This document shows positions 1 through 64,000 of a stretch of 64,000 nt of DNA, one piece after another. The position numbers and the translations under genes are program-made. The stretch is from an uncultured Lachnospiraceae bacterium (GTDB lineage: Bacteria > Bacillota > Clostridia > Lachnospirales > Lachnospiraceae). The stretch covers positions 248,001 to 312,000 of the forward strand of contig CADAHQ010000001.1 in assembly GCA_902787715.1 (NCBI GenBank), read 5' to 3'. How positions within the stretch are numbered: position 1 is the stretch's first letter; every line of letters starts with the position of its first letter. The notes below the pieces were generated by a model. That model made no database searches, was not told the DNA's origin, and worked only from the letters and a program-made list of their open reading frames with translations.

Positions 1-273
1 TTCATCCCCCTGGTGCAGCTTCCCGTCGCGGTGGGTCTGTTTCACAATGGGCGCATCGATGCGGTCGGTCTTTAAGAAGCAGTTGCGCTCTCTTCCCACA
101 TTTACGAAGGCCCCGCCGATTCCGGGCGTAATCTGCCGTACCGTCGCAACGTAAATGTCCCCCGGCCGGAGTTCTCCGTCCGGTCCGGATATCGTTACGC
201 CCGTAAGCTCCGAATCGGCAAATGCCGCCTGCACAACGGCGTCCCCTTCCCGGTAAAAGATTCTGGTGTCCAT
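1..273 (-). CDS. rng: Ribonuclease E/G family protein, N-terminal part
   Basis: Partial: the first 91 codons are present and the rest lies beyond the left edge. Translation from the ATG at 273 begins MDTRIFYREGDAVV and then shows an S1-like RNA-binding region (PGDIYVATVRQITPGIGGAF, then VNVGRERNCFL), the pattern at the start of RNase G/E proteins, which cleave single-stranded RNA in rRNA and mRNA maturation. It follows the DUF2344 gene by 45 nt on the same strand, the usual clostridial order (radical SAM, DUF2344, rng). The catalytic DNase I-like domain is not in the window, so the E versus G subtype cannot be decided. Confidence 0.85.
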   Translation of the reverse strand, partial: MDTRIFYREGDAVVQAAFADSELTGVTISGPDGELRPGDIYVATVRQITPGIGGAFVNVGRERNCFLKTDRIDAPIVKQTHRDGKLHQGDE

Positions 274-318
274 CGACTGCTCTCTCTCCTTATACTCCCG
301 TCCGCAACTGCCGGCGGT

Positions 319-1119
319 TTATTTCATGGTCAAAAGCGACTCCATATGCCCGTCCTTAAGCCCGTACAGCTCCATGCGATGGGAGGAGAACATCCGTCCC
401 TCCGGAATCCCGCCGGAAACGCTCAAAGCGTCCGAAAGAAGCTCTGCGGAGATGTTGTTCTCACTTCCGGCATCCACCGCGAAAAGCATCCGAAGTGCCC
501 CCGGCCGGTGTGCGGCATGACGGCTTCTCTCCGCGCCGAACCCCTCAGTCAGATTCTCCGGCACGGCAAATACATCGTCGTCGCAGAGCCAGCGGATGGC
601 TCCGTCCTCAGACACAATGCCAAGCGCATGGATACCGCTTCGCACATCCACATCCCGGGTTCCGTTTTTCGTCGGCTTCGCGACAACCGCTTTCTGCGCA
701 GCAGCAAGGGCTGTCGCGGCGGCAAGCAGCTGTCCCTGATAACTTTCCGTCTCCTCCAAAAGGTACAGCGCTCCGGCAATCAAGGACATGCCGGTCTGTT
801 TTTTGGTGTTCGGCTCCTGCTGTGGAAGCACATAGGCATCCGTGATGGCAAAGCCGTCGCACATGGTGCCCTGAAGACGCTCCTTAATCTCCTGCGCCTC
901 CAAATCCTCCGTAAGTTCCACATCAAAGTACTCCCCGTCGCTGCTCACGGAAAGCGCGAGAGGCTGGGCAAAACTCAGAATCATATGAGGATGAAAGCCT
1001 GCGCTGTAGGCGACAGGCAGTCCCGCACGCGCGATGGCGTGCTGGAAAAACCGCATCACATCCAGGTGACCTAAAAAGCGCATGCGGTCGAATTTGGCGA
1101 ATCCGATACGTACTTTCAT
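319..1119 (-). CDS. TIGR03936 / DUF2344 radical-SAM-associated protein
   Basis: 266 aa. The start MKVRIGFAKFDRMRFLGHLDVMRFF and the segment GLPVAYSAGFHPHMILSFAQPL are typical of the DUF2344 family, small proteins always found beside or fused to a TIGR03960 radical SAM enzyme. The molecular function is unknown. Because it is linked to rng and, in many genomes, to ribosomal protein genes, a role in RNA or ribosome modification is commonly supposed; that is inference. Its ATG overlaps the stop of the upstream radical-SAM gene by 4 nt (ATGA), so the two are translationally coupled. No membrane segment or signal peptide is visible. Confidence 0.9.
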   Translation of the reverse strand: MKVRIGFAKFDRMRFLGHLDVMRFFQHAIARAGLPVAYSAGFHPHMILSFAQPLALSVSSDGEYFDVELTEDLEAQEIKERLQGTMCDGFAITDAYVLPQQEPNTKKQTGMSLIAGALYLLEETESYQGQLLAAATALAAAQKAVVAKPTKNGTRDVDVRSGIHALGIVSEDGAIRWLCDDDVFAVPENLTEGFGAERSRHAAHRPGALRMLFAVDAGSENNISAELLSDALSVSGGIPEGRMFSSHRMELYGLKDGHMESLLTMK

Positions 1120-3005
1120 GCTTCACCTCCGTCCGCTTTTTTACGGGGTTTCACGCAGATGCCGCACCCAAACACAGCGGCACCGCAGCCCGAACATTTC
1201 GTCATGCAGTTCGGCGTGACAAGCTCCTGCTTCGCCCGCTCGTACTCGCGGTACAGGAAATCCCTCCGCACGCCGATATCGATGTGATCCCACGGGAGGA
1301 TCTCGTCGTAAGGGCGCTCGCGAAGGTTGTAAAACTCCACGCTCACGCCGTATTTGTCCATAATTTCTTTCCAGATATCGTACTTAAAATTCTCCGTCCA
1401 CGCATCGTAGATGCATCCGCGGCGGTACGCCTCCTCAATCACTCTGGAAAGCTTGCGGTCGCCCCGCGCAAAGATGCCCTCCAGCTCGCTGGTCTCGGCG
1501 TCATGCCAGTGGTACACAAGGCTCTTCGCATTTCTCTGCTCCTGCACGGTGGCCTTCAACAGGCGCTGCCTTGTGAGGAACACGTCCTTCGAGATCATCG
1601 GCATCCACTGAAACGGCGTGAAGGGCTTGGCGATGAAGTACGACGTGCTGATAGTGACGTTGGCCCTGCCGTGGCGCTGCTCCTTCGGAAGCGCATAAAA
1701 TTCTCTCGCAATGGCATTGCCGAGTTCTGCGATTCCCGCCACATCCGTCTCGGTCTCCGTGGGAAGGCCCAGCATAAAGTAGAGCTTAACCTTGTTCCAT
1801 CCCGCAGCAAATGCCTTGGCAGCTCCGGAGAGAATGTCCTCCTCCGTGAGGCCTTTATTGATAACGTTGCGCATGCGCTGGGTTCCCGCCTCCGGCGCGA
1901 AGGTGATGCTGGAGCGGTTCACGTCCTGAACCTTCTGCATGACGTCCACCGCAAAGGAGTCGATGCGAAGGGACGGCAGGGAAAGGTTTACATGCCGTTC
2001 GCGGCACTCGTCAATCATGGTATAGACAAGCTCCGGAAGCCCCGAGAAATCACTGGAGCTTAAGGAGCTTAAGTTCATCTCATCCTGCCCGCTTGTGTTC
2101 AAGAGGTTCCTTGCAATGGCGCAAAGATGCTCCACGGAGCGCTCTCTTGTAGGCCGGTAAATCATGCCTGCCTGGCAGAATCTGCAGCCTCTCGTGCAGC
2201 CGCGCTGGAGCTCCAAAACCACACGGTCCTGCACAACCTTAAGAAACGGCAGGAGCTGCTTGTCCGGATACACGCAGGTGTCCAGGTCGGTCACCACCTG
2301 CTTTAAAATCTTCGCGGGCACATCCTCCGCAACCGGCGCAAAACTTGCGATGGTTCCGTCCTCTTTGTAGGTCACTTCATAGAGGGAAGGCACATACATT
2401 CCTTGAATATGCGACACCTGACGCAGAAAATCCTTCCGCGTTCCGCCCCGCTTTTTGTTCTCCTTGTAAAGGTCGAGAATATCATCGTAAGCAGTCTCTC
2501 CTTCGCCGATGTAGAAGAAGTCAAAAAATTCGGCGATGGGCTCGGGATTGTAGGTGCAGGGGCCGCCGCCCACAACAATCGGGTCGTCCTCGGTGCGGTC
2601 TTCCGCATGCAAAGGAATCCCTGCGAGGTCGAGAACCTGCAACACATTGGTGTAGCACATCTCGTACTGCAGCGTAATTCCCAAAAAGTCAAAGTCCTTG
2701 ATCGGGGACTGGGTCTCCAGTGAAAACAGGGGAATATGCTTCTCCCGCATAATCGCATCCAAATCCGTCCACGGCGAATACACCCGTTCACAATAGGTGT
2801 CCGGGCGACGGTTAAACATGTCGTACAGAATTTGGATACCGAGGTGTGACATTCCCACCTCATAGACATCGGGGAAACACATGACAAAGCGGATGTCGAC
2901 CTTCTCCGGGTCCTTCACCGCCATATTGATCTCTCCGCCGATATATCTGGCCGGTTTTTCCACCGACAGAAGGATCTCCTCCGAAAGCGCGAGTTTACTG
3001 CTCAT
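1116..3005 (-). CDS. TIGR03960 B12-binding/radical SAM protein
   Basis: 629 aa. An N-terminal cobalamin-binding-like Rossmann region (DIRFVMCFPDVYEVGMSHLG) is followed by a radical SAM core with the cluster motif CTRGCRFCQAGMIYRP near residue 270, and a cysteine-rich tail (CMTKCSGCGAAVFGCGIC) that could carry another metal site. The family's substrate is unknown. The ATG at 3005 has AAAGG seven bases upstream. It is the first gene of the minus-strand operon that continues to the DUF2344 gene and rng, and a good promoter lies at 3065-3093. Confidence 0.92.
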   Translation of the reverse strand: MSSKLALSEEILLSVEKPARYIGGEINMAVKDPEKVDIRFVMCFPDVYEVGMSHLGIQILYDMFNRRPDTYCERVYSPWTDLDAIMREKHIPLFSLETQSPIKDFDFLGITLQYEMCYTNVLQVLDLAGIPLHAEDRTEDDPIVVGGGPCTYNPEPIAEFFDFFYIGEGETAYDDILDLYKENKKRGGTRKDFLRQVSHIQGMYVPSLYEVTYKEDGTIASFAPVAEDVPAKILKQVVTDLDTCVYPDKQLLPFLKVVQDRVVLELQRGCTRGCRFCQAGMIYRPTRERSVEHLCAIARNLLNTSGQDEMNLSSLSSSDFSGLPELVYTMIDECRERHVNLSLPSLRIDSFAVDVMQKVQDVNRSSITFAPEAGTQRMRNVINKGLTEEDILSGAAKAFAAGWNKVKLYFMLGLPTETETDVAGIAELGNAIAREFYALPKEQRHGRANVTISTSYFIAKPFTPFQWMPMISKDVFLTRQRLLKATVQEQRNAKSLVYHWHDAETSELEGIFARGDRKLSRVIEEAYRRGCIYDAWTENFKYDIWKEIMDKYGVSVEFYNLRERPYDEILPWDHIDIGVRRDFLYREYERAKQELVTPNCMTKCSGCGAAVFGCGICVKPRKKADGGEA

Positions 3006-3042
3006 AAAGCTGCCTTTCCTGCATCAAATGCATGAGCTTTTT

Positions 3043-3055
3043 GCACGGTCCGTGC
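3043..3055. repeat. Short palindrome in the leader of the radical-SAM operon
   Basis: GCACGGTCCGTGC: 6-bp arms about one central base, just downstream of the minus-strand promoter at 3065-3093. It could be an operator or a small RNA hairpin. No protein partner is known. Confidence 0.4.
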
Positions 3056-3064
3056 TCTTTTTTC

Positions 3065-3093
3065 ATTGTACCATTGACCGCTTTCGGATTCAA
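3065..3093 (-). promoter_or_regulatory. Sigma-A promoter for the TIGR03960 operon
   Basis: On the minus strand: -35 TTGAAT (3088-3093), 17-bp spacer, -10 TACAAT (3065-3070). It is back to back with the plus-strand promoter at 3101-3129. Confidence 0.75.
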
Positions 3094-3100
3094 GAACATC

Positions 3101-3129
3101 TTGCCATTTGTGCCTCTTTGCTCTATAAT
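3101..3129 (+). promoter_or_regulatory. Sigma-A promoter for the first zinc-ribbon gene
   Basis: -35 TTGCCA (3101-3106), 17-bp spacer, -10 TATAAT (3124-3129). Transcription should start near 3136, about 45 nt before the start codon chosen at 3180. Confidence 0.85.
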
Positions 3130-3179
3130 AAAAAGGTCGTAGTCCGACACCGAAAATTGGCTTTACGGGAGGAATGAAA

Positions 3180-4184
3180 ATGGCTTTTTGTCCGAAATGC
3201 AAAAGCGAATATCGCGCCGGAATCACATATTGTCCGGACTGCAAATGCGATCTGGTAGACACTCTTGACGGAGAGGATGAAGCTCCCCTTCTCGTCTTAA
3301 AAAGCGAAGCGATTATGAACCGCTTTACCGATTATCTTTCCTATTCTTCTATCCCTGCGGAAGTGAAGACGCTTTCCGACGGAAGATTCGGTCTGTACGC
3401 TTCCGAGAAGGACAAGGAGCGCGTGATGCGTGCATTTTCCGTGTTTGTATCCGTAGAGACAGGAAACGCTTTTGAGAAAAATGCCTCCACAATCTCCGAA
3501 ACCTTCGACGATAACTATATCGATCTTTTGCCCGAGGATGACGGCGGCATCGTGTTGGATCCCGAAGTGGCTGCCGAGATTGCCGACTCCCTGGACGGTG
3601 TATCGAACAATGAATCCCTGCGGGAGCTTTATGCGGAGGATTCCATTGCGGACCTCACCGCTCCCTCCATCCGCACCCGGGGCGGCACCACCGCCTATGT
3701 TCCGGCTTCCGAGAAGGCCGCGGACGCCAAGAGCACGTCCCGCCTCTTCTTTTTCTTCGGTATCGCCGGCATTCTGCTGATTGCCGTTCTCCGGATTTTC
3801 TTCGGAATGAACCTGATCAATCCGTTTGCCACCATTGTTTTTCTGTTTATCTGCATTATTTTGCTGATTGTCGGGTTCTGGTCCGTATCGGTCTACAAGG
3901 AAGCCTCGGCGTTGGCTGAAGCGGAGGAAGCCCTCATTTCAAAGATGAATTCCGCTCTTACGAAGTCCGCTTCCCTCGCCGATGTGGAAGCCGCAATCCC
4001 CGACCCTGAGAGCAAATCCGAGGAGGATTCTATCGTTGTCGCACTGCAGCGTGAGGAGTGGATTGTGAACCTTCTTCTCGAGAAATTCCCCGACACCGAC
4101 GAGTCGCTTCTTCGGGACGTGGCAAGCAAGCATTTTCAGAAGCTTTTCCCGGAGGAAATTTCCGAAGAATACCCCGAGGAGTAA
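3180..4184 (+). CDS. Zinc-ribbon membrane protein with DUF2007-like domain
   Basis: 334 aa, not assigned to a named family with certainty. Residues 4-21 form a zinc ribbon (C4, C7, C18, C21). Residues about 30-85 resemble a DUF2007-type putative signal-transducing fold. An acidic linker follows, then two hydrophobic segments (SRLFFFFGIAGILLIAVLRI and ATIVFLFICIILLIVGFW) and a soluble acidic C terminus of about 90 residues, so it is probably a membrane-anchored cytoplasmic protein. An upstream in-frame ATG at 3174 is only one base from the GGGAGG Shine-Dalgarno; the ATG at 3180 is seven bases away and matches the paralog's N terminus, so it is preferred. It is paralogous over the first ~90 residues to the gene at 4385. 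Function unknown. Confidence 0.8.
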   Translation: MAFCPKCKSEYRAGITYCPDCKCDLVDTLDGEDEAPLLVLKSEAIMNRFTDYLSYSSIPAEVKTLSDGRFGLYASEKDKERVMRAFSVFVSVETGNAFEKNASTISETFDDNYIDLLPEDDGGIVLDPEVAAEIADSLDGVSNNESLRELYAEDSIADLTAPSIRTRGGTTAYVPASEKAADAKSTSRLFFFFGIAGILLIAVLRIFFGMNLINPFATIVFLFICIILLIVGFWSVSVYKEASALAEAEEALISKMNSALTKSASLADVEAAIPDPESKSEEDSIVVALQREEWIVNLLLEKFPDTDESLLRDVASKHFQKLFPEEISEEYPEE

Positions 4185-4231
4185 TCGACGGCAAATTCCC
4201 GTAAGATAATCCCGTATTTACAGGAAATGTA

Positions 4232-4260
4232 TTGCAATGCAAGCCTTATTCTACTATAAT
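4232..4260 (+). promoter_or_regulatory. Sigma-A promoter for the giant zinc-ribbon gene
   Basis: -35 TTGCAA (4232-4237), 17-bp spacer, perfect -10 TATAAT (4255-4260). An in-frame ATG at 4232 lies over the -35 box, so it cannot be translated from this transcript. This fixes the coding start downstream at 4385. Confidence 0.88.
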
Positions 4261-4266
4261 AGTAGG

Positions 4267-4384
4267 TGGCTTTTTGTACGTTTCGGCCTGTTTTTATCCC
4301 TTTTGGCCGAGACTCCGACCGGTGTCGTACGGCGTTCCGGTCGCGATGAGCCGAGACAGCCGTACAGAAACGAGGAGAGAAAAG
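4267..4384 (+). promoter_or_regulatory. Structured 5' leader, possible pseudoknot
   Basis: About 118 nt between the expected transcription start and the ATG. Pairings that can be drawn: TCGGCC 4283-4288 with GGCCGA 4305-4310; CGACCGG 4316-4322 with CCGGTCG 4337-4343; and, from inside that second loop, GTACGGC 4327-4333 with GCCGTAC 4359-4365. The last two together make an H-type pseudoknot ending just before the GAGGAG Shine-Dalgarno. A competing helix pairs GTACG 4276-4280 with CGTAC 4326-4330. Not matched to any riboswitch class I know. Folding is inferred by eye. Confidence 0.45.
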
Positions 4385-7300
4385 ATGCCGTACTGTCCGA
4401 CCTGTAAGAAGGAATACCCGCTTGGTACTACCATTTGCGTTGATTGTAACGTCTCCCTGATTGACAACAAAGCTGCCGATCTGGTTTCTCTCGTCTCTCT
4501 GAACAACAAGGAGCAGGCGGAGCGTTTTGTTGCTTATCTGAAGGAGCAGGAAATTGAGAGCACGTATGAATACGGTGTGCGCGAGGACAACTATCGCATC
4601 TATGTCGACAAGAAGGACAAGCGTGCGGCCATGAAGGGCTTCATCACGTTCCAGACTGCCGAGAAGCGCAGCCGTGCCGGTGATGCTGCACCTGCTGCTC
4701 CCGCTCCTGCTGCGGAGCCCCCGATGCCCAAGCCCGGTGTCAGCCCTTCCGCTGAGGCAGCCCGCGCCGTTGTTGCTGCTGCCTTGAAGAAGGAAGCCGA
4801 GGAGGCTGCTGCCAAGGAAGCTGCCGCAAAAGCTGCTGCCGGAGAAGCTGCCGCCGAGATCAAGCCTGCCAAGTCCAAGAAGAGCCCGGTTGTGGGCCTT
4901 GCCGAAACATACGAAGAGCCCGATTTCATAGAGCGCGGAGAACTGCCCTACGAGACTTCCTCCGAGCCTGTTATTACTGAGTTCGAAGCAAAGAAGCCGG
5001 CCGCCAAAAAGCCTGCTCCCGTGCCTGTAACCATCGAGGCCGAGGACACCGCCACGGTGCCTGTTGCCGAGGTTGTTGCATCTGAGCCCGAGGTTTCGGA
5101 GCCCGAAGCGATTGAAGAGCCTGTTGCCGCTGAGCCTGAGGCCCCCGCGGAAGAGCCTGCAGCCGCTGAGCCCGAAGTTGCGGAAGAACCTGAAATCTCC
5201 GAGCCTGCTGCCGAAGCAGAACCCGAAGAGGAACCCGCAGCGGTTGCCGAGCCCGAGCCGGTTGTCGAAGAAGCTCCCATCCCGAGTACCACGGTTGCCG
5301 AAGACGAGGACGAATCCGAAGAGGAAGACGATTCGGATGACGACGAAGATGAGGACGACGCGGACGACGATGCATTTGACGACGAGCCCGAAGACGATGA
5401 GGAGGACGAGGAAGACGAAACTCCGGCTCCGCCCGTCTTTACGGCCAATGCCGCCACCAGAACCAAGCTTCCCGTTCGCCAGAAGGAGATCAATCCTCCC
5501 TCTTCCACTCCCGACGGCTTGTTTGAAGCAAGAAAGACGCCCAAGAAGCGTCCTTCCTTATACGATGAGCTTGAGAAAAACGAGGAGGCCGCTTCTGCTG
5601 CAGCAGCCGAAGAGCCTACCATCGATTTCACGCCGAAGAGACCTCTCACGGCATATCAGTTTGAGAAGAAACGCCAGGAAGACCTGGAGAACTTTGCAAG
5701 TTCCCACAAGGCTCCCGTTCTCGACGAGCGCGAGCCCGAGGCCATCGCTGCCGGCGAAGGCGACGAAGGCGGCATGAACATCGCCTTCTCCAACTACGAG
5801 CAGCAATACGTCATGCCGAGTTATGAGGACGACGACCAGCCGAAGCCCGTTTACCAGTCCAACGCCAAATCCATCGACTGGGGCGCCGGCGCCGAAGATA
5901 TTGAAGTGAAATTTGAGAAGGACTCCGAGCCCGAGGCAGAGGAGCCGGTTTCCGAGCCGGAGCCTGCCGCAGAGCCCGAGCCTGAGGTTGTCGCCGAAGA
6001 GCCTGCGGTAGCCGAGATTGTGGAGGAGCCGCAGATTACGGAAGAGATTCCGGTTTCCGAGGAAGTCGAGGAACCTTCCGCTCCGATTTTCGTTGAGGTG
6101 GAGCGCGTTGAGCACGAAGAGCTCGACGATGACCGCATCATCGACGAGGCGGACATCCGTTCCTTCAAGGACAGCGCAGCCCAGGCAGAGGCCGAGGCTC
6201 CTGCTCCCGAAGCACCGGCGGAAGAACCCTACGTCTCTCCTGTCCAGAGTGCCGACGATCCGCTTGATTATGCGGATACCACCGACACCGCCGAGGGCGC
6301 AAGCAACGACGCATTTTCCGATTTCCTGAACAACTTTAAGAAGGCTACCCTCTCGAAGACCCGCAAGAAGACGGAGCCTGCTCCGGCGGATCCGAAGAAC
6401 ACCATCGCTTCCGTTGCGAACAAGCCTGTTGCTGTTCCGGAAGTGAGCAAGGCCGCACAGAAGAAGCCCGTCATGGCAGACACGGCTGCAAAGCCCGCGC
6501 CGAAGGCTGCTTCCGCTCCGGCTCCCGTAAAAGAAGAAAAGATGACCACCGAAACCCTCTTTGATAACGTGGCTGCTCCCGCTGTGGACACCATCGTTGA
6601 AGAGATCGTTCCGGATGCGAAGTATCAGAGCACCGAGAGCGCGGACTTTGAGGCGGTTCCGAGCCGTCCTACCGACATTCAGGACACGAAGATTAAGGTT
6701 TCCTTACACGATTCCATCATCGAGGAAGTCATCTCCAGTAAGCCCACCCAGGACGACCTTCCCAACATTGCGCAGAGTTCGTCGTTTGCGAACGAAAAGA
6801 CCGATGCAGACGCTGCATTTGCCGATGTGAAGACGCCGAAGGCGCCCAAGCGCATGGAGATTCCCGACGAGGAGCTGGATCCCGACGGAACCTACCGCGG
6901 ATTCGTTCCGGACTACTCTCCTACGGACCTCTCCGGAAACGACGAGCCCGCCGAGGAATCCGAGTACGACGAGTTCAAGAAGAAGGTGCATTCCCGCAAA
7001 GAGGAAAATGCAGCCATCAACGCGCAGATCAAGAAGGAACAGGTTCGCCAGGCCAACCTTGTCAAGGATTTCGGCAAGAACGGCAAGATTGTCTTCGAGG
7101 ATACCGACGATCTGGACAACTACGCGGGATTCGTTCCGGACTATACGCCGAACACCACCAACGAGGCCGAATTTGACTTCTACAAGCCGCATCAGGTTTC
7201 CAGCTACGCGAAGTACAAGAAGAACAAGAAGGGCGAGGCTGAGGTCAACGCGCAGGAGTCGTTCATGCGCTTGACAAGCGACGAGGAAGCCGATCATCTC

Positions 7301-7603
7301 TTCGTCTCCCACATTCCGTCCTTCGCGAAGCGTGAGATTGAGCCAGCGGATCTGAAGAATGCCGCATTCTTGCTCTGCTTCAACTACAAGCGCCTTGCCA
7401 AGCTGTTCAACAGCTGGATGATGCTCAACATCACGCAGCAGACGGTTCGCGCTTTCGAGAGCGAAAACGCCAGCGACCAGCAGAACTACGAGCGCAAGAT
7501 TGCAGGCATCAAGAAACTTCTCATCGATAACTTCGGTGACCTGAACGAAGTATTCCTCGACAACCTCGTACAGCGCTATTACAGCAAATTCCTCGAGGAG
7601 TAA
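4385..7603 (+). CDS. Giant acidic zinc-ribbon protein with DUF2007-like domain
   Basis: 1072 aa from the ATG at 4385, preceded by GAGGAGAG. The N terminus carries a zinc ribbon (C4, C7, C18, C21, the same spacing as the neighbour) and a DUF2007-like segment to about residue 90. The bulk is low-complexity: Ala-rich, then Pro-Glu-Ala repeats, then an Asp/Glu run around residues 305-345, more PAE-type sequence and Lys-containing linkers. A short motif, GFVPDY followed by S/T-P, occurs twice (near residues 838 and 914). The last ~100 residues look folded and helical (LKNAAFLLCFNYKRLAKLFN). No signal peptide or membrane segment is seen, so it should be cytosolic and largely disordered. The gene is a tandem paralog of the one at 3180. 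Function unknown; a scaffold or sensor role is conjecture. Confidence 0.82.
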   Translation: MPYCPTCKKEYPLGTTICVDCNVSLIDNKAADLVSLVSLNNKEQAERFVAYLKEQEIESTYEYGVREDNYRIYVDKKDKRAAMKGFITFQTAEKRSRAGDAAPAAPAPAAEPPMPKPGVSPSAEAARAVVAAALKKEAEEAAAKEAAAKAAAGEAAAEIKPAKSKKSPVVGLAETYEEPDFIERGELPYETSSEPVITEFEAKKPAAKKPAPVPVTIEAEDTATVPVAEVVASEPEVSEPEAIEEPVAAEPEAPAEEPAAAEPEVAEEPEISEPAAEAEPEEEPAAVAEPEPVVEEAPIPSTTVAEDEDESEEEDDSDDDEDEDDADDDAFDDEPEDDEEDEEDETPAPPVFTANAATRTKLPVRQKEINPPSSTPDGLFEARKTPKKRPSLYDELEKNEEAASAAAAEEPTIDFTPKRPLTAYQFEKKRQEDLENFASSHKAPVLDEREPEAIAAGEGDEGGMNIAFSNYEQQYVMPSYEDDDQPKPVYQSNAKSIDWGAGAEDIEVKFEKDSEPEAEEPVSEPEPAAEPEPEVVAEEPAVAEIVEEPQITEEIPVSEEVEEPSAPIFVEVERVEHEELDDDRIIDEADIRSFKDSAAQAEAEAPAPEAPAEEPYVSPVQSADDPLDYADTTDTAEGASNDAFSDFLNNFKKATLSKTRKKTEPAPADPKNTIASVANKPVAVPEVSKAAQKKPVMADTAAKPAPKAASAPAPVKEEKMTTETLFDNVAAPAVDTIVEEIVPDAKYQSTESADFEAVPSRPTDIQDTKIKVSLHDSIIEEVISSKPTQDDLPNIAQSSSFANEKTDADAAFADVKTPKAPKRMEIPDEELDPDGTYRGFVPDYSPTDLSGNDEPAEESEYDEFKKKVHSRKEENAAINAQIKKEQVRQANLVKDFGKNGKIVFEDTDDLDNYAGFVPDYTPNTTNEAEFDFYKPHQVSSYAKYKKNKKGEAEVNAQESFMRLTSDEEADHLFVSHIPSFAKREIEPADLKNAAFLLCFNYKRLAKLFNSWMMLNITQQTVRAFESENASDQQNYERKIAGIKKLLIDNFGDLNEVFLDNLVQRYYSKFLEE

Positions 7604-7625
7604 TCCTCTTATAAATGCAACGATA

Positions 7626-7666
7626 AAGACCCGGATTGCCACACGGCCGTCCGGGTCTTCTTTTTG
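7626..7666 (+). terminator. Intrinsic terminator after the giant zinc-ribbon gene
   Basis: AAGACCCGGA (7626-7635) pairs with TCCGGGTCTT (7650-7659) and is followed by CTTTTTG. It could also act weakly for the convergent SNF2 operon. Confidence 0.85.
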
Positions 7667-7714
7667 TGGTTATGCTATTGCGGCCGATCCGCCGGCGCGT
7701 AGACGAAACCGCCA

Positions 7715-10700
7715 CTACGAGAAAATCTCGATGAGCTCCTGCTTTGTCAGCTTTCCGATCAGATCCTCCTGCTTCTCGATTACAGCTTCGGCGAGACGCT
7801 GCTTCTTCTGCTGCAGCCGGTAAATCTTCTCCTCGATGGTGCCCTTCGTAAGAAGCTTAATGACATGCACATTGCGGGTCTGGCCGATGCGGTAGCAACG
7901 GTCCGTCGCCTGGTCTTCCACCGCGGGATTCCACCAGGGATCCACGTGGATAACCATGTCGGCTCCGATGAGGTTTAAGCCCGTGCCGCCGGCCTTTAAG
8001 GAGATCAGGAAGACATCGTGAGTGCCTTCGTTAAACTGCTTTACGTAACTGCTGCGGTCCGCAACCTTCGTGTCGCCGCGGATGCAGAAATAACCGATGT
8101 TGCGGTCAACAAGCTCCTTCTCAATCAAATCAAGCATGGACGTAAACTGGGAGAACACCAGCGTCCGGTGTCCCGCAGCGATAGCCTGGGAAAGCAAATC
8201 CATCAAAATGTCCATCTTCGCGCTGTCGCCGTCGTAGTTGTCCATGAAGGTGGACGGATGGCAGCAAATCTGGCGAAGCCGCATGAGGGCGCTTAAGATG
8301 CGCACGCGGTTCTCCGGAATGTCCGCAGCATCCTCCTCGTCGATATGCAGCTCTCCGCGGTAGTGCTCCAGGTAAGCCGCATACAGCTTCTTCTGGCGGT
8401 CCGAAAGATCCACGAGAATCTTCTCCTCGGTCTTCTCCGGAAGATCGGAAAGCACGTCCTGCTTCATGCGCCGCAAGATGTACGGCTGGATGCGCAAATT
8501 CAGCTGGGTAAGCATTCCCGGGTCTTTGTTCATGATGGGCTTCTCGTACTCGTTGACGAATTTCGAGTGGGTGAAGAGGTATCCCGGCATCACGAAATCA
8601 AAGATGGACCAGATCTCCGAGAGGGAGTTCTCAATCGGCGTACCTGTGAGGGCAAACCGCGTCTCGGTCTTTAGGTTCTTAACGCTCTGGGCGTTCATGG
8701 ACGCGCTGTTTTTGATATTCTGCGCCTCGTCGATGATAACCGCGGAAAATTCCATATCCTTGTAGCACGGAAGGTCTCTTCGGATCAGCGGATAGGAAGT
8801 AATCAACACATCCGCCTTGCTCTCCGCCACGATTCTTCTGCGCTCCTCCGGGGTTCCGCATACGATGTCGCAGGACATAAACGGCGCAAAATTCTCGAAC
8901 TCATCCTTCCAGTTGTACATCAAAGACGTGGGACAAACAACCATGCGGCGGCTGTTCTTCGGAAGCGTCGCAAGGTACATAATCGCCTGAAGGGTCTTTC
9001 CGAGACCCATATCGTCGGCAAGAATACCGCCCATATGGTGGCTTGCAAGATTGCACATCCACGAGAAGCCCGCCATCTGGTACGAACGCACCTCGGCGGT
9101 GATTCCCTCGGGACGGTCAAGAAGTGGCGGATTGTTCAGTTCCTTGATCAAATCGTAGATCGCGTCGTCAATCTTATGCTCCGCGCCCATGTGCGAAAGC
9201 ATCTGCGTCAGGTAGTTCGCCTGCGCGCGGTCCACTACCACGCCGTCCTCGCGGATCATCTGGGTGGATCCCGTGAGGGAGCGGATGAATTGGACAGACT
9301 CCTGCATGGCCGCCGAATCCAGCATGAGGAAATTGCCGTCCTTCATGCGGTAATATTTCTTCTTAAGCTTAATCGAGCGGAAGATCTCCGCCAATTCCTT
9401 CCTCGGAACATCGTCGTAGGACACATCCAGCGTTAAGTAGTCCTCGTCGGACTTCATATGCACGCCGTAGGTCACTCTCTCGCCCTTGTTGATGCGAAGC
9501 GAGCGGAAGGAATCGGAATACATGAGGGCGCAAATGGTCTCCAAACCGTCGCGGTTGCCGGAGATGAAATCGAAAATCTTCTCGATGTCTCGAAGCAGAT
9601 AATAGCCGCTGTGGGTCTCGAAGCCCAGGTCCTTGAGTTTATTCAGAATGGCCTGCTCTGCCTCCTTGTCGCGCACCAGAATAATCTTGTGGGTGTCGGG
9701 CTCTGAGAAGCTGTTAAAGCGGTATTCGCCGTAGGTGAAGAAAAGCTCGCCGCGGATGTCCATGTTGACATAATCCAGGTACAGTGTCGCGGACAGCGGG
9801 TACGTTAGGTACCGCTCCTGCAGCACCGCAGGAATCTCCATGCTCATGGTGTTGCTGAGCTTCGGAAGCACTTCCTCCAAGAAGCGCTTGGCGTATTCGC
9901 CGCGGAAGGTGATGGAACGGTTGTCGCGGGATAAGCTGTTGTAAATCGGCAGATAATTCTTTGTAAAAGAGGTGGTCGGGTGATAAATCACCAGATCATA
10001 AAGGAGCAAGCTGCCGTCGGCCGCCATGGGGAAGACGCGGGAATTGTCCGCGTAGCCGATGGAAACATAGTCCTCGTCGGCATCGATATCGTAGGAAATG
10101 TAAGGGTTCGTATCCCTAAACGTCACGGACTCCAGCATCCGATTGTTGATGACTAAAGAGAAGGAATCGCTTCCGAGGCGCCGCAGAACCTCCAGGAACA
10201 TCCCCTTTGTCAGCATAATCTCGTTTTTCTGGAACACCGACTTTTCGCCGACGATGCCGAACCGCTCCTCCAGGTCGCTGACCTCGCAGAGATAGTCAAT
10301 CACCCGCGCCGAGGATTCGTCGAAATCGCAGATGTCGCTTCGATACGTAAAATTCTTCCCGAGCGTAAAATTCTGCCCGTTCCGGACGGCCTCCAGCATC
10401 TTCTTTACGGACTGCACCTTGTAGCAACGTCCGACGCCCATGGAGATGCGCAGAGCGACACAATCCCCCGGCTGCCGGAGGATGCCGTGGTAATAGAACG
10501 TGGGCTCGAGGTGCGCCGTCTCCTTGCAGGCGACGCCGGACTCCAACTCCGTGTAGTAGTCGAGAATCTGCCCGTTGCGCTGCTCTTCCGCCGTGAGCTC
10601 CGCATTTTGCTTCGTGGTGCGCTCAAACTGCCCGAGGAACAGAAGGGATGCGATGATGTGCTTGCAGATGCCGCTGTTCTTCTGAAGGTTCGCGCAGGTA

Positions 10701-10909
10701 CAGCTGCAGGACAGGGATTCGCCGAGGCGGACCGTCACCTTGTAGTTGTAATTGCCCTTGACGGTAAACTGAAAAACGGTCTTGTCCTTGGATGCCACCG
10801 CATGGGTTACACGACCGTTCTTATAATACGAAAAGCCATCCGCATAGACTTCGTCACTCTGCGCATAGCTCTTGATAAATGTCTTATTGAGAAAATTCCT
10901 AAATTCCAA
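7715..10909 (-). CDS. SWIM zinc-finger SNF2-family ATPase/helicase
   Basis: 1064 aa. An N-terminal SWIM zinc finger (CSCTCANLQKNSGICKH, C68/C70...C82, H84) is followed by a long bacterial SNF2-associated region and a C-terminal SNF2 motor: Walker A ILADDMGLGKTLQ near residue 620, Walker B as IIDEAQN (DEAQ rather than DEAH), and motif VI ATDRCYRIGQTRNVHV. Such proteins are ATP-driven translocases on double-stranded DNA; the bacterial role is poorly defined. The TTG start at 10909 lies 11 nt inside the 3' end of scpB, with GAGGAAG just upstream, so translation is coupled to the condensin subunit genes. That suggests, but does not prove, a link to chromosome maintenance. Confidence 0.92.
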   Translation of the reverse strand: MEFRNFLNKTFIKSYAQSDEVYADGFSYYKNGRVTHAVASKDKTVFQFTVKGNYNYKVTVRLGESLSCSCTCANLQKNSGICKHIIASLLFLGQFERTTKQNAELTAEEQRNGQILDYYTELESGVACKETAHLEPTFYYHGILRQPGDCVALRISMGVGRCYKVQSVKKMLEAVRNGQNFTLGKNFTYRSDICDFDESSARVIDYLCEVSDLEERFGIVGEKSVFQKNEIMLTKGMFLEVLRRLGSDSFSLVINNRMLESVTFRDTNPYISYDIDADEDYVSIGYADNSRVFPMAADGSLLLYDLVIYHPTTSFTKNYLPIYNSLSRDNRSITFRGEYAKRFLEEVLPKLSNTMSMEIPAVLQERYLTYPLSATLYLDYVNMDIRGELFFTYGEYRFNSFSEPDTHKIILVRDKEAEQAILNKLKDLGFETHSGYYLLRDIEKIFDFISGNRDGLETICALMYSDSFRSLRINKGERVTYGVHMKSDEDYLTLDVSYDDVPRKELAEIFRSIKLKKKYYRMKDGNFLMLDSAAMQESVQFIRSLTGSTQMIREDGVVVDRAQANYLTQMLSHMGAEHKIDDAIYDLIKELNNPPLLDRPEGITAEVRSYQMAGFSWMCNLASHHMGGILADDMGLGKTLQAIMYLATLPKNSRRMVVCPTSLMYNWKDEFENFAPFMSCDIVCGTPEERRRIVAESKADVLITSYPLIRRDLPCYKDMEFSAVIIDEAQNIKNSASMNAQSVKNLKTETRFALTGTPIENSLSEIWSIFDFVMPGYLFTHSKFVNEYEKPIMNKDPGMLTQLNLRIQPYILRRMKQDVLSDLPEKTEEKILVDLSDRQKKLYAAYLEHYRGELHIDEEDAADIPENRVRILSALMRLRQICCHPSTFMDNYDGDSAKMDILMDLLSQAIAAGHRTLVFSQFTSMLDLIEKELVDRNIGYFCIRGDTKVADRSSYVKQFNEGTHDVFLISLKAGGTGLNLIGADMVIHVDPWWNPAVEDQATDRCYRIGQTRNVHVIKLLTKGTIEEKIYRLQQKKQRLAEAVIEKQEDLIGKLTKQELIEIFS

Positions 10910-11462
10910 TCTCGGCTTCCTCTTCTGCTTCCTGCTTGAATTCCTCTACCATCTCCTTGCTGATGTAAGGCAGTTCATCCAGTGAAGTGACTCCGAAGCT
11001 GCGAAGGAAATCATCCGTAGTACCGAAGACAATCGGCCTGCCGGGCGCTTCCAGCCGCCCCAGTTCGCAAATCAGATGGTATTCCAACAATTTGTTGATC
11101 GTAAAATCGCTGTTGACGCCGCGAATCGCCTCGATGTCCGCGCGTGTCACCGGTTGCTTGTAAGCAACAATGGCGAGGGTCTCCAGCATGACATCCGTCA
11201 GCACATGTTTCTTCGGAACGTGGCACAACCGGATCAAATCCTCGTAGCAGGAAGGCTTGGTGCACATCTGAAGTTTCGTGCCGACCCTTGTAACCATGAT
11301 CCCGCGGTCCTCCCGCTCGCACTCTGCAGCGAGCGCTTCCGCGATCTCATTCACCTCATCCGTTGTGAGGGAAAGTGCAGTGGCAATGGCCTCTGTCTCC
11401 ACGGCGTCTCCCATGGTGAACAGGATGCCCTCAACCGCCGCTTTTTTCTTTTCGTCTATCAC
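10899..11462 (-). CDS. scpB: Segregation and condensation protein B
   Basis: 187 aa, a normal length. It shows the winged-helix kleisin-partner sequence (MLETLAIVAYKQPVTRADIEAIRG, split here as TLAIVAYKQPVTRADIEAIR) followed by INKLLEYHLICELGRLEAPG. ScpB dimers bind ScpA and regulate the SMC ATPase in chromosome condensation. It starts at a GTG (11462) with GGGGGA upstream, 16 nt after scpA, and overlaps the SNF2 gene by 11 nt. Confidence 0.95.
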   Translation of the reverse strand: MIDEKKKAAVEGILFTMGDAVETEAIATALSLTTDEVNEIAEALAAECEREDRGIMVTRVGTKLQMCTKPSCYEDLIRLCHVPKKHVLTDVMLETLAIVAYKQPVTRADIEAIRGVNSDFTINKLLEYHLICELGRLEAPGRPIVFGTTDDFLRSFGVTSLDELPYISKEMVEEFKQEAEEEAEIGI

Positions 11463-11478
11463 CGTCTCTCGTCCCCCG

Positions 11479-12246
11479 TTATGCGAATTGCTCGATCTCT
11501 ACAAACTTGTCCGCGACATAATCAATCTCGAAGTCATCGAAAAGGCGGTTCTGTTTGATAAACATGCATCCGAGATGAATCAATTCAAGGATGCCAAGGA
11601 AGGTGACGATAATCTCAATCCGGTCACGCGCCGTAGCTAAAAGCGTACGGAACGAAAAATGCCGGTGCGCAATGCCGTATTCCTGAATCTTCCGGACCTT
11701 CTCCGAGAAGTTGATCTCCTCCTTCTCGATGCGGCCGAATTTGCTACGAATCGGATCCACGCGATCCTCGCGGCGCTTCATAATCTCCTGGAAAATGCGG
11801 TTCAATTCGGAAATCGGCATGTCGCCGATGACATCCTCCGCGGAAACCTCCTCACGGTATTCCGCAACCTCCGCCGGCAGCGACTCGCTGCGGTACAAAT
11901 GCTTCGCTGCATCCACCTGGCGGTCCTTGAGGGTAACCGATGCGTATTGATACATCTTGTGCTCCAAAAGCCGCTCCACAAGCTCGGCTCTGGGGTCTTC
12001 CTCCTCCTCGGCAGCAGGGGCCGGCAGAAGCATCTGCGACTTGATCTTCAGAAGATACGCCGCCATCACCAAAAACTCGCTGATGTTGTCCATCTGCAGC
12101 TTCTGCATCTGCGATACGTACTCCATGTACTGATCCGTAATCATGGCGATCGGAATGTCGTAGATATTCACTTTGTTCTTTTCAATCAGGTGGATCAGCA
12201 GATCCAACGGCCCCTCAAAGGCCTCCAGCGAAAAAGAAATGTCCAT
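11479..12246 (-). CDS. scpA: Segregation and condensation protein A (kleisin)
   Basis: 255 aa. The N terminus FSLEAFEGPLDLLIHLIEKN is the ScpA signature, and the C terminus is the winged-helix region that contacts the SMC head (LLATARDRIEIIVTFLGILE). It bridges the SMC dimer in the bacterial condensin. The ATG lies 1 nt after the metallophosphoesterase stop, so it is co-transcribed from the promoter at 13137-13165. Confidence 0.95.
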   Translation of the reverse strand: MDISFSLEAFEGPLDLLIHLIEKNKVNIYDIPIAMITDQYMEYVSQMQKLQMDNISEFLVMAAYLLKIKSQMLLPAPAAEEEEDPRAELVERLLEHKMYQYASVTLKDRQVDAAKHLYRSESLPAEVAEYREEVSAEDVIGDMPISELNRIFQEIMKRREDRVDPIRSKFGRIEKEEINFSEKVRKIQEYGIAHRHFSFRTLLATARDRIEIIVTFLGILELIHLGCMFIKQNRLFDDFEIDYVADKFVEIEQFA

Positions 12247-12247
12247 T

Positions 12248-13102
12248 CTAACGCTCCTTTCGATCTAACCGCAGCAACAACACCTGCGGGCGGTTGTAAA
12301 CCCGCAGCGGCGGAAAATGCGTCCCCAGTCCCCGGGAGACAACCATCTGCACCGAACCGCTTTGAAACACACCGGCGTCGTGTTTCGGAAAAAGCTCCAT
12401 CTGCGGAGAAATCACGCCTCCGACAAAGGGAAGGCGGATGATACCGCCGTGAACATGACCGGCGACCGTAAGCTCCGCGCCATACGCACAATAGGCCGGA
12501 AAATAATACGGTGTATGGGCTAAAAGAATCTGAAAGCGACCTTCCGGTCTCGGTACAACCTGCGCGATGCCCTCCTCCGTGAGTGCCATGTCGCGGCCGC
12601 GCTTCGTGTAACATTCCGGCGGAAGCGTAAGTCCCGAGATGCAATATCCGGAGGACGGAAAGCAGGTCTCATTGTCCAGAATATGCACATTCGGTGCAGC
12701 GATTCGCTGTAGGAATGCGGCGTACTCCTCCGGGCGCTTTGCGCGGAACCCAATCTCATGGTTTCCGAGGCTTATGTACGTCGGAATCCCCCGGGCCGAA
12801 AGCCCGTGCAGAAGCTCCTCCGCACTGTCATACACACCGCCCGAGCCAATCACCAAATCTCCGGGAATCAGCACAAGCTGCGGCGCCTGCGCGTCGATGC
12901 AGGCAAGAAGCCTTTCGTTATTTTTTCCGAAGCGGTGATTGTGAAGGTCGGAAATCACCGTGATGCGTTCCGGCAGATCCGCAGGTGCATCCGCGGGAAC
13001 GGAAATTACTTCCGTCTCCGACGAGAGCGAATTCTGGGCCCAGAACTGGTAACCGACCACCAGACACACAAGCAATAAGGCAATGAGCAGATACCAAATC
13101 AT
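12248..13102 (-). CDS. Membrane-anchored metallophosphoesterase
   Basis: 284 aa with the chosen start. A single N-terminal hydrophobic segment (MIWYLLIALLLVCLVVGYQF) is followed by a calcineurin-like phosphoesterase: ITVISDLHNHRFG, IPGDLVIGSG, YISLGNHEIG and VAGHVHGGIIRLP supply the metal-binding Asp, His and Asn residues. It resembles the YaeI/YkuE group, which acts on the membrane surface on lipid-linked or peptidoglycan-related substrates; the substrate here is unknown. The reading frame is open up to 13147, but the promoter -10 box lies at 13137-13142. The ATG at 13102 has ACGGAG six bases upstream, so it is preferred. It is the first gene of the scpA-scpB-SNF2 operon. Confidence 0.9.
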   Translation of the reverse strand: MIWYLLIALLLVCLVVGYQFWAQNSLSSETEVISVPADAPADLPERITVISDLHNHRFGKNNERLLACIDAQAPQLVLIPGDLVIGSGGVYDSAEELLHGLSARGIPTYISLGNHEIGFRAKRPEEYAAFLQRIAAPNVHILDNETCFPSSGYCISGLTLPPECYTKRGRDMALTEEGIAQVVPRPEGRFQILLAHTPYYFPAYCAYGAELTVAGHVHGGIIRLPFVGGVISPQMELFPKHDAGVFQSGSVQMVVSRGLGTHFPPLRVYNRPQVLLLRLDRKER

Positions 13103-13136
13103 AAACATCTCCGTAGCACAAACCCATATCATGTAA

Positions 13137-13165
13137 ATTATAAACAATAACTATGATTTTGTCAA
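13137..13165 (-). promoter_or_regulatory. Consensus sigma-A promoter for the scpAB operon
   Basis: Minus strand: perfect -35 TTGACA (13160-13165), 17-bp spacer, perfect -10 TATAAT (13137-13142). Confidence 0.92.
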
Positions 13166-13215
13166 CAAGATATAGGCAAACGAGGCAAAAACACCACAAG
13201 AATTTGTGGTTAACT

Positions 13216-13261
13216 CGCAAAAAAACTGCCGCCCGACCGGCTTACACCGGAGCGACAGTTT
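13216..13261 (-). terminator. Intrinsic terminator of deoA
   Basis: Minus-strand RNA: AAACTGTCGC (13252-13261) pairs with GCGGCAGTTT (13223-13232) with one mismatch, enclosing an inner CCGG/CCGG helix, and is followed by a run of T. It lies about 85 nt after the deoA stop. Confidence 0.8.
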
Positions 13262-13346
13262 CCGTATTCGTAATTTACCGTTGTATCGGGATTGTTTTGT
13301 CTGCGAAAAGCCTCTTCCGCCGGTTTTATCTTCCGCATTTTGCGCA

Positions 13347-14675
13347 TCAGGAAAGGGCGTGGTACCCCTTCTCATCCACATAGCCGTACACGGGAACCAC
13401 CGCGGGAACCGCGTTGGCCGAAAACTTGTAAGCGGCAAGAAACCGTTCCCTCGCTGCGGAAAGGGCTTCTTTCCGGTTCGCATAGAGGGTGCCGATGACA
13501 TCGCCCTTTGCGACGAAATCGCCGACTTTTTTGTATACCGAAAGGCCCACCAAAGGATCGACGGCGTCCTCCTTCCTCTCTCTTCCTGCTCCGAGAAGAA
13601 GGGCTGCCATACCGACCTCCTCGGCATTTACCGAGGCGACATATCCTGCCGTCTCCGCCTTGACATCCAAAGAGAAGGAAGCCTTCGGCATCTTCTCCGG
13701 ATGCTCGATGTAGGAAGCATCGCCGCCCTGGCGCTCTACAAGCTCGCAGAGCTTACGGAAGGCCGAGCCATCGGCGATTGCCTTACGCACCATGCAAACC
13801 GCCTCCTCGCGGTCTTTTGCAATGCCGCAGCCCACCAGCATAAACGAAGCGAGGGTCTCGCATACATACGTAAGCTCCGGGTCGCCTTTCCCGTGGAGAA
13901 CCGCAATCGCTTCCTCCACCTCGGTCCAGTTGCCCACAGCGGTTCCCAGCACCTGGTTCATGTCCGTGATTACGGCGTAGGTTTTGCGGCCACAGTTATT
14001 TCCGATGCGAACCATGGTCTCCGCCAAAGCGCAGGAGTCCTCAAAAGACTTCATGAAAGCACCGCTTCCCGTCTTAACGTCAAGAACAATCACATCCGCG
14101 CCGGCCGCCAGCTTCTTGCTCATGATGCTGGAGGCAATCAGCGAAAGGTTGTCCACCGTAGCCGTCACATCCCGAAGCGCATACAGTTTCTTGTCCGCCG
14201 GCGCAAGGTTAGCGCTCTGTCCCGCCACCGCCAGCTTCATCTCGTTGACATTTTTTATAAACAAGTCGGCCGGAACCGTGGTCGCAAACCCCGGAATGCT
14301 CTCAAGCTTATCGATGGTTCCTCCGGTGTGCCCTAAGCCCCGCCCGGACATCTTCGCAACGGGAACGCCCAGAGACGCCACAACAGGCGCCACAACAAGC
14401 GTCGTCTTGTCTCCGACGCCGCCTGTGGAATGCTTGTCCGCCTTCTTCCCGTGGATCGCCGAAAGGTCCAGCATATCGCCGCTTCGCGCCATCTCCATGG
14501 TAAGGGTCGCGGTCTCCCGCTCATTGAGCCCCTTTAAGCAAATCGCCATCAGAAGCGCCGAGACCTGATAGTCCGGGATCTCCCCTGTGGTAAAGCCCTT
14601 GATCCAGAAGGCAATCTCCGCATCGGTAAGCTCTTCGCCGTGCTTCTTTTTCGTAATCAAATCATACATCCGCAT
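13347..14675 (-). CDS. deoA: Pyrimidine-nucleoside (thymidine) phosphorylase
   Basis: 442 aa. It has the family's N-terminal helical domain (MYDLITKKKHGEELTDAEI) and the phosphate-binding loop KADKHSTGGVGDKTTLVVAP, then MSGRGLGHTGGTIDKLESIPG. It reversibly splits thymidine, deoxyuridine or uridine with phosphate to the base and (deoxy)ribose-1-phosphate for nucleoside salvage. The length fits Pdp-type enzymes. The ATG at 14675 has GGAGGAGGG eight to nine bases upstream. It is monocistronic, with its own promoter (14708-14736) and terminator. Confidence 0.94.
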   Translation of the reverse strand: MRMYDLITKKKHGEELTDAEIAFWIKGFTTGEIPDYQVSALLMAICLKGLNERETATLTMEMARSGDMLDLSAIHGKKADKHSTGGVGDKTTLVVAPVVASLGVPVAKMSGRGLGHTGGTIDKLESIPGFATTVPADLFIKNVNEMKLAVAGQSANLAPADKKLYALRDVTATVDNLSLIASSIMSKKLAAGADVIVLDVKTGSGAFMKSFEDSCALAETMVRIGNNCGRKTYAVITDMNQVLGTAVGNWTEVEEAIAVLHGKGDPELTYVCETLASFMLVGCGIAKDREEAVCMVRKAIADGSAFRKLCELVERQGGDASYIEHPEKMPKASFSLDVKAETAGYVASVNAEEVGMAALLLGAGRERKEDAVDPLVGLSVYKKVGDFVAKGDVIGTLYANRKEALSAARERFLAAYKFSANAVPAVVPVYGYVDEKGYHALS

Positions 14676-14707
14676 AGTGTCTTCCCTCCTCCTTCGCTTC
14701 TTCTTTC

Positions 14708-14736
14708 AGTTTATCGGAAAATGCACAAAAGTGCAA
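14708..14736 (-). promoter_or_regulatory. Probable deoA promoter, spacer carries the repeated decamer
   Basis: Minus strand: -35 TTGCAC (14731-14736), 17-bp spacer, -10 TAAACT (14708-14713). The spacer contains TGCATTTTCCG, a copy of the recurrent CGGAAAATGC motif. A related half copy (GTGCATTTTCTG on the plus strand) lies at about 14756. Confidence 0.6.
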
Positions 14737-14798
14737 CACCTTCCGACGTAACGGGGTGCATTTTCTGCAGCTGATTCTTCCCCGGGTAAAGCGCAGCT

Positions 14799-14825
14799 AA
14801 GCCCGGACATTCGCTGCCCGGGCTT
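14799..14825 (-). terminator. Inverted repeat after the aminotransferase gene
   Basis: AAGCCCGG (14799-14806) pairs with CCGGGCTT (14818-14825), 26 nt past the aminotransferase stop. There is no T-run on the minus-strand side, so termination is only possible. Confidence 0.45.
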
Positions 14826-14850
14826 TGCTTACGATTGTCTTTTTTGATTA

Positions 14851-16050
14851 TTATTTCAGACTCTTAAGGAACTTCTCGATGCGGTCCAGACCCTTGGCAA
14901 TCTGCTCCATGCTGATGGCGTAGGAAAGACGGATGTGGTCATCTGCGCCGAAATCCGCACACGGGATGACTGCGGTCTGATACTCTTCGATGAGAATCTT
15001 CGCAAGGTTCGCTACCGTGCCTACCGTCTCACCGTTGTGCTTCATGGAAAGCGCTTCCGACACGTTGACGAAGACATAGAACGCTCCCTTCGGAACAAGG
15101 GCGCTGACATGCGGCATCTTCGCGATGCGGCCGCTCATGTATACACGACGCTTGTCAAACTCATTGCGCATTGCCAGAATGGACTCCTGAGGACCGTTGA
15201 GCGCCTCGATGGACGCATACTGGGCAATGGAGTTCGGATTGGACGTCTGGTGGGACTGGATGCTGGCCATGACCTTGGCAACCGGCAGCGGTGCTCCCGT
15301 GTAGCCGATTCTCCAGCCGGTCATCGCATAAGCCTTCGCCATACCGTTGCAGGTAATGGTGTGGGCGTAAATATCATCGCCCAGGGATGCGATGCTCACC
15401 TGCTCGGTTCCGTCGTACACCAGAACCTCATAAATCTCATCGGAGACAACGTAGATATCCTTCTCCACGATAACCTTGGCAAGGGCCTTAAGCTCATCCT
15501 TGGTGTATACCATACCCGTAGGATTGTTCGGAGAGTTTAGAATCAACGCCTTTGTCTTCTCGTTGCAGGCGTTTGCAAGCTGCTCGGGAGTAATCTTGAA
15601 GCTCTGCTCGGCGCTGCATCTTACAAATACCGGAACACCGTCCGCAAGCTTTACAATCTCCGGATAACTGAGCCAGCAGGGGCTCGGAATGATAACCTCA
15701 TCCCCGGGATTGAGAATCGCCTGGAAGATGTTGGCCAGGGCATGCTTTCCTCCGTTGCTTACGACAATCTGCTCCGGCGCATACTCGAGGTGATTGCGCT
15801 CTGCAAACTTCTTGCTGATTGCCTTGCGAAGCTCGGGCATACCGGCTGCAGCGGTGTATTTGGTAAAGCCGCGGTCCAAAGCTTCCACGGCGGAATTGCG
15901 AATGTTTTCGGGGGTATCAAAGTCCGGCTCACCGGCACCGAAACCGACAACGTCGATTCCCTTGGCGCGAAGTTCCTTGGCTTTTGCTGTGATGGCGAGC
16001 GTGGAGGACGGCTTGACGGCCATTCCCTTGACAGACAGTGAAGTAGACAT
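14851..16050 (-). CDS. Class I pyridoxal-phosphate aminotransferase (aspartate type)
   Basis: 399 aa. It matches fold-type I aspartate aminotransferases: GFGAGEPDFDTPENI at the start, YTAAAGMPELRKAI, LNSPNNPTGMVYTKDEL, DEIYEVLVYDG, the PLP lysine in GMAKAYAMTGWRIGY, and IRLSYAISMEQI near the end. It most likely interconverts aspartate and oxaloacetate with glutamate and 2-oxoglutarate, though substrate range in this family is broad. A GTG three codons upstream overlaps the Shine-Dalgarno (AGAGG), so the ATG at 16050 is preferred. A GntR-like operator sits at its transcription start, so it is probably repressor controlled. Confidence 0.92.
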   Translation of the reverse strand: MSTSLSVKGMAVKPSSTLAITAKAKELRAKGIDVVGFGAGEPDFDTPENIRNSAVEALDRGFTKYTAAAGMPELRKAISKKFAERNHLEYAPEQIVVSNGGKHALANIFQAILNPGDEVIIPSPCWLSYPEIVKLADGVPVFVRCSAEQSFKITPEQLANACNEKTKALILNSPNNPTGMVYTKDELKALAKVIVEKDIYVVSDEIYEVLVYDGTEQVSIASLGDDIYAHTITCNGMAKAYAMTGWRIGYTGAPLPVAKVMASIQSHQTSNPNSIAQYASIEALNGPQESILAMRNEFDKRRVYMSGRIAKMPHVSALVPKGAFYVFVNVSEALSMKHNGETVGTVANLAKILIEEYQTAVIPCADFGADDHIRLSYAISMEQIAKGLDRIEKFLKSLK

Positions 16051-16093
16051 TTCGGACACCTCTTTTGCATTTTCTTGCTTGTTTTACACGAAT

Positions 16094-16113
16094 GTTGTAG
16101 ACATGTATACAAC
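16094..16113. promoter_or_regulatory. Near-perfect palindromic operator of GntR type
   Basis: GTTGTAGACATGTATACAAC: ten-base arms with one mismatched pair, lying just downstream of the aminotransferase -10 box. A second, partial copy (GTTGTGTATAC on the minus strand, 16129-16139) lies in the promoter spacer. The TTGTATAC-type arms are like those bound by GntR-family repressors. The regulator gene is not in the window. Confidence 0.65.
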
Positions 16114-16122
16114 ACAAATTGC

Positions 16123-16151
16123 ATTTTAGTATACACAACCGGAAAATGCAA
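16123..16151 (-). promoter_or_regulatory. Aminotransferase promoter
   Basis: Minus strand: -35 TTGCAT (16146-16151), 17-bp spacer, -10 TAAAAT (16123-16128). The -35 box is embedded in TTGCATTTTCCG, a copy of the recurrent decamer. Confidence 0.72.
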
Positions 16152-16231
16152 GCCTTTCTTCGGTTTTTCCCGAAAAATCAGCGTGTTGAACAAAGGGGAT
16201 GGATTTTCCGCGGAGAAATCGGCGGAAATGG

Positions 16232-16264
16232 CAACAAGAAAGAGCCGGACATACATCCGGCTCT
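16232..16264 (-). terminator. Intrinsic terminator of rny
   Basis: Minus-strand RNA: AGAGCCGGA (from 16264-16256), 6-nt loop, TCCGGCTCT (16249-16241), then TTCTTG. It lies 19 nt after the rny stop. Confidence 0.85.
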
Positions 16265-16282
16265 CACGATTTCTTGATTCTG

Positions 16283-17890
16283 TTATTTCGCGTAATCGGT
16301 AACTCTGGACTCCCGAATCATGCTGATTTTAATCTGACCGGGATATTCAAGCTCGGACTCGATCTTCTTCGACAGCTCTCGTGCAATGAGAACCATATCG
16401 TCGTCGTTGACCTGCTCGGGAACAACCATAACACGGACTTCCCGTCCTGCCTGAATCGCGAAAGACTTCTCGACTCCTTTAAAGCTGTTGGCAATATCTT
16501 CTAATTGGTTCAGTCTGTTGGTGTAAGTATCCAAGGTCTCGCGCCGCGCGCCCGGGCGAGCTGCGGAAATCGTATCGGCCGCCTGTACGATGCAGGCAAT
16601 CAGCGAAGTTGCTTCGCAATCTCCGTGATGGGATGCAACCGCGTTGATGACAACCGGGGACTCCTTGTATTTCTTGCAGATATCAACACCGATCTGCACA
16701 TGGGTTCCTTCCATCTCATGATCGACGGACTTGCCGATATCATGCAGAAGGCCTGCGCGTTTCGCAAGGCGGACATCCGCTCCCATCTCGCCGGCCAGAA
16801 GTCCGGACAACAGGGAAACTTCAATGGAATGCTTCAGGGCGTTCTGCCCGTAACTGGTACGGAACTTCATCTTACCGAGCAGGCGAACAAGCTCGGGATG
16901 CAGTCCGTGAACTCCGGTCTTGAGGACAGCTGCCTCGCCCTCGTCGCGGATGATGGTCTCGACTTCCTTCTGTGCCTTGTCCACCATCTCCTCGATGCGG
17001 GCAGGATGAATACGGCCGTCGACAACCAAACGTTCAAGAGCGATTCTTGCAACCTCACGACGAATCGGATCAAAGCCCGAAAGGATAACTGCTTCCGGGG
17101 TGTCATCGATAATCAGATCGATGCCCGTCAGCGTCTCAATCGTGCGGATGTTGCGTCCTTCACGACCGATGATACGTCCCTTCATTTCATCGTTCGGCAA
17201 CTGAACAACGGAAATCGTTGCTTCGGCGACATGATCGGCTGCGCATTTCTGAATGGCATTCACGATCAATTCCTTCGCCTTCTTGTCCGCGGTCTCCTTC
17301 GCTTCGCTTTCCAGCTCGCGAATCATAACTGCGGTTTCGTGCTTTACATCTTCCTTAACAGATTCTAAAAGATATTCCTTAGCCTTATCGGAGGTGAATC
17401 CCGAGATTCGTTCCAACTCCTCGACCTGCTTCTTGCAATATTCGTCAGCTTCTGCAAGCTTCCGATCCAAATCCTGCTCTTTCTGGGTCATGCGAGTTTC
17501 TTTTTTCTCAAGGGACTCCAGCTTTCGATCCAGATTCTCCTCTTTCTGTGTCACCCTCTTCTCGTACCGCTGAACCTCAGCTCTGCGCTCTTTGATCTCG
17601 CGGTCCAAGTCGTTCTTTGCCCTGAGAGTCTCTTCCTTTGCTTCCAGGAGAGCCTCTTTCTTCGCTGTCTGCGCAATCTTCTGCGCATTGCGGGTGGCTT
17701 CCTCGACGATCTCCGCCGAGCGCTGCTCCGCAGAACCTACCTTTGCCTCATAGTTTTTCTTGCGAAGTAAAATCGCGAAAAACCAGCAAAGCGGTCCGAC
17801 AATCAAGGCGGTGACTGCTACTGCGACCAGCACGTAAACCCAGGGAAACGAGCCGTCCGCAACCAGAATCGAAAAGAAAGTATCTGGCAT
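16283..17890 (-). CDS. rny: Ribonuclease Y
   Basis: 535 aa with the chosen start. An N-terminal membrane anchor ([20 protein letters not shown]), a long charged coiled coil (residues about 40-190), a KH RNA-binding domain ([20 protein letters not shown]) and an HD phosphohydrolase domain ([20 protein letters not shown]) occur in the normal order. It is the membrane-bound endoribonuclease that starts mRNA decay in Firmicutes. The ATG at 17890 has GGAGG nine bases upstream; the longer frame would begin with a TTG inside the leader. It has its own promoter and terminator. Confidence 0.95.
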
Positions 17891-17946
17891 TGAAGTGCAC
17901 CTCCAAATATTCAATTGTTATTGTCGGAAAAGTATCCAACATTACT

Positions 17947-17975
17947 ATAATATACGAATCATGTCACGTTGTCAA
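17947..17975 (-). promoter_or_regulatory. Sigma-A promoter of rny
   Basis: Minus strand: -35 TTGACA (17970-17975), 17-bp spacer, -10 TATTAT (17947-17952). The leader is about 50 nt. Confidence 0.85.
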
Positions 17976-18048
17976 GGCAATTTCGCAAAAAGTAATACAC
18001 CTGTAGAATGCAAAATGACACGTCCGTTATAGCTCTTCTACAATAGAC

Positions 18049-19491
18049 TTACGCGCGGCTTCCGAGGTAGTAAAAGCCCTTGCATTCATCTAAGTTGACG
18101 CGAACCAGACTGCCGAGAAGCGCCTCTTCCGCCGGAAAATGCACCAGCAGATTGTTGTCCATCCGCCCCGTCATCAGGCCTTCCTCCGCTTTATATTCCT
18201 CGCAGAGGACGGTCACCGTCTGACCGGTAAGTTTCCTTGCCTCTTGTGCACTGACCTCTCCCACGGCCTTTAAAAGCCGCTGGAAACGCTCCGAGGCGAC
18301 CTCATCGCTCACCTGGTTTTCCATCTTCGCCGCCGGAGTTCCGTTGCGCTTGGAATACAGGAATGTATAGGCGCTCATAAAGCCCGCCTTCTGTACACAC
18401 TCGATGGTATCCGCCACGTCCTCCTCGGTCTCCCCGGGAAATCCGATGATGATATCGGTGGTCACGGCAACCCCCGGAATGCGGGCCTTGATTTTCTCCA
18501 CCAGGGCAAGGTACTGCTCCTTCGTATAATGGCGGTTCATGGCCTTAAGAACCTTGGTGCTTCCGGACTGCAGCGGAAGGTGAACATGCTTGCACACCTT
18601 ATCGTTAACCGCAATCTCCTCAATCAGCTCGTCCGACAGATCCTTCGGGTGCGGTGTCATAAAGCGGATCCGCTCGATGCCCTCCACTTCGCTGACCATC
18701 CGAAGAAGCTTTGCAAAGGTCACACCGTCGTCGTTGGTCTTGCCGTAGGAATTCACGTTCTGCCCGAGGAGCATCACTTCCTTGACGCCGTTCTTTGCAA
18801 GATGCCAAGCCTCCTCCACGATATCGGAAGCCTTTCTCGAGCGCTCCCTGCCGCGCACATAGGGGACGATGCAATAGCTGCAGAAGTTGTTGCAGCCGTA
18901 CATGATATTGATACCTGCTTTAAAACCGTATTTGTTGCTTCTCGGAAGGGACTCCACAATCTCCTTCGCCTTGTCCCAGACATCGATCACGAGACCGTCG
19001 CTCACCTCACGCTCGAACAAAAGCTCGGCGAGCTTATAGATGTTGTGGGTTCCGAAGATGACATCCACGAAGCGGTAGCTTTTGCGGATCTTCTCCACGG
19101 CCTGCGGTTCCTGCATCATGCAGCCGCACAGGATGATGCGCTTTTCGGGATGAAGCTTTTTGCGGTTTCCGAGATACCCGATGCGGCCGTACACGCGGGT
19201 GTTGGCGTTCTCCCGCACCGTGCAGGTGTTGTAAACCACCAGGTCCGCCTCCTCACTGTCCGACTCCTCATAGCCGATCTCCGAAAGAATCCCGGCTAAC
19301 GTCTCGGAATCCTTGGCGTTCATCTGGCACCCGAAGGTGGCGATATGCATGGTAAGCTTCCTGCCGGCCGCCTGTTCCTTCGCAAGTAAAAGCCCGCGGC
19401 ATACATCGATGAAATAGTACTGTCTCTCCGGCTCCGTCACCGGCGCAAGCGAGCGTACGCGCTCCGCATACGTGTCGTTTTGAAGACTCAT
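18049..19491 (-). CDS. miaB: tRNA-2-methylthio-N6-dimethylallyladenosine synthase
   Basis: 480 aa. It has the N-terminal MTTase domain (HIATFGCQMNAKDSETLAGI) with further cluster cysteines (YNTCTVRE, ILCGCMMQE), the radical SAM motif YGCNNFCSYCIVPYVRGRE and a C-terminal TRAM domain. It adds the 2-methylthio group to i6A37 in tRNAs reading UNN codons. The ATG at 19491 is preceded by CGGAGG, which lies directly after the T-run of the proA terminator, an unusual junction that may limit its expression. No separate promoter was seen. Confidence 0.95.
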   Translation of the reverse strand: MSLQNDTYAERVRSLAPVTEPERQYYFIDVCRGLLLAKEQAAGRKLTMHIATFGCQMNAKDSETLAGILSEIGYEESDSEEADLVVYNTCTVRENANTRVYGRIGYLGNRKKLHPEKRIILCGCMMQEPQAVEKIRKSYRFVDVIFGTHNIYKLAELLFEREVSDGLVIDVWDKAKEIVESLPRSNKYGFKAGINIMYGCNNFCSYCIVPYVRGRERSRKASDIVEEAWHLAKNGVKEVMLLGQNVNSYGKTNDDGVTFAKLLRMVSEVEGIERIRFMTPHPKDLSDELIEEIAVNDKVCKHVHLPLQSGSTKVLKAMNRHYTKEQYLALVEKIKARIPGVAVTTDIIIGFPGETEEDVADTIECVQKAGFMSAYTFLYSKRNGTPAAKMENQVSDEVASERFQRLLKAVGEVSAQEARKLTGQTVTVLCEEYKAEEGLMTGRMDNNLLVHFPAEEALLGSLVRVNLDECKGFYYLGSRA

Positions 19492-19500
19492 GTTACCTCC

Positions 19501-19529
19501 GAAAAAGCGGGCCGTTTTTCCCGGCCCGC
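19501..19529 (-). terminator. proA terminator abutting the miaB ribosome-binding site
   Basis: Minus-strand RNA: GCGGGCCG (19529-19522), loop GGAAAAA, CGGCCCGC (19514-19507), TTTTT, then immediately CGGAGG and the miaB ATG. It is a perfect 8-bp GC stem with a T-run 10 nt after the proA stop. Confidence 0.9.
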
Positions 19530-19539
19530 CAGAAATCTC

Positions 19540-20784
19540 TTAAGAGCGCACCTGACCGTTGCCGACGATCTGGTACTTGTAGGACGTGAGTTCCGCAAGT
19601 CCCATGGGGCCTCTTGCGTGCAGCTTCTGGGTGCTGATGCCGATCTCCGCGCCGAAACCGAACTCAAAGCCGTCCGTAAACCGTGTGGACGCATTCACGT
19701 AAACGCAGGCACTGTCCACGGCCCGCAGGAACAGATCCGCGGTCTTGCAATCCTTCGTGATGATGGCGTCGGAATGCTTTGTGTGGTAGCGGTTGATGTG
19801 GCGAATCGCCTCCTCCGCGGAATCCACGGTCTTGATGCTTAAGATGGCATCGAGATACTCGGTTCCGAAATCCTCCTCCGTCGCCTCGGCAAATTCACCC
19901 ACAATCGCCCGCGCCGCCTCATCGGCCCGGATTTCCACATGGTACGGTGCCAAAGCTTCCGCAAGCATCGGAAGGAATTTCTTTTCGACATCCCTGTGAA
20001 CCACCAGGGATTCGCAGGCATTGCAAACGCCCATTCTCTGGGTCTTTGCGTTGATGATAATCTCGATGGCCTTGTCAAGGTCGGCCTTTTTGTCAACGTA
20101 GATATGGCAGTTTCCGGTTCCGGTCTCAATCACCGGAATCGTGCTGTTCTCAAGGACAGTGCGGATTAAGTTTGCGCCGCCCCTCGGAATCAGGACGTCG
20201 ACGAACTGATTGAGCTTCATCAACTGCTTCGCGGTCTCGCGGTCCGTATCCTCAACCACGTATACCGCATCCTCGGTGATGCCGCATTCGGCGAGGCCTT
20301 TGCGAAGGATAGCACCGAGGGCAATGTTACTGTTGATGGCGTCGCTGCCGCCCTTTAAAATCACGGCATTTCCCGTCATAAAACAAAGTCCGAAGGCGTC
20401 CACCGTAACGTTGGGACGGGACTCGTAGATGATGCCGATAACGCCGAAGGGAACGCGCACCTTGCGAATGCGAAGGCCGTTGGGGCGCTTCCACTGGGCG
20501 ATGGTTTCCCCGATGGGGTCCTTCAACTCCGTGATAATCACAAGGCCGTCCGCCATGGCCTCAATGCGGCTGTCCGAAAGGCGAAGGCGGTCCACCATGG
20601 ACTCCTTCACACCCTTCTCGATCGCAGCGGCAACGTCTTTTTCATTGGCCGCAAGAATCTCCTTATGGCTCTTCCGAAGCATGTCCGCAATCTTCAAAAG
20701 GGCCTCTCTCTTCTTCTCCGTCGAAAGCAGGGCAAGCTCTCCGGCTGCCTCCTGTGCCTTTCTTCCCGTAATCATCAGATTCAT
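19540..20784 (-). CDS. proA: Glutamate-5-semialdehyde dehydrogenase
   Basis: 414 aa. It follows the gamma-glutamyl phosphate reductase pattern: [35 protein letters not shown], and the catalytic cysteine in [14 protein letters not shown]. It uses NADPH to reduce glutamyl-5-phosphate in proline synthesis. The ATG at 20784 has AAAGGAG eight bases upstream and overlaps the fau stop by 4 nt; the longer frame would overlap fau further and lacks a Shine-Dalgarno. ProB, its pathway partner, is three genes upstream in the same operon. Confidence 0.95.
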
Positions 20785-21359
20785 GCCAAACGCTCCTTTC
20801 CGGTATCGATGCAACCGATCTCCGTAACGATGATATCCGCCGGGACATCCTGCTCGTCCACCGGCAGCGACTCCGTCTCCTGCAGGCTGTACGCAAGCAT
20901 CACCCGCGGAATCTGCTCATGCTTCTTCTGGTATCTGTCATAGTAACCGCCGCCGTACCCGAGACGGTCTCCGCTGTTGGTATAGGCAACGCCCGGGAGA
21001 AGCAACAGACACTTCTCCTCCGCGTCGTAATTTACACTCTCGCCCGTCACCGGCTCCATGATTCCGTACCGGCCGGGGGCTAAGTCGTCGAAGGAGCGGA
21101 TGTACTCAAACTCCATGCTCTTTTCGTCTACGCACTTCGGCACCGCGACGCGCTTTCCGTCCCTCCACGCCTTTTCAATCAGAAAATGCGTGTTCACCTC
21201 CGAGCTGAACGACATATACGCAAGCACCACGGAAGCGTCCGTGTATTCCCTGCGCTCCACGAGATGTTCCGCGATACAGCCGCTGTAGAGAAGAATTCTC
21301 TCAGCGGACAGGGAGCTGCGTTTCCGTTTCATAACTTTGCGAAGTTCCGATTTCTCCAT
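20781..21359 (-). CDS. fau: 5-formyltetrahydrofolate cyclo-ligase
   Basis: 192 aa, the usual length. [18 protein letters not shown] at the start and [25 protein letters not shown] near the end match the family. It converts 5-formyl-THF to 5,10-methenyl-THF with ATP. The ATG at 21359 has GGAGG five bases upstream. It overlaps proA by 4 nt, so it is coupled to proline synthesis genes that have no direct metabolic link to it. A possible internal promoter sits at 21389-21416. Confidence 0.92.
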
Positions 21360-21388
21360 TCCGTCCTCCGGGAAAATGACTTTTTGAC

Positions 21389-21416
21389 AGTATATGTATG
21401 TGCGATTAGTCAACAA
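21389..21416 (-). promoter_or_regulatory. Possible internal promoter for fau-proA
   Basis: Minus strand: -35 TTGTTG (21411-21416), 16-bp spacer, -10 TATACT (21389-21394). It overlaps the 3' end of the DUF896 gene. The -35 match is modest. Confidence 0.45.
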
Positions 21417-21573
21417 CCTCGATGTTGTCGAGGATGCTCTTTAAATTCTCGCGAACCGAGCGAATGTATTCGGCGCGAAGTCTCGCCTGCTCCTCCGCCT
21501 CCTCGGGCGTAAGGCCGGTTTCCTTCGACTTGTGATACAGTTCGTTGATCCGCTTGATGCCTTCTTCGGTCAT
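21406..21573 (-). CDS. DUF896 (YnzC-type) small protein
   Basis: 55 aa, found by reading the minus strand between proB and fau. It begins MTEEGIKRINELYHKSKETG and continues LTPEEAEEQARLRAEYIRSV, the helical hairpin of DUF896/YnzC proteins. Function unknown; B. subtilis YnzA/YnzC homologues have been linked loosely to stress or cell division, without a defined activity. Its ATG overlaps the proB stop by 4 nt (21570-21573), so it is translationally coupled. Confidence 0.9.
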   Translation of the reverse strand: MTEEGIKRINELYHKSKETGLTPEEAEEQARLRAEYIRSVRENLKSILDNIEVVD

Positions 21574-22427
21574 GAAAGCGCCTCCTCGTGCTTCTTGTTA
21601 AGATAATCAATCAAATGGAAATTCTCGTTTTTGTGGGCGCGGAACAAAGTACCTTCGTTCCGTCCCTCGAGAACATGGCGAAGCTTCTTCATATCGTCCG
21701 CGTTGCAGATGACAGTGTCGGCCCCCGCGTCGTTGGCGATGCGGGCTGCGGCAACCTTCGTCGCCATACCGCCGGTTCCGAACTCCGAAACCGCGCCGCC
21801 TGCCATAGCTTCAAAATCATCGGTGATGTAATCAATCTCCTCGATGAGCTTTGCGTTGGGATTGACCTTCGGATTGTCGTCGTAGAAGCCGTCCACATCC
21901 GAAAGCACAATCAGAAGATCCGCGTGAATCAGCGCCGCAACGATGGCCGAGAGCGTGTCGTTGTCGCCGAACTCGATCTCATCCGTAACAACGGTGTCGT
22001 TCTCGTTTACGATGGGAATGACCCCCATGGAAAGAAGCTCGGCAAATGTAGCCCTTGCATTCCGGCGGTTCTCATCGTGAATCATGGTAAGCTTTGTGAT
22101 CAGCACCTGTGCGGGCACCTTGTTGTACTCCGCAAACAGCCGCTGGTAAACCATCATAAGTCTTGTCTGACCGATGGCGGCGCAGGCCTGCTTCACGGAT
22201 TTCTCCTTCGGGCGCTCGTTGATTTTCATGGTCTTCCGACCAACAGCGATAGCGCCGGAGGAAACCAGAACCACGTCCTTTCCGCTGTTGGAGATGTCCG
22301 CAACGATGCGAACGAGCCGCTCCATCTTCACGAGGTCCATATCGCCGGTCTCCGGATGTACCAACGAGGACGATCCGATTTTGATGACAATCCGTTTCTT
22401 ACCGGCCATTAATTCCTTGCGATCCAT
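21570..22427 (-). CDS. proB: Glutamate 5-kinase
   Basis: 285 aa. It has the amino-acid kinase fold: RIVIKIGSSSLVHPETGDMD, VLVSSGAIAVGRK, IPIVNENDTVVTDEIEFGDN, and GTGGMATKVAAARIANDAGA. It phosphorylates glutamate in the first step of proline synthesis. The C-terminal PUA domain of longer ProB proteins (about 365 aa) is absent, as in many clostridial forms. The frame is open to 22583, but the ATG at 22427 (GGGAG twelve bases upstream) or the ATG six codons further in (AAGGA close upstream) fits the family; the choice between them is uncertain. Confidence 0.92.
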   Translation of the reverse strand: MDRKELMAGKKRIVIKIGSSSLVHPETGDMDLVKMERLVRIVADISNSGKDVVLVSSGAIAVGRKTMKINERPKEKSVKQACAAIGQTRLMMVYQRLFAEYNKVPAQVLITKLTMIHDENRRNARATFAELLSMGVIPIVNENDTVVTDEIEFGDNDTLSAIVAALIHADLLIVLSDVDGFYDDNPKVNPNAKLIEEIDYITDDFEAMAGGAVSEFGTGGMATKVAAARIANDAGADTVICNADDMKKLRHVLEGRNEGTLFRAHKNENFHLIDYLNKKHEEALS

Positions 22428-22471
22428 AAAAATATTACACTCCCTGGTTTTTATAGTTGCGATGTATCCCG

Positions 22472-24148
22472 TCAATTCTTCATTTTCAGCGACTTGTATT
22501 CCGCCATAATCGCTTCCGCGACGCGAAGTCCGTCGATTGCCGCCGACATGATGCCGCCCGCATATCCAGCGCCCTCTCCGCAAGGGTACAGCCCCGCGTG
22601 GTCCGGCGCCTGCAGGGATTCATCCCGCAGGATGCGCACCGGGGACGACGTCCTCGACTCAATCGCCTGCAAAAGAGCATCGCCGCCCGCATATCCCGGC
22701 ATCTTCGCATCAAAAGCCTGCATTCCCTCATCGATGGCGGAAGCCATATACTCCGGAAGCACCGAATGAAGCTCCGTGTAGGAGACAGCTCCCTTGTTGA
22801 CCGGCGGTATGGACCCACAGCCGGTGCTGGGAACCCGCTCCCGGAAGTCCGCATACCGCTGCGTGGGAATCTTCCCGCCGCCCGCGCGGTACGCAAGCTC
22901 CTCAAGTCTTCTCTGGTATTCCATCCCGATCAAAGGCGCCGGAATCTCCTCCGAAGAAGGCGCCCCAAGCTCCGGATGTTCCCTGAGAATCCGCTCATAA
23001 TCCGCAGCGCAATCCTCCGGAGAAACCGTCACCACAACCGCAGCGTTGGAGTTCTCCGCAGCGCGGTCGAAATTGCTCATGCCGTTCACGGCAAGCCGCC
23101 CCGGCTCGCTGGATGCATTTATCACATATCCGCCCGGACACATGCAGAAGGAATACACGCCCCTTCCGTCCCCGCAGGTGTGGGTAACCTTGTAGTCCGC
23201 CGCCGGCAGTTTTGAGGCTGCCTCGCCGTACTGCGTCGCATCCACCCATGTCCGCGGATGCTGCACGCGAACGCCCATGGCAAATGCCTTCGGCTCCATG
23301 GCAAGGCTACCCTCGAGGGTCTCAAAGGTGTCTCTTGCGGAGTGCCCGATGGCAAGGACCGCAACCTCCGTAGGAACAGTTTCACTCACGCCGTCGTGCT
23401 CGCACACAAGTCCCGAAAGCTTCCCGTTTTCGAACAGGAAATCCTTCACCGTGGTCCCGGTCCGAAGTGTACCCCCGAGCCGCACAATCTCCTCAGAAAG
23501 CCCTGCGACAACCGTCCGAAGCCGGTCCGTCCCCACATGGGGTTTGTTCCGGTACAGAATCTCCTCGGGCGCCCCGAAGGAAACAAAAGTCTTAAGAACA
23601 AAGGCTCCGCGACCTTCGCGGTCCTTGATTAGCGTATTTAACTTGCCGTCGGAAAATGCACCCGCACCTCCGACGCCGAACTGCACATTGGAGTCCGGAT
23701 CCAAAACGCCGGTTTCGAAAAACCGCTCCACATCCTCTGCGCGCTCCTCGATGGCTTTCCCCCGTTCAATTAAGACCGGGGCAAATCCTTCCCTTGCAAG
23801 CAGGAATGCGGCAAACAAACCGGCAGGACCGGCGCCGATAACCACGGGTCTCGACGTAAGCTCCGCCGTCCCCGTTACCTTCGGTTCGTACACGGTCTCT
23901 TTCCAATAATCCCATCGACCGTTCGGCTTCCCCTTCATCCGGACGCCTTCCCGAAGCGTCACCGCTACCTCGCAGGAGTAAGCAATCTCCGACTTCTTCC
24001 GGGCATCCAAGGACTGCTTTAACAGCCGTACCGACGCAATGTCCGAAGACGGCATCCGAAGCGCCGACGCCGCTTTCGCAGCCAAATCTTCTGCGGAAAA
24101 ACCAATCGGCATATGCAATTGCGATAGTTTAATCTGTACCGGCTTCAT
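22472..24148 (-). CDS. FAD-dependent oxidoreductase, COG2509 family
   Basis: 558 aa. An N-terminal ~80-residue region precedes a dinucleotide-binding motif (VIGAGPAGLFAAFLLAREG). The conserved GGAGAFSDGKLNT, FSMCPGG-like CMCPGGYVINASSEPG and NGMSNFDRAAENSNAAVV follow, and PCGEGAGYAGGIMSAAIDGL closes the FAD site. The family is annotated as uncharacterised FAD-dependent dehydrogenases; the substrate is unknown. The ATG at 24148 overlaps the upstream flavoprotein stop by 4 nt, so both are made from one message. Confidence 0.9.
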   Translation of the reverse strand: MKPVQIKLSQLHMPIGFSAEDLAAKAASALRMPSSDIASVRLLKQSLDARKKSEIAYSCEVAVTLREGVRMKGKPNGRWDYWKETVYEPKVTGTAELTSRPVVIGAGPAGLFAAFLLAREGFAPVLIERGKAIEERAEDVERFFETGVLDPDSNVQFGVGGAGAFSDGKLNTLIKDREGRGAFVLKTFVSFGAPEEILYRNKPHVGTDRLRTVVAGLSEEIVRLGGTLRTGTTVKDFLFENGKLSGLVCEHDGVSETVPTEVAVLAIGHSARDTFETLEGSLAMEPKAFAMGVRVQHPRTWVDATQYGEAASKLPAADYKVTHTCGDGRGVYSFCMCPGGYVINASSEPGRLAVNGMSNFDRAAENSNAAVVVTVSPEDCAADYERILREHPELGAPSSEEIPAPLIGMEYQRRLEELAYRAGGGKIPTQRYADFRERVPSTGCGSIPPVNKGAVSYTELHSVLPEYMASAIDEGMQAFDAKMPGYAGGDALLQAIESRTSSPVRILRDESLQAPDHAGLYPCGEGAGYAGGIMSAAIDGLRVAEAIMAEYKSLKMKN

Positions 24149-25395
24149 CCTTTGCTCCGTGCTTCCCTTCGCGCCGCAGCGCGACCGCAGACGGTGCCTG
24201 TGGCAAATGCCCACTGCAGATTGTATCCTCCGCAGTTTCCGTCCATATCCAACAATTCTCCGGTCACAAACAGCCCCGCATGTCCCCGCACTTCACAGCT
24301 TTCGGGGTCAATTGCCGTAAGGGGCACGCCGCCGCGCATCACCTGCGCATATTCCCACGGCCGTGTGCCGGTCACCGTATATTCCGATTTAGCAAGGCGC
24401 CTCACAAGTTCCTCCCGCTTTTTTTCCGTAACCGCAGAAACCGGCGCCTCCGGGTCGATTCCGCTGTCCTTAAGAAGAACAAACAAAAGCTTCTTAGGAA
24501 CCAGACCGTCCATGGCCTCCTCCGCACTTCTGCCGCGGAAGGTTTCCTCGCTCGTCCGTCTTCCAATCTCCGCGGATATCTCCTCTGCGGTCATATCCGG
24601 AAGGCTGTTCACTGCGATTGTCACAGGGCATCTGCCGTCCCGAAGCGCTTCCGAAGCGTACCGTGAAAGCTGCATCACGGGGATACCGCTGATGCCGTAA
24701 TCCGTCCAGACAATCTCGCCGTGCTCTTTATAGGATTCATTTCCGACGGTAAGTGTCACCTCGGCTTCCATTCGCACACCGCTCACGGTCTTCGCGTGAG
24801 GATTCTTGCAAAGAAGCGGCACCAAAGCAGGCGTAGGGTCATTTACGGGTACACCCAGAGAGCGAAGCATCCGAAGACCGAAATCGCTCTGTCCGAGGCG
24901 CTCACCGGCAGGTCCGCCGCAGGCGAACACCACGGTCTCCGACCGCATCCGGTACTCTTTCCCGTCGATTGTATAGAAAATCTCGTAATCGTTGTCACTG
25001 CCGGAAACCTTCGTGACATCCGCCCCGAAGAGGACGCGCACGCGAAGCCTGCGCATCTCCGAAGAAAGCGCCGTCACGACAGACAACGCCTGTTCCGACC
25101 GGGGATACCGATACCCCCGCTTCTCCTTTGTGAGGATTCCGATTTCCCGGAAGAAGGAAAGCAATGCCTCCTCCGAAAATGCATCCACAATCCCCGCAAT
25201 CTCCTCCCGGCATTCGCCGCGGAAATTCTCGAGGGACTGGTTGTCATTTGTGAGGTTGCATTTGCCGTTTCCGGTGGCAAGAAGCTTGCGTCCCGGGCGG
25301 TCGTTATGTTCCAACACCGTGACGGCAGCGCCCGCCCGCGCAGCCTGGATGGCGGCAAGCATTCCGGATGCACCGCACCCGATGATACAAATCAT
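24145..25395 (-). CDS. HI0933-like / aminoacetone-oxidase-family flavoprotein
   Basis: 416 aa. It starts MICIIGCGASGMLAAIQAAR, a Rossmann FAD site, followed by LEHNDRPGRKLLATGNGKCN, the signature of the HI0933/YhiN family, and ends with FVTGELLDMDGNCGGYNLQW. Some members oxidise aminoacetone, but most have no known reaction. The ATG at 25395 has GGAAGGAGG five bases upstream; the longer frame up to 25443 has no such site. Confidence 0.92.
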   Translation of the reverse strand: MICIIGCGASGMLAAIQAARAGAAVTVLEHNDRPGRKLLATGNGKCNLTNDNQSLENFRGECREEIAGIVDAFSEEALLSFFREIGILTKEKRGYRYPRSEQALSVVTALSSEMRRLRVRVLFGADVTKVSGSDNDYEIFYTIDGKEYRMRSETVVFACGGPAGERLGQSDFGLRMLRSLGVPVNDPTPALVPLLCKNPHAKTVSGVRMEAEVTLTVGNESYKEHGEIVWTDYGISGIPVMQLSRYASEALRDGRCPVTIAVNSLPDMTAEEISAEIGRRTSEETFRGRSAEEAMDGLVPKKLLFVLLKDSGIDPEAPVSAVTEKKREELVRRLAKSEYTVTGTRPWEYAQVMRGGVPLTAIDPESCEVRGHAGLFVTGELLDMDGNCGGYNLQWAFATGTVCGRAAARREARSKG

Positions 25396-25470
25396 ACCGT
25401 CCTCCTTCCTGCGTGTACACGCAAGGCAAACCGACACAGCCACATCGTCATTTTGTACCCGTCCGCGACC

Positions 25471-27111
25471 TTATCGGAGCAGACGGAGTTTCGTGAGCAC
25501 CTTCACAAGGAACGTGCCCTTCGGCATCGCCAGAAGTTCTTCCTTCGTCACGGCGCGCAAGAGAATCAACGCCGCAAAATACACCGGCACCGCGATGATA
25601 ATGGCCGCGATACAGGAGATTTTATCTCCGAGGAAACGAGCCATAACCTCATAGGCACCGCGGGTCACCGCTCCCATGAAGACGGCAGCAATCAGCGGTA
25701 GAACGAAGGTTGTCCGAACCTCCTGCTTATAATCCAAAAGCTTCCCTACCGAAATCCAGTTCAAAACGCATACCACAAAACCGAACAGCACATTGCAGAT
25801 CATCAATGCGTAGATATCAAGGGATGTAAAGCGGAGCAACACGTACAAAACAACCACGTGCACCACCAAAGCAACAGCGCTGTGGATTACCGGGATGTTT
25901 AAGCGGTTGATACCCTGCAGAATACCGTTTGTCAGGGTCGAGAGCGCAAATACAAGGATGCAGACACTGCCGAACCGAAGCATATTGCGGCTCACAACAT
26001 CGTGATCGTTCCACAAAAGCTGCAGAATCGGTCCAGAGAGAACGGACATGCCCACAGCACAGGGGAACGCGATGATCATGTTGAATTTGACGGCGGAAGC
26101 CACCTTTTCGCGGATAGTTTCGATCCGGCCTTTCACATACAGGGCGATGAGGCCGGGCACAATCGCGGTTCCGAGGGCTGACGCAATAGCCACCGGCACA
26201 TTTGTGAGGAGGCGGTATTTGTTGGAGTAGATGCCCCACCAGGATGCGCGCAGTACATCGTCATAGTTCTTGCCGATGAGAACGCGGTTAAAGACCGTGT
26301 TGTCCACAATACCCGAAACCTGGTAAACCGTCTGCGAAACGACAACGGGAATCGCCGTAAGAATCAGGAGCTTTAAAATGTGGACGGGTCTCTCCTCGGT
26401 GTTCGTCCCGCACTCTTTTTCCATCGCAAGGAGTTTCTTAAACACCTTGCGGTAAAACCAATAGATGACAATCAAGGAAAGAAGTCCTGCGGTTGCTCCG
26501 AAGAACGTTCCTGCCGTACCGCCCGCGGCACCGTGCGCCCGCTGGTCCGAGAATCCTGCGTATTTGCGCATGAGCCACCATGCCGCCCCCACGCTAACGG
26601 CAGCGTTTATGATCTGCTCGATAATCTGGGAAACAGCGGTGGGCACCATGTTGTTATAGCCCTGAAAATATCCCCGAATGACGCCCATCACGGAGAAGAC
26701 GAAGATTGTCGGCGCCAGCACCCGAAGCGGTAAAACCACGCCCGGCAGACCGATATAATCACCGTACCAGCCAGCACCGAAATAGCATATACTTGTGGCG
26801 ATGCCGCCCACAATGGCTCCGAAGAGCATGGACATAAGAAAGACACGTCTCGCATTTCCGTGCTGTCCCTGCACCACTCTCGCGCTTACCAGCTTGGAAA
26901 CCGCGAGGGGAAGGCTGTAGGAAGACAAAATCAGCGTGATATTGTATAGCTCATACGCGCTTCCGTAATATCCCATTCCGTCGTTGCCGAGAATCGACTG
27001 CATCGGAATGCGGTAAATCAGTCCGATGAAGCGAACCATCAGTCCGGCCGCCGCCAGAATAGTTCCCTGCATGAGGATACTGTTTGATTTTCCGGTATGC
27101 TCTGTAGCCAA
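25471..27111 (-). CDS. MATE/MOP-superfamily flippase (SpoVB / MurJ-like)
   Basis: 546 aa with about 14 hydrophobic segments spread along the protein. The N-terminal IYRIPMQSILGNDGMGYYGSAYELYN and VVVSQTVYQVSGIVDNTVF-like segments are typical of the SpoVB/YtgP branch of polysaccharide and lipid II flippases. It is expected to move an undecaprenyl-linked glycan precursor across the membrane. Whether it is the main MurJ or a sporulation paralog cannot be told. It begins at a TTG (27111) preceded by TAGGAG and follows ybeY by 50 nt. Confidence 0.88.
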   Translation of the reverse strand: MATEHTGKSNSILMQGTILAAAGLMVRFIGLIYRIPMQSILGNDGMGYYGSAYELYNITLILSSYSLPLAVSKLVSARVVQGQHGNARRVFLMSMLFGAIVGGIATSICYFGAGWYGDYIGLPGVVLPLRVLAPTIFVFSVMGVIRGYFQGYNNMVPTAVSQIIEQIINAAVSVGAAWWLMRKYAGFSDQRAHGAAGGTAGTFFGATAGLLSLIVIYWFYRKVFKKLLAMEKECGTNTEERPVHILKLLILTAIPVVVSQTVYQVSGIVDNTVFNRVLIGKNYDDVLRASWWGIYSNKYRLLTNVPVAIASALGTAIVPGLIALYVKGRIETIREKVASAVKFNMIIAFPCAVGMSVLSGPILQLLWNDHDVVSRNMLRFGSVCILVFALSTLTNGILQGINRLNIPVIHSAVALVVHVVVLYVLLRFTSLDIYALMICNVLFGFVVCVLNWISVGKLLDYKQEVRTTFVLPLIAAVFMGAVTRGAYEVMARFLGDKISCIAAIIIAVPVYFAALILLRAVTKEELLAMPKGTFLVKVLTKLRLLR

Positions 27112-27161
27112 GGGTTATCTACTCCTAAATCCCGTAATATCCGGCATCTGCCGAAGTCTGC

Positions 27162-27668
27162 TTATGCGTTGTCGCGTCCGATGGAAAGCTTCGCTAAGAT
27201 TTCCTCTTGCATGCGCTCCATCTCGATGCGCTCCGCATCCTCCATGTGGTCGTATCCGAACAGATGAAGCATGCTGTGCGCCGTGAGAAACGCCATCTCA
27301 CGCTTCACGGAATGGCCGTACTCCGCAGCCTGCGCCTTCGCTCTCTCCACGGAAATCACAATGTCGCCCAGCAAGAGCTCCCCGCTCTCCGGCTCGAAAT
27401 ACTCCTCCGTATGCTCCTCCAGCCCGTCAAAGTTGCCGGGCTCCTTGTAATCCACCATGGGAAAGCTCAAAACGTCGGTTGCGCGGTCGATTCCCCGGAA
27501 CTCCTTGTTCATGGAATGAATCGCGGCATCGTCCGTCAAAAGCATATTCACGGAACACTCATAGGGACAGCCCACATAGTCGCAGGCCGCCTCGAAAACG
27601 CTGCGAAGCACCGCCTCGCACTCGGGAAATGCTTCCTCTTCCCACTCCGATTCGAAATAAAATGTCAT
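27162..27668 (-). CDS. ybeY: Endoribonuclease / rRNA maturation factor YbeY
   Basis: 168 aa. The zinc-binding motif HSMLHLFGYDH (H-x3-H-x5-H) and FRGIDRATDVLSFPM are diagnostic. It acts in 16S rRNA 3' processing and 70S quality control. Its start overlaps the phoH stop by 4 nt, the conserved phoH-ybeY pairing. Confidence 0.95.
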   Translation of the reverse strand: MTFYFESEWEEEAFPECEAVLRSVFEAACDYVGCPYECSVNMLLTDDAAIHSMNKEFRGIDRATDVLSFPMVDYKEPGNFDGLEEHTEEYFEPESGELLLGDIVISVERAKAQAAEYGHSVKREMAFLTAHSMLHLFGYDHMEDAERIEMERMQEEILAKLSIGRDNA

Positions 27669-28708
27669 GCTTTCTCCTCCGCACCCTTGGGCTTACGGGA
27701 TCTCTCCGCCCGCACCGGTCTTCCGAAGCGGCGATTGCCGGGAACCTTCTTCGCGGCAGCCCGCTCCTCATACGCCTCATAGGCAGTGACAATCTTCTGT
27801 ACGAGGGGATGTCTTACGACGTCCGCCCCCGTCAATGTGGAAAATGCGATGTCGTCGATGCCGTTTAACACCTTCGATGCCACATCGAGGCCGGAAATCT
27901 GGTCCGAGGGCAGGTCCTTCTGGGTGCGGTCACCGGTGACGACGACCTTGGAGCCGAAGCCGATTCGGGTGAGGAACATCTTCATCTGGGCAGGGGTTGT
28001 ATTTTGCGCTTCATCAAGGATGATGAAGGCGTTGTCAAGGGTCCGGCCGCGCATGTACGCAAGAGGCGCCACCTCGATCAGACCTTTTTCCATATTCTTC
28101 GTAAAGGAATCCGCGCCCATAATCTGGTACAGTGCATCGTAGAGGGGCCGCAGATAAGGGTCAACCTTCTGCTGCAAATCGCCCGGAAGGAATCCGAGCT
28201 TCTCTCCCGCCTCGATGGCCGGGCGCGTCAAGATAATGCGGTTGACTTCGTCGTTTTTAAAAGCGGTCACGGCCATTGCCATGGCAAGATACGTCTTGCC
28301 GGTACCCGCAGGGCCGATGCCGAACACAATCATATTGTCGCGGATGTTGTCCACATACTTCTTCTGGCCCACGGTCTTTGGCTTGATGGGCTTTCCGGTG
28401 ATGGTGTGGCAGATGAGGTCGGAGTCCACCGAGAGCATGGACTGCTCCTCGTTTTCCTTCACAAGGGAGAGCGTGTAATTGACGTTTGTGATGTTGATTT
28501 CCGAGCCTCTTGCCGCAAGCTCAAGAAGCGTCGTGAGGACGCGCTTTGCCTTGCTGCACGGGCCTTCCTCGCCGACGACACGAATCTCCTCTTCCCGTGT
28601 CACAATGGTGACACGCAGGGTCTTTTCAATCTGCTTTGCGAACTCATCCATCTCCCCGAAGATGGCCTTTTGTTTGGAAACCGGAACGCCGGTCAGTGTC
28701 TCTATCAT
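27665..28708 (-). CDS. phoH: PhoH-family ATPase
   Basis: 347 aa. Walker A FGIGPAGTGKTYLAMAMAVT, Walker B AFIILDEAQNTTPAQMKMFL and VVTGDRTQKDLP define the PhoH P-loop domain, preceded by a small KH-like N-terminal region. The family is an RNA-helicase-like ATPase working with YbeY. The ATG at 28708 has CGGAGG five bases upstream; the frame open to 28783 runs back across the promoter -10, so it is not coding there. Confidence 0.93.
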   Translation of the reverse strand: MIETLTGVPVSKQKAIFGEMDEFAKQIEKTLRVTIVTREEEIRVVGEEGPCSKAKRVLTTLLELAARGSEINITNVNYTLSLVKENEEQSMLSVDSDLICHTITGKPIKPKTVGQKKYVDNIRDNMIVFGIGPAGTGKTYLAMAMAVTAFKNDEVNRIILTRPAIEAGEKLGFLPGDLQQKVDPYLRPLYDALYQIMGADSFTKNMEKGLIEVAPLAYMRGRTLDNAFIILDEAQNTTPAQMKMFLTRIGFGSKVVVTGDRTQKDLPSDQISGLDVASKVLNGIDDIAFSTLTGADVVRHPLVQKIVTAYEAYEERAAAKKVPGNRRFGRPVRAERSRKPKGAEEKA

Positions 28709-28753
28709 CCGCACCTCCGCTTTGGTATGCGCCGACTGCGCATAATCGATGAC

Positions 28754-28762
28754 ATTATAGCA
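28754..28762 (-). promoter_or_regulatory. Extended -10 promoter of phoH
   Basis: Minus strand: TGCTATAAT, an extended -10 (TGn plus a perfect TATAAT). No good -35 exists; the -35 position is occupied by GGCATTTTCCG, a copy of the recurrent decamer (28771-28780). Confidence 0.65.
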
Positions 28763-28791
28763 AATCTCATCGGAAAATGCCACATCTTTTC

Positions 28792-28824
28792 ACAAAAAGT
28801 AAGAGGACCGCTTTCGCGATCCTC
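28792..28824 (-). terminator. Intrinsic terminator of rpsU
   Basis: Minus-strand RNA: GAGGATCGC (28824-28816), GAAA tetraloop, GCGGTCCTC (28811-28803) with one G-U pair, then TTACTTTTTG. It begins 8 nt after the rpsU stop. Confidence 0.9.
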
Positions 28825-28832
28825 CGTAAATC

Positions 28833-29009
28833 TTACTTGTACTTTCTCTTACGAGCAGCCTCCGACTTCTTCTTGCGCTTTACGCTCGGCTTCTCATAGT
28901 GCTCTCTCTTGCGAATCTCCTGCTGGATGCCCGCCTTCGCGCAATTTCTCTTGAATCTGCGCAGTGCGCTGTCCAGGGACTCGTTCTCTTTTACGATAAC
29001 ACTCGACAC
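28833..29009 (-). CDS. rpsU: 30S ribosomal protein S21
   Basis: 58 aa, read directly on the minus strand. It begins (V)[19 protein letters not shown] and ends with a basic tail [13 protein letters not shown], an exact S21 pattern. S21 is a small late-assembling subunit protein involved in initiation. It starts with GTG at 29009, six bases after AGGTGAG, and has its own promoter and terminator. Confidence 0.95.
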
Positions 29010-29098
29010 GAATTCTCACCTGCCTTCCCGAACACGACCTGCCTTCGCATGTCGCTGTCGACATCAATCCTGTCTGTCGGAAATGATGCCATATCGAA

Positions 29099-29126
29099 TT
29101 GTACCACAAAATCCGTACTTGTCAAC
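29099..29126 (-). promoter_or_regulatory. Sigma-A promoter of rpsU
   Basis: Minus strand: -35 TTGACA (29121-29126), 16-bp spacer, -10 TACAAT (29099-29104). The leader of about 80 nt precedes the GTG start. Confidence 0.85.
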
Positions 29127-29142
29127 ACTTTTCTTACGAATC

Positions 29143-31809
29143 TTAGGAAAGCTGTGAAACCGCTACTTCCTTAGCCTTCGCGATGCACGCGTCAACCCCC
29201 GAAGGATCCTTGCCGCCGGCCTGTGCCATGTTCGGACGTCCGCCGCCGCCACCGCCTACAAGGGAGGCGATTTCCTTGATCAGGTTTCCTGCGTGTGCAC
29301 CCTTTGCCATCGCGCTGTCGGATGCCGCAGCCACAAGGTTTACCTTGCCGTCGATCACGGAGGCAAGCACAACCACGCAGTCGGAAAGTTTAGCCTTCAT
29401 CTTGTCGCAGAAATTGCGAAGACCGTTCATATCGAGGTTGGGAACATTTGCCGCAAGAACCTTGATTCCCGCAACCTCCGTCACATCCGAAAGGACATCG
29501 CCCAAGGATGCGTCGGCAAGCTTAGCCTTCAGCTTTTCGTTCTCTGCATTTGCCGCCTTGAGTTCCGCGGTAAGCGCTTCAATCTTTGCGGCCAGGTTAG
29601 CGGGCTCCGCCTTGGCAGCGCGGGCCGCCTCGTGCAGCTCGTTTTCAATGGTCTTATAGTAAGCGATCACGTTGGATGCCGTGATAGCTTCGATACGTCT
29701 CGTTCCCGCAGCGATACCGGACTCGCTCACAATCTTGAAGGATGCGATGGACCCGGTGTTTGCAACATGCGTACCGCCGCAGAGCTCGATGCTGTAGCCG
29801 CCCATATCCACGACACGCACGGTGTCGCCGTATTTTTCGCCGAAGAGTGCCATGGCACCGGTCTTTCTGGCCTCGTCGATGCTCATGAGCTTCGTCACAA
29901 CCGGATAGTCAGCTGCAATCGCCTCGTTGACGAGCTCCTCAACCTTCGCAATCTCCTCCTTGGTCATGGCGTTGAAATGCGAGAAGTCAAAGCGGAGTCT
30001 CTCGGGATTTACAAAGGAACCGGCCTGCTCAACGTGGGTTCCCAAAACAGTGCGCAAAGCCTTCTGCAGAAGGTGTGTCGCGGAGTGGTTCTTCGCCGTC
30101 GCGATGCGCTTTGCCTTATCGTAAGCGACCGTCACAACGTCGCCGTCCGCGAAGCTGCCGCCGATCACGGTTCCGATGTGAGCAATCTTTCCGCCCTTCA
30201 ACTTGATGGTGTCAACGACGTCAAATTCCGCCGTTACCTCGCCTTCCTCCTCCACATAGATGCGTCCGCAGTCGCCCTGCTGGCCGCCCATGGTGGCGTA
30301 GCATACGGTCTGATCAAGGATGATTGCACCGCTCTCGCCCTCGGCAAGGGAAGTGACAATCGCGCCGCTTCCGTTCTCTTCCTTGGTCATCACAAGGATG
30401 GTTCCGTCGCAACTCTCCTTATCGTAACCCACAAACGTCGATGTTACGGAAGGATCGATCTCATCGTATACGGTGGCATCGGCGCCCATATAGTTCGTCT
30501 TCTTGCGGGAATTTCTCGCAAGGGTCTTCTGGGCCTCCATCGCCTTCTTGTAGCCGTCCATATCCACGGTCATGCCGCGCTCCGCAAGGATTTCCTCGGT
30601 GAGGTCAAGCGGGAAACCAAAGGTGTCGTACAGCTTAAATGCATCGTCTCCGGAGAGAACGGTCTTTCCGGACGCCACCAGCGATTCCTCCATGCCGGAG
30701 AGAATCTCGAGACCCTGGTCGATGGTCTTGTTGAATTTTTCCTCTTCGTTGTTGAGGATGCTGAAGATGTAATCCTTCTTCTCCTCAAGCTCCGGATAGC
30801 CGCCCTTCGAATCGCGGATGACGGTCTCGCACAGATTTGCGAGAAATGCCTCCTTGATTCCCAGAAGACGCCCGTGGCGCGCTGCGCGGCGCAGGAGTCT
30901 GCGGAGCACATAGCCTCTGCCTTCGTTGGAAGGAAGGATTCCGTCGCTGGTCATAAACGTTACGGAACGGATGTGGTCCGTAATCAGACGGATGGAAACG
31001 TCCTTCTTCGGGTCGGTCTCATAGGTCACACCGGCGATCTCGCACACGCGGTCACGAAGTGCCTTCATGGTGTCGATATCGAACACGGAGTCCGCATCCT
31101 GGCATACCATAGCGAGACGCTCAAGTCCCATACCGGTATCGATATTCTTGTTGGTCAGTTCCTCGTAACCGCCCTTGCCGTCGCCGTTGAACTGGGTAAA
31201 CACGTTGTTCCAAACCTCAACGTAGCGGTCGCAATCGCAGCCCACCTTGCAGTCGGGCTTTCCGCAGCCGAATCGGATGCCGCGGTCATAGTAAATCTCC
31301 GAGCAGGGACCGCAGGGACCTGCGCCGTGCTCCCAGAAGTTGTCCTCTTTGCCGAAACGGAAGATGCGGTCCGCAGGAACGCCCACTTCCTTGTTCCAGA
31401 TGTCAAATGCCTCATCGTCATCGAGGTATACCGAAGGATACAGACGATCCTCCGCAAGGCCTACGACCTTCGTCAAAAACTCCCAGCTCCAGGCAATGGC
31501 CTCGTGCTTAAAGTAATCGCCGAAGGAGAAGTTTCCGAGCATCTCGAAGAACGTGCAGTGTCTTGCGGTCTTGCCTACGTTCTCGATATCGCCGGTACGA
31601 ACACACTTCTGGCACGTGGTCACGCGGCGTCTCGGCGGAATCTCCTGCCCCGTAAAGTAAGGCTTCAGGGGAGCCATACCGGCGTTGATCAGCAGAAGGC
31701 TCTTATCGTTCTGGGGAACGAGGGAGAAACTCGGCAGACGGAGATGTCCCTTGCTCTCAAAGAACGAGAGATACATCTCACGCAGTTCGTTAACACTGTA
31801 ATTCTTCAT
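29143..31809 (-). CDS. alaS: Alanyl-tRNA synthetase
   Basis: 888 aa, full length. The class II core (LINAGMAPLKPYFTG, VGKTARHCTFFEMLGNFSFG), the editing-domain zinc ligands (SATHLLQKALRTVLG and ELCGGTHVANTGSI), and the C-terminal DHHA1 glycine-rich GGGGGGRPNMAQAGG are all intact. It charges tRNA-Ala and hydrolyses mischarged Ser/Gly. The ATG has GGAGG nine bases upstream. No T-box leader is visible in the 56 nt before it; no clear promoter either, so it may be read from upstream. Confidence 0.97.
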   Translation of the reverse strand: MKNYSVNELREMYLSFFESKGHLRLPSFSLVPQNDKSLLLINAGMAPLKPYFTGQEIPPRRRVTTCQKCVRTGDIENVGKTARHCTFFEMLGNFSFGDYFKHEAIAWSWEFLTKVVGLAEDRLYPSVYLDDDEAFDIWNKEVGVPADRIFRFGKEDNFWEHGAGPCGPCSEIYYDRGIRFGCGKPDCKVGCDCDRYVEVWNNVFTQFNGDGKGGYEELTNKNIDTGMGLERLAMVCQDADSVFDIDTMKALRDRVCEIAGVTYETDPKKDVSIRLITDHIRSVTFMTSDGILPSNEGRGYVLRRLLRRAARHGRLLGIKEAFLANLCETVIRDSKGGYPELEEKKDYIFSILNNEEEKFNKTIDQGLEILSGMEESLVASGKTVLSGDDAFKLYDTFGFPLDLTEEILAERGMTVDMDGYKKAMEAQKTLARNSRKKTNYMGADATVYDEIDPSVTSTFVGYDKESCDGTILVMTKEENGSGAIVTSLAEGESGAIILDQTVCYATMGGQQGDCGRIYVEEEGEVTAEFDVVDTIKLKGGKIAHIGTVIGGSFADGDVVTVAYDKAKRIATAKNHSATHLLQKALRTVLGTHVEQAGSFVNPERLRFDFSHFNAMTKEEIAKVEELVNEAIAADYPVVTKLMSIDEARKTGAMALFGEKYGDTVRVVDMGGYSIELCGGTHVANTGSIASFKIVSESGIAAGTRRIEAITASNVIAYYKTIENELHEAARAAKAEPANLAAKIEALTAELKAANAENEKLKAKLADASLGDVLSDVTEVAGIKVLAANVPNLDMNGLRNFCDKMKAKLSDCVVVLASVIDGKVNLVAAASDSAMAKGAHAGNLIKEIASLVGGGGGGRPNMAQAGGKDPSGVDACIAKAKEVAVSQLS

Positions 31810-31865
31810 TGCATTTTACCTCCGGGCATTGCCCTATAGTTTCACTTTCCGATGGGACTTAACTC

Positions 31866-33092
31866 TTAAAATTCCATGGCGCGGATAGCGGGATCCTGCA
31901 TTGCCCCGTACCATGCTTTCTTCTTGGTCATCTTGTAGCCGTTCCACTTGTACAGAAGCGGATACTCGTCGCCGCGCCACGAAACAGAGTCGTGAATGCC
32001 CCATACCGTGATGCAGTCGATGTCAATGGAACCGTCTCTCTTGCCCTTCTGTACTCCCTGAAAGAGCACCTTGTATTTCATGGCCTGGATCTCAAAGCCG
32101 TTGTCGGTGTTCGTCGTTCCGATGTCGAGCTCCGTGATCTGGACCTTGAAGCCTGCTTTGGTGAAGGTCTTCGCCGTTCCGATGACCTCTCTCGCCACCG
32201 ACGTGCTGGTGCTTAAGTGGCACTGCATGCCGATGCCGTCGATGTTGCCTGCCGCAAGAATCGGCTCCAAGACCTTCAGAATCTGGTTGGATTTCGAGTA
32301 GCAGTTGTAATCGTTATAGTACAGGTCAACGCCTTCCGGGGCGTATTTGCGGGCGTATTCGAAGGCATAGTTCATAAAGTCGGGGCCCACAACCTCATAC
32401 CAGAAGCTCTTCGCGCGGAGGCCGTCGGGATCGCCCTCGCCGGGGTTCACCGCCTCGTTCACCACGTCATAGCAATATACCATGCCGGGGTAAGTCTCCT
32501 CCATGTAGGTCATGACCTGGCGGATGTAGCTCTCCATGCGCTTGAGCATAACCTCGCGGCTTACCTTCGGGCTTCCCTTCTGGTAGTCCTCGGTGAAGAA
32601 CCCTTCGGGCGTCTGCTGGTACCAAAGAAGCGTGTGAAAGCGAACCGCGATGCCGTTCTCCTTCGCGTACTCCATGCCGCGCTTGATGCTGTCAAACTTT
32701 ACTTTCGGCTCCGTGTACGTGTCCGGAAGTCCGCTCTGGCATCCCTTGATGTCCAGAATCTGGTCGGGCTTGGACTCGTTTTCGAAGGTCATGCTGTTGA
32801 AGTTCGCGGCAATCTCCTCCGTCACGGCCTTGCTGGCGTAGAGGGAATTCGGAATGGCAACACCGATCTTGAAATCGTCCTTGTAAAGATCCTTCAATGT
32901 CATCTCATCCAGAGGATTCGGCGTCGGCGTGGGCGTTGCGGGGACTTCCGTGGGTGTGGGAGTTTCCGTAGGTGCCGCGGTAGGCGTCACCGTTTCGTTC
33001 TTTGCGTCGTCCTTCTTCCCGCAGGAAGCAAGCACCAAAAGCATGGCAAAGACAAAACCGACAAACAATACAGTGCGAATCAATCTCTTCAT
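31866..33092 (-). CDS. Secreted GH10 endo-1,4-beta-xylanase lipoprotein
   Basis: 408 aa. A lipoprotein signal (TVLFVGFVFAMLLVLASCGK, lipobox LASC) is followed by a Thr/Pro-rich linker (residues about 35-58) and a GH10 barrel: NSMTFENESKPDQI, RFHTLLWYQQTP, the acid/base Glu in YCYDVVNEAVNPGE, the nucleophile Glu in FKVQITELDIGTTN, and ITVWGIHDSVSWR. It cleaves xylan backbones at the cell surface. The ATG at 33092 has AAAGGAGG seven bases upstream; the frame upstream of it runs through the tRNA-Glu gene and is not coding. No xylan-binding module is attached. Confidence 0.94.
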   Translation of the reverse strand: MKRLIRTVLFVGFVFAMLLVLASCGKKDDAKNETVTPTAAPTETPTPTEVPATPTPTPNPLDEMTLKDLYKDDFKIGVAIPNSLYASKAVTEEIAANFNSMTFENESKPDQILDIKGCQSGLPDTYTEPKVKFDSIKRGMEYAKENGIAVRFHTLLWYQQTPEGFFTEDYQKGSPKVSREVMLKRMESYIRQVMTYMEETYPGMVYCYDVVNEAVNPGEGDPDGLRAKSFWYEVVGPDFMNYAFEYARKYAPEGVDLYYNDYNCYSKSNQILKVLEPILAAGNIDGIGMQCHLSTSTSVAREVIGTAKTFTKAGFKVQITELDIGTTNTDNGFEIQAMKYKVLFQGVQKGKRDGSIDIDCITVWGIHDSVSWRGDEYPLLYKWNGYKMTKKKAWYGAMQDPAIRAMEF

Positions 33093-33130
33093 TCCGATAC
33101 CTCCTTTCGCGTGCGCGCGTATAAAGCAAT

Positions 33131-33156
33131 GGGACCGGATTCGCAAACCCGGTCCC
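33131..33156 (-). terminator. Hairpin after tRNA-Glu
   Basis: GGGACCGG (33131-33138) pairs with CCGGTCCC (33149-33156), 5 nt beyond the tRNA 3' end. The following minus-strand sequence (ATTGCTTTAT) is only weakly T-rich, so read-through into the xylanase gene is possible. Confidence 0.6.
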
Positions 33157-33161
33157 AAGAG

Positions 33162-33233
33162 CAGCTTGTGGGGGAATCGAACCCCCGTTTTCGCCGTGAG
33201 AGGGCGACGTCTTGACCCCTTGACCAACAAGCC
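33162..33233 (-). tRNA. tRNA-Glu, anticodon CTC
   Basis: A 72-nt cloverleaf can be drawn on the minus strand: acceptor GGCTTGT/ACAAGCT (closing pair G-U), D stem GTC/GAC, anticodon stem TCGCC/GGCGA with loop CTCTCAC giving anticodon CTC, and T stem GGGGG/CCCCC with loop TTCGATT. The discriminator is G and the CCA is not encoded. It reads GAG codons. Confidence 0.93.
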
Positions 33234-33249
33234 AAATGCTGCGTACATG

Positions 33250-33278
33250 ATGATACCAAAGAACATCGAAAAATGCAA
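33250..33278 (-). promoter_or_regulatory. Promoter of tRNA-Glu
   Basis: Minus strand: -35 TTGCAT (33273-33278), 17-bp spacer, -10 TATCAT (33250-33255). The -35 box is part of TTGCATTTTTCG, one base longer than the recurrent decamer. Confidence 0.8.
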
Positions 33279-33303
33279 GCACTTTTTTCAAAGAATTTTG
33301 AAT

Positions 33304-35361
33304 TTATTTTTCACCCTGTGAATCCGGCCGGTAACCGGTGTCGTAGACGGCGATTTCATAGACGTCGCTTCCTAAGGAATACACCTTCGAAAAGCACGCG
33401 GAAAGCACATCCTCACGAAGCTCGGGATCGTCGTTTCTTTGTCTTCTTTGGATAATCACGTAGGAAATGCCCGCGTCCTCCGCGGCCTTCTTTGCGCTCT
33501 CCGCATCCGGCGCATGCATCAAAGCATCCACATAGGGCTTTCTTGCGTCAACGTCATATCCCGCCCCTCTCGCCATGGAGATGTGGCCGTAGTAATTCTG
33601 GAATCCCGCGGCGTTGACGTTTGTGAGCACGTTGCCGGCACACAGGAACACCGTATCCTTCGTTACCCCCGCTTCCTTTGCCCAGGCAAGAAGCCCCGGC
33701 GTCACGTCTAAGGTGTAGGACTTTTTGGAGTCGCATTTTTTAAGAGTGAGGTAGCTGTCATACAGTCCGGTTCCCAGCAACGGCACCAAAAGAAGCAGCA
33801 TGCAGGCGATGCGGACCGCCGTCAGCACATTCGCCTTCTTCACGCGGATGGCATCCGCAAAGGCGATGGCGCCCTGCATCTCCAGGAGGTAAAGGGAGAA
33901 GAAAAGGTATTTGTGGTTCTGAATCATGTTCGGCGAAAGCTTCACACAGAAGCCGAACACAATCGGAAGGATCGACGCCGCAAGGAAGACCCGCTGCGCT
34001 TTCCCTCCGCGGACCGCATACAAAATAAGCAGCGGGAGCAAAAGCCCGAGCCACTCCCAGAAAAACTTTGCAACACCGACCACGGACCTGTTTTCCAGCA
34101 CATATCCGTAGGTAAGCTCCGTCCCGAAGGGGGAGCCGCTTCCTGCGAAAGCCGTAATCAAGAGCACCGTGATAAACGCCGCGCAAAGCCCCGAAAAGGC
34201 AAATGCCAACTGTTCTCTGGAGAACCACATGAGCACGAACAATATAAGCAGCGCCGCAATCACGGCGTGACCGCTCACGTACCCCGTAAGTCCTAAAAAG
34301 ATGCCCGCGTACACCGCGGTTCCCGCCTGGGAGCGCCCCGTGATGGTCATGTGCTTTTTAAACACAGCCACGAGGTACTCTTTTCCCTTTGCGGTCTTCC
34401 TAATCTCCGCTCTCTCCTCCGCCCCCTTGATGACGTAGGGAAGGAAAAGACTGATGACGAAAAATGCAACCGCCATTCCGAAAATCAGGTGTCGCTGGTT
34501 CACAAGGGTGTTTACGCCGTACAAGCCCCACCATTCATAGTCGGTCTTCCCGAGGTACTGCTCGTTGGTGCGAAGCGCCCGGGAAAGGTTCCCTGCATTT
34601 TCCCGCACAAAGCGATAGATGCCGAGGGACGAGCGGAAGGTGACAAAGAGCCACACCAGATGGCAGACATTCTTCCTGCCGCAAAGGCGGAAGAAGCACT
34701 CAAAGATTGCGCAGTACATGGCAAGCATCGCAAGGACGCTGGGCACATTGTATGCAAAGTCGATACGCATCCCGAGGAACTCCAGATTCCCCGCAAAAAA
34801 ATCAAAGAAGAAATGGTACCGCATGCCGGCTCCCGTAAAAAGCGGATACTGCACGGGGACGCTTTGCCACTCCGAGACAGACCGGATGAGATTTACATGC
34901 AGGGAAAAGTCTTCCGCCACCGGCGACCCTAAAATCATCTGCCCGGAGATTACGCGGAAGCTTGCAATCATCATGACACTTGCGAAGGAAATCGATGCCG
35001 CGAGATACAGCATCTCGCTGGCCGTAGGCCGAAGCTGCTTAAGAAGCGGCTTGAATTTGACGTGATTTCGAAAGCGGAGAATGACAAGAACCGATGCAAC
35101 GGGAAGAACGGTCATCACGATGAGATTTGCGTATGTAAGCGGTTTTTCGGTGTGTGCAAACAAACGGGCGACCGCGTACGTAAGCCATCCCTGCGTCAGG
35201 ATTCCGGCGATGAGACTCGCCGGATACAACGCAAAGAACGGATTGCGCGTACGCTCTCCCGCTACGGTGAGAATCTTCCTCTGCATGACGCGGGGAAGGA
35301 TCGCAATCACAATGGCAAAGCCCGTCAGAAGGCACTCTGCCAGATACAATAGTCCGATCAT
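33304..35361 (-). CDS. Multi-pass membrane protein, GT-C-like
   Basis: 685 aa, not recognised as a named family. At least 11-13 hydrophobic segments cover residues 1-540; the last ~130 residues are soluble. The loop after the fourth or fifth segment (VQYPLFTGAGMRYHFFFDFF) recalls the arrangement in DUF2298/GT-C membrane glycosyltransferases, which use lipid-phosphate sugars; this is inference from layout only. The C-terminal part (TPGLLAWAKEAGVTKDTVFL, VDALMHAPDAESAKKAAEDA) resembles the soluble tails of such proteins. The ATG overlaps the polC stop by 4 nt, so it is translated in step with the replicase gene. Confidence 0.75.
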   Translation of the reverse strand: MIGLLYLAECLLTGFAIVIAILPRVMQRKILTVAGERTRNPFFALYPASLIAGILTQGWLTYAVARLFAHTEKPLTYANLIVMTVLPVASVLVILRFRNHVKFKPLLKQLRPTASEMLYLAASISFASVMMIASFRVISGQMILGSPVAEDFSLHVNLIRSVSEWQSVPVQYPLFTGAGMRYHFFFDFFAGNLEFLGMRIDFAYNVPSVLAMLAMYCAIFECFFRLCGRKNVCHLVWLFVTFRSSLGIYRFVRENAGNLSRALRTNEQYLGKTDYEWWGLYGVNTLVNQRHLIFGMAVAFFVISLFLPYVIKGAEERAEIRKTAKGKEYLVAVFKKHMTITGRSQAGTAVYAGIFLGLTGYVSGHAVIAALLILFVLMWFSREQLAFAFSGLCAAFITVLLITAFAGSGSPFGTELTYGYVLENRSVVGVAKFFWEWLGLLLPLLILYAVRGGKAQRVFLAASILPIVFGFCVKLSPNMIQNHKYLFFSLYLLEMQGAIAFADAIRVKKANVLTAVRIACMLLLLVPLLGTGLYDSYLTLKKCDSKKSYTLDVTPGLLAWAKEAGVTKDTVFLCAGNVLTNVNAAGFQNYYGHISMARGAGYDVDARKPYVDALMHAPDAESAKKAAEDAGISYVIIQRRQRNDDPELREDVLSACFSKVYSLGSDVYEIAVYDTGYRPDSQGEK

Positions 35362-38300
35362 ACCATTTCTCCGAAGAAGTCCGTGAGTCGCATCTGGTTG
35401 GATTCCTGCAAATCGGAAATCACGCCCACCTGGGAAAGAAGGTCGGTGACGCTGGCGCCCACATGGCAGCGGTTGCGGAGATCTTCCTTCGAGAGGAAGG
35501 GATCGTTCGCATCCGCCTCCGCCTCAATCGCCGCGGCTGCAACGCCGCCCAGACCGCCGATGGCCGTCAGGGAAGGCATGATTTTGCCGTCAATCACCTG
35601 GAATTTGGTGGCCTTTGCGCGGTAGATGTCGATGGGCATGAAATCAAAACCTCTCGCATACATCTCCTGCACAAGGCGCATATCCTTCAGCTGCCCCTGT
35701 TCCTTCTCGGACAGCATATACTCCTTCTGCTTGCTGTTGCTTCTGCGGTTGTACTCCTTCATGATCTTCTCAAGCTTTTCTTTTCCCATGGCCATCAGCT
35801 CATAGTCAAAGTTGTTGGCGCGGATGGAGAAGTAAGCCGCATAGTACATAAGCGGCAGATACAGCTTAAAGTAGGCAACGCGGAACGCCATCATGACGTA
35901 GGCACACGCGTGGGCCTTCGGGAACATGTATTTAATCTGCTTACAGGACCATATATACCAGTCGGGAATGTTGTGTTCCTTCATCTCCTGCTCCCACTCA
36001 GGCGTCAGGCCCTTGCCCTTGCGGACCTTCTCCATGATGCTGAAGGCATCCTTGTTGGGAATGCCCATGGCAATCAGGAATGTCATGATATCGTCGCGGG
36101 TACAGATGGCCGTGGAGAGGGTGCATTTGCCGTCGTGAATCAGATCCTGGGTATTGTTGGTCCACACATCGGTTCCGTGGGACAGGCCGGAGATTCGAAT
36201 CATGTCCGAAAAGCTTCGGGGCTGGGTCTCCAAAAGCATCTTGATAACGAAGTTCGTGCCAAGCTCAGGAAGCCCTAAACTTCCCGTCTCGCAGCCGCCG
36301 ATCTGGTCCGGCGTGATGCCTAAGGCCTCGGTACTGTACATTAAGGAGATCACCTTCGGATCGTCCATCGGAAGCGTTTTAACATCGATTCCGGAGAGGT
36401 CCTCAAGCATTCGGATCATGGTGGGATCTTCGTGTCCCAGAATATCCAGTTTCAGGAGGTTATGATCAATCTTGTGGTAATCGAAGTGGGTCGTCACAGT
36501 GTCGGTGGTCATATCGTTCGCCGGATGCTGGATGGGCGTAAACGTGTCGATCTCCTCCCCATGGGGCAAAACGATGATTCCGCCGGGGTGCTGGCCCGTA
36601 GTCCGGCGCACACCGACACAGCCGAGGACGATACGGTCAATCTCCGCGGTCCGCTTGGTGATGCCGTGCTCCTCGTAGTATTTCTTGATATAGCCGAAGG
36701 CGGTCTTGTCTGCAAGGGTGCCGACAGTACCGGCGCGGAAGGTGTGGCCTTTGCCGAACAAAACTTCGGTGTACGCATGGGCCTTGCTCTGGTATTCGCT
36801 CGAAAAATTCAAATCGATATCGGGCTCCTTGTCTCCGTAGAACCCCAGGAACGTCTCAAAGGGGATGTTCTGTCCGTCCTTGGTGAGCTTCCGCCCGCAG
36901 TTCGGACAATCCCGGTCCGGAAGGTCGAAGCCGGACTTCAATGCATAGGCCTTCACTTCCTCCGAGTCGAAGTCCGTATAATGGCAGTGCTTGCAGAAGT
37001 AGTGGGCCGGCAGCGGGTTCACCTCGGTGATTCCGGCCATGGTGGCCACGAAGGACGAGCCCACACTGCCTCGGGAACCCACGAGATAGCCGTCATCGTT
37101 GGAATGCTTCACGAGGCGCTGTGCAATGATATACATGACGGCAAAGCCGTTGTTGATGATGGAATTGAGCTCCTTCTCCAGTCGGTTCGATACAATCTCC
37201 GGAAGCTCGTCGCCGTACCAGCTGCGGGCGGTGTTGTAGCAGATCTCGCGAAGCTCGGAATCGGAATTCTCGATGACCGGGGGGCATTTGTCGGGGCGAA
37301 CCGGGTCGATCTTCTCGATCATGGCGTTGACGCGGTTCGGATTTTCCACAACCACTTCATAGGCCTTGGCCGCCGGAAGATACGTGAATTCCTCAAGCAT
37401 CTCCTCGGTGGTGCGGTAATAAAGCGGCGGCTGGCGGTCGGCGTCCTCATAGCCCTTTCCGGCCATGATGATGCGGCGGTAAATCTCATCCTCGGGATTT
37501 AAGAAATGCACGTCACAGGTGGCGATGCACATCTTCCCGTGAGCGTCCGCCAGGTCCACGATGCGCTTGTTGAGGGCGGCGAGATCGTCGTATCCCTTCA
37601 CCTGGGGAATCTTCTCGTCATCAATCATGTAGGCGTTGTTTCCCAGGGGCTGAATCTCGTAGTAGTCGTAAAAATCACTGATTCGCTTGATCTCCGCCTC
37701 GGGCTTATCAAACAAAATCGCGCGGAACAGCTCTCCCGCCTCGCAGGCGGAACCGATGATCAGACCCTCGCGCATGCTCCGAAGAAGGCTCTTCGGAATT
37801 CTCGGGCGGGCATGGTAAAAGAACTCCGTGTGCGACCGCGACACGAGGCGATACAGATTGTTTCTTCCCACATCGTTTTTGCAAAGAAGAATAATGTGGT
37901 AGCTCGGAAGACGCTTGATTTCCTCAGCGTCTGCCACCAGATCAAGGGGCGAGCCGTCGGGCTTTGTGACGCCCTCGTCGTCCACGATATATCCTTCCAT
38001 GCCGTAGATAATCTTAAACTTCTTATATGCGGCAAGCTTTGCCTCGTCATCCCCGAACTTCTTCGGGTCAATGGCATGTGCCGCGTCCACGAAGGACTGC
38101 ACCACACCGTGGTCCGTGATGGCGATGGCGGGATGTCCCCATTCGAAGGCGCGCTTCACGATTGTGGCCGTGTCCACCACGGCGTCCATATCGCTCATCT
38201 GGGTGTGGCAATGCAGCTCCACGCGCTTCTTCTCCGCGGTATCCTTCCGCTTCAGCCGAAAATCCTCCGACCTGCGGATGCCGTACACGCGGGTAATGGT

Positions 38301-39326
38301 AAGCTCGCGGGAGTATTTGTCGTCCTCGGTCTCGCCGTTAAGGATGACAAATGCACCCTCCTTAATATCCTTCAGAAGTTCCTCCGCTTCCTCCGTGGGG
38401 GTGTAGAGCTTCACGGCGATGGAGTCCTCAAAATCGGTGATGTTGAAGGTGACCATCGTCTTTGTTGCCGGCTTTTTCTCGCCCTCCTCGGGTGCATTTC
38501 TCGGGGCCAGCTCGCGGCTGTCCACGTGGAATATCTGGCCGCGGATGGTAACCTTCTGGTATGGGAACTGTACGTCCGAAAGGGACGTAAATGTGTCAAA
38601 TTCAAAGGCTTTTCCGTAGAAGATCGCCGGATCGGCAGGCGCCTTCTTGCGGCGGAAGGAGGCATTTTCCTTGGGCTCCTCCGGCACGGGCTTCGCCTCT
38701 TTCTTGATGAGGTCGGCAGGCTTCCGGTCTCTCGACGGTTCAAACGCCTTTGCCCGTTTGTGAAGGACTCTTGCGATGTGCTCCTCCTCGGTGTAGGTGC
38801 GTTCGTGGGCATAGGATTCCGTCAGATCCTCCGACTCCTCGTAGCGGATTCCCGCCTGCGGGAAACGGTCCGACCAGAACCGGAGGCGCGCGTTAAATTC
38901 CGTCAAAAACTCCTCCTGCAGGGCGCGGTAGAGGCCGTTGTTCGGAAGGCTTAAGAGTATCTTCCCGTCCCCGGAGGAAACCTTGGCTTCCGAGAGAAGA
39001 TACCGAAAGCTCTGGTGATATTCGCAGGTAAACTGGTCCGCAATCAGAGAAAGCAAAAGGTCTCTCGCTTCCTCCTCGTTCCCTTCCTCGATGCACGCAA
39101 AACGGACCCGAATGCGGACATGCCGCCCCGAGTCAGCGAAAACCTGTTCCTCTAAACATTGTGCAAGCCTCTGCAGCACCGTAAAGGGAATCATGTCCCG
39201 ACTGTTGGCGTAGACGGTGATCACTCCCGCGGAGCTCGCCGTCATCCGTTCAATGTCGAGGTCCCGAATCTGCGATACGATGTGCGCATCCGGCTGAAAT
39301 TCTTCAAATACTTCAAAAACGTTCAT
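35358..39326 (-). CDS. polC: PolC-type DNA polymerase III alpha subunit lacking the exonuclease insert
   Basis: 1322 aa, about 110 shorter than the usual 1430-1450. The order is N-terminal domain, OB domain (about 255-350), PHP domain (about 365-620), polymerase core with catalytic Asp residues in DKEPDIDLNF (D836, D838), a zinc region (CKHCHY, CPNCGRK) and a C-terminal HhH/duplex-binding region. In B. subtilis PolC a DnaQ-type exonuclease (VVFDVETTG) interrupts PHP; no such sequence exists here, and PHP runs unbroken from GMEGY (E444) to YHIILL (H477). All nine canonical PHP metal ligands can be placed: H372, H374, D381, H406, E444, H477, C528, D605, H607. It sits at the end of the uppS-cdsA-dxr-rseP-ispG-polC series, as in other Firmicutes. 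Confidence 0.93.
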   Translation of the reverse strand: MNVFEVFEEFQPDAHIVSQIRDLDIERMTASSAGVITVYANSRDMIPFTVLQRLAQCLEEQVFADSGRHVRIRVRFACIEEGNEEEARDLLLSLIADQFTCEYHQSFRYLLSEAKVSSGDGKILLSLPNNGLYRALQEEFLTEFNARLRFWSDRFPQAGIRYEESEDLTESYAHERTYTEEEHIARVLHKRAKAFEPSRDRKPADLIKKEAKPVPEEPKENASFRRKKAPADPAIFYGKAFEFDTFTSLSDVQFPYQKVTIRGQIFHVDSRELAPRNAPEEGEKKPATKTMVTFNITDFEDSIAVKLYTPTEEAEELLKDIKEGAFVILNGETEDDKYSRELTITRVYGIRRSEDFRLKRKDTAEKKRVELHCHTQMSDMDAVVDTATIVKRAFEWGHPAIAITDHGVVQSFVDAAHAIDPKKFGDDEAKLAAYKKFKIIYGMEGYIVDDEGVTKPDGSPLDLVADAEEIKRLPSYHIILLCKNDVGRNNLYRLVSRSHTEFFYHARPRIPKSLLRSMREGLIIGSACEAGELFRAILFDKPEAEIKRISDFYDYYEIQPLGNNAYMIDDEKIPQVKGYDDLAALNKRIVDLADAHGKMCIATCDVHFLNPEDEIYRRIIMAGKGYEDADRQPPLYYRTTEEMLEEFTYLPAAKAYEVVVENPNRVNAMIEKIDPVRPDKCPPVIENSDSELREICYNTARSWYGDELPEIVSNRLEKELNSIINNGFAVMYIIAQRLVKHSNDDGYLVGSRGSVGSSFVATMAGITEVNPLPAHYFCKHCHYTDFDSEEVKAYALKSGFDLPDRDCPNCGRKLTKDGQNIPFETFLGFYGDKEPDIDLNFSSEYQSKAHAYTEVLFGKGHTFRAGTVGTLADKTAFGYIKKYYEEHGITKRTAEIDRIVLGCVGVRRTTGQHPGGIIVLPHGEEIDTFTPIQHPANDMTTDTVTTHFDYHKIDHNLLKLDILGHEDPTMIRMLEDLSGIDVKTLPMDDPKVISLMYSTEALGITPDQIGGCETGSLGLPELGTNFVIKMLLETQPRSFSDMIRISGLSHGTDVWTNNTQDLIHDGKCTLSTAICTRDDIMTFLIAMGIPNKDAFSIMEKVRKGKGLTPEWEQEMKEHNIPDWYIWSCKQIKYMFPKAHACAYVMMAFRVAYFKLYLPLMYYAAYFSIRANNFDYELMAMGKEKLEKIMKEYNRRSNSKQKEYMLSEKEQGQLKDMRLVQEMYARGFDFMPIDIYRAKATKFQVIDGKIMPSLTAIGGLGGVAAAAIEAEADANDPFLSKEDLRNRCHVGASVTDLLSQVGVISDLQESNQMRLTDFFGEMV

Positions 39327-39374
39327 CCGTATTCTCTCTTACATCCGAACTCTCTGTCCCCTGCAATACTCCGC

Positions 39375-40439
39375 TTATTTTCCGGGTTTCTCCGCGCGGA
39401 TTCTGCACAGCTCCTCTTCCAAAGCCGGCAACAGCGCGTCCTCCGGCATCTTGGCGACAATCTCGCCCTTACGGAACAAAAGCCCCTCTCCGTCGCCTCC
39501 TGCGATGCCCAGGTCCGCCTCTCTCGCTTCCCCGGGACCGTTGACGACACAGCCCATCACGGCCACCTTGATGTCCAGGTCGTCGAACCGCTCAACCAAA
39601 GCCTCGGCACGGCTTGCAAGGCCGATCAAATCAATCTTCGTGCGTCCGCAGGTCGGGCATGAAACAAGCTCGATGCCGCCTTTGCGAAGGCCCAACGTCT
39701 TCAGAATGCGCTTTGCGGAGCGCACCTCTTCCTCCGGGCTGCCCGTTAAGGAAACGCGGATGGTATCGCCGATTCCCTCGTGCAGCAGGATTCCCAGGCC
39801 GATGGAGGATTTGATGTTTCCGGCCCAGACGGAGCCGGCCTCCGTGATTCCCACATGGAGAGGATAATCCGTAAGGGCCGCGATGCGCTCATGGGCCTCC
39901 ACGCACAAAAGCACATCCGAAGATTTTATGCTGATGACAATGTTTTCGAAGGAAAGCTTCTCGAGCTCGCGAACCTTCATCATCGCGCTTTCCACAAGGC
40001 CTTCCGCCGTAACGCCGCCGTATCTTTCGATTAAACTCTTCTCTAACGAGCCGCTGTTGACGCCGACGCGAATCGGAATTCCGGCCTCCGCCGCCTTCGC
40101 CACAACCGCCGCAACCCTCGAAGGATCACCGATATTGCCGGGGTTGATGCGGATCTTGTCCGCCCCTGCCTCGATGGCCGCGATAGCCAGCCGGTAATCG
40201 AAATGAATGTCGGCGACAAGAGGAATCCGGATCTGCTTCTTAATCTCCCGGACGGCCTCCGCAGCCTCCGGTGTGGGCACGGCAACGCGGATGATATCGC
40301 ATCCGAGGTCCGTAAGGCGCGAAATCTGCGCAACGGTGGCCGCAACATCTTCCGTCTTTGTGTTGCACATGGACTGAATCAGAATGGGATTGCCGCCGCC
40401 GATGACGCGGTCGCCGATTTTCACTGCTCTGGTTTTCAT
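39375..40439 (-). CDS. ispG: 4-hydroxy-3-methylbut-2-enyl-diphosphate synthase
   Basis: 354 aa. TIM-barrel start (VKIGDRVIGGGNPILIQSMC), LVADIHFDYRLAIAAIEAGA, and the iron-sulfur cysteines in ELVSCPTCGRTKIDL and VMGCVVNGPGEA identify the GcpE enzyme of the MEP isoprenoid pathway. The frame extends one TTG codon further; the ATG at 40439 has GGAGG five bases upstream. It is flanked by rseP and polC and shares a pathway with dxr two genes upstream. Confidence 0.96.
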   Translation of the reverse strand: MKTRAVKIGDRVIGGGNPILIQSMCNTKTEDVAATVAQISRLTDLGCDIIRVAVPTPEAAEAVREIKKQIRIPLVADIHFDYRLAIAAIEAGADKIRINPGNIGDPSRVAAVVAKAAEAGIPIRVGVNSGSLEKSLIERYGGVTAEGLVESAMMKVRELEKLSFENIVISIKSSDVLLCVEAHERIAALTDYPLHVGITEAGSVWAGNIKSSIGLGILLHEGIGDTIRVSLTGSPEEEVRSAKRILKTLGLRKGGIELVSCPTCGRTKIDLIGLASRAEALVERFDDLDIKVAVMGCVVNGPGEAREADLGIAGGDGEGLLFRKGEIVAKMPEDALLPALEEELCRIRAEKPGK

Positions 40440-40451
40440 CAAAACCTCCGG

Positions 40452-41909
40452 TTACAGCGCTCCGAGAACGCCGAAGAAAACGTTGGTAATATCGTTAAAC
40501 AGAATAAATACCATAAGAAGCATCAACAAAACGAAGCCCGCCAGGGTCACATAGCCCTCGACCTTCGGATTTACCGGCTTCCCGCGAACTGCCTCGATCA
40601 AAAGGAACAAAAGCCGCCCGCCGTCCAGCGCGGGAATCGGAAGAAGGTTCATGACACCGAGGTTGGCACTCAAAAGGATTGCCCAGTTGATGAGATTTAG
40701 GAATGCATACAGCATGCCGTCCGTGTGATAGCTCTCGTCCACCACGTTGCTCATCTCGCTGACAACGCGAACCGCGCCGCCCACATCCTGCCGCTTCGCC
40801 TTGCCCTGAATGAGGAATTTCAAGCTCTTCACGGTGGCCTTCATCCAGTACTCGACCTCGATGAAGCCGTATTTGACGACCGAGAGAACCCCCGACTTTT
40901 CGCGGTAGTTGATGTTGTACTCAAAGCCGAGCTCCCGAGTCTCCGACAGCACCGGATACACGGTGAACTCCCCTTCCTTACCATCTCTTTCGACGACAAA
41001 TACAACCTTCTTCTCGGACAGCGGATTCTCCTGGATGTACGCCTGGAACTCCTCGGGCGTCGCTATATCAACACCGTTGATTTTCTTTACGATATCCCCA
41101 GCCTGAAGTCCCGCCTCCGCGGCAGCGCCGCCGACAGCGTCCAGCTTCATGGGAAGATGGCCGTTCTGCTGGTTTAAGGTATAGGTGATACCGCACAGAT
41201 ACCGGCGGTTCAGCTTCGTGTCATACTCTCCGGTGTAGGTCTTTCCGTCGCGCTCAAAGGTGATGGTAATATGCTCCGGAACGCCGTCCAGGTTCTCATA
41301 CAGCGCGAGATCCCGGCCGATGCGAATGGTATGATTGTCATAGGAAGTAATGATATCTCCGGGCTGAAGTCCGGTCTTCATCACCACATCGTCACTGACT
41401 CGCAGCACGTAGGCAGTGTCGTGGCCGATGGTCCCTAAGATGATGCAGGCAAGCAAAAACGCAAGAATAAAATTGAAAAACGGACCTGCGAAGACGATAC
41501 TGATTCGTTGCCATACGCCTTTGCTTCGGAACGAACCTTCATCGTCATCGTGCTCCTCTGCGGTCTCTTTCTCCTTCTCCTCCGCAGCCGCTTCCGCGTC
41601 GGTCTCCGCCGCTTCCTGTATCGCCTCGTCCTCGCCGAGCATTAAGCAGGAACCGCCGAAGGGCAACAGTTTGATGGACCACCGCGTCCCGCGGATCTTC
41701 TTCGACACAAGCCGCGGGCCCATACCGAGGGAGAACTCCTTCACCGTCACGCCGTTGATCCGCGCAAGCAGAAAATGCCCGAATTCATGAAAGCAGATGA
41801 CAACGCCGATCATGAAGATGGACAGCAAAATGTTCAGATGCCCCGTAGCGACCAGTGCGACGATCGCCGCAATCATCAAAACCGCTCCGAAGATGGTGTT
41901 ACGTTTCAT
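40452..41909 (-). CDS. rseP: RIP (site-2) metalloprotease
   Basis: 485 aa, longer than the usual 340-430. The zinc motif HEFGH is at residues 41-45 in the first membrane helix, a PDZ domain lies at about 250-320 (GLQAGDIVKKINGVDIATPE), and the second catalytic motif NLLPIPALDGGRLLF near residue 415. It cleaves membrane proteins such as anti-sigma factors within the bilayer. An extra, highly acidic stretch (residues 93-125, EDEAIQEAAETDAEAAAEEK and onward) replaces a short loop before the second helix and explains most of the extra length. Confidence 0.93.
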   Translation of the reverse strand: MKRNTIFGAVLMIAAIVALVATGHLNILLSIFMIGVVICFHEFGHFLLARINGVTVKEFSLGMGPRLVSKKIRGTRWSIKLLPFGGSCLMLGEDEAIQEAAETDAEAAAEEKEKETAEEHDDDEGSFRSKGVWQRISIVFAGPFFNFILAFLLACIILGTIGHDTAYVLRVSDDVVMKTGLQPGDIITSYDNHTIRIGRDLALYENLDGVPEHITITFERDGKTYTGEYDTKLNRRYLCGITYTLNQQNGHLPMKLDAVGGAAAEAGLQAGDIVKKINGVDIATPEEFQAYIQENPLSEKKVVFVVERDGKEGEFTVYPVLSETRELGFEYNINYREKSGVLSVVKYGFIEVEYWMKATVKSLKFLIQGKAKRQDVGGAVRVVSEMSNVVDESYHTDGMLYAFLNLINWAILLSANLGVMNLLPIPALDGGRLLFLLIEAVRGKPVNPKVEGYVTLAGFVLLMLLMVFILFNDITNVFFGVLGAL

Positions 41910-41930
41910 ACTTCCTCCCCAACAAAAAAA

Positions 41931-43124
41931 TTACCTTCCCGCAAGAAAGTCTACCGTCCACTGCTCCGCCGCCAGCACTTCGGCAAGCGTCGGCGCAACC
42001 GTCACCGTGTGGGCGGAAACGGCGTCGGCAATGGCGTCGGCGATATCCGTAAATGCCCCGATGCCCTGAAGGAACCGGGCCACCGCCCACTCATTTGCCG
42101 CGTTATATACCACGGGAAGCGTGCTTCCCGTCTGTTGTCCGTATTCAGCGTCCCTGCGAAGCACCTCCATCGCAAGGGCAAGCGCCGGAAAATTATCCGT
42201 ATCCGGCGGGAAAAAGCTGAGCTCCCGCACCGCGAACAAATCCAGCTGGGAAGCAATCTGCGGCGCCCGCTCCGGATAGAGAATCGCGTACTCTATCGGA
42301 AGCCGCATGTCCGGCGTTCCCATCTGCCCGACCACCGCGCCGTCCACAAATTCCACCGCGGAATGCAGTACGCTCTGCGGGTGGATCACGACCTGAATCT
42401 GGGAGGGCTTAAGCCCGAACAGCCAGCGTGCCTCCATCATCTCAAGGCCCTTATTCACCATGGTAGCGGAGTCGATGGTAATCTTCTTTCCCATGGACCA
42501 GTTCGGGTGCTTCAACGCATCCTCGCAGGTGAAACTTCTCATCTGCTCCTTCGTGCAACCGCGGAACGGTCCGCCGGAAGCCGTCAAAAGAATCCGCTTT
42601 ACGTAGGGATTACCGCCAAAGAATGCACTCCGCTCCCCGGGAACCGTCTGCAGCGCCTGAAAAATCGCCGAGTGCTCGCTGTCGATGGGATACAGGGAAA
42701 CCCCGTGCTTCTTAAGAAGCGGAACGATGATATGTCCCGCCGTCACAAGGGTCTCTTTGTTTGCAAGAGCAATCTCTTTCCCCGCTTCAATGGCCGCAAC
42801 CGTGGGACGAACACCGATCATTCCCACAAGGGCCACAACCGTCATCGTCGCATCGGCTGCCGTTGCGCATTCAAGAAGCCCTTCCATTCCGGTAACAACG
42901 GTAACCGGCAGGTCGGAAAGCCTTTCGCGAAGCTCTTCGGCTTTATTTTCATCATAGATGCACACAAGACCCGGACGGAACTCCCGGGTCTGCTGTTCCA
43001 GTAAATCGACATTGGATTTCGCAGTTAACGCCGTTACCTGCAAAGTCTCCGGGAATCTGCGAACGAGCTCTAAGGTCTGGCGACCGATGGAACCCGTGGA
43101 TCCCAGGATGGAAAGACGCTTCAT
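41931..43124 (-). CDS. dxr: 1-deoxy-D-xylulose-5-phosphate reductoisomerase
   Basis: 397 aa. NADPH-binding start MKRLSILGSTGSIGRQTLEL, then VALVGMIGVRPTVAAIEAGK, LANKETLVTAG, PIDSEHSAIFQAL, and LTASGGPFRG define Dxr (IspC), the committed step of the MEP pathway. The ATG at 43124 has AGGAG four to five bases upstream; an alternative seven codons upstream lacks a site. It lies between cdsA and rseP as usual. Confidence 0.96.
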   Translation of the reverse strand: MKRLSILGSTGSIGRQTLELVRRFPETLQVTALTAKSNVDLLEQQTREFRPGLVCIYDENKAEELRERLSDLPVTVVTGMEGLLECATAADATMTVVALVGMIGVRPTVAAIEAGKEIALANKETLVTAGHIIVPLLKKHGVSLYPIDSEHSAIFQALQTVPGERSAFFGGNPYVKRILLTASGGPFRGCTKEQMRSFTCEDALKHPNWSMGKKITIDSATMVNKGLEMMEARWLFGLKPSQIQVVIHPQSVLHSAVEFVDGAVVGQMGTPDMRLPIEYAILYPERAPQIASQLDLFAVRELSFFPPDTDNFPALALAMEVLRRDAEYGQQTGSTLPVVYNAANEWAVARFLQGIGAFTDIADAIADAVSAHTVTVAPTLAEVLAAEQWTVDFLAGR

Positions 43125-43158
43125 GATTCTCCTCTCAAAGGGCATTTGCCGCCCTCAC

Positions 43159-43962
43159 TCAGACGAAAAATGTCACCAACAGAAGATATACTGCCGGCGC
43201 CGTCACGATTACGCTGTCGAACCTGTCGAGGACACCGCCGTGGCCGGGAATGAGTGTGCCGTAATCCTTAATCTTGTGCTGCCGCTTGATTCCGGAGGCA
43301 GCCAGATCCCCGAACTGCGAAAGGATCGATGCGCAGGCGCCGATAATCGGAAGTGCAATCAAAGGATTGCCAACCGCCGTGAGCTTGTCTTGGAAAATCA
43401 GGGCAAATACCCACGCAAGAAGCGCTGCTCCGAGCACGCCGCCGACACATCCTTCCACGGATTTCTTCGGGCTTAATACAGGAAATGCCTTGTGCTTTCC
43501 CATAAGTTTTCCGACGCAGTATGCGCAGGTGTCCGAGCCCCAGGCTCCGAGGAATACCATCCACACGAGGTACACGCCGCTGTCTAAGCCGCGGATTCGG
43601 TAGATGCAGCACAGCATCATCGCCACGTAGAAGATTCCGAAGAAAGCCGCAAGCACTTCGGTAAACTGAAATCTCGGATAACCGATGACGAAGGTCACCA
43701 AAAGCACCAGCACAAAGCACAGCACCGAAGGCCGAATCGCCTCCTCGTACCCAAGAGAAATCAGCAGAAAATATCCGATTGCCGCCGCGTAGCAAAGAAG
43801 CGAGGGAGCCTTCCACTGCGCCTCAAACACGCGGTTTAATTCAAACATACCGATCAGGGAAATCAACAACAGAACGCCCCAAAGGACGTACCCCCCGAAG
43901 TAGATTGCCCCGAAAATAGCCAGCACCAGCAAGACACCGCTGAGCAAACGTTCCTTAAACAT
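43159..43962 (-). CDS. cdsA: Phosphatidate cytidylyltransferase
   Basis: 267 aa with about eight membrane helices. The C-terminal signature SGIKRQHKIKDYGTLIPGHG and GVLDRFDSVI is that of CdsA, which makes CDP-diacylglycerol from CTP and phosphatidic acid for phospholipid synthesis. ATG with GGAGGG upstream. In operon with uppS and dxr. Confidence 0.95.
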   Translation of the reverse strand: MFKERLLSGVLLVLAIFGAIYFGGYVLWGVLLLISLIGMFELNRVFEAQWKAPSLLCYAAAIGYFLLISLGYEEAIRPSVLCFVLVLLVTFVIGYPRFQFTEVLAAFFGIFYVAMMLCCIYRIRGLDSGVYLVWMVFLGAWGSDTCAYCVGKLMGKHKAFPVLSPKKSVEGCVGGVLGAALLAWVFALIFQDKLTAVGNPLIALPIIGACASILSQFGDLAASGIKRQHKIKDYGTLIPGHGGVLDRFDSVIVTAPAVYLLLVTFFV

Positions 43963-43976
43963 CCATGCCCTCCGAG

Positions 43977-44708
43977 TTAAACGCCGCCGAATCTGCGATC
44001 CCGACTCCCATAATAGTCGATCGCCTTCTGCAGCTCTTTTTTATTGAAATCCGGCCACAATACATCCGTAAAATAGAACTCCGTGTACGCTAACTGCCAC
44101 GGCAGGAAATTGGAGGTCCGCAGCTCGCCGCTGGTGCGAATCATCAGGTCCGGATACGGGATTCCCGCAGTGTCGAAGTAGGAGTAGAACAACGCCTCCG
44201 ACAACTCCTCCGGCTTCCTCTTGCCCGCAGCCACATCTTCGGCAAATGCCCGTGCAGCCCGTACAATCTCGTCTCTTCCGCCGTAGTTGATTGCCACCTG
44301 GAACTTTAAGCCCGTATTGGACGCGGAGACCTCCTCAAGCTTTTTGATGCTCTCGATTAAGTCTTCATCCAGAGCCGAGATATCGCCGATGACATGAACG
44401 CGCATATTGTTTTTGCTGCTTCTCTGGATACTGTCTTTCATGTACTTTCGAAGAAGCTTCATCAACGCGTCCACCTCGTCCTTCGGACGGGCCCAGTTCT
44501 CCGTGGAAAACGCATATATGGTCAGGTATTCAATTCCCAAATTAAAGGCATCCTCGCAGATCTGCTCTGCGACACGGCTGCCCTGAACGTGCCCCGCATT
44601 GCGCGGCAGCAAACGCTTCTTCGCCCAGCGTCCGTTGCCGTCCATGATGATGGCTACATGGCGCGGAACCGGCTTGTTCGATGTCTCTTCCGTTTTCTTG
44701 TCTTTCAT
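43977..44708 (-). CDS. uppS: Undecaprenyl diphosphate synthase (isoprenyl transferase)
   Basis: 243 aa. HVAIIMDGNGRWAKKRLLPR supplies the catalytic Asp; LTIYAFSTENWARPKDEVDA, VAINYGGRDEIVRAAR and DLMIRTSGELRTSNFLPWQL are the other cis-prenyltransferase motifs. It makes the C55 lipid carrier for cell-wall synthesis. The ATG at 44708 has AAAGGA eight bases upstream; a TTG seven codons before it overlaps that site and is rejected. It follows the frr terminator; no clear promoter was found in the 95 nt between. Confidence 0.95.
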   Translation of the reverse strand: MKDKKTEETSNKPVPRHVAIIMDGNGRWAKKRLLPRNAGHVQGSRVAEQICEDAFNLGIEYLTIYAFSTENWARPKDEVDALMKLLRKYMKDSIQRSSKNNMRVHVIGDISALDEDLIESIKKLEEVSASNTGLKFQVAINYGGRDEIVRAARAFAEDVAAGKRKPEELSEALFYSYFDTAGIPYPDLMIRTSGELRTSNFLPWQLAYTEFYFTDVLWPDFNKKELQKAIDYYGSRDRRFGGV

Positions 44709-44803
44709 CCGAAGTGTCCTTTCAAACAATATCCGTGCGCCCGCGTGACTCGCCGAAGTCCCGCCAAAGCGCAGTCAAACCGCACCCGCCAAAGCATCAT
44801 AGG

Positions 44804-44828
44804 AAAAGGGCGTCTGTGACGCCCTTTT
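44804..44828 (-). terminator. Intrinsic terminator of pyrH-frr
   Basis: Minus-strand RNA: AAAAGGGCGTC, loop ACA, GACGCCCTTTT: a perfect 11-bp stem whose U-rich 3' side ends in TTTTCC. It lies 48 nt past the frr stop. Confidence 0.85.
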
Positions 44829-44875
44829 GCAGTCAGTCCGTAAAACCCTTCTCCTGTCTGTCCGCCGAAACGGGA

Positions 44876-45424
44876 TTAAACCGTCATGATTTCCTTGGTC
44901 TTCTCCTCGACGGTCTTGTCGATGGTCTCGATGAACTTGTCGGTCATCTTCTGCGCATCGGTCTCCATCTTCTTGGTCTCGTCCTCGGAGATTTCCTTGC
45001 CGGCCTTCTTAATCGCGTCGTTGGCATCGCGGCGGATGTTGCGGATGGCAACCTTCGCTGCCTCGCCCTTCTTCTTTACATCCTTCGCAAGCTCCTTACG
45101 ACGATCCTCCGTAAGCTCAGGGAACGTAAGGCGGATAACCTTGCCGTCGTTGCTCGGGGTGATGCCGATGTCGGAAGCTAAAATCTGCTTCTCAATCTCC
45201 TTGATCATCTTCGATTCCCACGGCTGAATCATAATCACACGGGCCTCGGGAACGGAAACGTTCGCAACGCCCTGCAGATTCGTCTGGGTGCCGTAGTAAT
45301 CCACGCGGATCTTGTCAAGAAGGTGCGGATTCGCACGACCTGCGCGAATGTTCGCATACTCTTCCTTCAGGAAATCCAGTGTCTTCGTCATCGATGCCTC
45401 AAAAGGCTTCAAAATTTCGTTCAT
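44876..45424 (-). CDS. frr: Ribosome recycling factor
   Basis: 182 aa. It shows the RRF pattern: FLKEEYANIRAGRANPHLLD, ESKMIKEIEKQILASDIGI, VIRLTFPELTEDRRKELAKD. With EF-G it splits post-termination ribosomes. ATG with TAGGAGG upstream; it follows pyrH by 41 nt in one operon. Confidence 0.96.
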   Translation of the reverse strand: MNEILKPFEASMTKTLDFLKEEYANIRAGRANPHLLDKIRVDYYGTQTNLQGVANVSVPEARVIMIQPWESKMIKEIEKQILASDIGITPSNDGKVIRLTFPELTEDRRKELAKDVKKKGEAAKVAIRNIRRDANDAIKKAGKEISEDETKKMETDAQKMTDKFIETIDKTVEEKTKEIMTV

Positions 45425-45465
45425 ACCAATACCTCCTACTCCGTTATTCAGTCTCTATCGGGTTC

Positions 45466-46170
45466 CTACACCGTCACAATCGTGCCTGTGTTGGTCCCGG
45501 AAACATTCGTTACAATACTGTTCTCCTCGTTGAGGGAGAATACCAGGGTCGGAATGTTGTTTTCCATGCACATAACCGTTGCCGTGAGGTCTAATACCTT
45601 CAGCTTCCGGTCCAAAAGCTCCTGATACGAAACCGTGGTGTACTTCGTCGCGGTCGGGTCCGTCTTCGGGTCTCCGGTGTAAACGCCGTCCACCGCTCTC
45701 GCCATAACGATGGCGTTGCAATCCAGCTGGATGGCGCGAAGCGCCGTGGCCGTATCCGTGGAGAAGTAAGGATGTCCCGTGCCTCCCGCAAGGAAGATAA
45801 CCTTGCCGCTCTTCATGGCGGCAACCGCCTTGTCCTTGCTGAAAAGCTCGCTCACCGTTCCGCAGGCAAAGGGCGTGTAAATCTCGGTCTCGATACCGCA
45901 GCAGCGGCAGATTTCGGACATGTAGATGCAGTTCATGACCGTCGCCAGCATTCCGATGGAATCGGCCTTGGTGCGGTCGATGGTCTCGCTGCTTCTTCCT
46001 CTCCAGAAGTTCCCTCCGCCGATGACGATGGCAATCTGCGTACCGCCGTCCACAAGAGTTTTGATCTGCTTTGCGACCTCCATGCAGGTGGCCTCGTCAA
46101 AGCCGGTCTTCTTCTCCCCGGCGAGGGCCTCCCCGCTCAATTTCAAAAGAATTCGTGCGTAAGTGCTCAA
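45466..46170 (-). CDS. pyrH: UMP kinase
   Basis: 234 aa from a TTG start at 46170. It has the amino-acid-kinase fold of PyrH: RILLKLSGEALAGEKKTGFD, IAIVIGGGNFWRGRSSETID, VIFLAGGTGHPYFSTDTATA, DGVYTGDPKTDPTATKY. It makes UDP from UMP. Upstream in-frame ATG codons exist (46215, 46197), but only the TTG at 46170 has a strong Shine-Dalgarno (GGGAGG, six bases away) and gives the standard N terminus. First gene of the pyrH-frr operon. Confidence 0.94.
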   Translation of the reverse strand: MSTYARILLKLSGEALAGEKKTGFDEATCMEVAKQIKTLVDGGTQIAIVIGGGNFWRGRSSETIDRTKADSIGMLATVMNCIYMSEICRCCGIETEIYTPFACGTVSELFSKDKAVAAMKSGKVIFLAGGTGHPYFSTDTATALRAIQLDCNAIVMARAVDGVYTGDPKTDPTATKYTTVSYQELLDRKLKVLDLTATVMCMENNIPTLVFSLNEENSIVTNVSGTNTGTIVTV

Positions 46171-46218
46171 AGGTAACCTCCCGTTTAGCAAAGTCATTCT
46201 ACCTTCGCTCCGCAAACT

Positions 46219-46247
46219 ATTCTACCATACTCCGAAAATCAAATCAA
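46219..46247 (-). promoter_or_regulatory. Promoter of pyrH-frr
   Basis: Minus strand: -35 TTGATT (46242-46247), 17-bp spacer, -10 TAGAAT (46219-46224). Transcription would begin near 46212, just inside the longest reading frame, which supports the downstream start. Confidence 0.72.
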
Positions 46248-46261
46248 TAGAAATCGAACGA

Positions 46262-46282
46262 CCCCGGACAAATAAACCGGGG
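46262..46282 (-). terminator. Hairpin after the ABC transporter genes
   Basis: CCCCGG (46262-46267) pairs with CCGGGG (46277-46282), 32 nt past the second permease stop. The sequence after it on the minus strand is only moderately T-rich. Confidence 0.55.
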
Positions 46283-46313
46283 CCGAAACGATATATGGTA
46301 TATGTTTGCGCAA

Positions 46314-47195
46314 TCACTCTTTTACGCCGCCGACGGAAACACCGCCGACAATCTTCCTTGCGAAGAAGACATACACGACGATGACCGGCAGTACGGACAA
46401 TGCCATTGCGACATACTGGAAGCCGAAATCCTTGTCCTTCTCCGTTGCGGAACGCAGCGTATAGATAAGGATGGGAAGCGTTCGCTTCTTGCTGCTCGAA
46501 AGAATCATCGCGGGCATATAGTAGTTGTTCCAGCTTGCGACAAAAGCAAAAATCAACTGTACCGCAAGGGCCGGCTTCATGAGCGGGAACACAATGCGGT
46601 TTAAGATGCTGATTTCCATGCAGCCGTCGATTCGCGCCGCCTCAATCAAAGACATCGGCAGGTTGCTCTTCATATATTGAACAATATAGAAATACGTGAT
46701 CGGCGACATGATGGAAGGAACAATCAGCGGGATGAAGCTGTCCTTTAAGTTCAGCGTGTCCACGACCAAACGATAGAAACCGAGGGACGTAACCTGCGTC
46801 GGAATCATCATGATTGCGAGGATGAACACATGAACGGCTTTTTTTCCTTTAAAGTTGTATGCGTGAACGGCAAATGCCGTCATCATCGAAAAATAAACAG
46901 TGAGAATGGAGGACGCAAATGCAACAAACGCGCTGTTCAGAATACCTCTCGGAAAATCGAGAGTACTTGTAAACAACTTCTTCAGGTTGTCGATCAGATT
47001 ATCGCCCGGGACAAAGGAGATCCGGGCCGTAATCTCGGAATGAGCGCGCGTCGCATTGATAAACAACAGGTAGAACCAGATAAGACACATCAAGCTGAGG
47101 AGCACCAGCACGACATAGGCAATCACGCGAATCGTACCCATTCCCATGGACTTCTTGACCGTATAGTTAGCGTCAAGTTTTGTTTTTTCTGCCAT
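46314..47195 (-). CDS. Carbohydrate ABC transporter permease (MalG type)
   Basis: 293 aa with six membrane segments. The EAA loop that contacts the ATPase is seen as SLIEAARIDGCMEISILNRI followed by VFPLMKPALAVQ. It pairs with the MalF-type permease 13 nt upstream to form the membrane channel. GAGGAGGTG precedes the ATG. No ATP-binding subunit is encoded nearby, so a shared MsiK/UgpC-type ATPase elsewhere is probably used. Confidence 0.92.
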   Translation of the reverse strand: MAEKTKLDANYTVKKSMGMGTIRVIAYVVLVLLSLMCLIWFYLLFINATRAHSEITARISFVPGDNLIDNLKKLFTSTLDFPRGILNSAFVAFASSILTVYFSMMTAFAVHAYNFKGKKAVHVFILAIMMIPTQVTSLGFYRLVVDTLNLKDSFIPLIVPSIMSPITYFYIVQYMKSNLPMSLIEAARIDGCMEISILNRIVFPLMKPALAVQLIFAFVASWNNYYMPAMILSSSKKRTLPILIYTLRSATEKDKDFGFQYVAMALSVLPVIVVYVFFARKIVGGVSVGGVKE

Positions 47196-47208
47196 ACCGC
47201 ACCTCCTC

Positions 47209-48150
47209 TCACTCTTCGTCTTTTACCATGAACTTGTAAACAACAACACTCAGAATACCGGTTATGAACAAAAGCATAACGGAAAGAGCACCGGCGGAAC
47301 CGTAGTTTTTGCTCTTGCTGATGTATTTGGCGAGACGCATGATTACCGTCTCTGCCGCAGGTACATTCAGCGAGAAAATGTCCTTGCTCATGGGCATTCC
47401 GGAGGACTTGGTTACAACCTCGGGAACATCATACATCTGGATACCGCCGATTAAGGAGGTAATCAAAACGTAAATGAGAATCGGCTTCAAAATCGGAAGC
47501 GTAATCTTCCGGAACACCTGGAACTGGCTCGCGCCGTCAACCTCCGCCGCTTCAAACAGCGACTCGTTGATGCCCATGATACCGGCCATCAACAATATGG
47601 TCGTGTTGCCGAACCACATGATAAAGTTGATAAAGGCAACGAGAGAACGGGTCGGTCCGATATGGAAGAAGAAATCATATTCCGGACTCATTCCGAATGC
47701 TTCGCAAATCTGATGAACCGGGCCGCCGCGGGAGAACATGGTAAAGAACATCATACCGAAGGCAATTGCCATGATGAGGTTCGGCAGGTAGATTACCGCT
47801 TTGAAAAAACCTGCGCCGCGGATGCGGAGCCGGTTGTTGGCAAACCAGGAAGCCAGCAAAAGCGAGAACACAATCTGCGGGATGAAGCCCAAAATCCACA
47901 TCACCATCGTATTAAAGAACAGGCGCGCAGTCTCGGGTGTGAATAACTCTTTGTAATTCTTCAATCCCGCAAACTTGTTGACATAGTCAAAATCTGTCTG
48001 CGAGAAATAGTGGTCGAAGAAGCTGAAATAAATGGTCTGAATCAACGGCCAAAAAGAAAAAACCAGGAAGGCAACGAAGAAGGGAATCAAAAAGATATAG
48101 CCCCACTTGTCCTTTCCCAGTTTCGAATGTTTCTTAACTGTTTCGTTCAT
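47209..48150 (-). CDS. Carbohydrate ABC transporter permease (MalF type)
   Basis: 313 aa with six to seven membrane segments. The EAA loop reads NESLFEAAEVDGASQFQVFR, then KITLPILKPI. The N-terminal LIPFFVAFLVFSFWPLIQTI is the typical first helix of MalF/UgpA proteins. It sits between the binding-protein gene (158-nt gap with a large hairpin) and the MalG-type permease. Confidence 0.92.
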   Translation of the reverse strand: MNETVKKHSKLGKDKWGYIFLIPFFVAFLVFSFWPLIQTIYFSFFDHYFSQTDFDYVNKFAGLKNYKELFTPETARLFFNTMVMWILGFIPQIVFSLLLASWFANNRLRIRGAGFFKAVIYLPNLIMAIAFGMMFFTMFSRGGPVHQICEAFGMSPEYDFFFHIGPTRSLVAFINFIMWFGNTTILLMAGIMGINESLFEAAEVDGASQFQVFRKITLPILKPILIYVLITSLIGGIQMYDVPEVVTKSSGMPMSKDIFSLNVPAAETVIMRLAKYISKSKNYGSAGALSVMLLFITGILSVVVYKFMVKDEE

Positions 48151-48209
48151 AGATATCTCTCCGTTAGGGAATCAGCGCAAAAGGAATAATTTGGAGAAGT
48201 GTTCAAACA

Positions 48210-48262
48210 CAGAGTTTTCATTGTAATACCGGATGCCCCGCAGGGCATCCGGTAAAACTCTG
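48210..48262 (-). repeat. Long hairpin between binding-protein and permease genes
   Basis: Minus-strand RNA: CAGAGTTTT + ACCGGATGCCC, loop TGCG, GGGCATCCGGT, 9-nt bulge, AAAACTCTG. The inner stem is 11 bp and the outer 9 bp. No T-run follows directly, so it is more like a message-stabilising or attenuating hairpin than a full terminator. Confidence 0.75.
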
Positions 48263-48308
48263 GTTTACTCTGCTGCTCTATAGCAGCGACTCAGGAAAAG
48301 AATACTGA

Positions 48309-49667
48309 TTAGCGGCCAATCTTGTCCGTCTTCAGATCCGGATAAACGGTCTTAATCTTAACCTTGAATGCTTCGATCGCTTCGTCAAGCGTAGCATTGC
48401 CGAGGAAGTACTCCTTCATGCAAGCCTGGAAGTTCTCGTTGCAACCCTGATCATAAGCACTTGCGTACTTGATGCTGATCTTGTTTGCACCCTCTGCCAA
48501 AACGCCGTAGAGGTTCTGTCCGCCGAGGTACTTGTTGCCGATGCTAGAGTCAGCTGCAAGCTTCTCCATAGCCGGCTTATCGTTTACGAAATCGGAGAAC
48601 GTCTGAGCAAGCTTAACAAGGATATCGGTGTCAGCCGTCATCTTGAGGATGATGTCCTTAACAAGCTCAGAGTTATCGGTACCGGTTGCAGCGCAAACCC
48701 AGGTGCCGCCCCAGAAGAATCCTTCCGGACCTACAGTGATGTGCCACTTGCCTGCATCACCGACAGAGTTCGGCTGATCGCAGTTCATGCAGAAATCGAT
48801 GAACCAAGCGGGTCCGAAGTAGCAGAACGTAGTTCCGTCCATGAAGAATCCCTGCTTCCAAGGACCTTCACCCCAAAGGGAATCCTTAAGGTTATATCCA
48901 TTGTCCGTAAACTTCTTGGTCTGATCAACCCAGTCCCAGATTCTCTTGTCAACAACTACGTTCTTGTCGGCATCAACCCACGCGGACGAAACGTTGTTGG
49001 AGAATACACGGAAGGAATCGTCAAAACCTGCAACCATCGCATAGCCAGCTTCCTTCATCTTGGCAGCCGTTGCTTCGAACGAAGCCCAGTCCTTAACCGC
49101 TTTCTGAACAATGTCAACATCGGAGGATCCGAGAACTTTCTCAGCGATGTCGGTTCTGTAGATAAGGCCTGCCGGGCATCCCTGCCAGGAAGCACCCTTC
49201 AGGTTACCCTTGGAGTCTGTTACGACATCCTGCGTATACTTGTACTGATTTGCAAGATCCTTGGAAACGTTGATGCCAAGATCTGCAAGGCTCATGGAAA
49301 CCGACGGCTCAACATACTTGAGTGCGTAGTCAGCCTCGATGAGGAAAAGGTCTACCTTATCATCGGCCTTTGCATCCTTCTGCTTACGAAGCGCCTCGTC
49401 GAGTGCGTTCTGATAAGCATTGTTTGCGTTGGGGGTAATGTTCCAAACAACCGTTACGTCGCCGATCTTACCCTTGCTGGAATCGCTGGAATCCTTCGTG
49501 TAACCGGGATACAGCTTCTCTACACGCTCTTTGAACTCTTCGTTCCAGCAGTAGATGTTCAGGACTTTGCCCTGAGCAGCCTCATCCTTCTTGCCGCAAG
49601 CTGCGAAGCAGCCGACCGTCAGCACGAGGATGAGCACCAAAGAGAGTACTTTTGCTACTTTCTTCAT
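48309..49667 (-). CDS. Sugar ABC transporter substrate-binding lipoprotein
   Basis: 452 aa. A lipoprotein signal (VLSLVLILVLTVGCFAACGK, cleavage before the Cys of FAAC) precedes a family 1-like binding protein: VLNIYCWNEEFKERVEKLYP, LFLIEADYALKYVEPSVSM, WQGCPAGLIYRTDIAEKVLG, EGFFWGGTWVCAATGTDN. The exact sugar is unknown; aromatic residues (many Trp and Tyr) fit an oligosaccharide. The ATG at 49667 has AAGGAG eight to nine bases upstream; the frame open to 49766 crosses the promoter. It leads the transporter operon. Confidence 0.92.
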   Translation of the reverse strand: MKKVAKVLSLVLILVLTVGCFAACGKKDEAAQGKVLNIYCWNEEFKERVEKLYPGYTKDSSDSSKGKIGDVTVVWNITPNANNAYQNALDEALRKQKDAKADDKVDLFLIEADYALKYVEPSVSMSLADLGINVSKDLANQYKYTQDVVTDSKGNLKGASWQGCPAGLIYRTDIAEKVLGSSDVDIVQKAVKDWASFEATAAKMKEAGYAMVAGFDDSFRVFSNNVSSAWVDADKNVVVDKRIWDWVDQTKKFTDNGYNLKDSLWGEGPWKQGFFMDGTTFCYFGPAWFIDFCMNCDQPNSVGDAGKWHITVGPEGFFWGGTWVCAATGTDNSELVKDIILKMTADTDILVKLAQTFSDFVNDKPAMEKLAADSSIGNKYLGGQNLYGVLAEGANKISIKYASAYDQGCNENFQACMKEYFLGNATLDEAIEAFKVKIKTVYPDLKTDKIGR

Positions 49668-49754
49668 GATGAACACTCCTTCACTTTTTTTACCATGGCG
49701 GTATTGCCACGATTTCCGGTCCGAAACACCCTCCGGGCGTCGGCCATCGTCGTC

Positions 49755-49783
49755 ACTATAACACACAATTTTGAAGGATGCAA
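49755..49783 (-). promoter_or_regulatory. Promoter of the ABC transporter operon
   Basis: Minus strand: -35 TTGCAT (49778-49783), 17-bp spacer, -10 TATAGT (49755-49760). The leader is about 80 nt. Confidence 0.75.
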
Positions 49784-49990
49784 TAGGAAATTCACAGTTT
49801 TTTCATGGTTTTTTCTGTACTCGAGTGAATTTTATGTCTAATTTAACCAAAATCATGCCGATTTTACCGCGGTTTGACTCACTATTTGTCACAGAAAAGA
49901 CGATGTTTCATCTTATTTTCGATTTCCGAGCCGAAAATGCGTCCAAATTTTCAATAATGCATTATGCTTCTTCTTTCCCCCGAAAAGCGT
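49784..49990. other. AT-rich intergenic stretch upstream of the transporter promoter
   Basis: About 200 nt, much more AT-rich than its surroundings, with runs of T and A (for example TTTTTTCATGGTTTTTTCTG). No open frame with a ribosome-binding site was found. It would fit an UP-element or regulator-binding region for the transporter promoter; no clear operator could be picked out. Confidence 0.4.
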
Positions 49991-49991
49991 T

Positions 49992-50025
49992 AAAAAAAGC
50001 GCCTTCGCATCGGCGAAAGCGCTTT
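49992..50025 (-). terminator. Intrinsic terminator of rpsB-tsf
   Basis: Minus-strand RNA: AAAGCGCTTTCGC, loop CGAT, GCGAAGGCGCTTT, followed by TTTTAAC. It has a 13-bp stem and lies 63 nt after the tsf stop. Confidence 0.9.
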
Positions 50026-50087
50026 TTCTGAATAGCATTTTTTTTACTTTTTGCGTTTTTTCGGGTTCGCGGTTCCGGTTTTCGGAA

Positions 50088-51017
50088 TTACTTGCCCATC
50101 TGCTTTGCAACTTCCTCTGCAAAGTTCTCCTCACGCTTCTCCATACCCTCACCGGTCTCGAAACGTACGAACTTCACAATGTCAAGATCCTTGGATACGC
50201 TTGCTACGTATGCAGCAACCTTCTTCTCCTGATCCTTAACATAGATCTGATCAACAAGGCAGATCTCCTTGAGCTCCTTGTCAAGACGGCCCGGAACGAT
50301 ACGCTCGATAACGATGTTCTCCGGCTTCGGCTTAGCGCTCTCAGCGTTCTCCTTCAGAGCTTCCTTCGTGATGATCTCGGTCTCGGAAGCGATGAAATCA
50401 GCGGAGATCTCCTCCTTGCGAACGTAAGCGGGCTTCATAGCGCAAACCTGCATTGCAACGTTCTTTGCGCACTCGATGGTAGCGTCGTTAGCCTCACCCT
50501 TCATCTGAACAAGGATGCCGAGCTTGCCGCCGTTGTGGATGTAGCTTACTACGAAGCCGTCCTCGGCAACAATCTTCTCGAAACGGCGGATGGAAAGCTT
50601 CTCGCCGATCACGGCAACAAGATTTGCAAGCGCCTCCTTGATGGAGATGGAAGCATCCTCACACCAGGGCTCTGCAAGGAAGCAGTCGATGCATGCAGCA
50701 TCCGTTTCAGCGGCCTGCTTTGCAACCTTGGCAACAAACTCCTGGAACTTCTCATTCTTAGCAACAAAGTCGGTCTCGGAGTTAACCTCAACAACAGACG
50801 CAACCTTGTTATCTGCAGTTACATAAGCAGCGCAGATGCCCTCAGCGGCAATTCTGCTCTCCTTCTTTGCAGCCTTGGCAAGTCCGTTCTCACGGAGCCA
50901 TACGACTGCCTTCTCCATATCGCCGTCAGTCTCGGTAAGTGCCTTCTTGCAATCCATCATGCCGGCACCGGTGGACTCACGGAGATCCTTAACCATGCTT
51001 GCTGTAATCGTAGCCAT
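50088..51017 (-). CDS. tsf: Translation elongation factor Ts
   Basis: 309 aa. The N-terminal MVKDLRESTGAGMMDCKKAL is diagnostic, with VEVNSETDFVAKNEKFQEFV in the core. It exchanges GDP on EF-Tu. Two in-frame ATGs are close together; the one at 51017 is seven bases from TAGGAG, the earlier one (51023) only one base away, so 51017 is chosen. It follows rpsB by 50 nt. Confidence 0.96.
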   Translation of the reverse strand: MATITASMVKDLRESTGAGMMDCKKALTETDGDMEKAVVWLRENGLAKAAKKESRIAAEGICAAYVTADNKVASVVEVNSETDFVAKNEKFQEFVAKVAKQAAETDAACIDCFLAEPWCEDASISIKEALANLVAVIGEKLSIRRFEKIVAEDGFVVSYIHNGGKLGILVQMKGEANDATIECAKNVAMQVCAMKPAYVRKEEISADFIASETEIITKEALKENAESAKPKPENIVIERIVPGRLDKELKEICLVDQIYVKDQEKKVAAYVASVSKDLDIVKFVRFETGEGMEKREENFAEEVAKQMGK

Positions 51018-51067
51018 AGTCATTCTCCTATCCGGGGTAGTCCCCAATCATATTCAGAATATTGAAA

Positions 51068-51814
51068 TTACTGCTCCGAAGCCTCGTCCTTGCTCTCTTC
51101 TGCTTCGCTCTCGGTGTTGTCCACAAGCTCCTCGCCCTGGTTCGCCTCGATAACAGCATCAGCCATCTTGCCGACGATCAACTTAACGGCGCGGATTGCG
51201 TCGTCGTTGCCCGGGATGACATAGTCGAGCTCATCGGGATCGCAGTTCGTGTCGGCGATACCGATCAACGGGATGTTAAGGGAATGAGCTTCCTGAACGC
51301 AGATGCGCTCCTTCTTAGGATCAACTACGAAGATAGCGTCCGGAATCTGGGTCATATCCTTGATACCGCCGAGGTTCTTCTCCAGCTTCTCCCACTCCTT
51401 CTTGATGCCGATAACTTCCTTCTTGGGAAGAACGTCAAAGGTGCCGTCCTGGGACATCTTCTCAATCTCCTTCAGACGAGCGATACGGGAACGGATCGTC
51501 TTGAAGTTCGTCAGCATACCGCCGAGCCAACGCTCGTTTACAAAGTACATACCGCAGCGCTCAGCCTCGCTCTTGATGGAGTCCTGTGCCTGCTTCTTCG
51601 TTCCTACGAAGAGAATCTTGCCGCCCTCGGCAACGATGTTCTTCACCGCTGCGTAAGCCTCGTCCACCTTGCCTACCGACTTCTGAAGGTCGATGATGTA
51701 GATACCGTTTCTCTCGGTATAGATGTACGGAGCCATCTTAGGGTTCCAGCGTCTCGTCTGGTGACCGAAATGTACACCGGCCTCCAGCAGTTGTTTCATT
51801 GAGATTACACTCAT
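51068..51814 (-). CDS. rpsB: 30S ribosomal protein S2
   Basis: 248 aa. [40 protein letters not shown] and [20 protein letters not shown] are exact S2 signatures. The ATG at 51814 has CGGAGG seven bases upstream. The C-terminal ~20 residues are acidic and variable. The leader from the promoter at 51916-51944 is about 95 nt, long enough for the S2-type autoregulatory leaders known in Firmicutes, though no specific fold was established. Confidence 0.97.
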
Positions 51815-51915
51815 GATAATACCTCCGATTGGTTTGTTCTTCCGCGCAGCCAAAAAGGCATACCCGCATAGGGGAACCGGCCTTCCGACGGCAGCGCGTG
51901 CTTAGTGACTTTGGC

Positions 51916-51944
51916 AGTATAGCACAGCTTTTTCAAGGTTTCAA
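51916..51944 (-). promoter_or_regulatory. Promoter of rpsB-tsf
   Basis: Minus strand: -35 TTGAAA (51939-51944), 17-bp spacer, -10 TATACT (51916-51921) with an extended TGC before it. Confidence 0.8.
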
Positions 51945-51965
51945 GCGAAAAATGCGGATTTCCGC

Positions 51966-52005
51966 AAAAAAACAGGCCGCATCCGCTTAAATTCGGGTGC
52001 GACCT
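51966..52005 (-). terminator. Intrinsic terminator of codY
   Basis: Minus-strand RNA: AGGTCGCA (52005-51998) pairs with TGCGGCCT (51981-51974) with one G-U pair, with an added CCG/CGG inside, followed by GTTTTTTTG. Confidence 0.88.
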
Positions 52006-52032
52006 TTCATTTTTCTTCATTTTCGGGCGGTT

Positions 52033-52827
52033 TCACTGGTTTTCTTCGCTCTCCGCCACATTCATGGAGTCCAGAATGTCGAAGAAATACGGATTGATCA
52101 CCTTCACATACGTTCCCTTCATTCCCGAGGAGCGGGCTTCGATGATGCCGCCGCTGCTCAGTTTGCGAAGCGCGTTCACGATGATGGAACGGGTAATCTT
52201 GCTCTCGTCGGCGATGCGGCTTGCAATCAACACGCCCTCAACGCCCTTCAAGCCGGATGCCACGGCTTTCGCAGCGGCAATCTCGCTGATAGACATGGAA
52301 TTTAACGCGGCGCGTACGACCTGGCGGTTGCGGACTTCCGCGGCGGACTCCTCGTTGACGGAGCGCATCAGCTCAAGGCCGATTACCGTTGTTGCGTACT
52401 CGCATAAAATGATGTCATCGATGCCGAACATGGGCCCTCGGCGGTACAAAAACAACGTGCCGTGCCGCTCACCGGCGATGTTGATGGGATTGATGAAGCC
52501 GATATTCTCCACTGCCTCGGGCTCCTCAAAGCCGAGCATCGGAAGATTCACGTTCTCCTTGGTGGAGAGTGTGTTCAAAAAGCGCTCGTTAAGGGCAGGG
52601 TCAATCAGCTCTCCGATGGACTCCCGCATCAGTTCGGGAAGGTAAGAAACCTCATCCCGCAGAGAGATGCCGAGGGTCTTTCCGCGGCGGCTCAATACAA
52701 ATACGTCCGCATTGAGGATCTCGCCGAGCACCTTGCAGATATCGGAAAATACCACCTTCTCCGCATTGTTCCGGGAATGCAGCAGATTGTTCAGTTTGCG
52801 AATCTTATCCAGAAGAACTACGCTCAT
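52033..52827 (-). CDS. codY: GTP-sensing transcriptional repressor CodY
   Basis: 264 aa. MSVVLLDKIRKLNNLLHS at the start of the GAF-like effector domain (senses branched-chain amino acids) and the C-terminal winged helix GVLIASRIADESKITRSIIV, NALRKLSSGGIIEARSSGMK match CodY closely. With GTP and isoleucine/valine it represses genes for amino acid uptake and synthesis when nutrients are plentiful. Its ATG overlaps the topA stop by 4 nt. The topA-codY linkage is conserved in Firmicutes. Confidence 0.96.
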   Translation of the reverse strand: MSVVLLDKIRKLNNLLHSRNNAEKVVFSDICKVLGEILNADVFVLSRRGKTLGISLRDEVSYLPELMRESIGELIDPALNERFLNTLSTKENVNLPMLGFEEPEAVENIGFINPINIAGERHGTLFLYRRGPMFGIDDIILCEYATTVIGLELMRSVNEESAAEVRNRQVVRAALNSMSISEIAAAKAVASGLKGVEGVLIASRIADESKITRSIIVNALRKLSSGGIIEARSSGMKGTYVKVINPYFFDILDSMNVAESEENQ

Positions 52828-54821
52828 ACAACCCCTCCGTTATCTTCCGGCGCCGACCCCTTCGGTGCCTGCCAGGACATATAATCACACTCCGGATACC
52901 CCATGCATCCGAAGTACCGCTTGCCGCGCTTGGTACGGCGGATGGTCAGTTCCTTGCCGCACTTGGGACACGGGATGCCGGTCTTCTCAATGTAAGGCTT
53001 TGTAAATCTGCACTCGGGGAAACCCGGGCAGGCAAGGAATTTGCCGTGAGGGCCGTACTTGACTACAAGCATTCTTCCGCACTCCTCGCAAGGCTGGTCC
53101 GTCACCTCGTCCTGAATGCGGACGGACGCAAGATCCTTCTCCGCGTCCTTCACTGCCGAAACAAGATCCGGATAGAAATTCTCAATCACGGTCTTCCAGT
53201 TCACCGTGCCGTCCTCGACACCGTCCAGAAGAAGCTCCATGTTGGCTGTGAAATCAACGGCCACGATGCTTGCGAACGCCTTCTTCATCATCTCGTTGAC
53301 CGCCTCGCCGAGTTCCGTCACGAAGAGGTTCTTGCCGTCCTTCGCGATGTAGTGGCGCGTAAGAAGCGTCGTAATCGTGGGCGCATAAGTACTGGGGCGT
53401 CCGATTCCGAGTTCCTCCATGGTACGCACGAGACTCGCCTCGGTATAGTGTGCCGGAGGCTGCGTAAAATGCTGCTCTCCCGTCACTTCCTGTCCCTTAA
53501 ACACGAATCCCTTCTGCGGCAGATAACGGCAGCTCTTCTCCGCTGCGGCTTCCTCCGTCGCCTCGGTATAAACGCTGCGGAAGCCTTCGAATACGCACTT
53601 GGACGCGGAAGCGGTAAATACGTGCTCCCCGTCGCTTATGGTAAGGGTCGTTACATTGGTGACACAGTCGGCCATGCGGCTTGCCACGAAACGCTTCCAA
53701 ATCAACTGGTACAACCGGAACTGCTCGTTTGTAAGCTGGTCCTTGACAGACGCCGGTGTGATATCGATATAGGTGGGGCGAATGGCCTCATGAGCATCCT
53801 GAATCTTTTTGCCGGAGGCTGCCTCTTTGCGGTCCTCGCCGAGGAACTCCGCGCCGTACCGCTCTTTGATAAACGCGGTCGCTGCCGAAGCGGCCTCATC
53901 GCTGATACGCGTGGAATCGGTACGCAGATAGGTGATCAAACCGATGCTGCCGTGGCCCTTAATCTCCACACCTTCGTACAGCTGCTGCGCGACACGCATG
54001 GTCTTAATGGTGCTGTAGTTAAGCTTTCGGGATGCATCCTGCTGCAGGGTGCTGGTGGTATACGGAAGGGGCGCCTTCTGTCTGCGCTCCGACGACTTGC
54101 TGTCGGTTACGGAGAACGTCGAGCCGGACACTGCCGCGATGACGGCATCCGCCTCCTCCTTGGAAGCGAGCTCCTTCTTTCCTTTTACACTGTACTCCGC
54201 GACGATGGGCTCCTTGTGAACGCCGTCGTGGAATTTGCCTTCGATGGACCAGTACTCGCGGCTCTGGAACGCCGCAATCTCATTCTCGCGGTCGCTGATG
54301 ATGCGAAGCGTCACCGACTGTACGCGGCCGGCGCTCAATCCGCGCTTTACCTTCGCCCAGAGAATCGGGCTGATCTCGTAGCCTACCATGCGGTCCAGAA
54401 CACGTCTGGCCTGCTGGGCGTTAACGAGATTCATATTGATATTGCGGGCGCCTGCAAGCGAGGACTTCACCGCATTTTTCGTAATTTCGTTGAAGGTGAT
54501 ACGGCGGGTTTCCTTCTCATCTAATTTGAGAACCTCCATCAGGTGCCAGGAAATCGCCTCTCCCTCACGGTCGGGGTCGGTTGCGAGGTATACGCGCTTC
54601 GCGGCCTTCGCCTTCTTGCGAAGCTCCGCCAGAATCTCACCCTTGCCGCGGATGGTGATGTAATGGGGTTCATAGTCGTTCTTCGTGTCGACTCCCAGCG
54701 TACTTTTCGGAAGGTCGCGCACATGACCGCCGGAAGCGATCACCGCATAATCCTTGCCGAGGAATTTCTGTATGGTCTTCGCCTTCGCGGGAGACTCCAC
54801 AATGACCAGGTACTTGTTCAT
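52824..54821 (-). CDS. topA: DNA topoisomerase I
   Basis: 665 aa. Toprim domain (YLVIVESPAKAKTIQKFLGK, YLATDPDREGEAISWH), the active-site Tyr in GLITYLRTDSTRIS, and two C-terminal zinc ribbons (CEECGRMLVVKYGPHGKFLA and CPKCGKELTIRRTKRGKRYF). It relaxes negative supercoils. The frame begins with ATG at 54833; the ATG at 54821 has GGAG six bases upstream and gives the standard MNKYLVIVESP start, so it is preferred. It is downstream of dprA by 51 nt. Confidence 0.95.
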   Translation of the reverse strand: MNKYLVIVESPAKAKTIQKFLGKDYAVIASGGHVRDLPKSTLGVDTKNDYEPHYITIRGKGEILAELRKKAKAAKRVYLATDPDREGEAISWHLMEVLKLDEKETRRITFNEITKNAVKSSLAGARNINMNLVNAQQARRVLDRMVGYEISPILWAKVKRGLSAGRVQSVTLRIISDRENEIAAFQSREYWSIEGKFHDGVHKEPIVAEYSVKGKKELASKEEADAVIAAVSGSTFSVTDSKSSERRQKAPLPYTTSTLQQDASRKLNYSTIKTMRVAQQLYEGVEIKGHGSIGLITYLRTDSTRISDEAASAATAFIKERYGAEFLGEDRKEAASGKKIQDAHEAIRPTYIDITPASVKDQLTNEQFRLYQLIWKRFVASRMADCVTNVTTLTISDGEHVFTASASKCVFEGFRSVYTEATEEAAAEKSCRYLPQKGFVFKGQEVTGEQHFTQPPAHYTEASLVRTMEELGIGRPSTYAPTITTLLTRHYIAKDGKNLFVTELGEAVNEMMKKAFASIVAVDFTANMELLLDGVEDGTVNWKTVIENFYPDLVSAVKDAEKDLASVRIQDEVTDQPCEECGRMLVVKYGPHGKFLACPGFPECRFTKPYIEKTGIPCPKCGKELTIRRTKRGKRYFGCMGYPECDYMSWQAPKGSAPEDNGGVV

Positions 54822-54872
54822 TCTCCTCTCCATTTCCGGCCGCGCAAACCGTAACCGTCCGCCTGCGGCTCT

Positions 54873-56027
54873 TTACAGGCGCACGGCGATGTCGGGGTCT
54901 TCCGCCCGGTACAATCCGTCCGTTGCCTGTCGGATTCTGCCCTGTTTCTGCAGCTTATAAAGAGTCTGCAACAACAAAGCAGGCGTCAGTCCGCACTCCC
55001 AGACCAGCTGGTCGAAGGATTTAGGACTTAAACGCAAAGAAGCATACACCATTTTTTCTTCGCTTGCAAGGGGCAATTTTTGCTTTTTTTCATTTCCGTT
55101 TTCGAAAGTAGTCAGACAAAGCTGCCCGTTCGGCTCGGTTTGCAATGCAAGACCGCCCATTTTCTCCCGAATCACAGCCAATACTTCCACCGGGTCCGTC
55201 ACCAGCTGCGCCCCCTGTTTGATGAGCTTGTGACACCCGTCACTGTTCCGGTCTGTGATTCGCCCGGGCACGGCAAATACTTCCTTCCCCTGCTCCAAAG
55301 CCCGGTCAACTGTGATCATCGTGCCGCTCTGTAGCTTCGCCTCCACCACGATCACCGCCTCGGAAAGCCCGGAGATCAGGCGGTTTCTTGTCGGAAAATG
55401 GTGCTTTAAGCCCGGCACATTCGGCCCGTATTCCGACAGGACACATCCGTGTTTCGTGATTTCCCGGTAAGTATCGATATTCTCAAGAGGATAAGCAGTC
55501 CCGATGCCGGAGCCGAGCACGGCGTAGGTAATACCGCCGCTCTCCAGAGCCCCCCGGTGGGAAGCCACATCGATTCCCATGGCCAGGCCGCTCACGACCG
55601 CAATCCCCGTGTCCCCGAGAATCCGCCCGAAGCGGTACGCCACCGTCTCCCCGTAAGGCGACGACTGCCTGGTCCCCACAATCGCCACCGCGATGCGGCT
55701 CTCCGTCGGAAGCCGCCCCTGGTAAAACAGCCCAAGCGGCGGGTCCGGAATCTCCTTAAGACACTTCGGAAACTGCGGGGCATCGTTCCAAACAAAGGAG
55801 GCATCCAGCCGGTCCAGCTCCCGTTGAATCCGCTCCACATGGCGTTCCGAGCAGGTTCGCACGATCCGGTCGGTCTCCGTTTTAGTCAGGCCGCCTACCT
55901 CCCGTATGGCCTCCTCCCCCGCGTAAAATACACCCTCCGGACTTCCGAAGGCACGGAGAAGCTTTCGCCGAAGCGGCACGTCCATCACCGAGGCACAGAA
56001 CCATAAGCGATATTCATTTTCCGTCAT
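54873..56027 (-). CDS. dprA: DNA-processing protein DprA
   Basis: 384 aa. A SAM-like N-terminal region, the Rossmann core (IAVAIVGTRQSSPYGETVAY, AVVSGLAMGIDVASHRGAL, VLGSGIGTAYPLENIDTYRE, PTRNRLISGLSEAVIVVEAK) and a C-terminal winged helix (KSFDQLVWECGLTPALLLQT) are present. It loads RecA on incoming single-stranded DNA in transformation. The ATG at 56027 follows AAGGAG by seven bases; this whole start region is tandemly duplicated (56020-56076). With comM just upstream it implies at least a residual competence set. Confidence 0.95.
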   Translation of the reverse strand: MTENEYRLWFCASVMDVPLRRKLLRAFGSPEGVFYAGEEAIREVGGLTKTETDRIVRTCSERHVERIQRELDRLDASFVWNDAPQFPKCLKEIPDPPLGLFYQGRLPTESRIAVAIVGTRQSSPYGETVAYRFGRILGDTGIAVVSGLAMGIDVASHRGALESGGITYAVLGSGIGTAYPLENIDTYREITKHGCVLSEYGPNVPGLKHHFPTRNRLISGLSEAVIVVEAKLQSGTMITVDRALEQGKEVFAVPGRITDRNSDGCHKLIKQGAQLVTDPVEVLAVIREKMGGLALQTEPNGQLCLTTFENGNEKKQKLPLASEEKMVYASLRLSPKSFDQLVWECGLTPALLLQTLYKLQKQGRIRQATDGLYRAEDPDIAVRL

Positions 56028-56076
56028 AGGTAATCTCCTTCCTGCTCCGTCATAGGTAATCTCCTTCCTGCTCCGT
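56020..56076. repeat. 26-bp tandem duplication across the comM/dprA junction
   Basis: A period-26 tract of 57 nt (2.2 copies) contains, on the minus strand, GAGCAGGAAGGAGATTACCT then ATGACG, twice. The first copy holds the comM stop, the second the dprA Shine-Dalgarno and ATG. An ATG in the first copy would make only a nine-residue peptide ending at a TGA in the second. Confidence 0.9.
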
Positions 56077-57570
56077 GCGAAAGCCGGCGGCCTCCGCCAT
56101 GTGTTCCGGCAGCACCGTCTCACTGTCCGCAAGGTCCGCGATGGTCCGCGCCACCTTCCACATGCGGTGGTACCCGCGGGCAGTGCACCCTGTCCGCTCG
56201 GCGAATTCCCGCGCCACCTCCGCCGCTTCCTTCGATACCTGCATGGACTCCGATAAAAGTTTCCCGGGCACCTCCGAATTATATCGGTAAGGCGTCCCGC
56301 AGAATCGCGCTTCCTGCCGTTTTCTTGCAAGCTCCACACGGGAGCGCACCGCCGCGCTGTGCTCCCCGCCCGGTGCTCCCGCAAGGTCCTTCGGAGGAAG
56401 GCCCTGGACCCGGACAAACAGATCAATCCGGTCCAGAATCGGGCGGCTCAGTTTCGCCCGATACCGGGAGATCTGGTCCGGCGTGCACCGGCACCGGTTC
56501 CGGTCCGGGTAATACCCGCATGGGCAGGGATTCATGGCCGCCACCAGCATAAAGGATGCCGGGTACGAGACATTCCCGTGAAGCCTTGCAATCTGAATGC
56601 GGCGATCCTCGAGAGGCTGCCGCAAGATCTCGATGCCGGCTCTAGGGAACTCCGGCAGCTCATCCAAAAACAACACGCCGCCGGACGCTAAGGAAAATTC
56701 TCCCGGCATCGGATTTCTTCCGCCCCCGGCAAGGGCCGTCAGCGTCGCGGTGTGGTGGGGGGAACGAAAGGGCCTGCTCCGCACCATCCCGTCCTCCCCG
56801 GACACCTTTCCCGCCACGCTGTACACCTTCGTAATCTCGAGGCTCTCCTCAAAAGTAAGTTTCGGGAGAATCCCGGGAATCCTCTTCGCAAGCATGGTCT
56901 TTCCGGCCCCCGGCGGGCCGCTTAAAAGCAGATTGTGCATTCCGGCCGCCGCAATCTCCGCCGCCCTTTTTGCCAAAAACTGCCCGCGGATATCCGCAAA
57001 ATCCTCCGCAACCGCCTCCTCCGGCGCCCACGCTCTCGGCGTCACAAGGGTTCCTCCGCCGGCCCCCGTAAAATGCTCCACCGCCTCCGTTAACGTCCTC
57101 ACCCCGTACACGCGGATGCCGGCCACCAACGCGCCTTCCTCTGCATTTTCCGAGGGGAGAAGAATTGCCGAAAAGCCCGCTTCCTTCGCGGCGATTACGC
57201 AGGGCAACACCCCGGGCACCGCCCGGACGCTCCCGTCTAAGCCCAGCTCCCCGAGGATACCGTACCCTGCCGTCAGATCCTCCGGAAGAAACCCGAGGGC
57301 GCAGAGAATTCCGAGGGCGATGGCCAGATCGTACCCGGTTCCCCCTTTTCGCTCGTCCGCGGGCGAGAGATTCACGGTGATGCGTTTCGCGGGAACCGGA
57401 TACCCCGAGTTCTTCAGGGCGACCCGCACCCGTTCTCTCGCCTCCTTCACTTCCCCTGCCAGATACCCCACCATGTCAAAGCAGGGCAGGCCGTTACCGA
57501 CGTCCACCTCGGTCTTGATGACAGCGGCGTCGATGCCCGTGACCGAAAAACTGTACAATGAACAAAACAT
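56050..57570 (-). CDS. comM: YifB/ComM-type Mg-chelatase-like AAA+ ATPase
   Basis: 506 aa. An N-terminal Lon-like domain (SFSVTGIDAAVIKTEVDVGN, GLPCFDMVGYLAGEVKEARE), Walker A LLLSGPPGAGKTMLAKRIPG, Walker B GGVLFLDELPEF, the zinc-like NPCPCGYYPDRNRCRCTPDQ region and the C-terminal Mg-chelatase helical part (GYHRMWKVARTIADLADSET) match ComM. In other bacteria it is a branch-migration helicase aiding natural transformation. The ATG at 57570 has AAGGAG upstream; the frame up to 57681 runs into the nrdR terminator. Confidence 0.94.
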   Translation of the reverse strand: MFCSLYSFSVTGIDAAVIKTEVDVGNGLPCFDMVGYLAGEVKEARERVRVALKNSGYPVPAKRITVNLSPADERKGGTGYDLAIALGILCALGFLPEDLTAGYGILGELGLDGSVRAVPGVLPCVIAAKEAGFSAILLPSENAEEGALVAGIRVYGVRTLTEAVEHFTGAGGGTLVTPRAWAPEEAVAEDFADIRGQFLAKRAAEIAAAGMHNLLLSGPPGAGKTMLAKRIPGILPKLTFEESLEITKVYSVAGKVSGEDGMVRSRPFRSPHHTATLTALAGGGRNPMPGEFSLASGGVLFLDELPEFPRAGIEILRQPLEDRRIQIARLHGNVSYPASFMLVAAMNPCPCGYYPDRNRCRCTPDQISRYRAKLSRPILDRIDLFVRVQGLPPKDLAGAPGGEHSAAVRSRVELARKRQEARFCGTPYRYNSEVPGKLLSESMQVSKEAAEVAREFAERTGCTARGYHRMWKVARTIADLADSETVLPEHMAEAAGFRTEQEGDYL

Positions 57571-57643
57571 GGTTCCCTCTCCTTCGTTAATTCGTATGAC
57601 AAGCATACGGGAAACGAAAGGGAAAAACCATTCGCATTTTACC

Positions 57644-57680
57644 AAAAAATGCGGCCCCCCGTTTGACGCGGGGAGCCGCA
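57644..57680 (-). terminator. Intrinsic terminator of nrdR
   Basis: Minus-strand RNA: TGCGGCTCCCCG (57680-57669), 7-nt loop, CGGGGGGCCGCA (57661-57650), TTTTTTGG. It is a 12-bp GC-rich stem with one mismatch. Confidence 0.92.
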
Positions 57681-57774
57681 ATTCTGTGTTTTTCCGATTT
57701 TTCCATCGTCAATATGACGAAATTACCCCGGCATTTTTGTGAAACCTGCCGGTCCGGCCGAAAACGGCACGAAA

Positions 57775-58233
57775 TCAGATCTCGTGATCCAACAAGGTCT
57801 TGAGCTCGTCCATAAAGGTGTTGACATCCTTGAACTCGCGGTAGACGGACGCGAAGCGGACATACGCCACCTCGTCGAGTTTCTTGAGCTTGTCCATCAC
57901 CAGCTCGCCGATGCGGTAGCTCGGAATCTCCTTCTCCTCCATGGAGAAGATCTCCGTCTCCACCTCGTCAACCAGCTTGCGAATCTGCTCTACGCTGATG
58001 GGACGCTTATGGCAGGAGGCAAATACACCCGCCTCGATCTTTGTTCTGTCGTACGCCTGGCGGACATTTCCCTTCTTGATAACCACAAGCGGAATCGTCT
58101 CCACCTTCTCATACGTGGTGAAACGCTTATCGCACTCATCACATTGTCTTCTGCGGCGGATGGAATTGGACTCCTCCACCGGACGGGAGTCGATGACTCT
58201 CGTGTTCTCCGCTCCGCAATACGGACACTTCAT
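57775..58233 (-). CDS. nrdR: Transcriptional repressor NrdR
   Basis: 152 aa, the standard length. The zinc ribbon MKCPYCGAENTRVIDSRPVE ... CDECDKRFTTYEKVE and an ATP-cone (VVIKKGNVRQAYDRTKIEAG) are intact. It senses ATP/dATP and represses ribonucleotide reductase genes. ATG with AGAGG upstream. Strong terminator after it. Confidence 0.97.
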   Translation of the reverse strand: MKCPYCGAENTRVIDSRPVEESNSIRRRRQCDECDKRFTTYEKVETIPLVVIKKGNVRQAYDRTKIEAGVFASCHKRPISVEQIRKLVDEVETEIFSMEEKEIPSYRIGELVMDKLKKLDEVAYVRFASVYREFKDVNTFMDELKTLLDHEI

Positions 58234-58306
58234 ACCGTTACCTCTTTCTGATTCTTACGCACGCTTCCCGTGTCGCAATATCCTGATTTCACGCAAAACA
58301 CAAACC

Positions 58307-58948
58307 TTACGCAATGTCACCTGCGATATCGATGTTGACACCGGTCAGACCGATGACGGCACCCTGCTTCGCCTCGGAAGCCTCGGGATGCGCAATCAGC
58401 CACTTATTGGCGGCAAACAGTCTCGCATCATCGTCATTCTTAACGGTGATTGCGGGCTTCTCAAGGTTCGTTCCCTTCGGAAGAACGATGACCACGCGGA
58501 ACTGTGCACCGAGCTTCGCGCTGCAGGGTGCATAGTGAAGCGTCGTTGCATAGAGCTCAACGCCGGTTCCCGCCGGGCAGAAGAACGCCTCTACCTTGGA
58601 GGTATCAAGCATCTTGCCCATGCAGTCCTGCTGCTTTGCAAGAAGCAGAATGCAGTCCGTTGCAGCGAAATCAATCTCGCTGTCGCGATGATATTCAAGG
58701 CAGTTCAGCTTCGTGTTGGTACCGTTGCAATATCCGATCTGAATCGGCATTCCGCCGTAGCAGTTCAGTGTAAAGTCAGCCATTGCAGGCGTTGCTTCCA
58801 GATTGGCATCGGACGGAACGTAAACAACAGCGTCCGTGGGAGCCGGTGTGGTCTCGGTGAGCACCTTCAAAAGCTCGTCCGTATCATACCCCGTCACAAC
58901 TCTGCCGTATGCGGCAAATGCAGCATCATTGACATTTTGAATCTTCAT
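58307..58948 (-). CDS. DUF4867 family protein
   Basis: 213 aa. KIQNVNDAAFAAYGRVVTGY, NCLEYHRDSEIDFAATDCIL and AFFCPAGTGVELYATTLHYA show a cupin/ureidoglycolate-lyase-like fold assigned to DUF4867. Biochemical function unknown. It lies 91 nt downstream of kdgK on the same strand, which ties it to uronate or keto-sugar metabolism. The ATG at 58948 follows AGGAGGAAGGG; the frame open to 59068 overlaps kdgK and lacks a site. Confidence 0.85.
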   Translation of the reverse strand: MKIQNVNDAAFAAYGRVVTGYDTDELLKVLTETTPAPTDAVVYVPSDANLEATPAMADFTLNCYGGMPIQIGYCNGTNTKLNCLEYHRDSEIDFAATDCILLLAKQQDCMGKMLDTSKVEAFFCPAGTGVELYATTLHYAPCSAKLGAQFRVVIVLPKGTNLEKPAITVKNDDDARLFAANKWLIAHPEASEAKQGAVIGLTGVNIDIAGDIA

Positions 58949-59039
58949 TTTTACCCTTCCTCCTGATTGTAACTTCTCTATCATCACGGGCTTTCGACCG
59001 CCCGCAGGTCGCATTTCCGATTGTCCCGCCAAAGCTTTC

Positions 59040-60062
59040 CTAGCGCTGTACACGGCCGGATCCGTCACCGCCGGCGAGGGCGAGAACCTCCCCGCGGGTC
59101 ACGTGGTTGAAGTCTCCCGGAATCGTGTGCTTGAGAGCGCTGGCCGCAACTGCGAACTCCAACGCTTCCGCAGCGCTCTTCCCTTCCGCAAGACCGCAGA
59201 TCAACCCGGCTGCGAAGGAGTCGCCGCCGCCCACGCGGTCCACGATATGAAGCTTGTACGTCTTCGAGTGGTAGAATTCCTTCCCGTCCCAGATGGCTGC
59301 CGACCAGGCATTGTCCGAGGCGGAGAAACTCTCCCGAAGGGAGCTTACCACATAGCGGAAGCCGAACTTCTCCTGCATGGCCCGGAACATTGCCTCATAG
59401 CCTGCAAGCTCCAGCTTTCCCTTGGTGACGTCCGTGTCGCCCGGCACAAACCCCAGCACTTTCTGGGCGTCCTCCTCGTTGCCGATGCACACATCCACAT
59501 ATTGCATCAAATCGGTCATGACCGATTTTGCCTTTTCACTGCTCCACAGTTTCTTCCGATAATTCAAATCACAGGACACCGTCACGCCGTGCCGTTTTGC
59601 AGCCTTAAGCGCTGCCCTGGTCACTTCCGTTGCGGCATCGCTGATTGCGGGTGTGATTCCCGTAAAATGGAACCAGTCCGCTCCTTCGAAGATTACGTCG
59701 AAATCAAAGTCGGAGGGTGATGCCTCCGCGATGGCGCTGTGCGCGCGGTCGTAAACAACCTTCGACGGTCTTACCGAAGCGCCCGTCTCCAAGAAGTAAA
59801 TGCCGAGTCTCTCTCCGCCGCGGGCGATAAACGAACAATCCACGCCCTCTCTGCGAAGTGCCTGCAAGGCACTCTCGCCGATCTCATTCTCCGGAAGCTT
59901 CGTCACATACGAAACGTCGTGTCCGAATCCGGCAAGGGAAACGGCGACATTGGCCTCTCCGCCCCCGTAGCAGACGTCAAAACTGTCTGCCTGTACAAAT
60001 CTCTCATACCCCGGTGTGGAGAGCCGAAGCATAATCTCCCCGAGCGTAACAATCTTTGCCAT
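59040..60062 (-). CDS. kdgK: 2-dehydro-3-deoxygluconokinase (PfkB family)
   Basis: 340 aa. It starts MAKIVTLGEIMLRLSTPGYE, with YGGGEANVAVSLAGFGHDVS for substrate binding and the anion hole/catalytic base motif RVGGGDSFAAGLICGL. It phosphorylates KDG made from hexuronates. The ATG at 60062 has GGAGG seven bases upstream; the frame to 60200 runs across the promoter. Divergent from uxaC. Confidence 0.92.
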   Translation of the reverse strand: MAKIVTLGEIMLRLSTPGYERFVQADSFDVCYGGGEANVAVSLAGFGHDVSYVTKLPENEIGESALQALRREGVDCSFIARGGERLGIYFLETGASVRPSKVVYDRAHSAIAEASPSDFDFDVIFEGADWFHFTGITPAISDAATEVTRAALKAAKRHGVTVSCDLNYRKKLWSSEKAKSVMTDLMQYVDVCIGNEEDAQKVLGFVPGDTDVTKGKLELAGYEAMFRAMQEKFGFRYVVSSLRESFSASDNAWSAAIWDGKEFYHSKTYKLHIVDRVGGGDSFAAGLICGLAEGKSAAEALEFAVAASALKHTIPGDFNHVTRGEVLALAGGDGSGRVQR

Positions 60063-60156
60063 ATAACTACCTCCGCGTATCATGGGTTTTGCATGCAAAA
60101 AGTTCTTCGTCCCCCGCTGAAAACACGCGGTCTTTGCGCACACAAACACCGAAAAT

Positions 60157-60185
60157 AATATAACACAGTTCCCGTTTCGGTTCAA
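60157..60185 (-). promoter_or_regulatory. kdgK promoter
   Basis: Minus strand: -35 TTGAAC (60180-60185), 17-bp spacer, -10 TATATT (60157-60162). The -10 region CTGTGTTATATT matches that of uxaC. Confidence 0.78.
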
Positions 60186-60194
60186 CCGTTTTTC

Positions 60195-60267
60195 GAACAT
60201 TTTGTGTTCCGTTTTTCACGCCATCCAACACATTGTGTTTTTTGTGTGCATTTTCCGGAAAATGCAC
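60195..60267. promoter_or_regulatory. Palindrome cluster between kdgK and uxaC
   Basis: Three palindromes lie between the two divergent promoters: GAACATTTTGTGTTC (60195-60209), AACACATTGTGTT (60227-60239) and a perfect 22-bp palindrome at 60246-60267 made of two overlapping inverted copies of CGGAAAATGC (TGCATTTTCC then GGAAAATGCA). The first two share an AACA/TGTT half-site and are likely operators for a hexuronate repressor. Confidence 0.6.
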
Positions 60268-60277
60268 CCCCGAAACC

Positions 60278-60307
60278 TTGACACGGACGTTTCTTCTGTG
60301 TTATATT
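60278..60307 (+). promoter_or_regulatory. uxaC promoter
   Basis: -35 TTGACA (60278-60283), 18-bp spacer, -10 TATATT (60302-60307). The leader is about 50 nt. Confidence 0.78.
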
Positions 60308-60363
60308 TTCGTGGAGCAGGATTCCGAACGGATTCCGGCATGTTTTCCTTGGAGGATACAGGT

Positions 60364-61776
60364 ATGGTTTTCATGGACGACAATTTTCTGTTGACAAATG
60401 AAACCGCGCGGGTTTTATACCATCAGTACGCGGAGACGATGCCGATTATCGACTACCATTGCCATATTCCGGCGGAGGAGATTGCAAAGGATATTCACTT
60501 CTCCTCCATCACGGATCTCTGGCTCGGCGCCGACCATTACAAATGGCGCGCGATGCGCTCTAACGGCGTCCCCGAAGAGCTCATCACCGGAAACGGAGAC
60601 CCTTACGAGAAATTCGAAGCATTTGCCGACACCCTCACGCGGGCCATCGGCAATCCTCTTTACCACTGGAGCCATCTGGAGCTGCAGCGGTATTTCGGCA
60701 TCACCGAGCCTCTCAACAAGGAGAGCGCGCGGCGCATCTATGATTTGTGCAATGCCTCGCTTTCGGACCCTTCCATGTCCGCGCGCGGTATTCTGAAACG
60801 TTCCAACGTCAAGCTTCTGTGTACCACCGACGACCCTGCGGACGACCTTCGCTGGCACCGCATGCTCGCCATGGATCCCACCTTCCGCGGCAAGGTTCTT
60901 CCGGCGTTTCGCCCGGATCGCGCCCTCGGGATTGAGAAGAAGGATTTTGCGTCCTACATCGTGGGAGACCTCTCCCGCGCCTGCGGCCGCACGATTTCCC
61001 TGTACACGGACTTAAAGGATGCGCTCCGTGAGAGGATTGCATTTTTCGCGGCCAACGGCTGCAAGGTTTCCGACCACGGCATGTCGTATGTGTGCTACGC
61101 TCCCTGCACGGACGAGCAGGCGGAAGTGATCTTCCGGAAGGCCTTAAACAGCGAGAGCGTCGATCTCTACGAGCAGCTGCAGTACAAGACCAATCTCCTC
61201 TCGTTCCTTGCTTCGGAATACACGAAGAACGGCTGGGTGATGCAATTGCATTACGGCGTAAAGCGCGACAACAACACAAAGCTCTTCCGACAGTCCGGCG
61301 CCAACAACGGCTGCGACTGCATCGACGATTACACGCCGTGCGCGGAGCTTGCGGACTTCCTCAACTCCCTGTGCCTTACGGACGCGCTGCCGAAGACGAT
61401 TCTCTATTCCCTGAATCCCATCGACAACGCCGCCATCGGCACCATCATCGGGTGCTTTCAGGATTCCTCCTGCGCAGGCAAGATTCAGCAGGGTTCCGCA
61501 TGGTGGTTCAACGATAACAAGAAGGGCATGGAGGATCAGTTGACGTCCCTCGCCAACTTAGGCGTCCTTGGGAATTTCGTAGGAATGCTCACCGATTCCC
61601 GGAGCCTTCTCTCCTACACAAGGCACGAGTATTTCCGCCGGATCCTCTGCAACCTCATCGGCACGTGGGTTACCAACGGCGAATACCCCTGCGACCTCAC
61701 AACACTGGGAGGTCTTGTCAACGATATTTCTTATTACAATTGCAATCGATACTTTGATTTCGGCCTTACGGATTAA
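60364..61776 (+). CDS. uxaC: Glucuronate/galacturonate isomerase
   Basis: 470 aa. [20 protein letters not shown] (metal-binding HCH), [38 protein letters not shown] and [20 protein letters not shown] are UxaC signatures. It converts D-glucuronate to fructuronate or galacturonate to tagaturonate, feeding KdgK after later steps not seen here. The ATG at 60364 has TTGGAGG eight bases upstream; the longer frame starts upstream of the promoter. Confidence 0.95.
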
Positions 61777-61790
61777 CCCGTAAGGCTTTT
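61763..61790 (+). terminator. uxaC terminator overlapping its stop codon
   Basis: GCCTTACGG (61763-61771) pairs with CCGTAAGGC (61778-61786), then TTTT. The TAA stop (61774-61776) sits in the loop, so terminating ribosomes would melt the hairpin. Confidence 0.82.
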
Positions 61791-61871
61791 CCATGGGTAA
61801 GCGCGGGAACGGCACTCCCGCAGACTCCCGGACACAGCAACGCAAAGGTCGCAAGACCGGAAAGGAATGCC

Positions 61872-62804
61872 ATGAAACATCTCATCAGCCCGATGGACCT
61901 GACGCCGGAGGAACTCTCCGAGCTGCTCTCCCTTGCGCAGGACATCATGAAGGACCCCGAGCGCTATCGCCACGTGTGCGAAGGCAAGAAGCTCGCGACC
62001 TGTTTCTATGAGCCGAGCACCCGCACCCGTTTAAGTTTCGAGTCGGCAATGCTGAACCTCGGCGGTTCGGTCCTCGGTTTCCAGAGCGCGGACTCCAGCT
62101 CCGCAGCGAAGGGAGAAAGCGTCTCCGACACCATCCAGATCATCTCCTACTATGCGGACATCTGCGCGATGCGCCATCCGAAGGAGGGTGCTCCCTACGT
62201 CGCTTCCAAGCACTCCCGCATCCCGGTCATCAACGCGGGCGACGGCGGCCACAACCATCCGACCCAGACCCTCACGGACCTTCTCACTATCTTGGAGCTG
62301 AAGGGACGCCTTTCGAACCTGACCATCGGTCTGTGCGGCGACCTCAAATTCGGCCGCACCGTCCACTCCTTAATCAACGCCATGGTGCGCTACGAGGGCA
62401 TCCGGTTCGTTCTCATCAGCCCTGAGGAGCTGCGCATCCCCACCTACTTAAAGGAAGAGGTTCTGGACGCGCGGGGCATCCCTTACAAAGAAGTCCGCTC
62501 CCTGGACGAAGTCATGCCGGATCTCGACATCCTCTACATGACCCGCGTACAGCGTGAGCGTTTCTTCAACGAGGAGGATTACATCCGCTTAAAGAACTCC
62601 TTCATTCTCACCCCCGAGAAGATGAAGCTGGCAAAGGACGACATGTTCGTCCTACATCCCCTGCCCCGTGTGAACGAAATCTCGGTGGAGGTGGATTCGG
62701 ACCCGAGAGCCGCCTACTTCCGGCAGGCCGGATTCGGCGTGTATGCGCGCATGGCACTCATCATTCTCATGTTAGGTCTTAAGGACCGCATCCCACAAGG
62801 CTAA
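61872..62804 (+). CDS. pyrB: Aspartate carbamoyltransferase, catalytic subunit
   Basis: 310 aa. Carbamoyl-phosphate site [37 protein letters not shown] and [16 protein letters not shown] are all present. First committed step of pyrimidine synthesis. It is 81 nt after the uxaC terminator; no good promoter was found in that gap, which holds two small hairpins (GCGGGA...TCCCGC, 61804-61822, and GGTCGCAAGACC next to the ribosome site). Translation starts at the ATG at 61872 after GGAAAGGA. Confidence 0.96.
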
Positions 62805-62816
62805 GGAGGAAAACAT

Positions 62817-63248
62817 ATGTTAAATATCGGCGGACTTCATCAAGGCGTCGTCATCGACCACATCAAGGCCGGCCAGGGCATGCAGATCTACGAATACCTG
62901 GAGCTCGGCAAGCTCGACTGCTGCGTCGCCATCATCAAAAATGCAACCTCCAACAAGATGGGCCGCAAGGACATCATCAAGATTGAGGGACCCATTCTTC
63001 CGGATCTGGATGCTTTGGCGGTTCTCGATCCGGATATCACCTTAAACATCATCGAAAACGATGTGATTGTGGAGAAGCGCCGCGTTCGTCTTCCCGAGGA
63101 AGTGACCAACATTCTCCGGTGCAAAAATCCCCGTTGCATCACAAGCATCGAGCAGGAGCTGCCGCACCGCTTCCGCCTGACGAACAAGGAGAAGCGCATT
63201 TACCGCTGCGTCTACTGCGAGCAGAAATACAAGGAAACTAATCTCTGA
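62817..63248 (+). CDS. pyrI: Aspartate carbamoyltransferase, regulatory subunit
   Basis: 143 aa. The N-terminal nucleotide-binding part (GVVIDHIKAGQGMQIYEYLE) and a C-terminal zinc domain with four cysteines (LRCKNPRCITS ... RCVYCEQKYK) match PyrI. It gives the enzyme CTP/ATP control. It begins 12 nt after pyrB with AGGAGG upstream, so it is a two-gene operon. Confidence 0.95.
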   Translation: MLNIGGLHQGVVIDHIKAGQGMQIYEYLELGKLDCCVAIIKNATSNKMGRKDIIKIEGPILPDLDALAVLDPDITLNIIENDVIVEKRRVRLPEEVTNILRCKNPRCITSIEQELPHRFRLTNKEKRIYRCVYCEQKYKETNL

Positions 63249-63254
63249 TACACG

Positions 63255-63287
63255 AAAAAAGAGCTGCCGGAAACGACAGCTCTTTTT
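63255..63287 (+). terminator. Bidirectional terminator after pyrI
   Basis: AAAAAGAGCTG (63256-63266) pairs with CAGCTCTTTTT (63277-63287), with further CG/CG pairing inside. A-run and T-run on both sides mean it can also serve the convergent SPFH gene. Confidence 0.9.
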
Positions 63288-63347
63288 GTATGTCTTTTGT
63301 CGAATTTTCGCAGGTGCGGTCGCAGGACCGCCCGGCAAATGCATCCC

Positions 63348-64000
63348 TTACTCGGCGGACTCTTCCTCCGGCTTCGCAGCCTTGGCGGTCTCCACAACGC
63401 CCGTTGCAAGGGCTGCAAGGCCCTGAATCTCGGACGGGATGATGATCTTGGTGGATTTGCCGTCCGCAGCTCTTGCGAAGGCTTCCAGGCTCTTCAAGCG
63501 GAGAACCGGATCGGTGGGCTGTGCTTCGTTTAAGAAACGAAGACCGTCTGCATTAGCCTTCTGCACGCGCAGGATAGCCTCTGCCTGACCTTCTGCCTCG
63601 CGGATGGTGGCTTCCTTCTTCGCCTCAGCACGAAGGATTGCAGCAGCCTTCTCGGCCTCAGCGCCGAGGATTGCGGACTGCTTCTTACCTTCGGCAACAA
63701 GAATCGTAGACTTCTTCTCACCTTCTGCGATCAGGATGGACTCACGGCGCTCACGCTCGGCCTTCATCTGCTTCTCCATGGCGTCACGAATTGCTGCCGG
63801 AGGCATGATGTTCTTGAGCTCCACACGGTTGACCTTGATACCCCAAGGGTCGGTGGCTTCATCGAGGAGCTGGCGCATCTTGCCGTTAATCAGCTCACGG
63901 GAAGTGAGGGTTTCATCGAGCTCGAGATCACCGATGATATTACGAAGCGTTGTCGCGGTCAGGTTCTCGATGGCCATCATCGGGTTCTGCACGCCGTATG
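63348..64000 (-). CDS. SPFH/Band-7 domain protein, C-terminal part
   Basis: Partial: the N terminus is beyond the right edge. Visible are the end of the SPFH domain (LRNIIGDLELDETLTSRELI, DPWGIKVNRVELKNIMPPAA) and a long Ala/Glu/Lys coiled coil with repeated xxAEGxKxxxIL units, ending in an acidic tail. This is the QmcA/stomatin-like (HflC-type) layout of membrane-bound scaffolds. A NfeD partner gene is often adjacent but would be outside the window. Confidence 0.9.
   Translation of the reverse strand, partial: YGVQNPMMAIENLTATTLRNIIGDLELDETLTSRELINGKMRQLLDEATDPWGIKVNRVELKNIMPPAAIRDAMEKQMKAERERRESILIAEGEKKSTILVAEGKKQSAILGAEAEKAAAILRAEAKKEATIREAEGQAEAILRVQKANADGLRFLNEAQPTDPVLRLKSLEAFARAADGKSTKIIIPSEIQGLAALATGVVETAKAAKPEEESAE

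Follow-up and report, generated by a model that had tools for sequence, protein, structure and literature searches.

A PolC lacking the embedded exonuclease and keeping all nine PHP metal ligands in a relative of rumen Lachnospiraceae

PolC is usually described by the DnaQ-type exonuclease inserted in its PHP domain, which has been called a hallmark of the enzyme (PMC3919608) and which serves as the defining PolC filter in one drug-target survey (PMC11963600). PolC enzymes without this insert (exo-less) are not new in kind, being known since 2013: Timinskas et al. (PMC3919608) report them from Clostridia and Negativicutes, where they account for 6% of PolC, and for 16% of PolC in PolC+DnaE1 sets. 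The PolC described here resembles them in having no insert, in being paired with DnaE1 and in conserving the PHP metal site, and is a new member of that set near rumen Lachnospiraceae. A further paper (PMC3774996) serves as background only.

Canonical PolC (Geobacillus 3f2b; 9qpc) shares domain order and polymerase site with our protein and provides its best structural and sequence matches. 9qpc carries the insert, seen as a gap in the alignment, whereas our PolC does not; the 3f2b construct had its insert removed, according to PMC3656037. The other close comparison is the PHP-exonuclease of Mycobacterium DnaE1 (5lew, 7pu7), which has the same nine-ligand site with its catalytic Asp. According to PMC5636811, Geobacillus PolC has its DnaQ-like domain within a PHP loop whose Mtb DnaE1 counterpart lines a groove leading to the PHP site; the loop between E73 and H107 of Mtb DnaE1 counts 33 residues, against 32 in our PolC. 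The mycobacterial enzyme, however, is of the DnaE type and has measured activity, whereas ours is of the PolC type and known from its sequence.

A replicative PolC with an uninterrupted PHP domain

The window, the whole stretch of 64,000 nucleotides that was analysed, contains a polC open reading frame (1322 aa; 35358..39326, minus strand), recognised from its translation and from Pfam and NCBIfam matches. Its product scored 1426 bits with PRK00448 (cut-off 873) and 1322 bits with TIGR01405 (cut-off 1043), both at E=0, and Pfam placed in it a PHP domain at residues 370-552 together with the pol3 alpha, finger and HHH_6 domains. Matches to the PolC N-terminal regions N-I (3-64) and N-II (100-191) were weak and below cut-offs, as was that to the OB fold (residues 287-346; 38289..38468, minus strand), a region that also aligned to Geobacillus PolC 3f2b. 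The OB match precedes PHP and the DIDLNF motif with the first two catalytic Asp residues (D836 and D838; 36804..36821, minus strand) is present. The polymerase Asp triad is completed by D961 (36444-36446, minus strand), and a helix-hairpin-helix region identified by Pfam (residues 1227-1309; 35400..35648, minus strand) follows. We conclude that the protein is a replicative PolC, from a bacterium close to rumen Lachnospiraceae. Despite the missing insert it is still classed as PolC on its other features, since insert-less PolC is a published variant. The gene is last in the usual polC gene row, pyrH-frr-uppS-cdsA-dxr-rseP-ispG-polC, named here by convention from Pfam matches; its upstream neighbour ispG (GcpE; Pfam) lies at 39375..40442 on the minus strand. 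A DnaE1 identity for the protein was considered and rejected, with NCBIfam DnaE models scoring far under their cut-offs and the OB match standing before PHP.

The PHP domain (approximately residues 366-640; 37407..38231, minus strand) is uninterrupted, as judged from Pfam, an AlphaFold model and fold matches. The model has a mean pLDDT of 86 and a pTM of 0.85, with lower confidence around H372-D381 and H406 (block means 63 and 68), and in fold comparison it resembles PolC and DnaE entries most closely. The loop between the ligands E444 and H477 (37896..37997, minus strand), which is the site of the DnaQ-type exonuclease in other PolC, could be defined from the ligand positions and the alignment: the two residues are 33 apart, as originally counted, with 32 residues between them, compared with 182-217 residues between the equivalent ligands of exo-containing relatives. 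Pfam likewise gave no RNase_T (PF00929) match in this PolC, which bears out the initial observation that the exonuclease is missing.

A short PolC of this kind could arise from an assembly or gene-calling error, and the genome is indeed a draft of 54 contigs. However, the stretch across the insert site was unbroken in all 21 PolC matches of the genus (21 of its 22 genomes have a match), with genome G004 showing PolC across this site as a 626-aa fragment only. The same insert-less architecture was found in 16 named relatives (the best 80 of 337 loci being kept as relatives of the window locus), and many further families also contain exo-less PolC. With the short form shared by the genus and by other lineages, the deletion artefact that the original prediction had allowed for is ruled out, and we give this reading practically no weight.

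Insert changes across the PolC tree

What the present survey adds is the extent of the phenomenon: the insert switched between present and absent at least 10 times on the PolC tree, and one phylum-wide sample of about 111 PolC-bearing genomes contains no fewer than 65 that are exo-less. These exo-less genomes comprise 54 identified by a one-piece match, including that of the window, and 11 identified by alignment, and the denominator is a hand count (149 genomes less the 38 whose sole matches were weak and DnaE-like). The exo-less form is thus commoner by lineage than the figures of Timinskas et al. would suggest, and recurrent, and a definition of PolC by its insert seems to miss a large part of the PolC lineages.

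The window clade sits inside exo-containing Lachnospiraceae PolC, in a starred family clade whose closest joins have support of 87-94. Two trees were built, from 121 and 136 hand-chosen rows, with one genome present twice in each; they place the PolC of G145 (L133) differently, inside the window clade in one and outside it in the other, and also disagree at other weak forks. Rooting with two DnaE rows relied on a simpler model and produced a very long branch, and no inference was drawn from the root. Given this position in the tree and the short loop common to the genus, the exonuclease insert was most likely lost within Lachnospiraceae in the window lineage.

Loss and gain cannot be told apart by the parsimony count, and the tree alone does not prove either. 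Together with the wide distribution of exo-less PolC, this leaves some room for an ancestral exo-less state here, with the insert gained by the relatives, and the nearest neighbour by insert was the nearest by core in only 27 of 58 proteins, so that some exchange is possible. Over the same 58 proteins, however, insert similarity tracked that of the polymerase core (Spearman 0.46, a value reached in 0 of 1000 permutations), and where the two nearest neighbours disagreed (31 pairs) the insert was in no case more identical than the core. The insert also occupies a single place with a near-constant length, within the range given above, and the window clade is nested among exo-containing family members. 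Taken together, these observations make the ancestral reading very improbable.

The PHP metal site and residue 605

All nine PHP ligands were found by position where they had been predicted (H372, H374, D381, H406, E444, H477, C528, D605 and H607), and the resulting set, HHDHEHCDH, fits the PHP-exonuclease motif HHDHEH[C/H]DH (PMC12926913). D605, within D605-V606-H607 (37506..37514, minus strand), aligns with the Asp of the DnaE1 TND-x-H motif, which is D226 in the numbering of Mtb DnaE1 7pu7. In Mycobacterium DnaE1, the D226N substitution abolished exonuclease activity and left metal content unchanged, according to PMC5636811. Judged from its residues, the PHP site of the window PolC looks catalytically complete, and PHP proofreading by this enzyme is therefore plausible.

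The same site is complete in 124 of 125 distinct exo-less PHP sequences and in 152 of 156 distinct exo-containing ones. The PolC alignment started from 236 PolC loci and the window, 237 rows in total; removal of 19 duplicates left 218, of which 3 are partial, and 3 further redundant rows in all were removed for the counts of distinct sequences. The only case of a broken PHP site in an exo-less PolC was an incomplete copy of 768 aa (L216, G662). Among exo-containing PolC rows of the same class with a complete PHP, the nine ligands were identical in 134 of 134, a pattern that the original prediction had itself named as refuting. A link between Asp605 and insert loss does not hold. Asp605 as a compensating change was accordingly rejected, exo-containing PolC carrying Asp as well. 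Asn at this position was confined to one clade of 4 exo-containing rows and to two solved PolC: the Asn that the original prediction gave for B. subtilis and S. aureus PolC is present in the two solved PolC that were aligned, Geobacillus 3f2b and 9qpc, both of which read TGNVH where the window PolC has D605. Since the same ligands are kept in exo-containing PolC, their conservation could reflect metal-supported folding and not catalysis.

Candidate routes of proofreading

A separate DnaQ had been suggested as another possible proofreader. A PF00929 search of the window's own genome (a draft, 97.5% complete, in 54 contigs) came back empty at E<=10; as a control, the same model detected the insert in the PolC of all 28 exo-containing genomes. 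Outside PolC, PF00929 matches were no commoner in exo-less genomes (19/31) than in exo-containing ones (20/28; Fisher p=0.58), and 12 of the 31 had none at E<=0.001, so the suggestion finds no backing here. DEDD-fold proteins do occur in some members of the genus, which would suit an unrecognised or divergent DnaQ-type subunit working in trans with PolC: a PF00929 match at E<=1 turned up in 16 of 22 genomes, with the family cut-off passed in 5 of the 22, and, among the 18 genus matches listed, two were full-length, a Cas2-DnaQ fusion (G019) and a lone DEDDh protein (G013), and five frames inspected among the 16 weaker ones look YprB-like by eye. Set against the empty search of the genome itself and the lack of any excess in exo-less genomes, such a subunit appears improbable. 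DEDD enzymes that have diverged strongly may escape PF00929, and the YprB-like-looking proteins of the genus scored weakly.

The window genome encodes its own DnaE1 with a complete PHP site, a partner that the original prediction did not consider. From this complete site the partner is judged to be DnaE1, not DnaE3. PHP ligands were intact in 6 of 6 aligned genus DnaE, this one included, in all 31 exo-less genomes from which DnaE was retrieved, and in 27 of 28 exo-containing genomes, the last being cut by an in-frame stop; a 32nd exo-less genome, G060, had no DnaE match at E<=1e-60. A damaged DnaE1 PHP was sought as a means of distinguishing between the two PHP sites, and no case was found in either set of genomes.

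These data also bear on the possibility that PolC no longer proofreads, its PHP site being structural, and that DnaE1 corrects the errors or does the bulk of synthesis. Timinskas et al. (PMC3919608) discuss the idea that DnaE1 is the main replicase of bacteria with PolC+DnaE1, the DnaE1 site is invariably complete in the exo-less genomes with a fetched DnaE, and the PolC site is equally conserved when the insert is present, so that its conservation does not track need. On the other hand, nearly every exo-less PolC keeps an Asp where Mtb D226 tolerates Asn with zinc retained, and a purely structural role in metal binding would not be expected to demand Asp, which argues weakly, given that exo-containing PolC keep it too, for a catalytic role. 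We regard this possibility as unlikely, if deserving of attention.

Secondary loss of the insert, after which proofreading would fall to the PHP site of PolC, of DnaE1 or of both, is the explanation that we consider reasonably probable. Within the family, the window lineage would have lost the DEDDh exonuclease domain found in the PHP loop of PolC in most relatives; its PHP domain is closed up and retains all nine ligands, including the Asp needed for the Mycobacterium DnaE1 exonuclease. The PHP site of the window PolC would then bind zinc and remove mispaired 3' ends, and proofreading would depend on two PHP sites, one in PolC and one in the DnaE1 that accompanies it, with MutS mismatch repair as a further safeguard. 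The intact PolC site would be an inherited state, which probably made the insert dispensable, and not an adaptation after its loss. More tentatively, the PolC DEDDh proofreader may have been discarded repeatedly in many lineages of the phylum, some of which, including the window genome, may proofread by the PHP sites of PolC and DnaE1 alone, without a DnaQ-type enzyme; an intact PHP would then be the condition for insert loss. The literature searched contained no assay of an exo-less PolC. If their PHP site proofreads, exo-less PolC would be natural enzymes relying on one proofreader, in which PHP proofreading by PolC could be tested directly. As for mismatch repair, MutS was found in 22 of 22 genomes of the genus.

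The window's PolC and its gene neighbourhood

The polC ORF (window 35358-39326, minus strand) translates into 1322 aa that NCBIfam assigns to PolC, with scores far above the cut-offs. A Pfam search of the protein returned the PHP, polymerase and helix-hairpin-helix domains, together with weak OB and N-terminal matches under the cut-offs, and found no RNase_T (PF00929), the DnaQ-type exonuclease inserted in the PHP domain of other PolC between the E444 and H477 equivalents. This PolC thus lacks the embedded exonuclease (exo-less), as the original prediction had it, and all nine PHP ligands listed there (H372, H374, D381, H406, E444, H477, C528, D605 and H607; pattern HHDHEHCDH) were found at their positions. 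A metal-free AlphaFold model of residues 362-690, built with 17 related sequences (mean pLDDT 86, pTM 0.85), shows a predicted PHP fold that is complete without the insert: the closed loop is confident (block means 90-94), with lower confidence at the H372-D381 (63) and H406 (68) stretches, and a fold search with the model returned PolC entries best and DnaE entries next.

polC is the last member of the row pyrH-frr-uppS-cdsA-dxr-rseP-ispG-polC, and therefore looks like an ordinary chromosomal gene, not an extra copy. The only other alpha subunit in the genome (GCA_902787715.1) is a DnaE on contig C19, whose PHP site is likewise complete. The polC stop is overlapped by 4 bases by the gene of a 685-aa protein (33304-35361, minus strand), multi-pass membrane and GT-C glycosyltransferase-like by eye, for which Pfam gave no match; a homologue lies directly 3' of polC in nine exo-less loci (L004-L010, L012, L015). 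A glycosyl hydrolase family 10 protein is encoded nearby (31866-33278, minus strand).

Distribution and history of exo-less PolC

Relatives were collected by contig scan, keeping the best 80 of 337 loci, mostly Lachnospiraceae and many from the rumen, the closest being 82% identical to the window PolC. Among these 80, the stretch from E444 to H477 spans 32-33 residues in the 16 exo-less loci and 213-216 in 62 of the remaining 64; the other two (L043 and L068) are cut sequences in which the insert is only partly judgeable. All but one of the 22 genomes in the window's genus gave a PolC match (the exception, G017, is 79% complete), and the 21 matches are all continuous across the insert site of other PolC, G004 counting through a 626-aa fragment only, at 46% identity. 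In the family sample (299 genomes), at least 11 exo-less PolC were found among the rows listed, two from the genus and nine others included in the alignment set. One-piece PHP matches, a criterion correct in 35/35 such loci aligned from the phylum-wide sample, occurred in at least 63 of 393 genomes of the class sample, the window's own included, and in at least 54 of 149 phylum-wide, where alignment added 11 from two-piece matches. Since 38 of these 149 seemingly lack PolC, about 111 carry it, and in at least 65 of them it is exo-less. According to excerpts of Timinskas et al. 2013 (PMC3919608), 6% of PolC have no insert, all of them from Clostridia or Negativicutes apart from a single Thermotogae exception; within PolC+DnaE1 sets the share is 16%. 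An excerpt of McPherson 2025 (PMC11963600) describes a survey that required the insert and retained 620 of 1,158 annotated proteins.

Insert presence requires 11 changes on the polymerase-core tree (121 rows; at least six forced by well-supported branches) and 20 on the phylum-wide tree (136 rows, simpler model; at least ten forced), with at least three exo-less Lachnospiraceae groups common to both. Across 58 exo-containing rows, insert similarity tracks core similarity, which favours, short of proof, an inherited insert lost several times over one gained several times; nearest neighbours by insert and by core were concordant in just 27 of the 58. The loop left in exo-less PolC has 12 to 57 residues.

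Position 605 and candidate proofreaders

Among distinct PHP sequences from all sets, the nine ligands are complete in 152/156 exo-containing and 124/125 exo-less PolC. Asp605 is therefore usual with or without the insert, and its proposed correlation with insert loss fails. In the four exo-containing exceptions, one clade on the tree and inferred to be Bacilli, Asn replaces D605, as in both solved PolC (3f2b and 9qpc). D605 aligns with D226 of Mycobacterium DnaE1, whose change to Asn, according to an excerpt of PMC5636811, abolished the exonuclease and retained zinc binding; by analogy, PHP exonuclease loss would be predicted for PolC with Asn at this position, a prediction from which the window PolC is exempt. 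The sole exo-less exception, L216 (G662:C3), is an incomplete 768-aa PolC-like copy that retains DIDLNF but has broken ligands (HHDHEPANH); it may be an additional polymerase or a decayed one.

A separate DnaQ, the other route originally proposed, found no support. PF00929 had zero matches at E<=10 in the window's own genome, and in the control it detected the PolC insert in 28/28 exo-containing genomes. Outside PolC, it occurred in 19/31 exo-less vs 20/28 exo-containing genomes (p=0.58, 59 genomes). The family cut-off was passed in 5/22 genus genomes, with two full-length matches, neither of which looks like a replicative DnaQ. The DnaE1 PHP site is complete in 31/31 exo-less genomes with a fetched DnaE; in a further one, G060, the DnaE search gave no match. 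Together, the missing PF00929, the lack of a free-DEDDh excess and the intact DnaE1 PHP leave, as judged from sequence, the PHP sites of PolC and DnaE1 as the only recognisable candidate proofreaders in the window's genome. An excerpt of the Timinskas group's 2026 survey (PMC12926913) mentions three active proofreaders in most Clostridia; a literature search, with most subscription journals and bioRxiv preprints outside its scope, found no assay of an exo-less PolC. MutS is present in 22/22 genus genomes, and one genus member encodes, by Pfam, a Cas2-DnaQ-type exonuclease fusion (L326, G019:C11).
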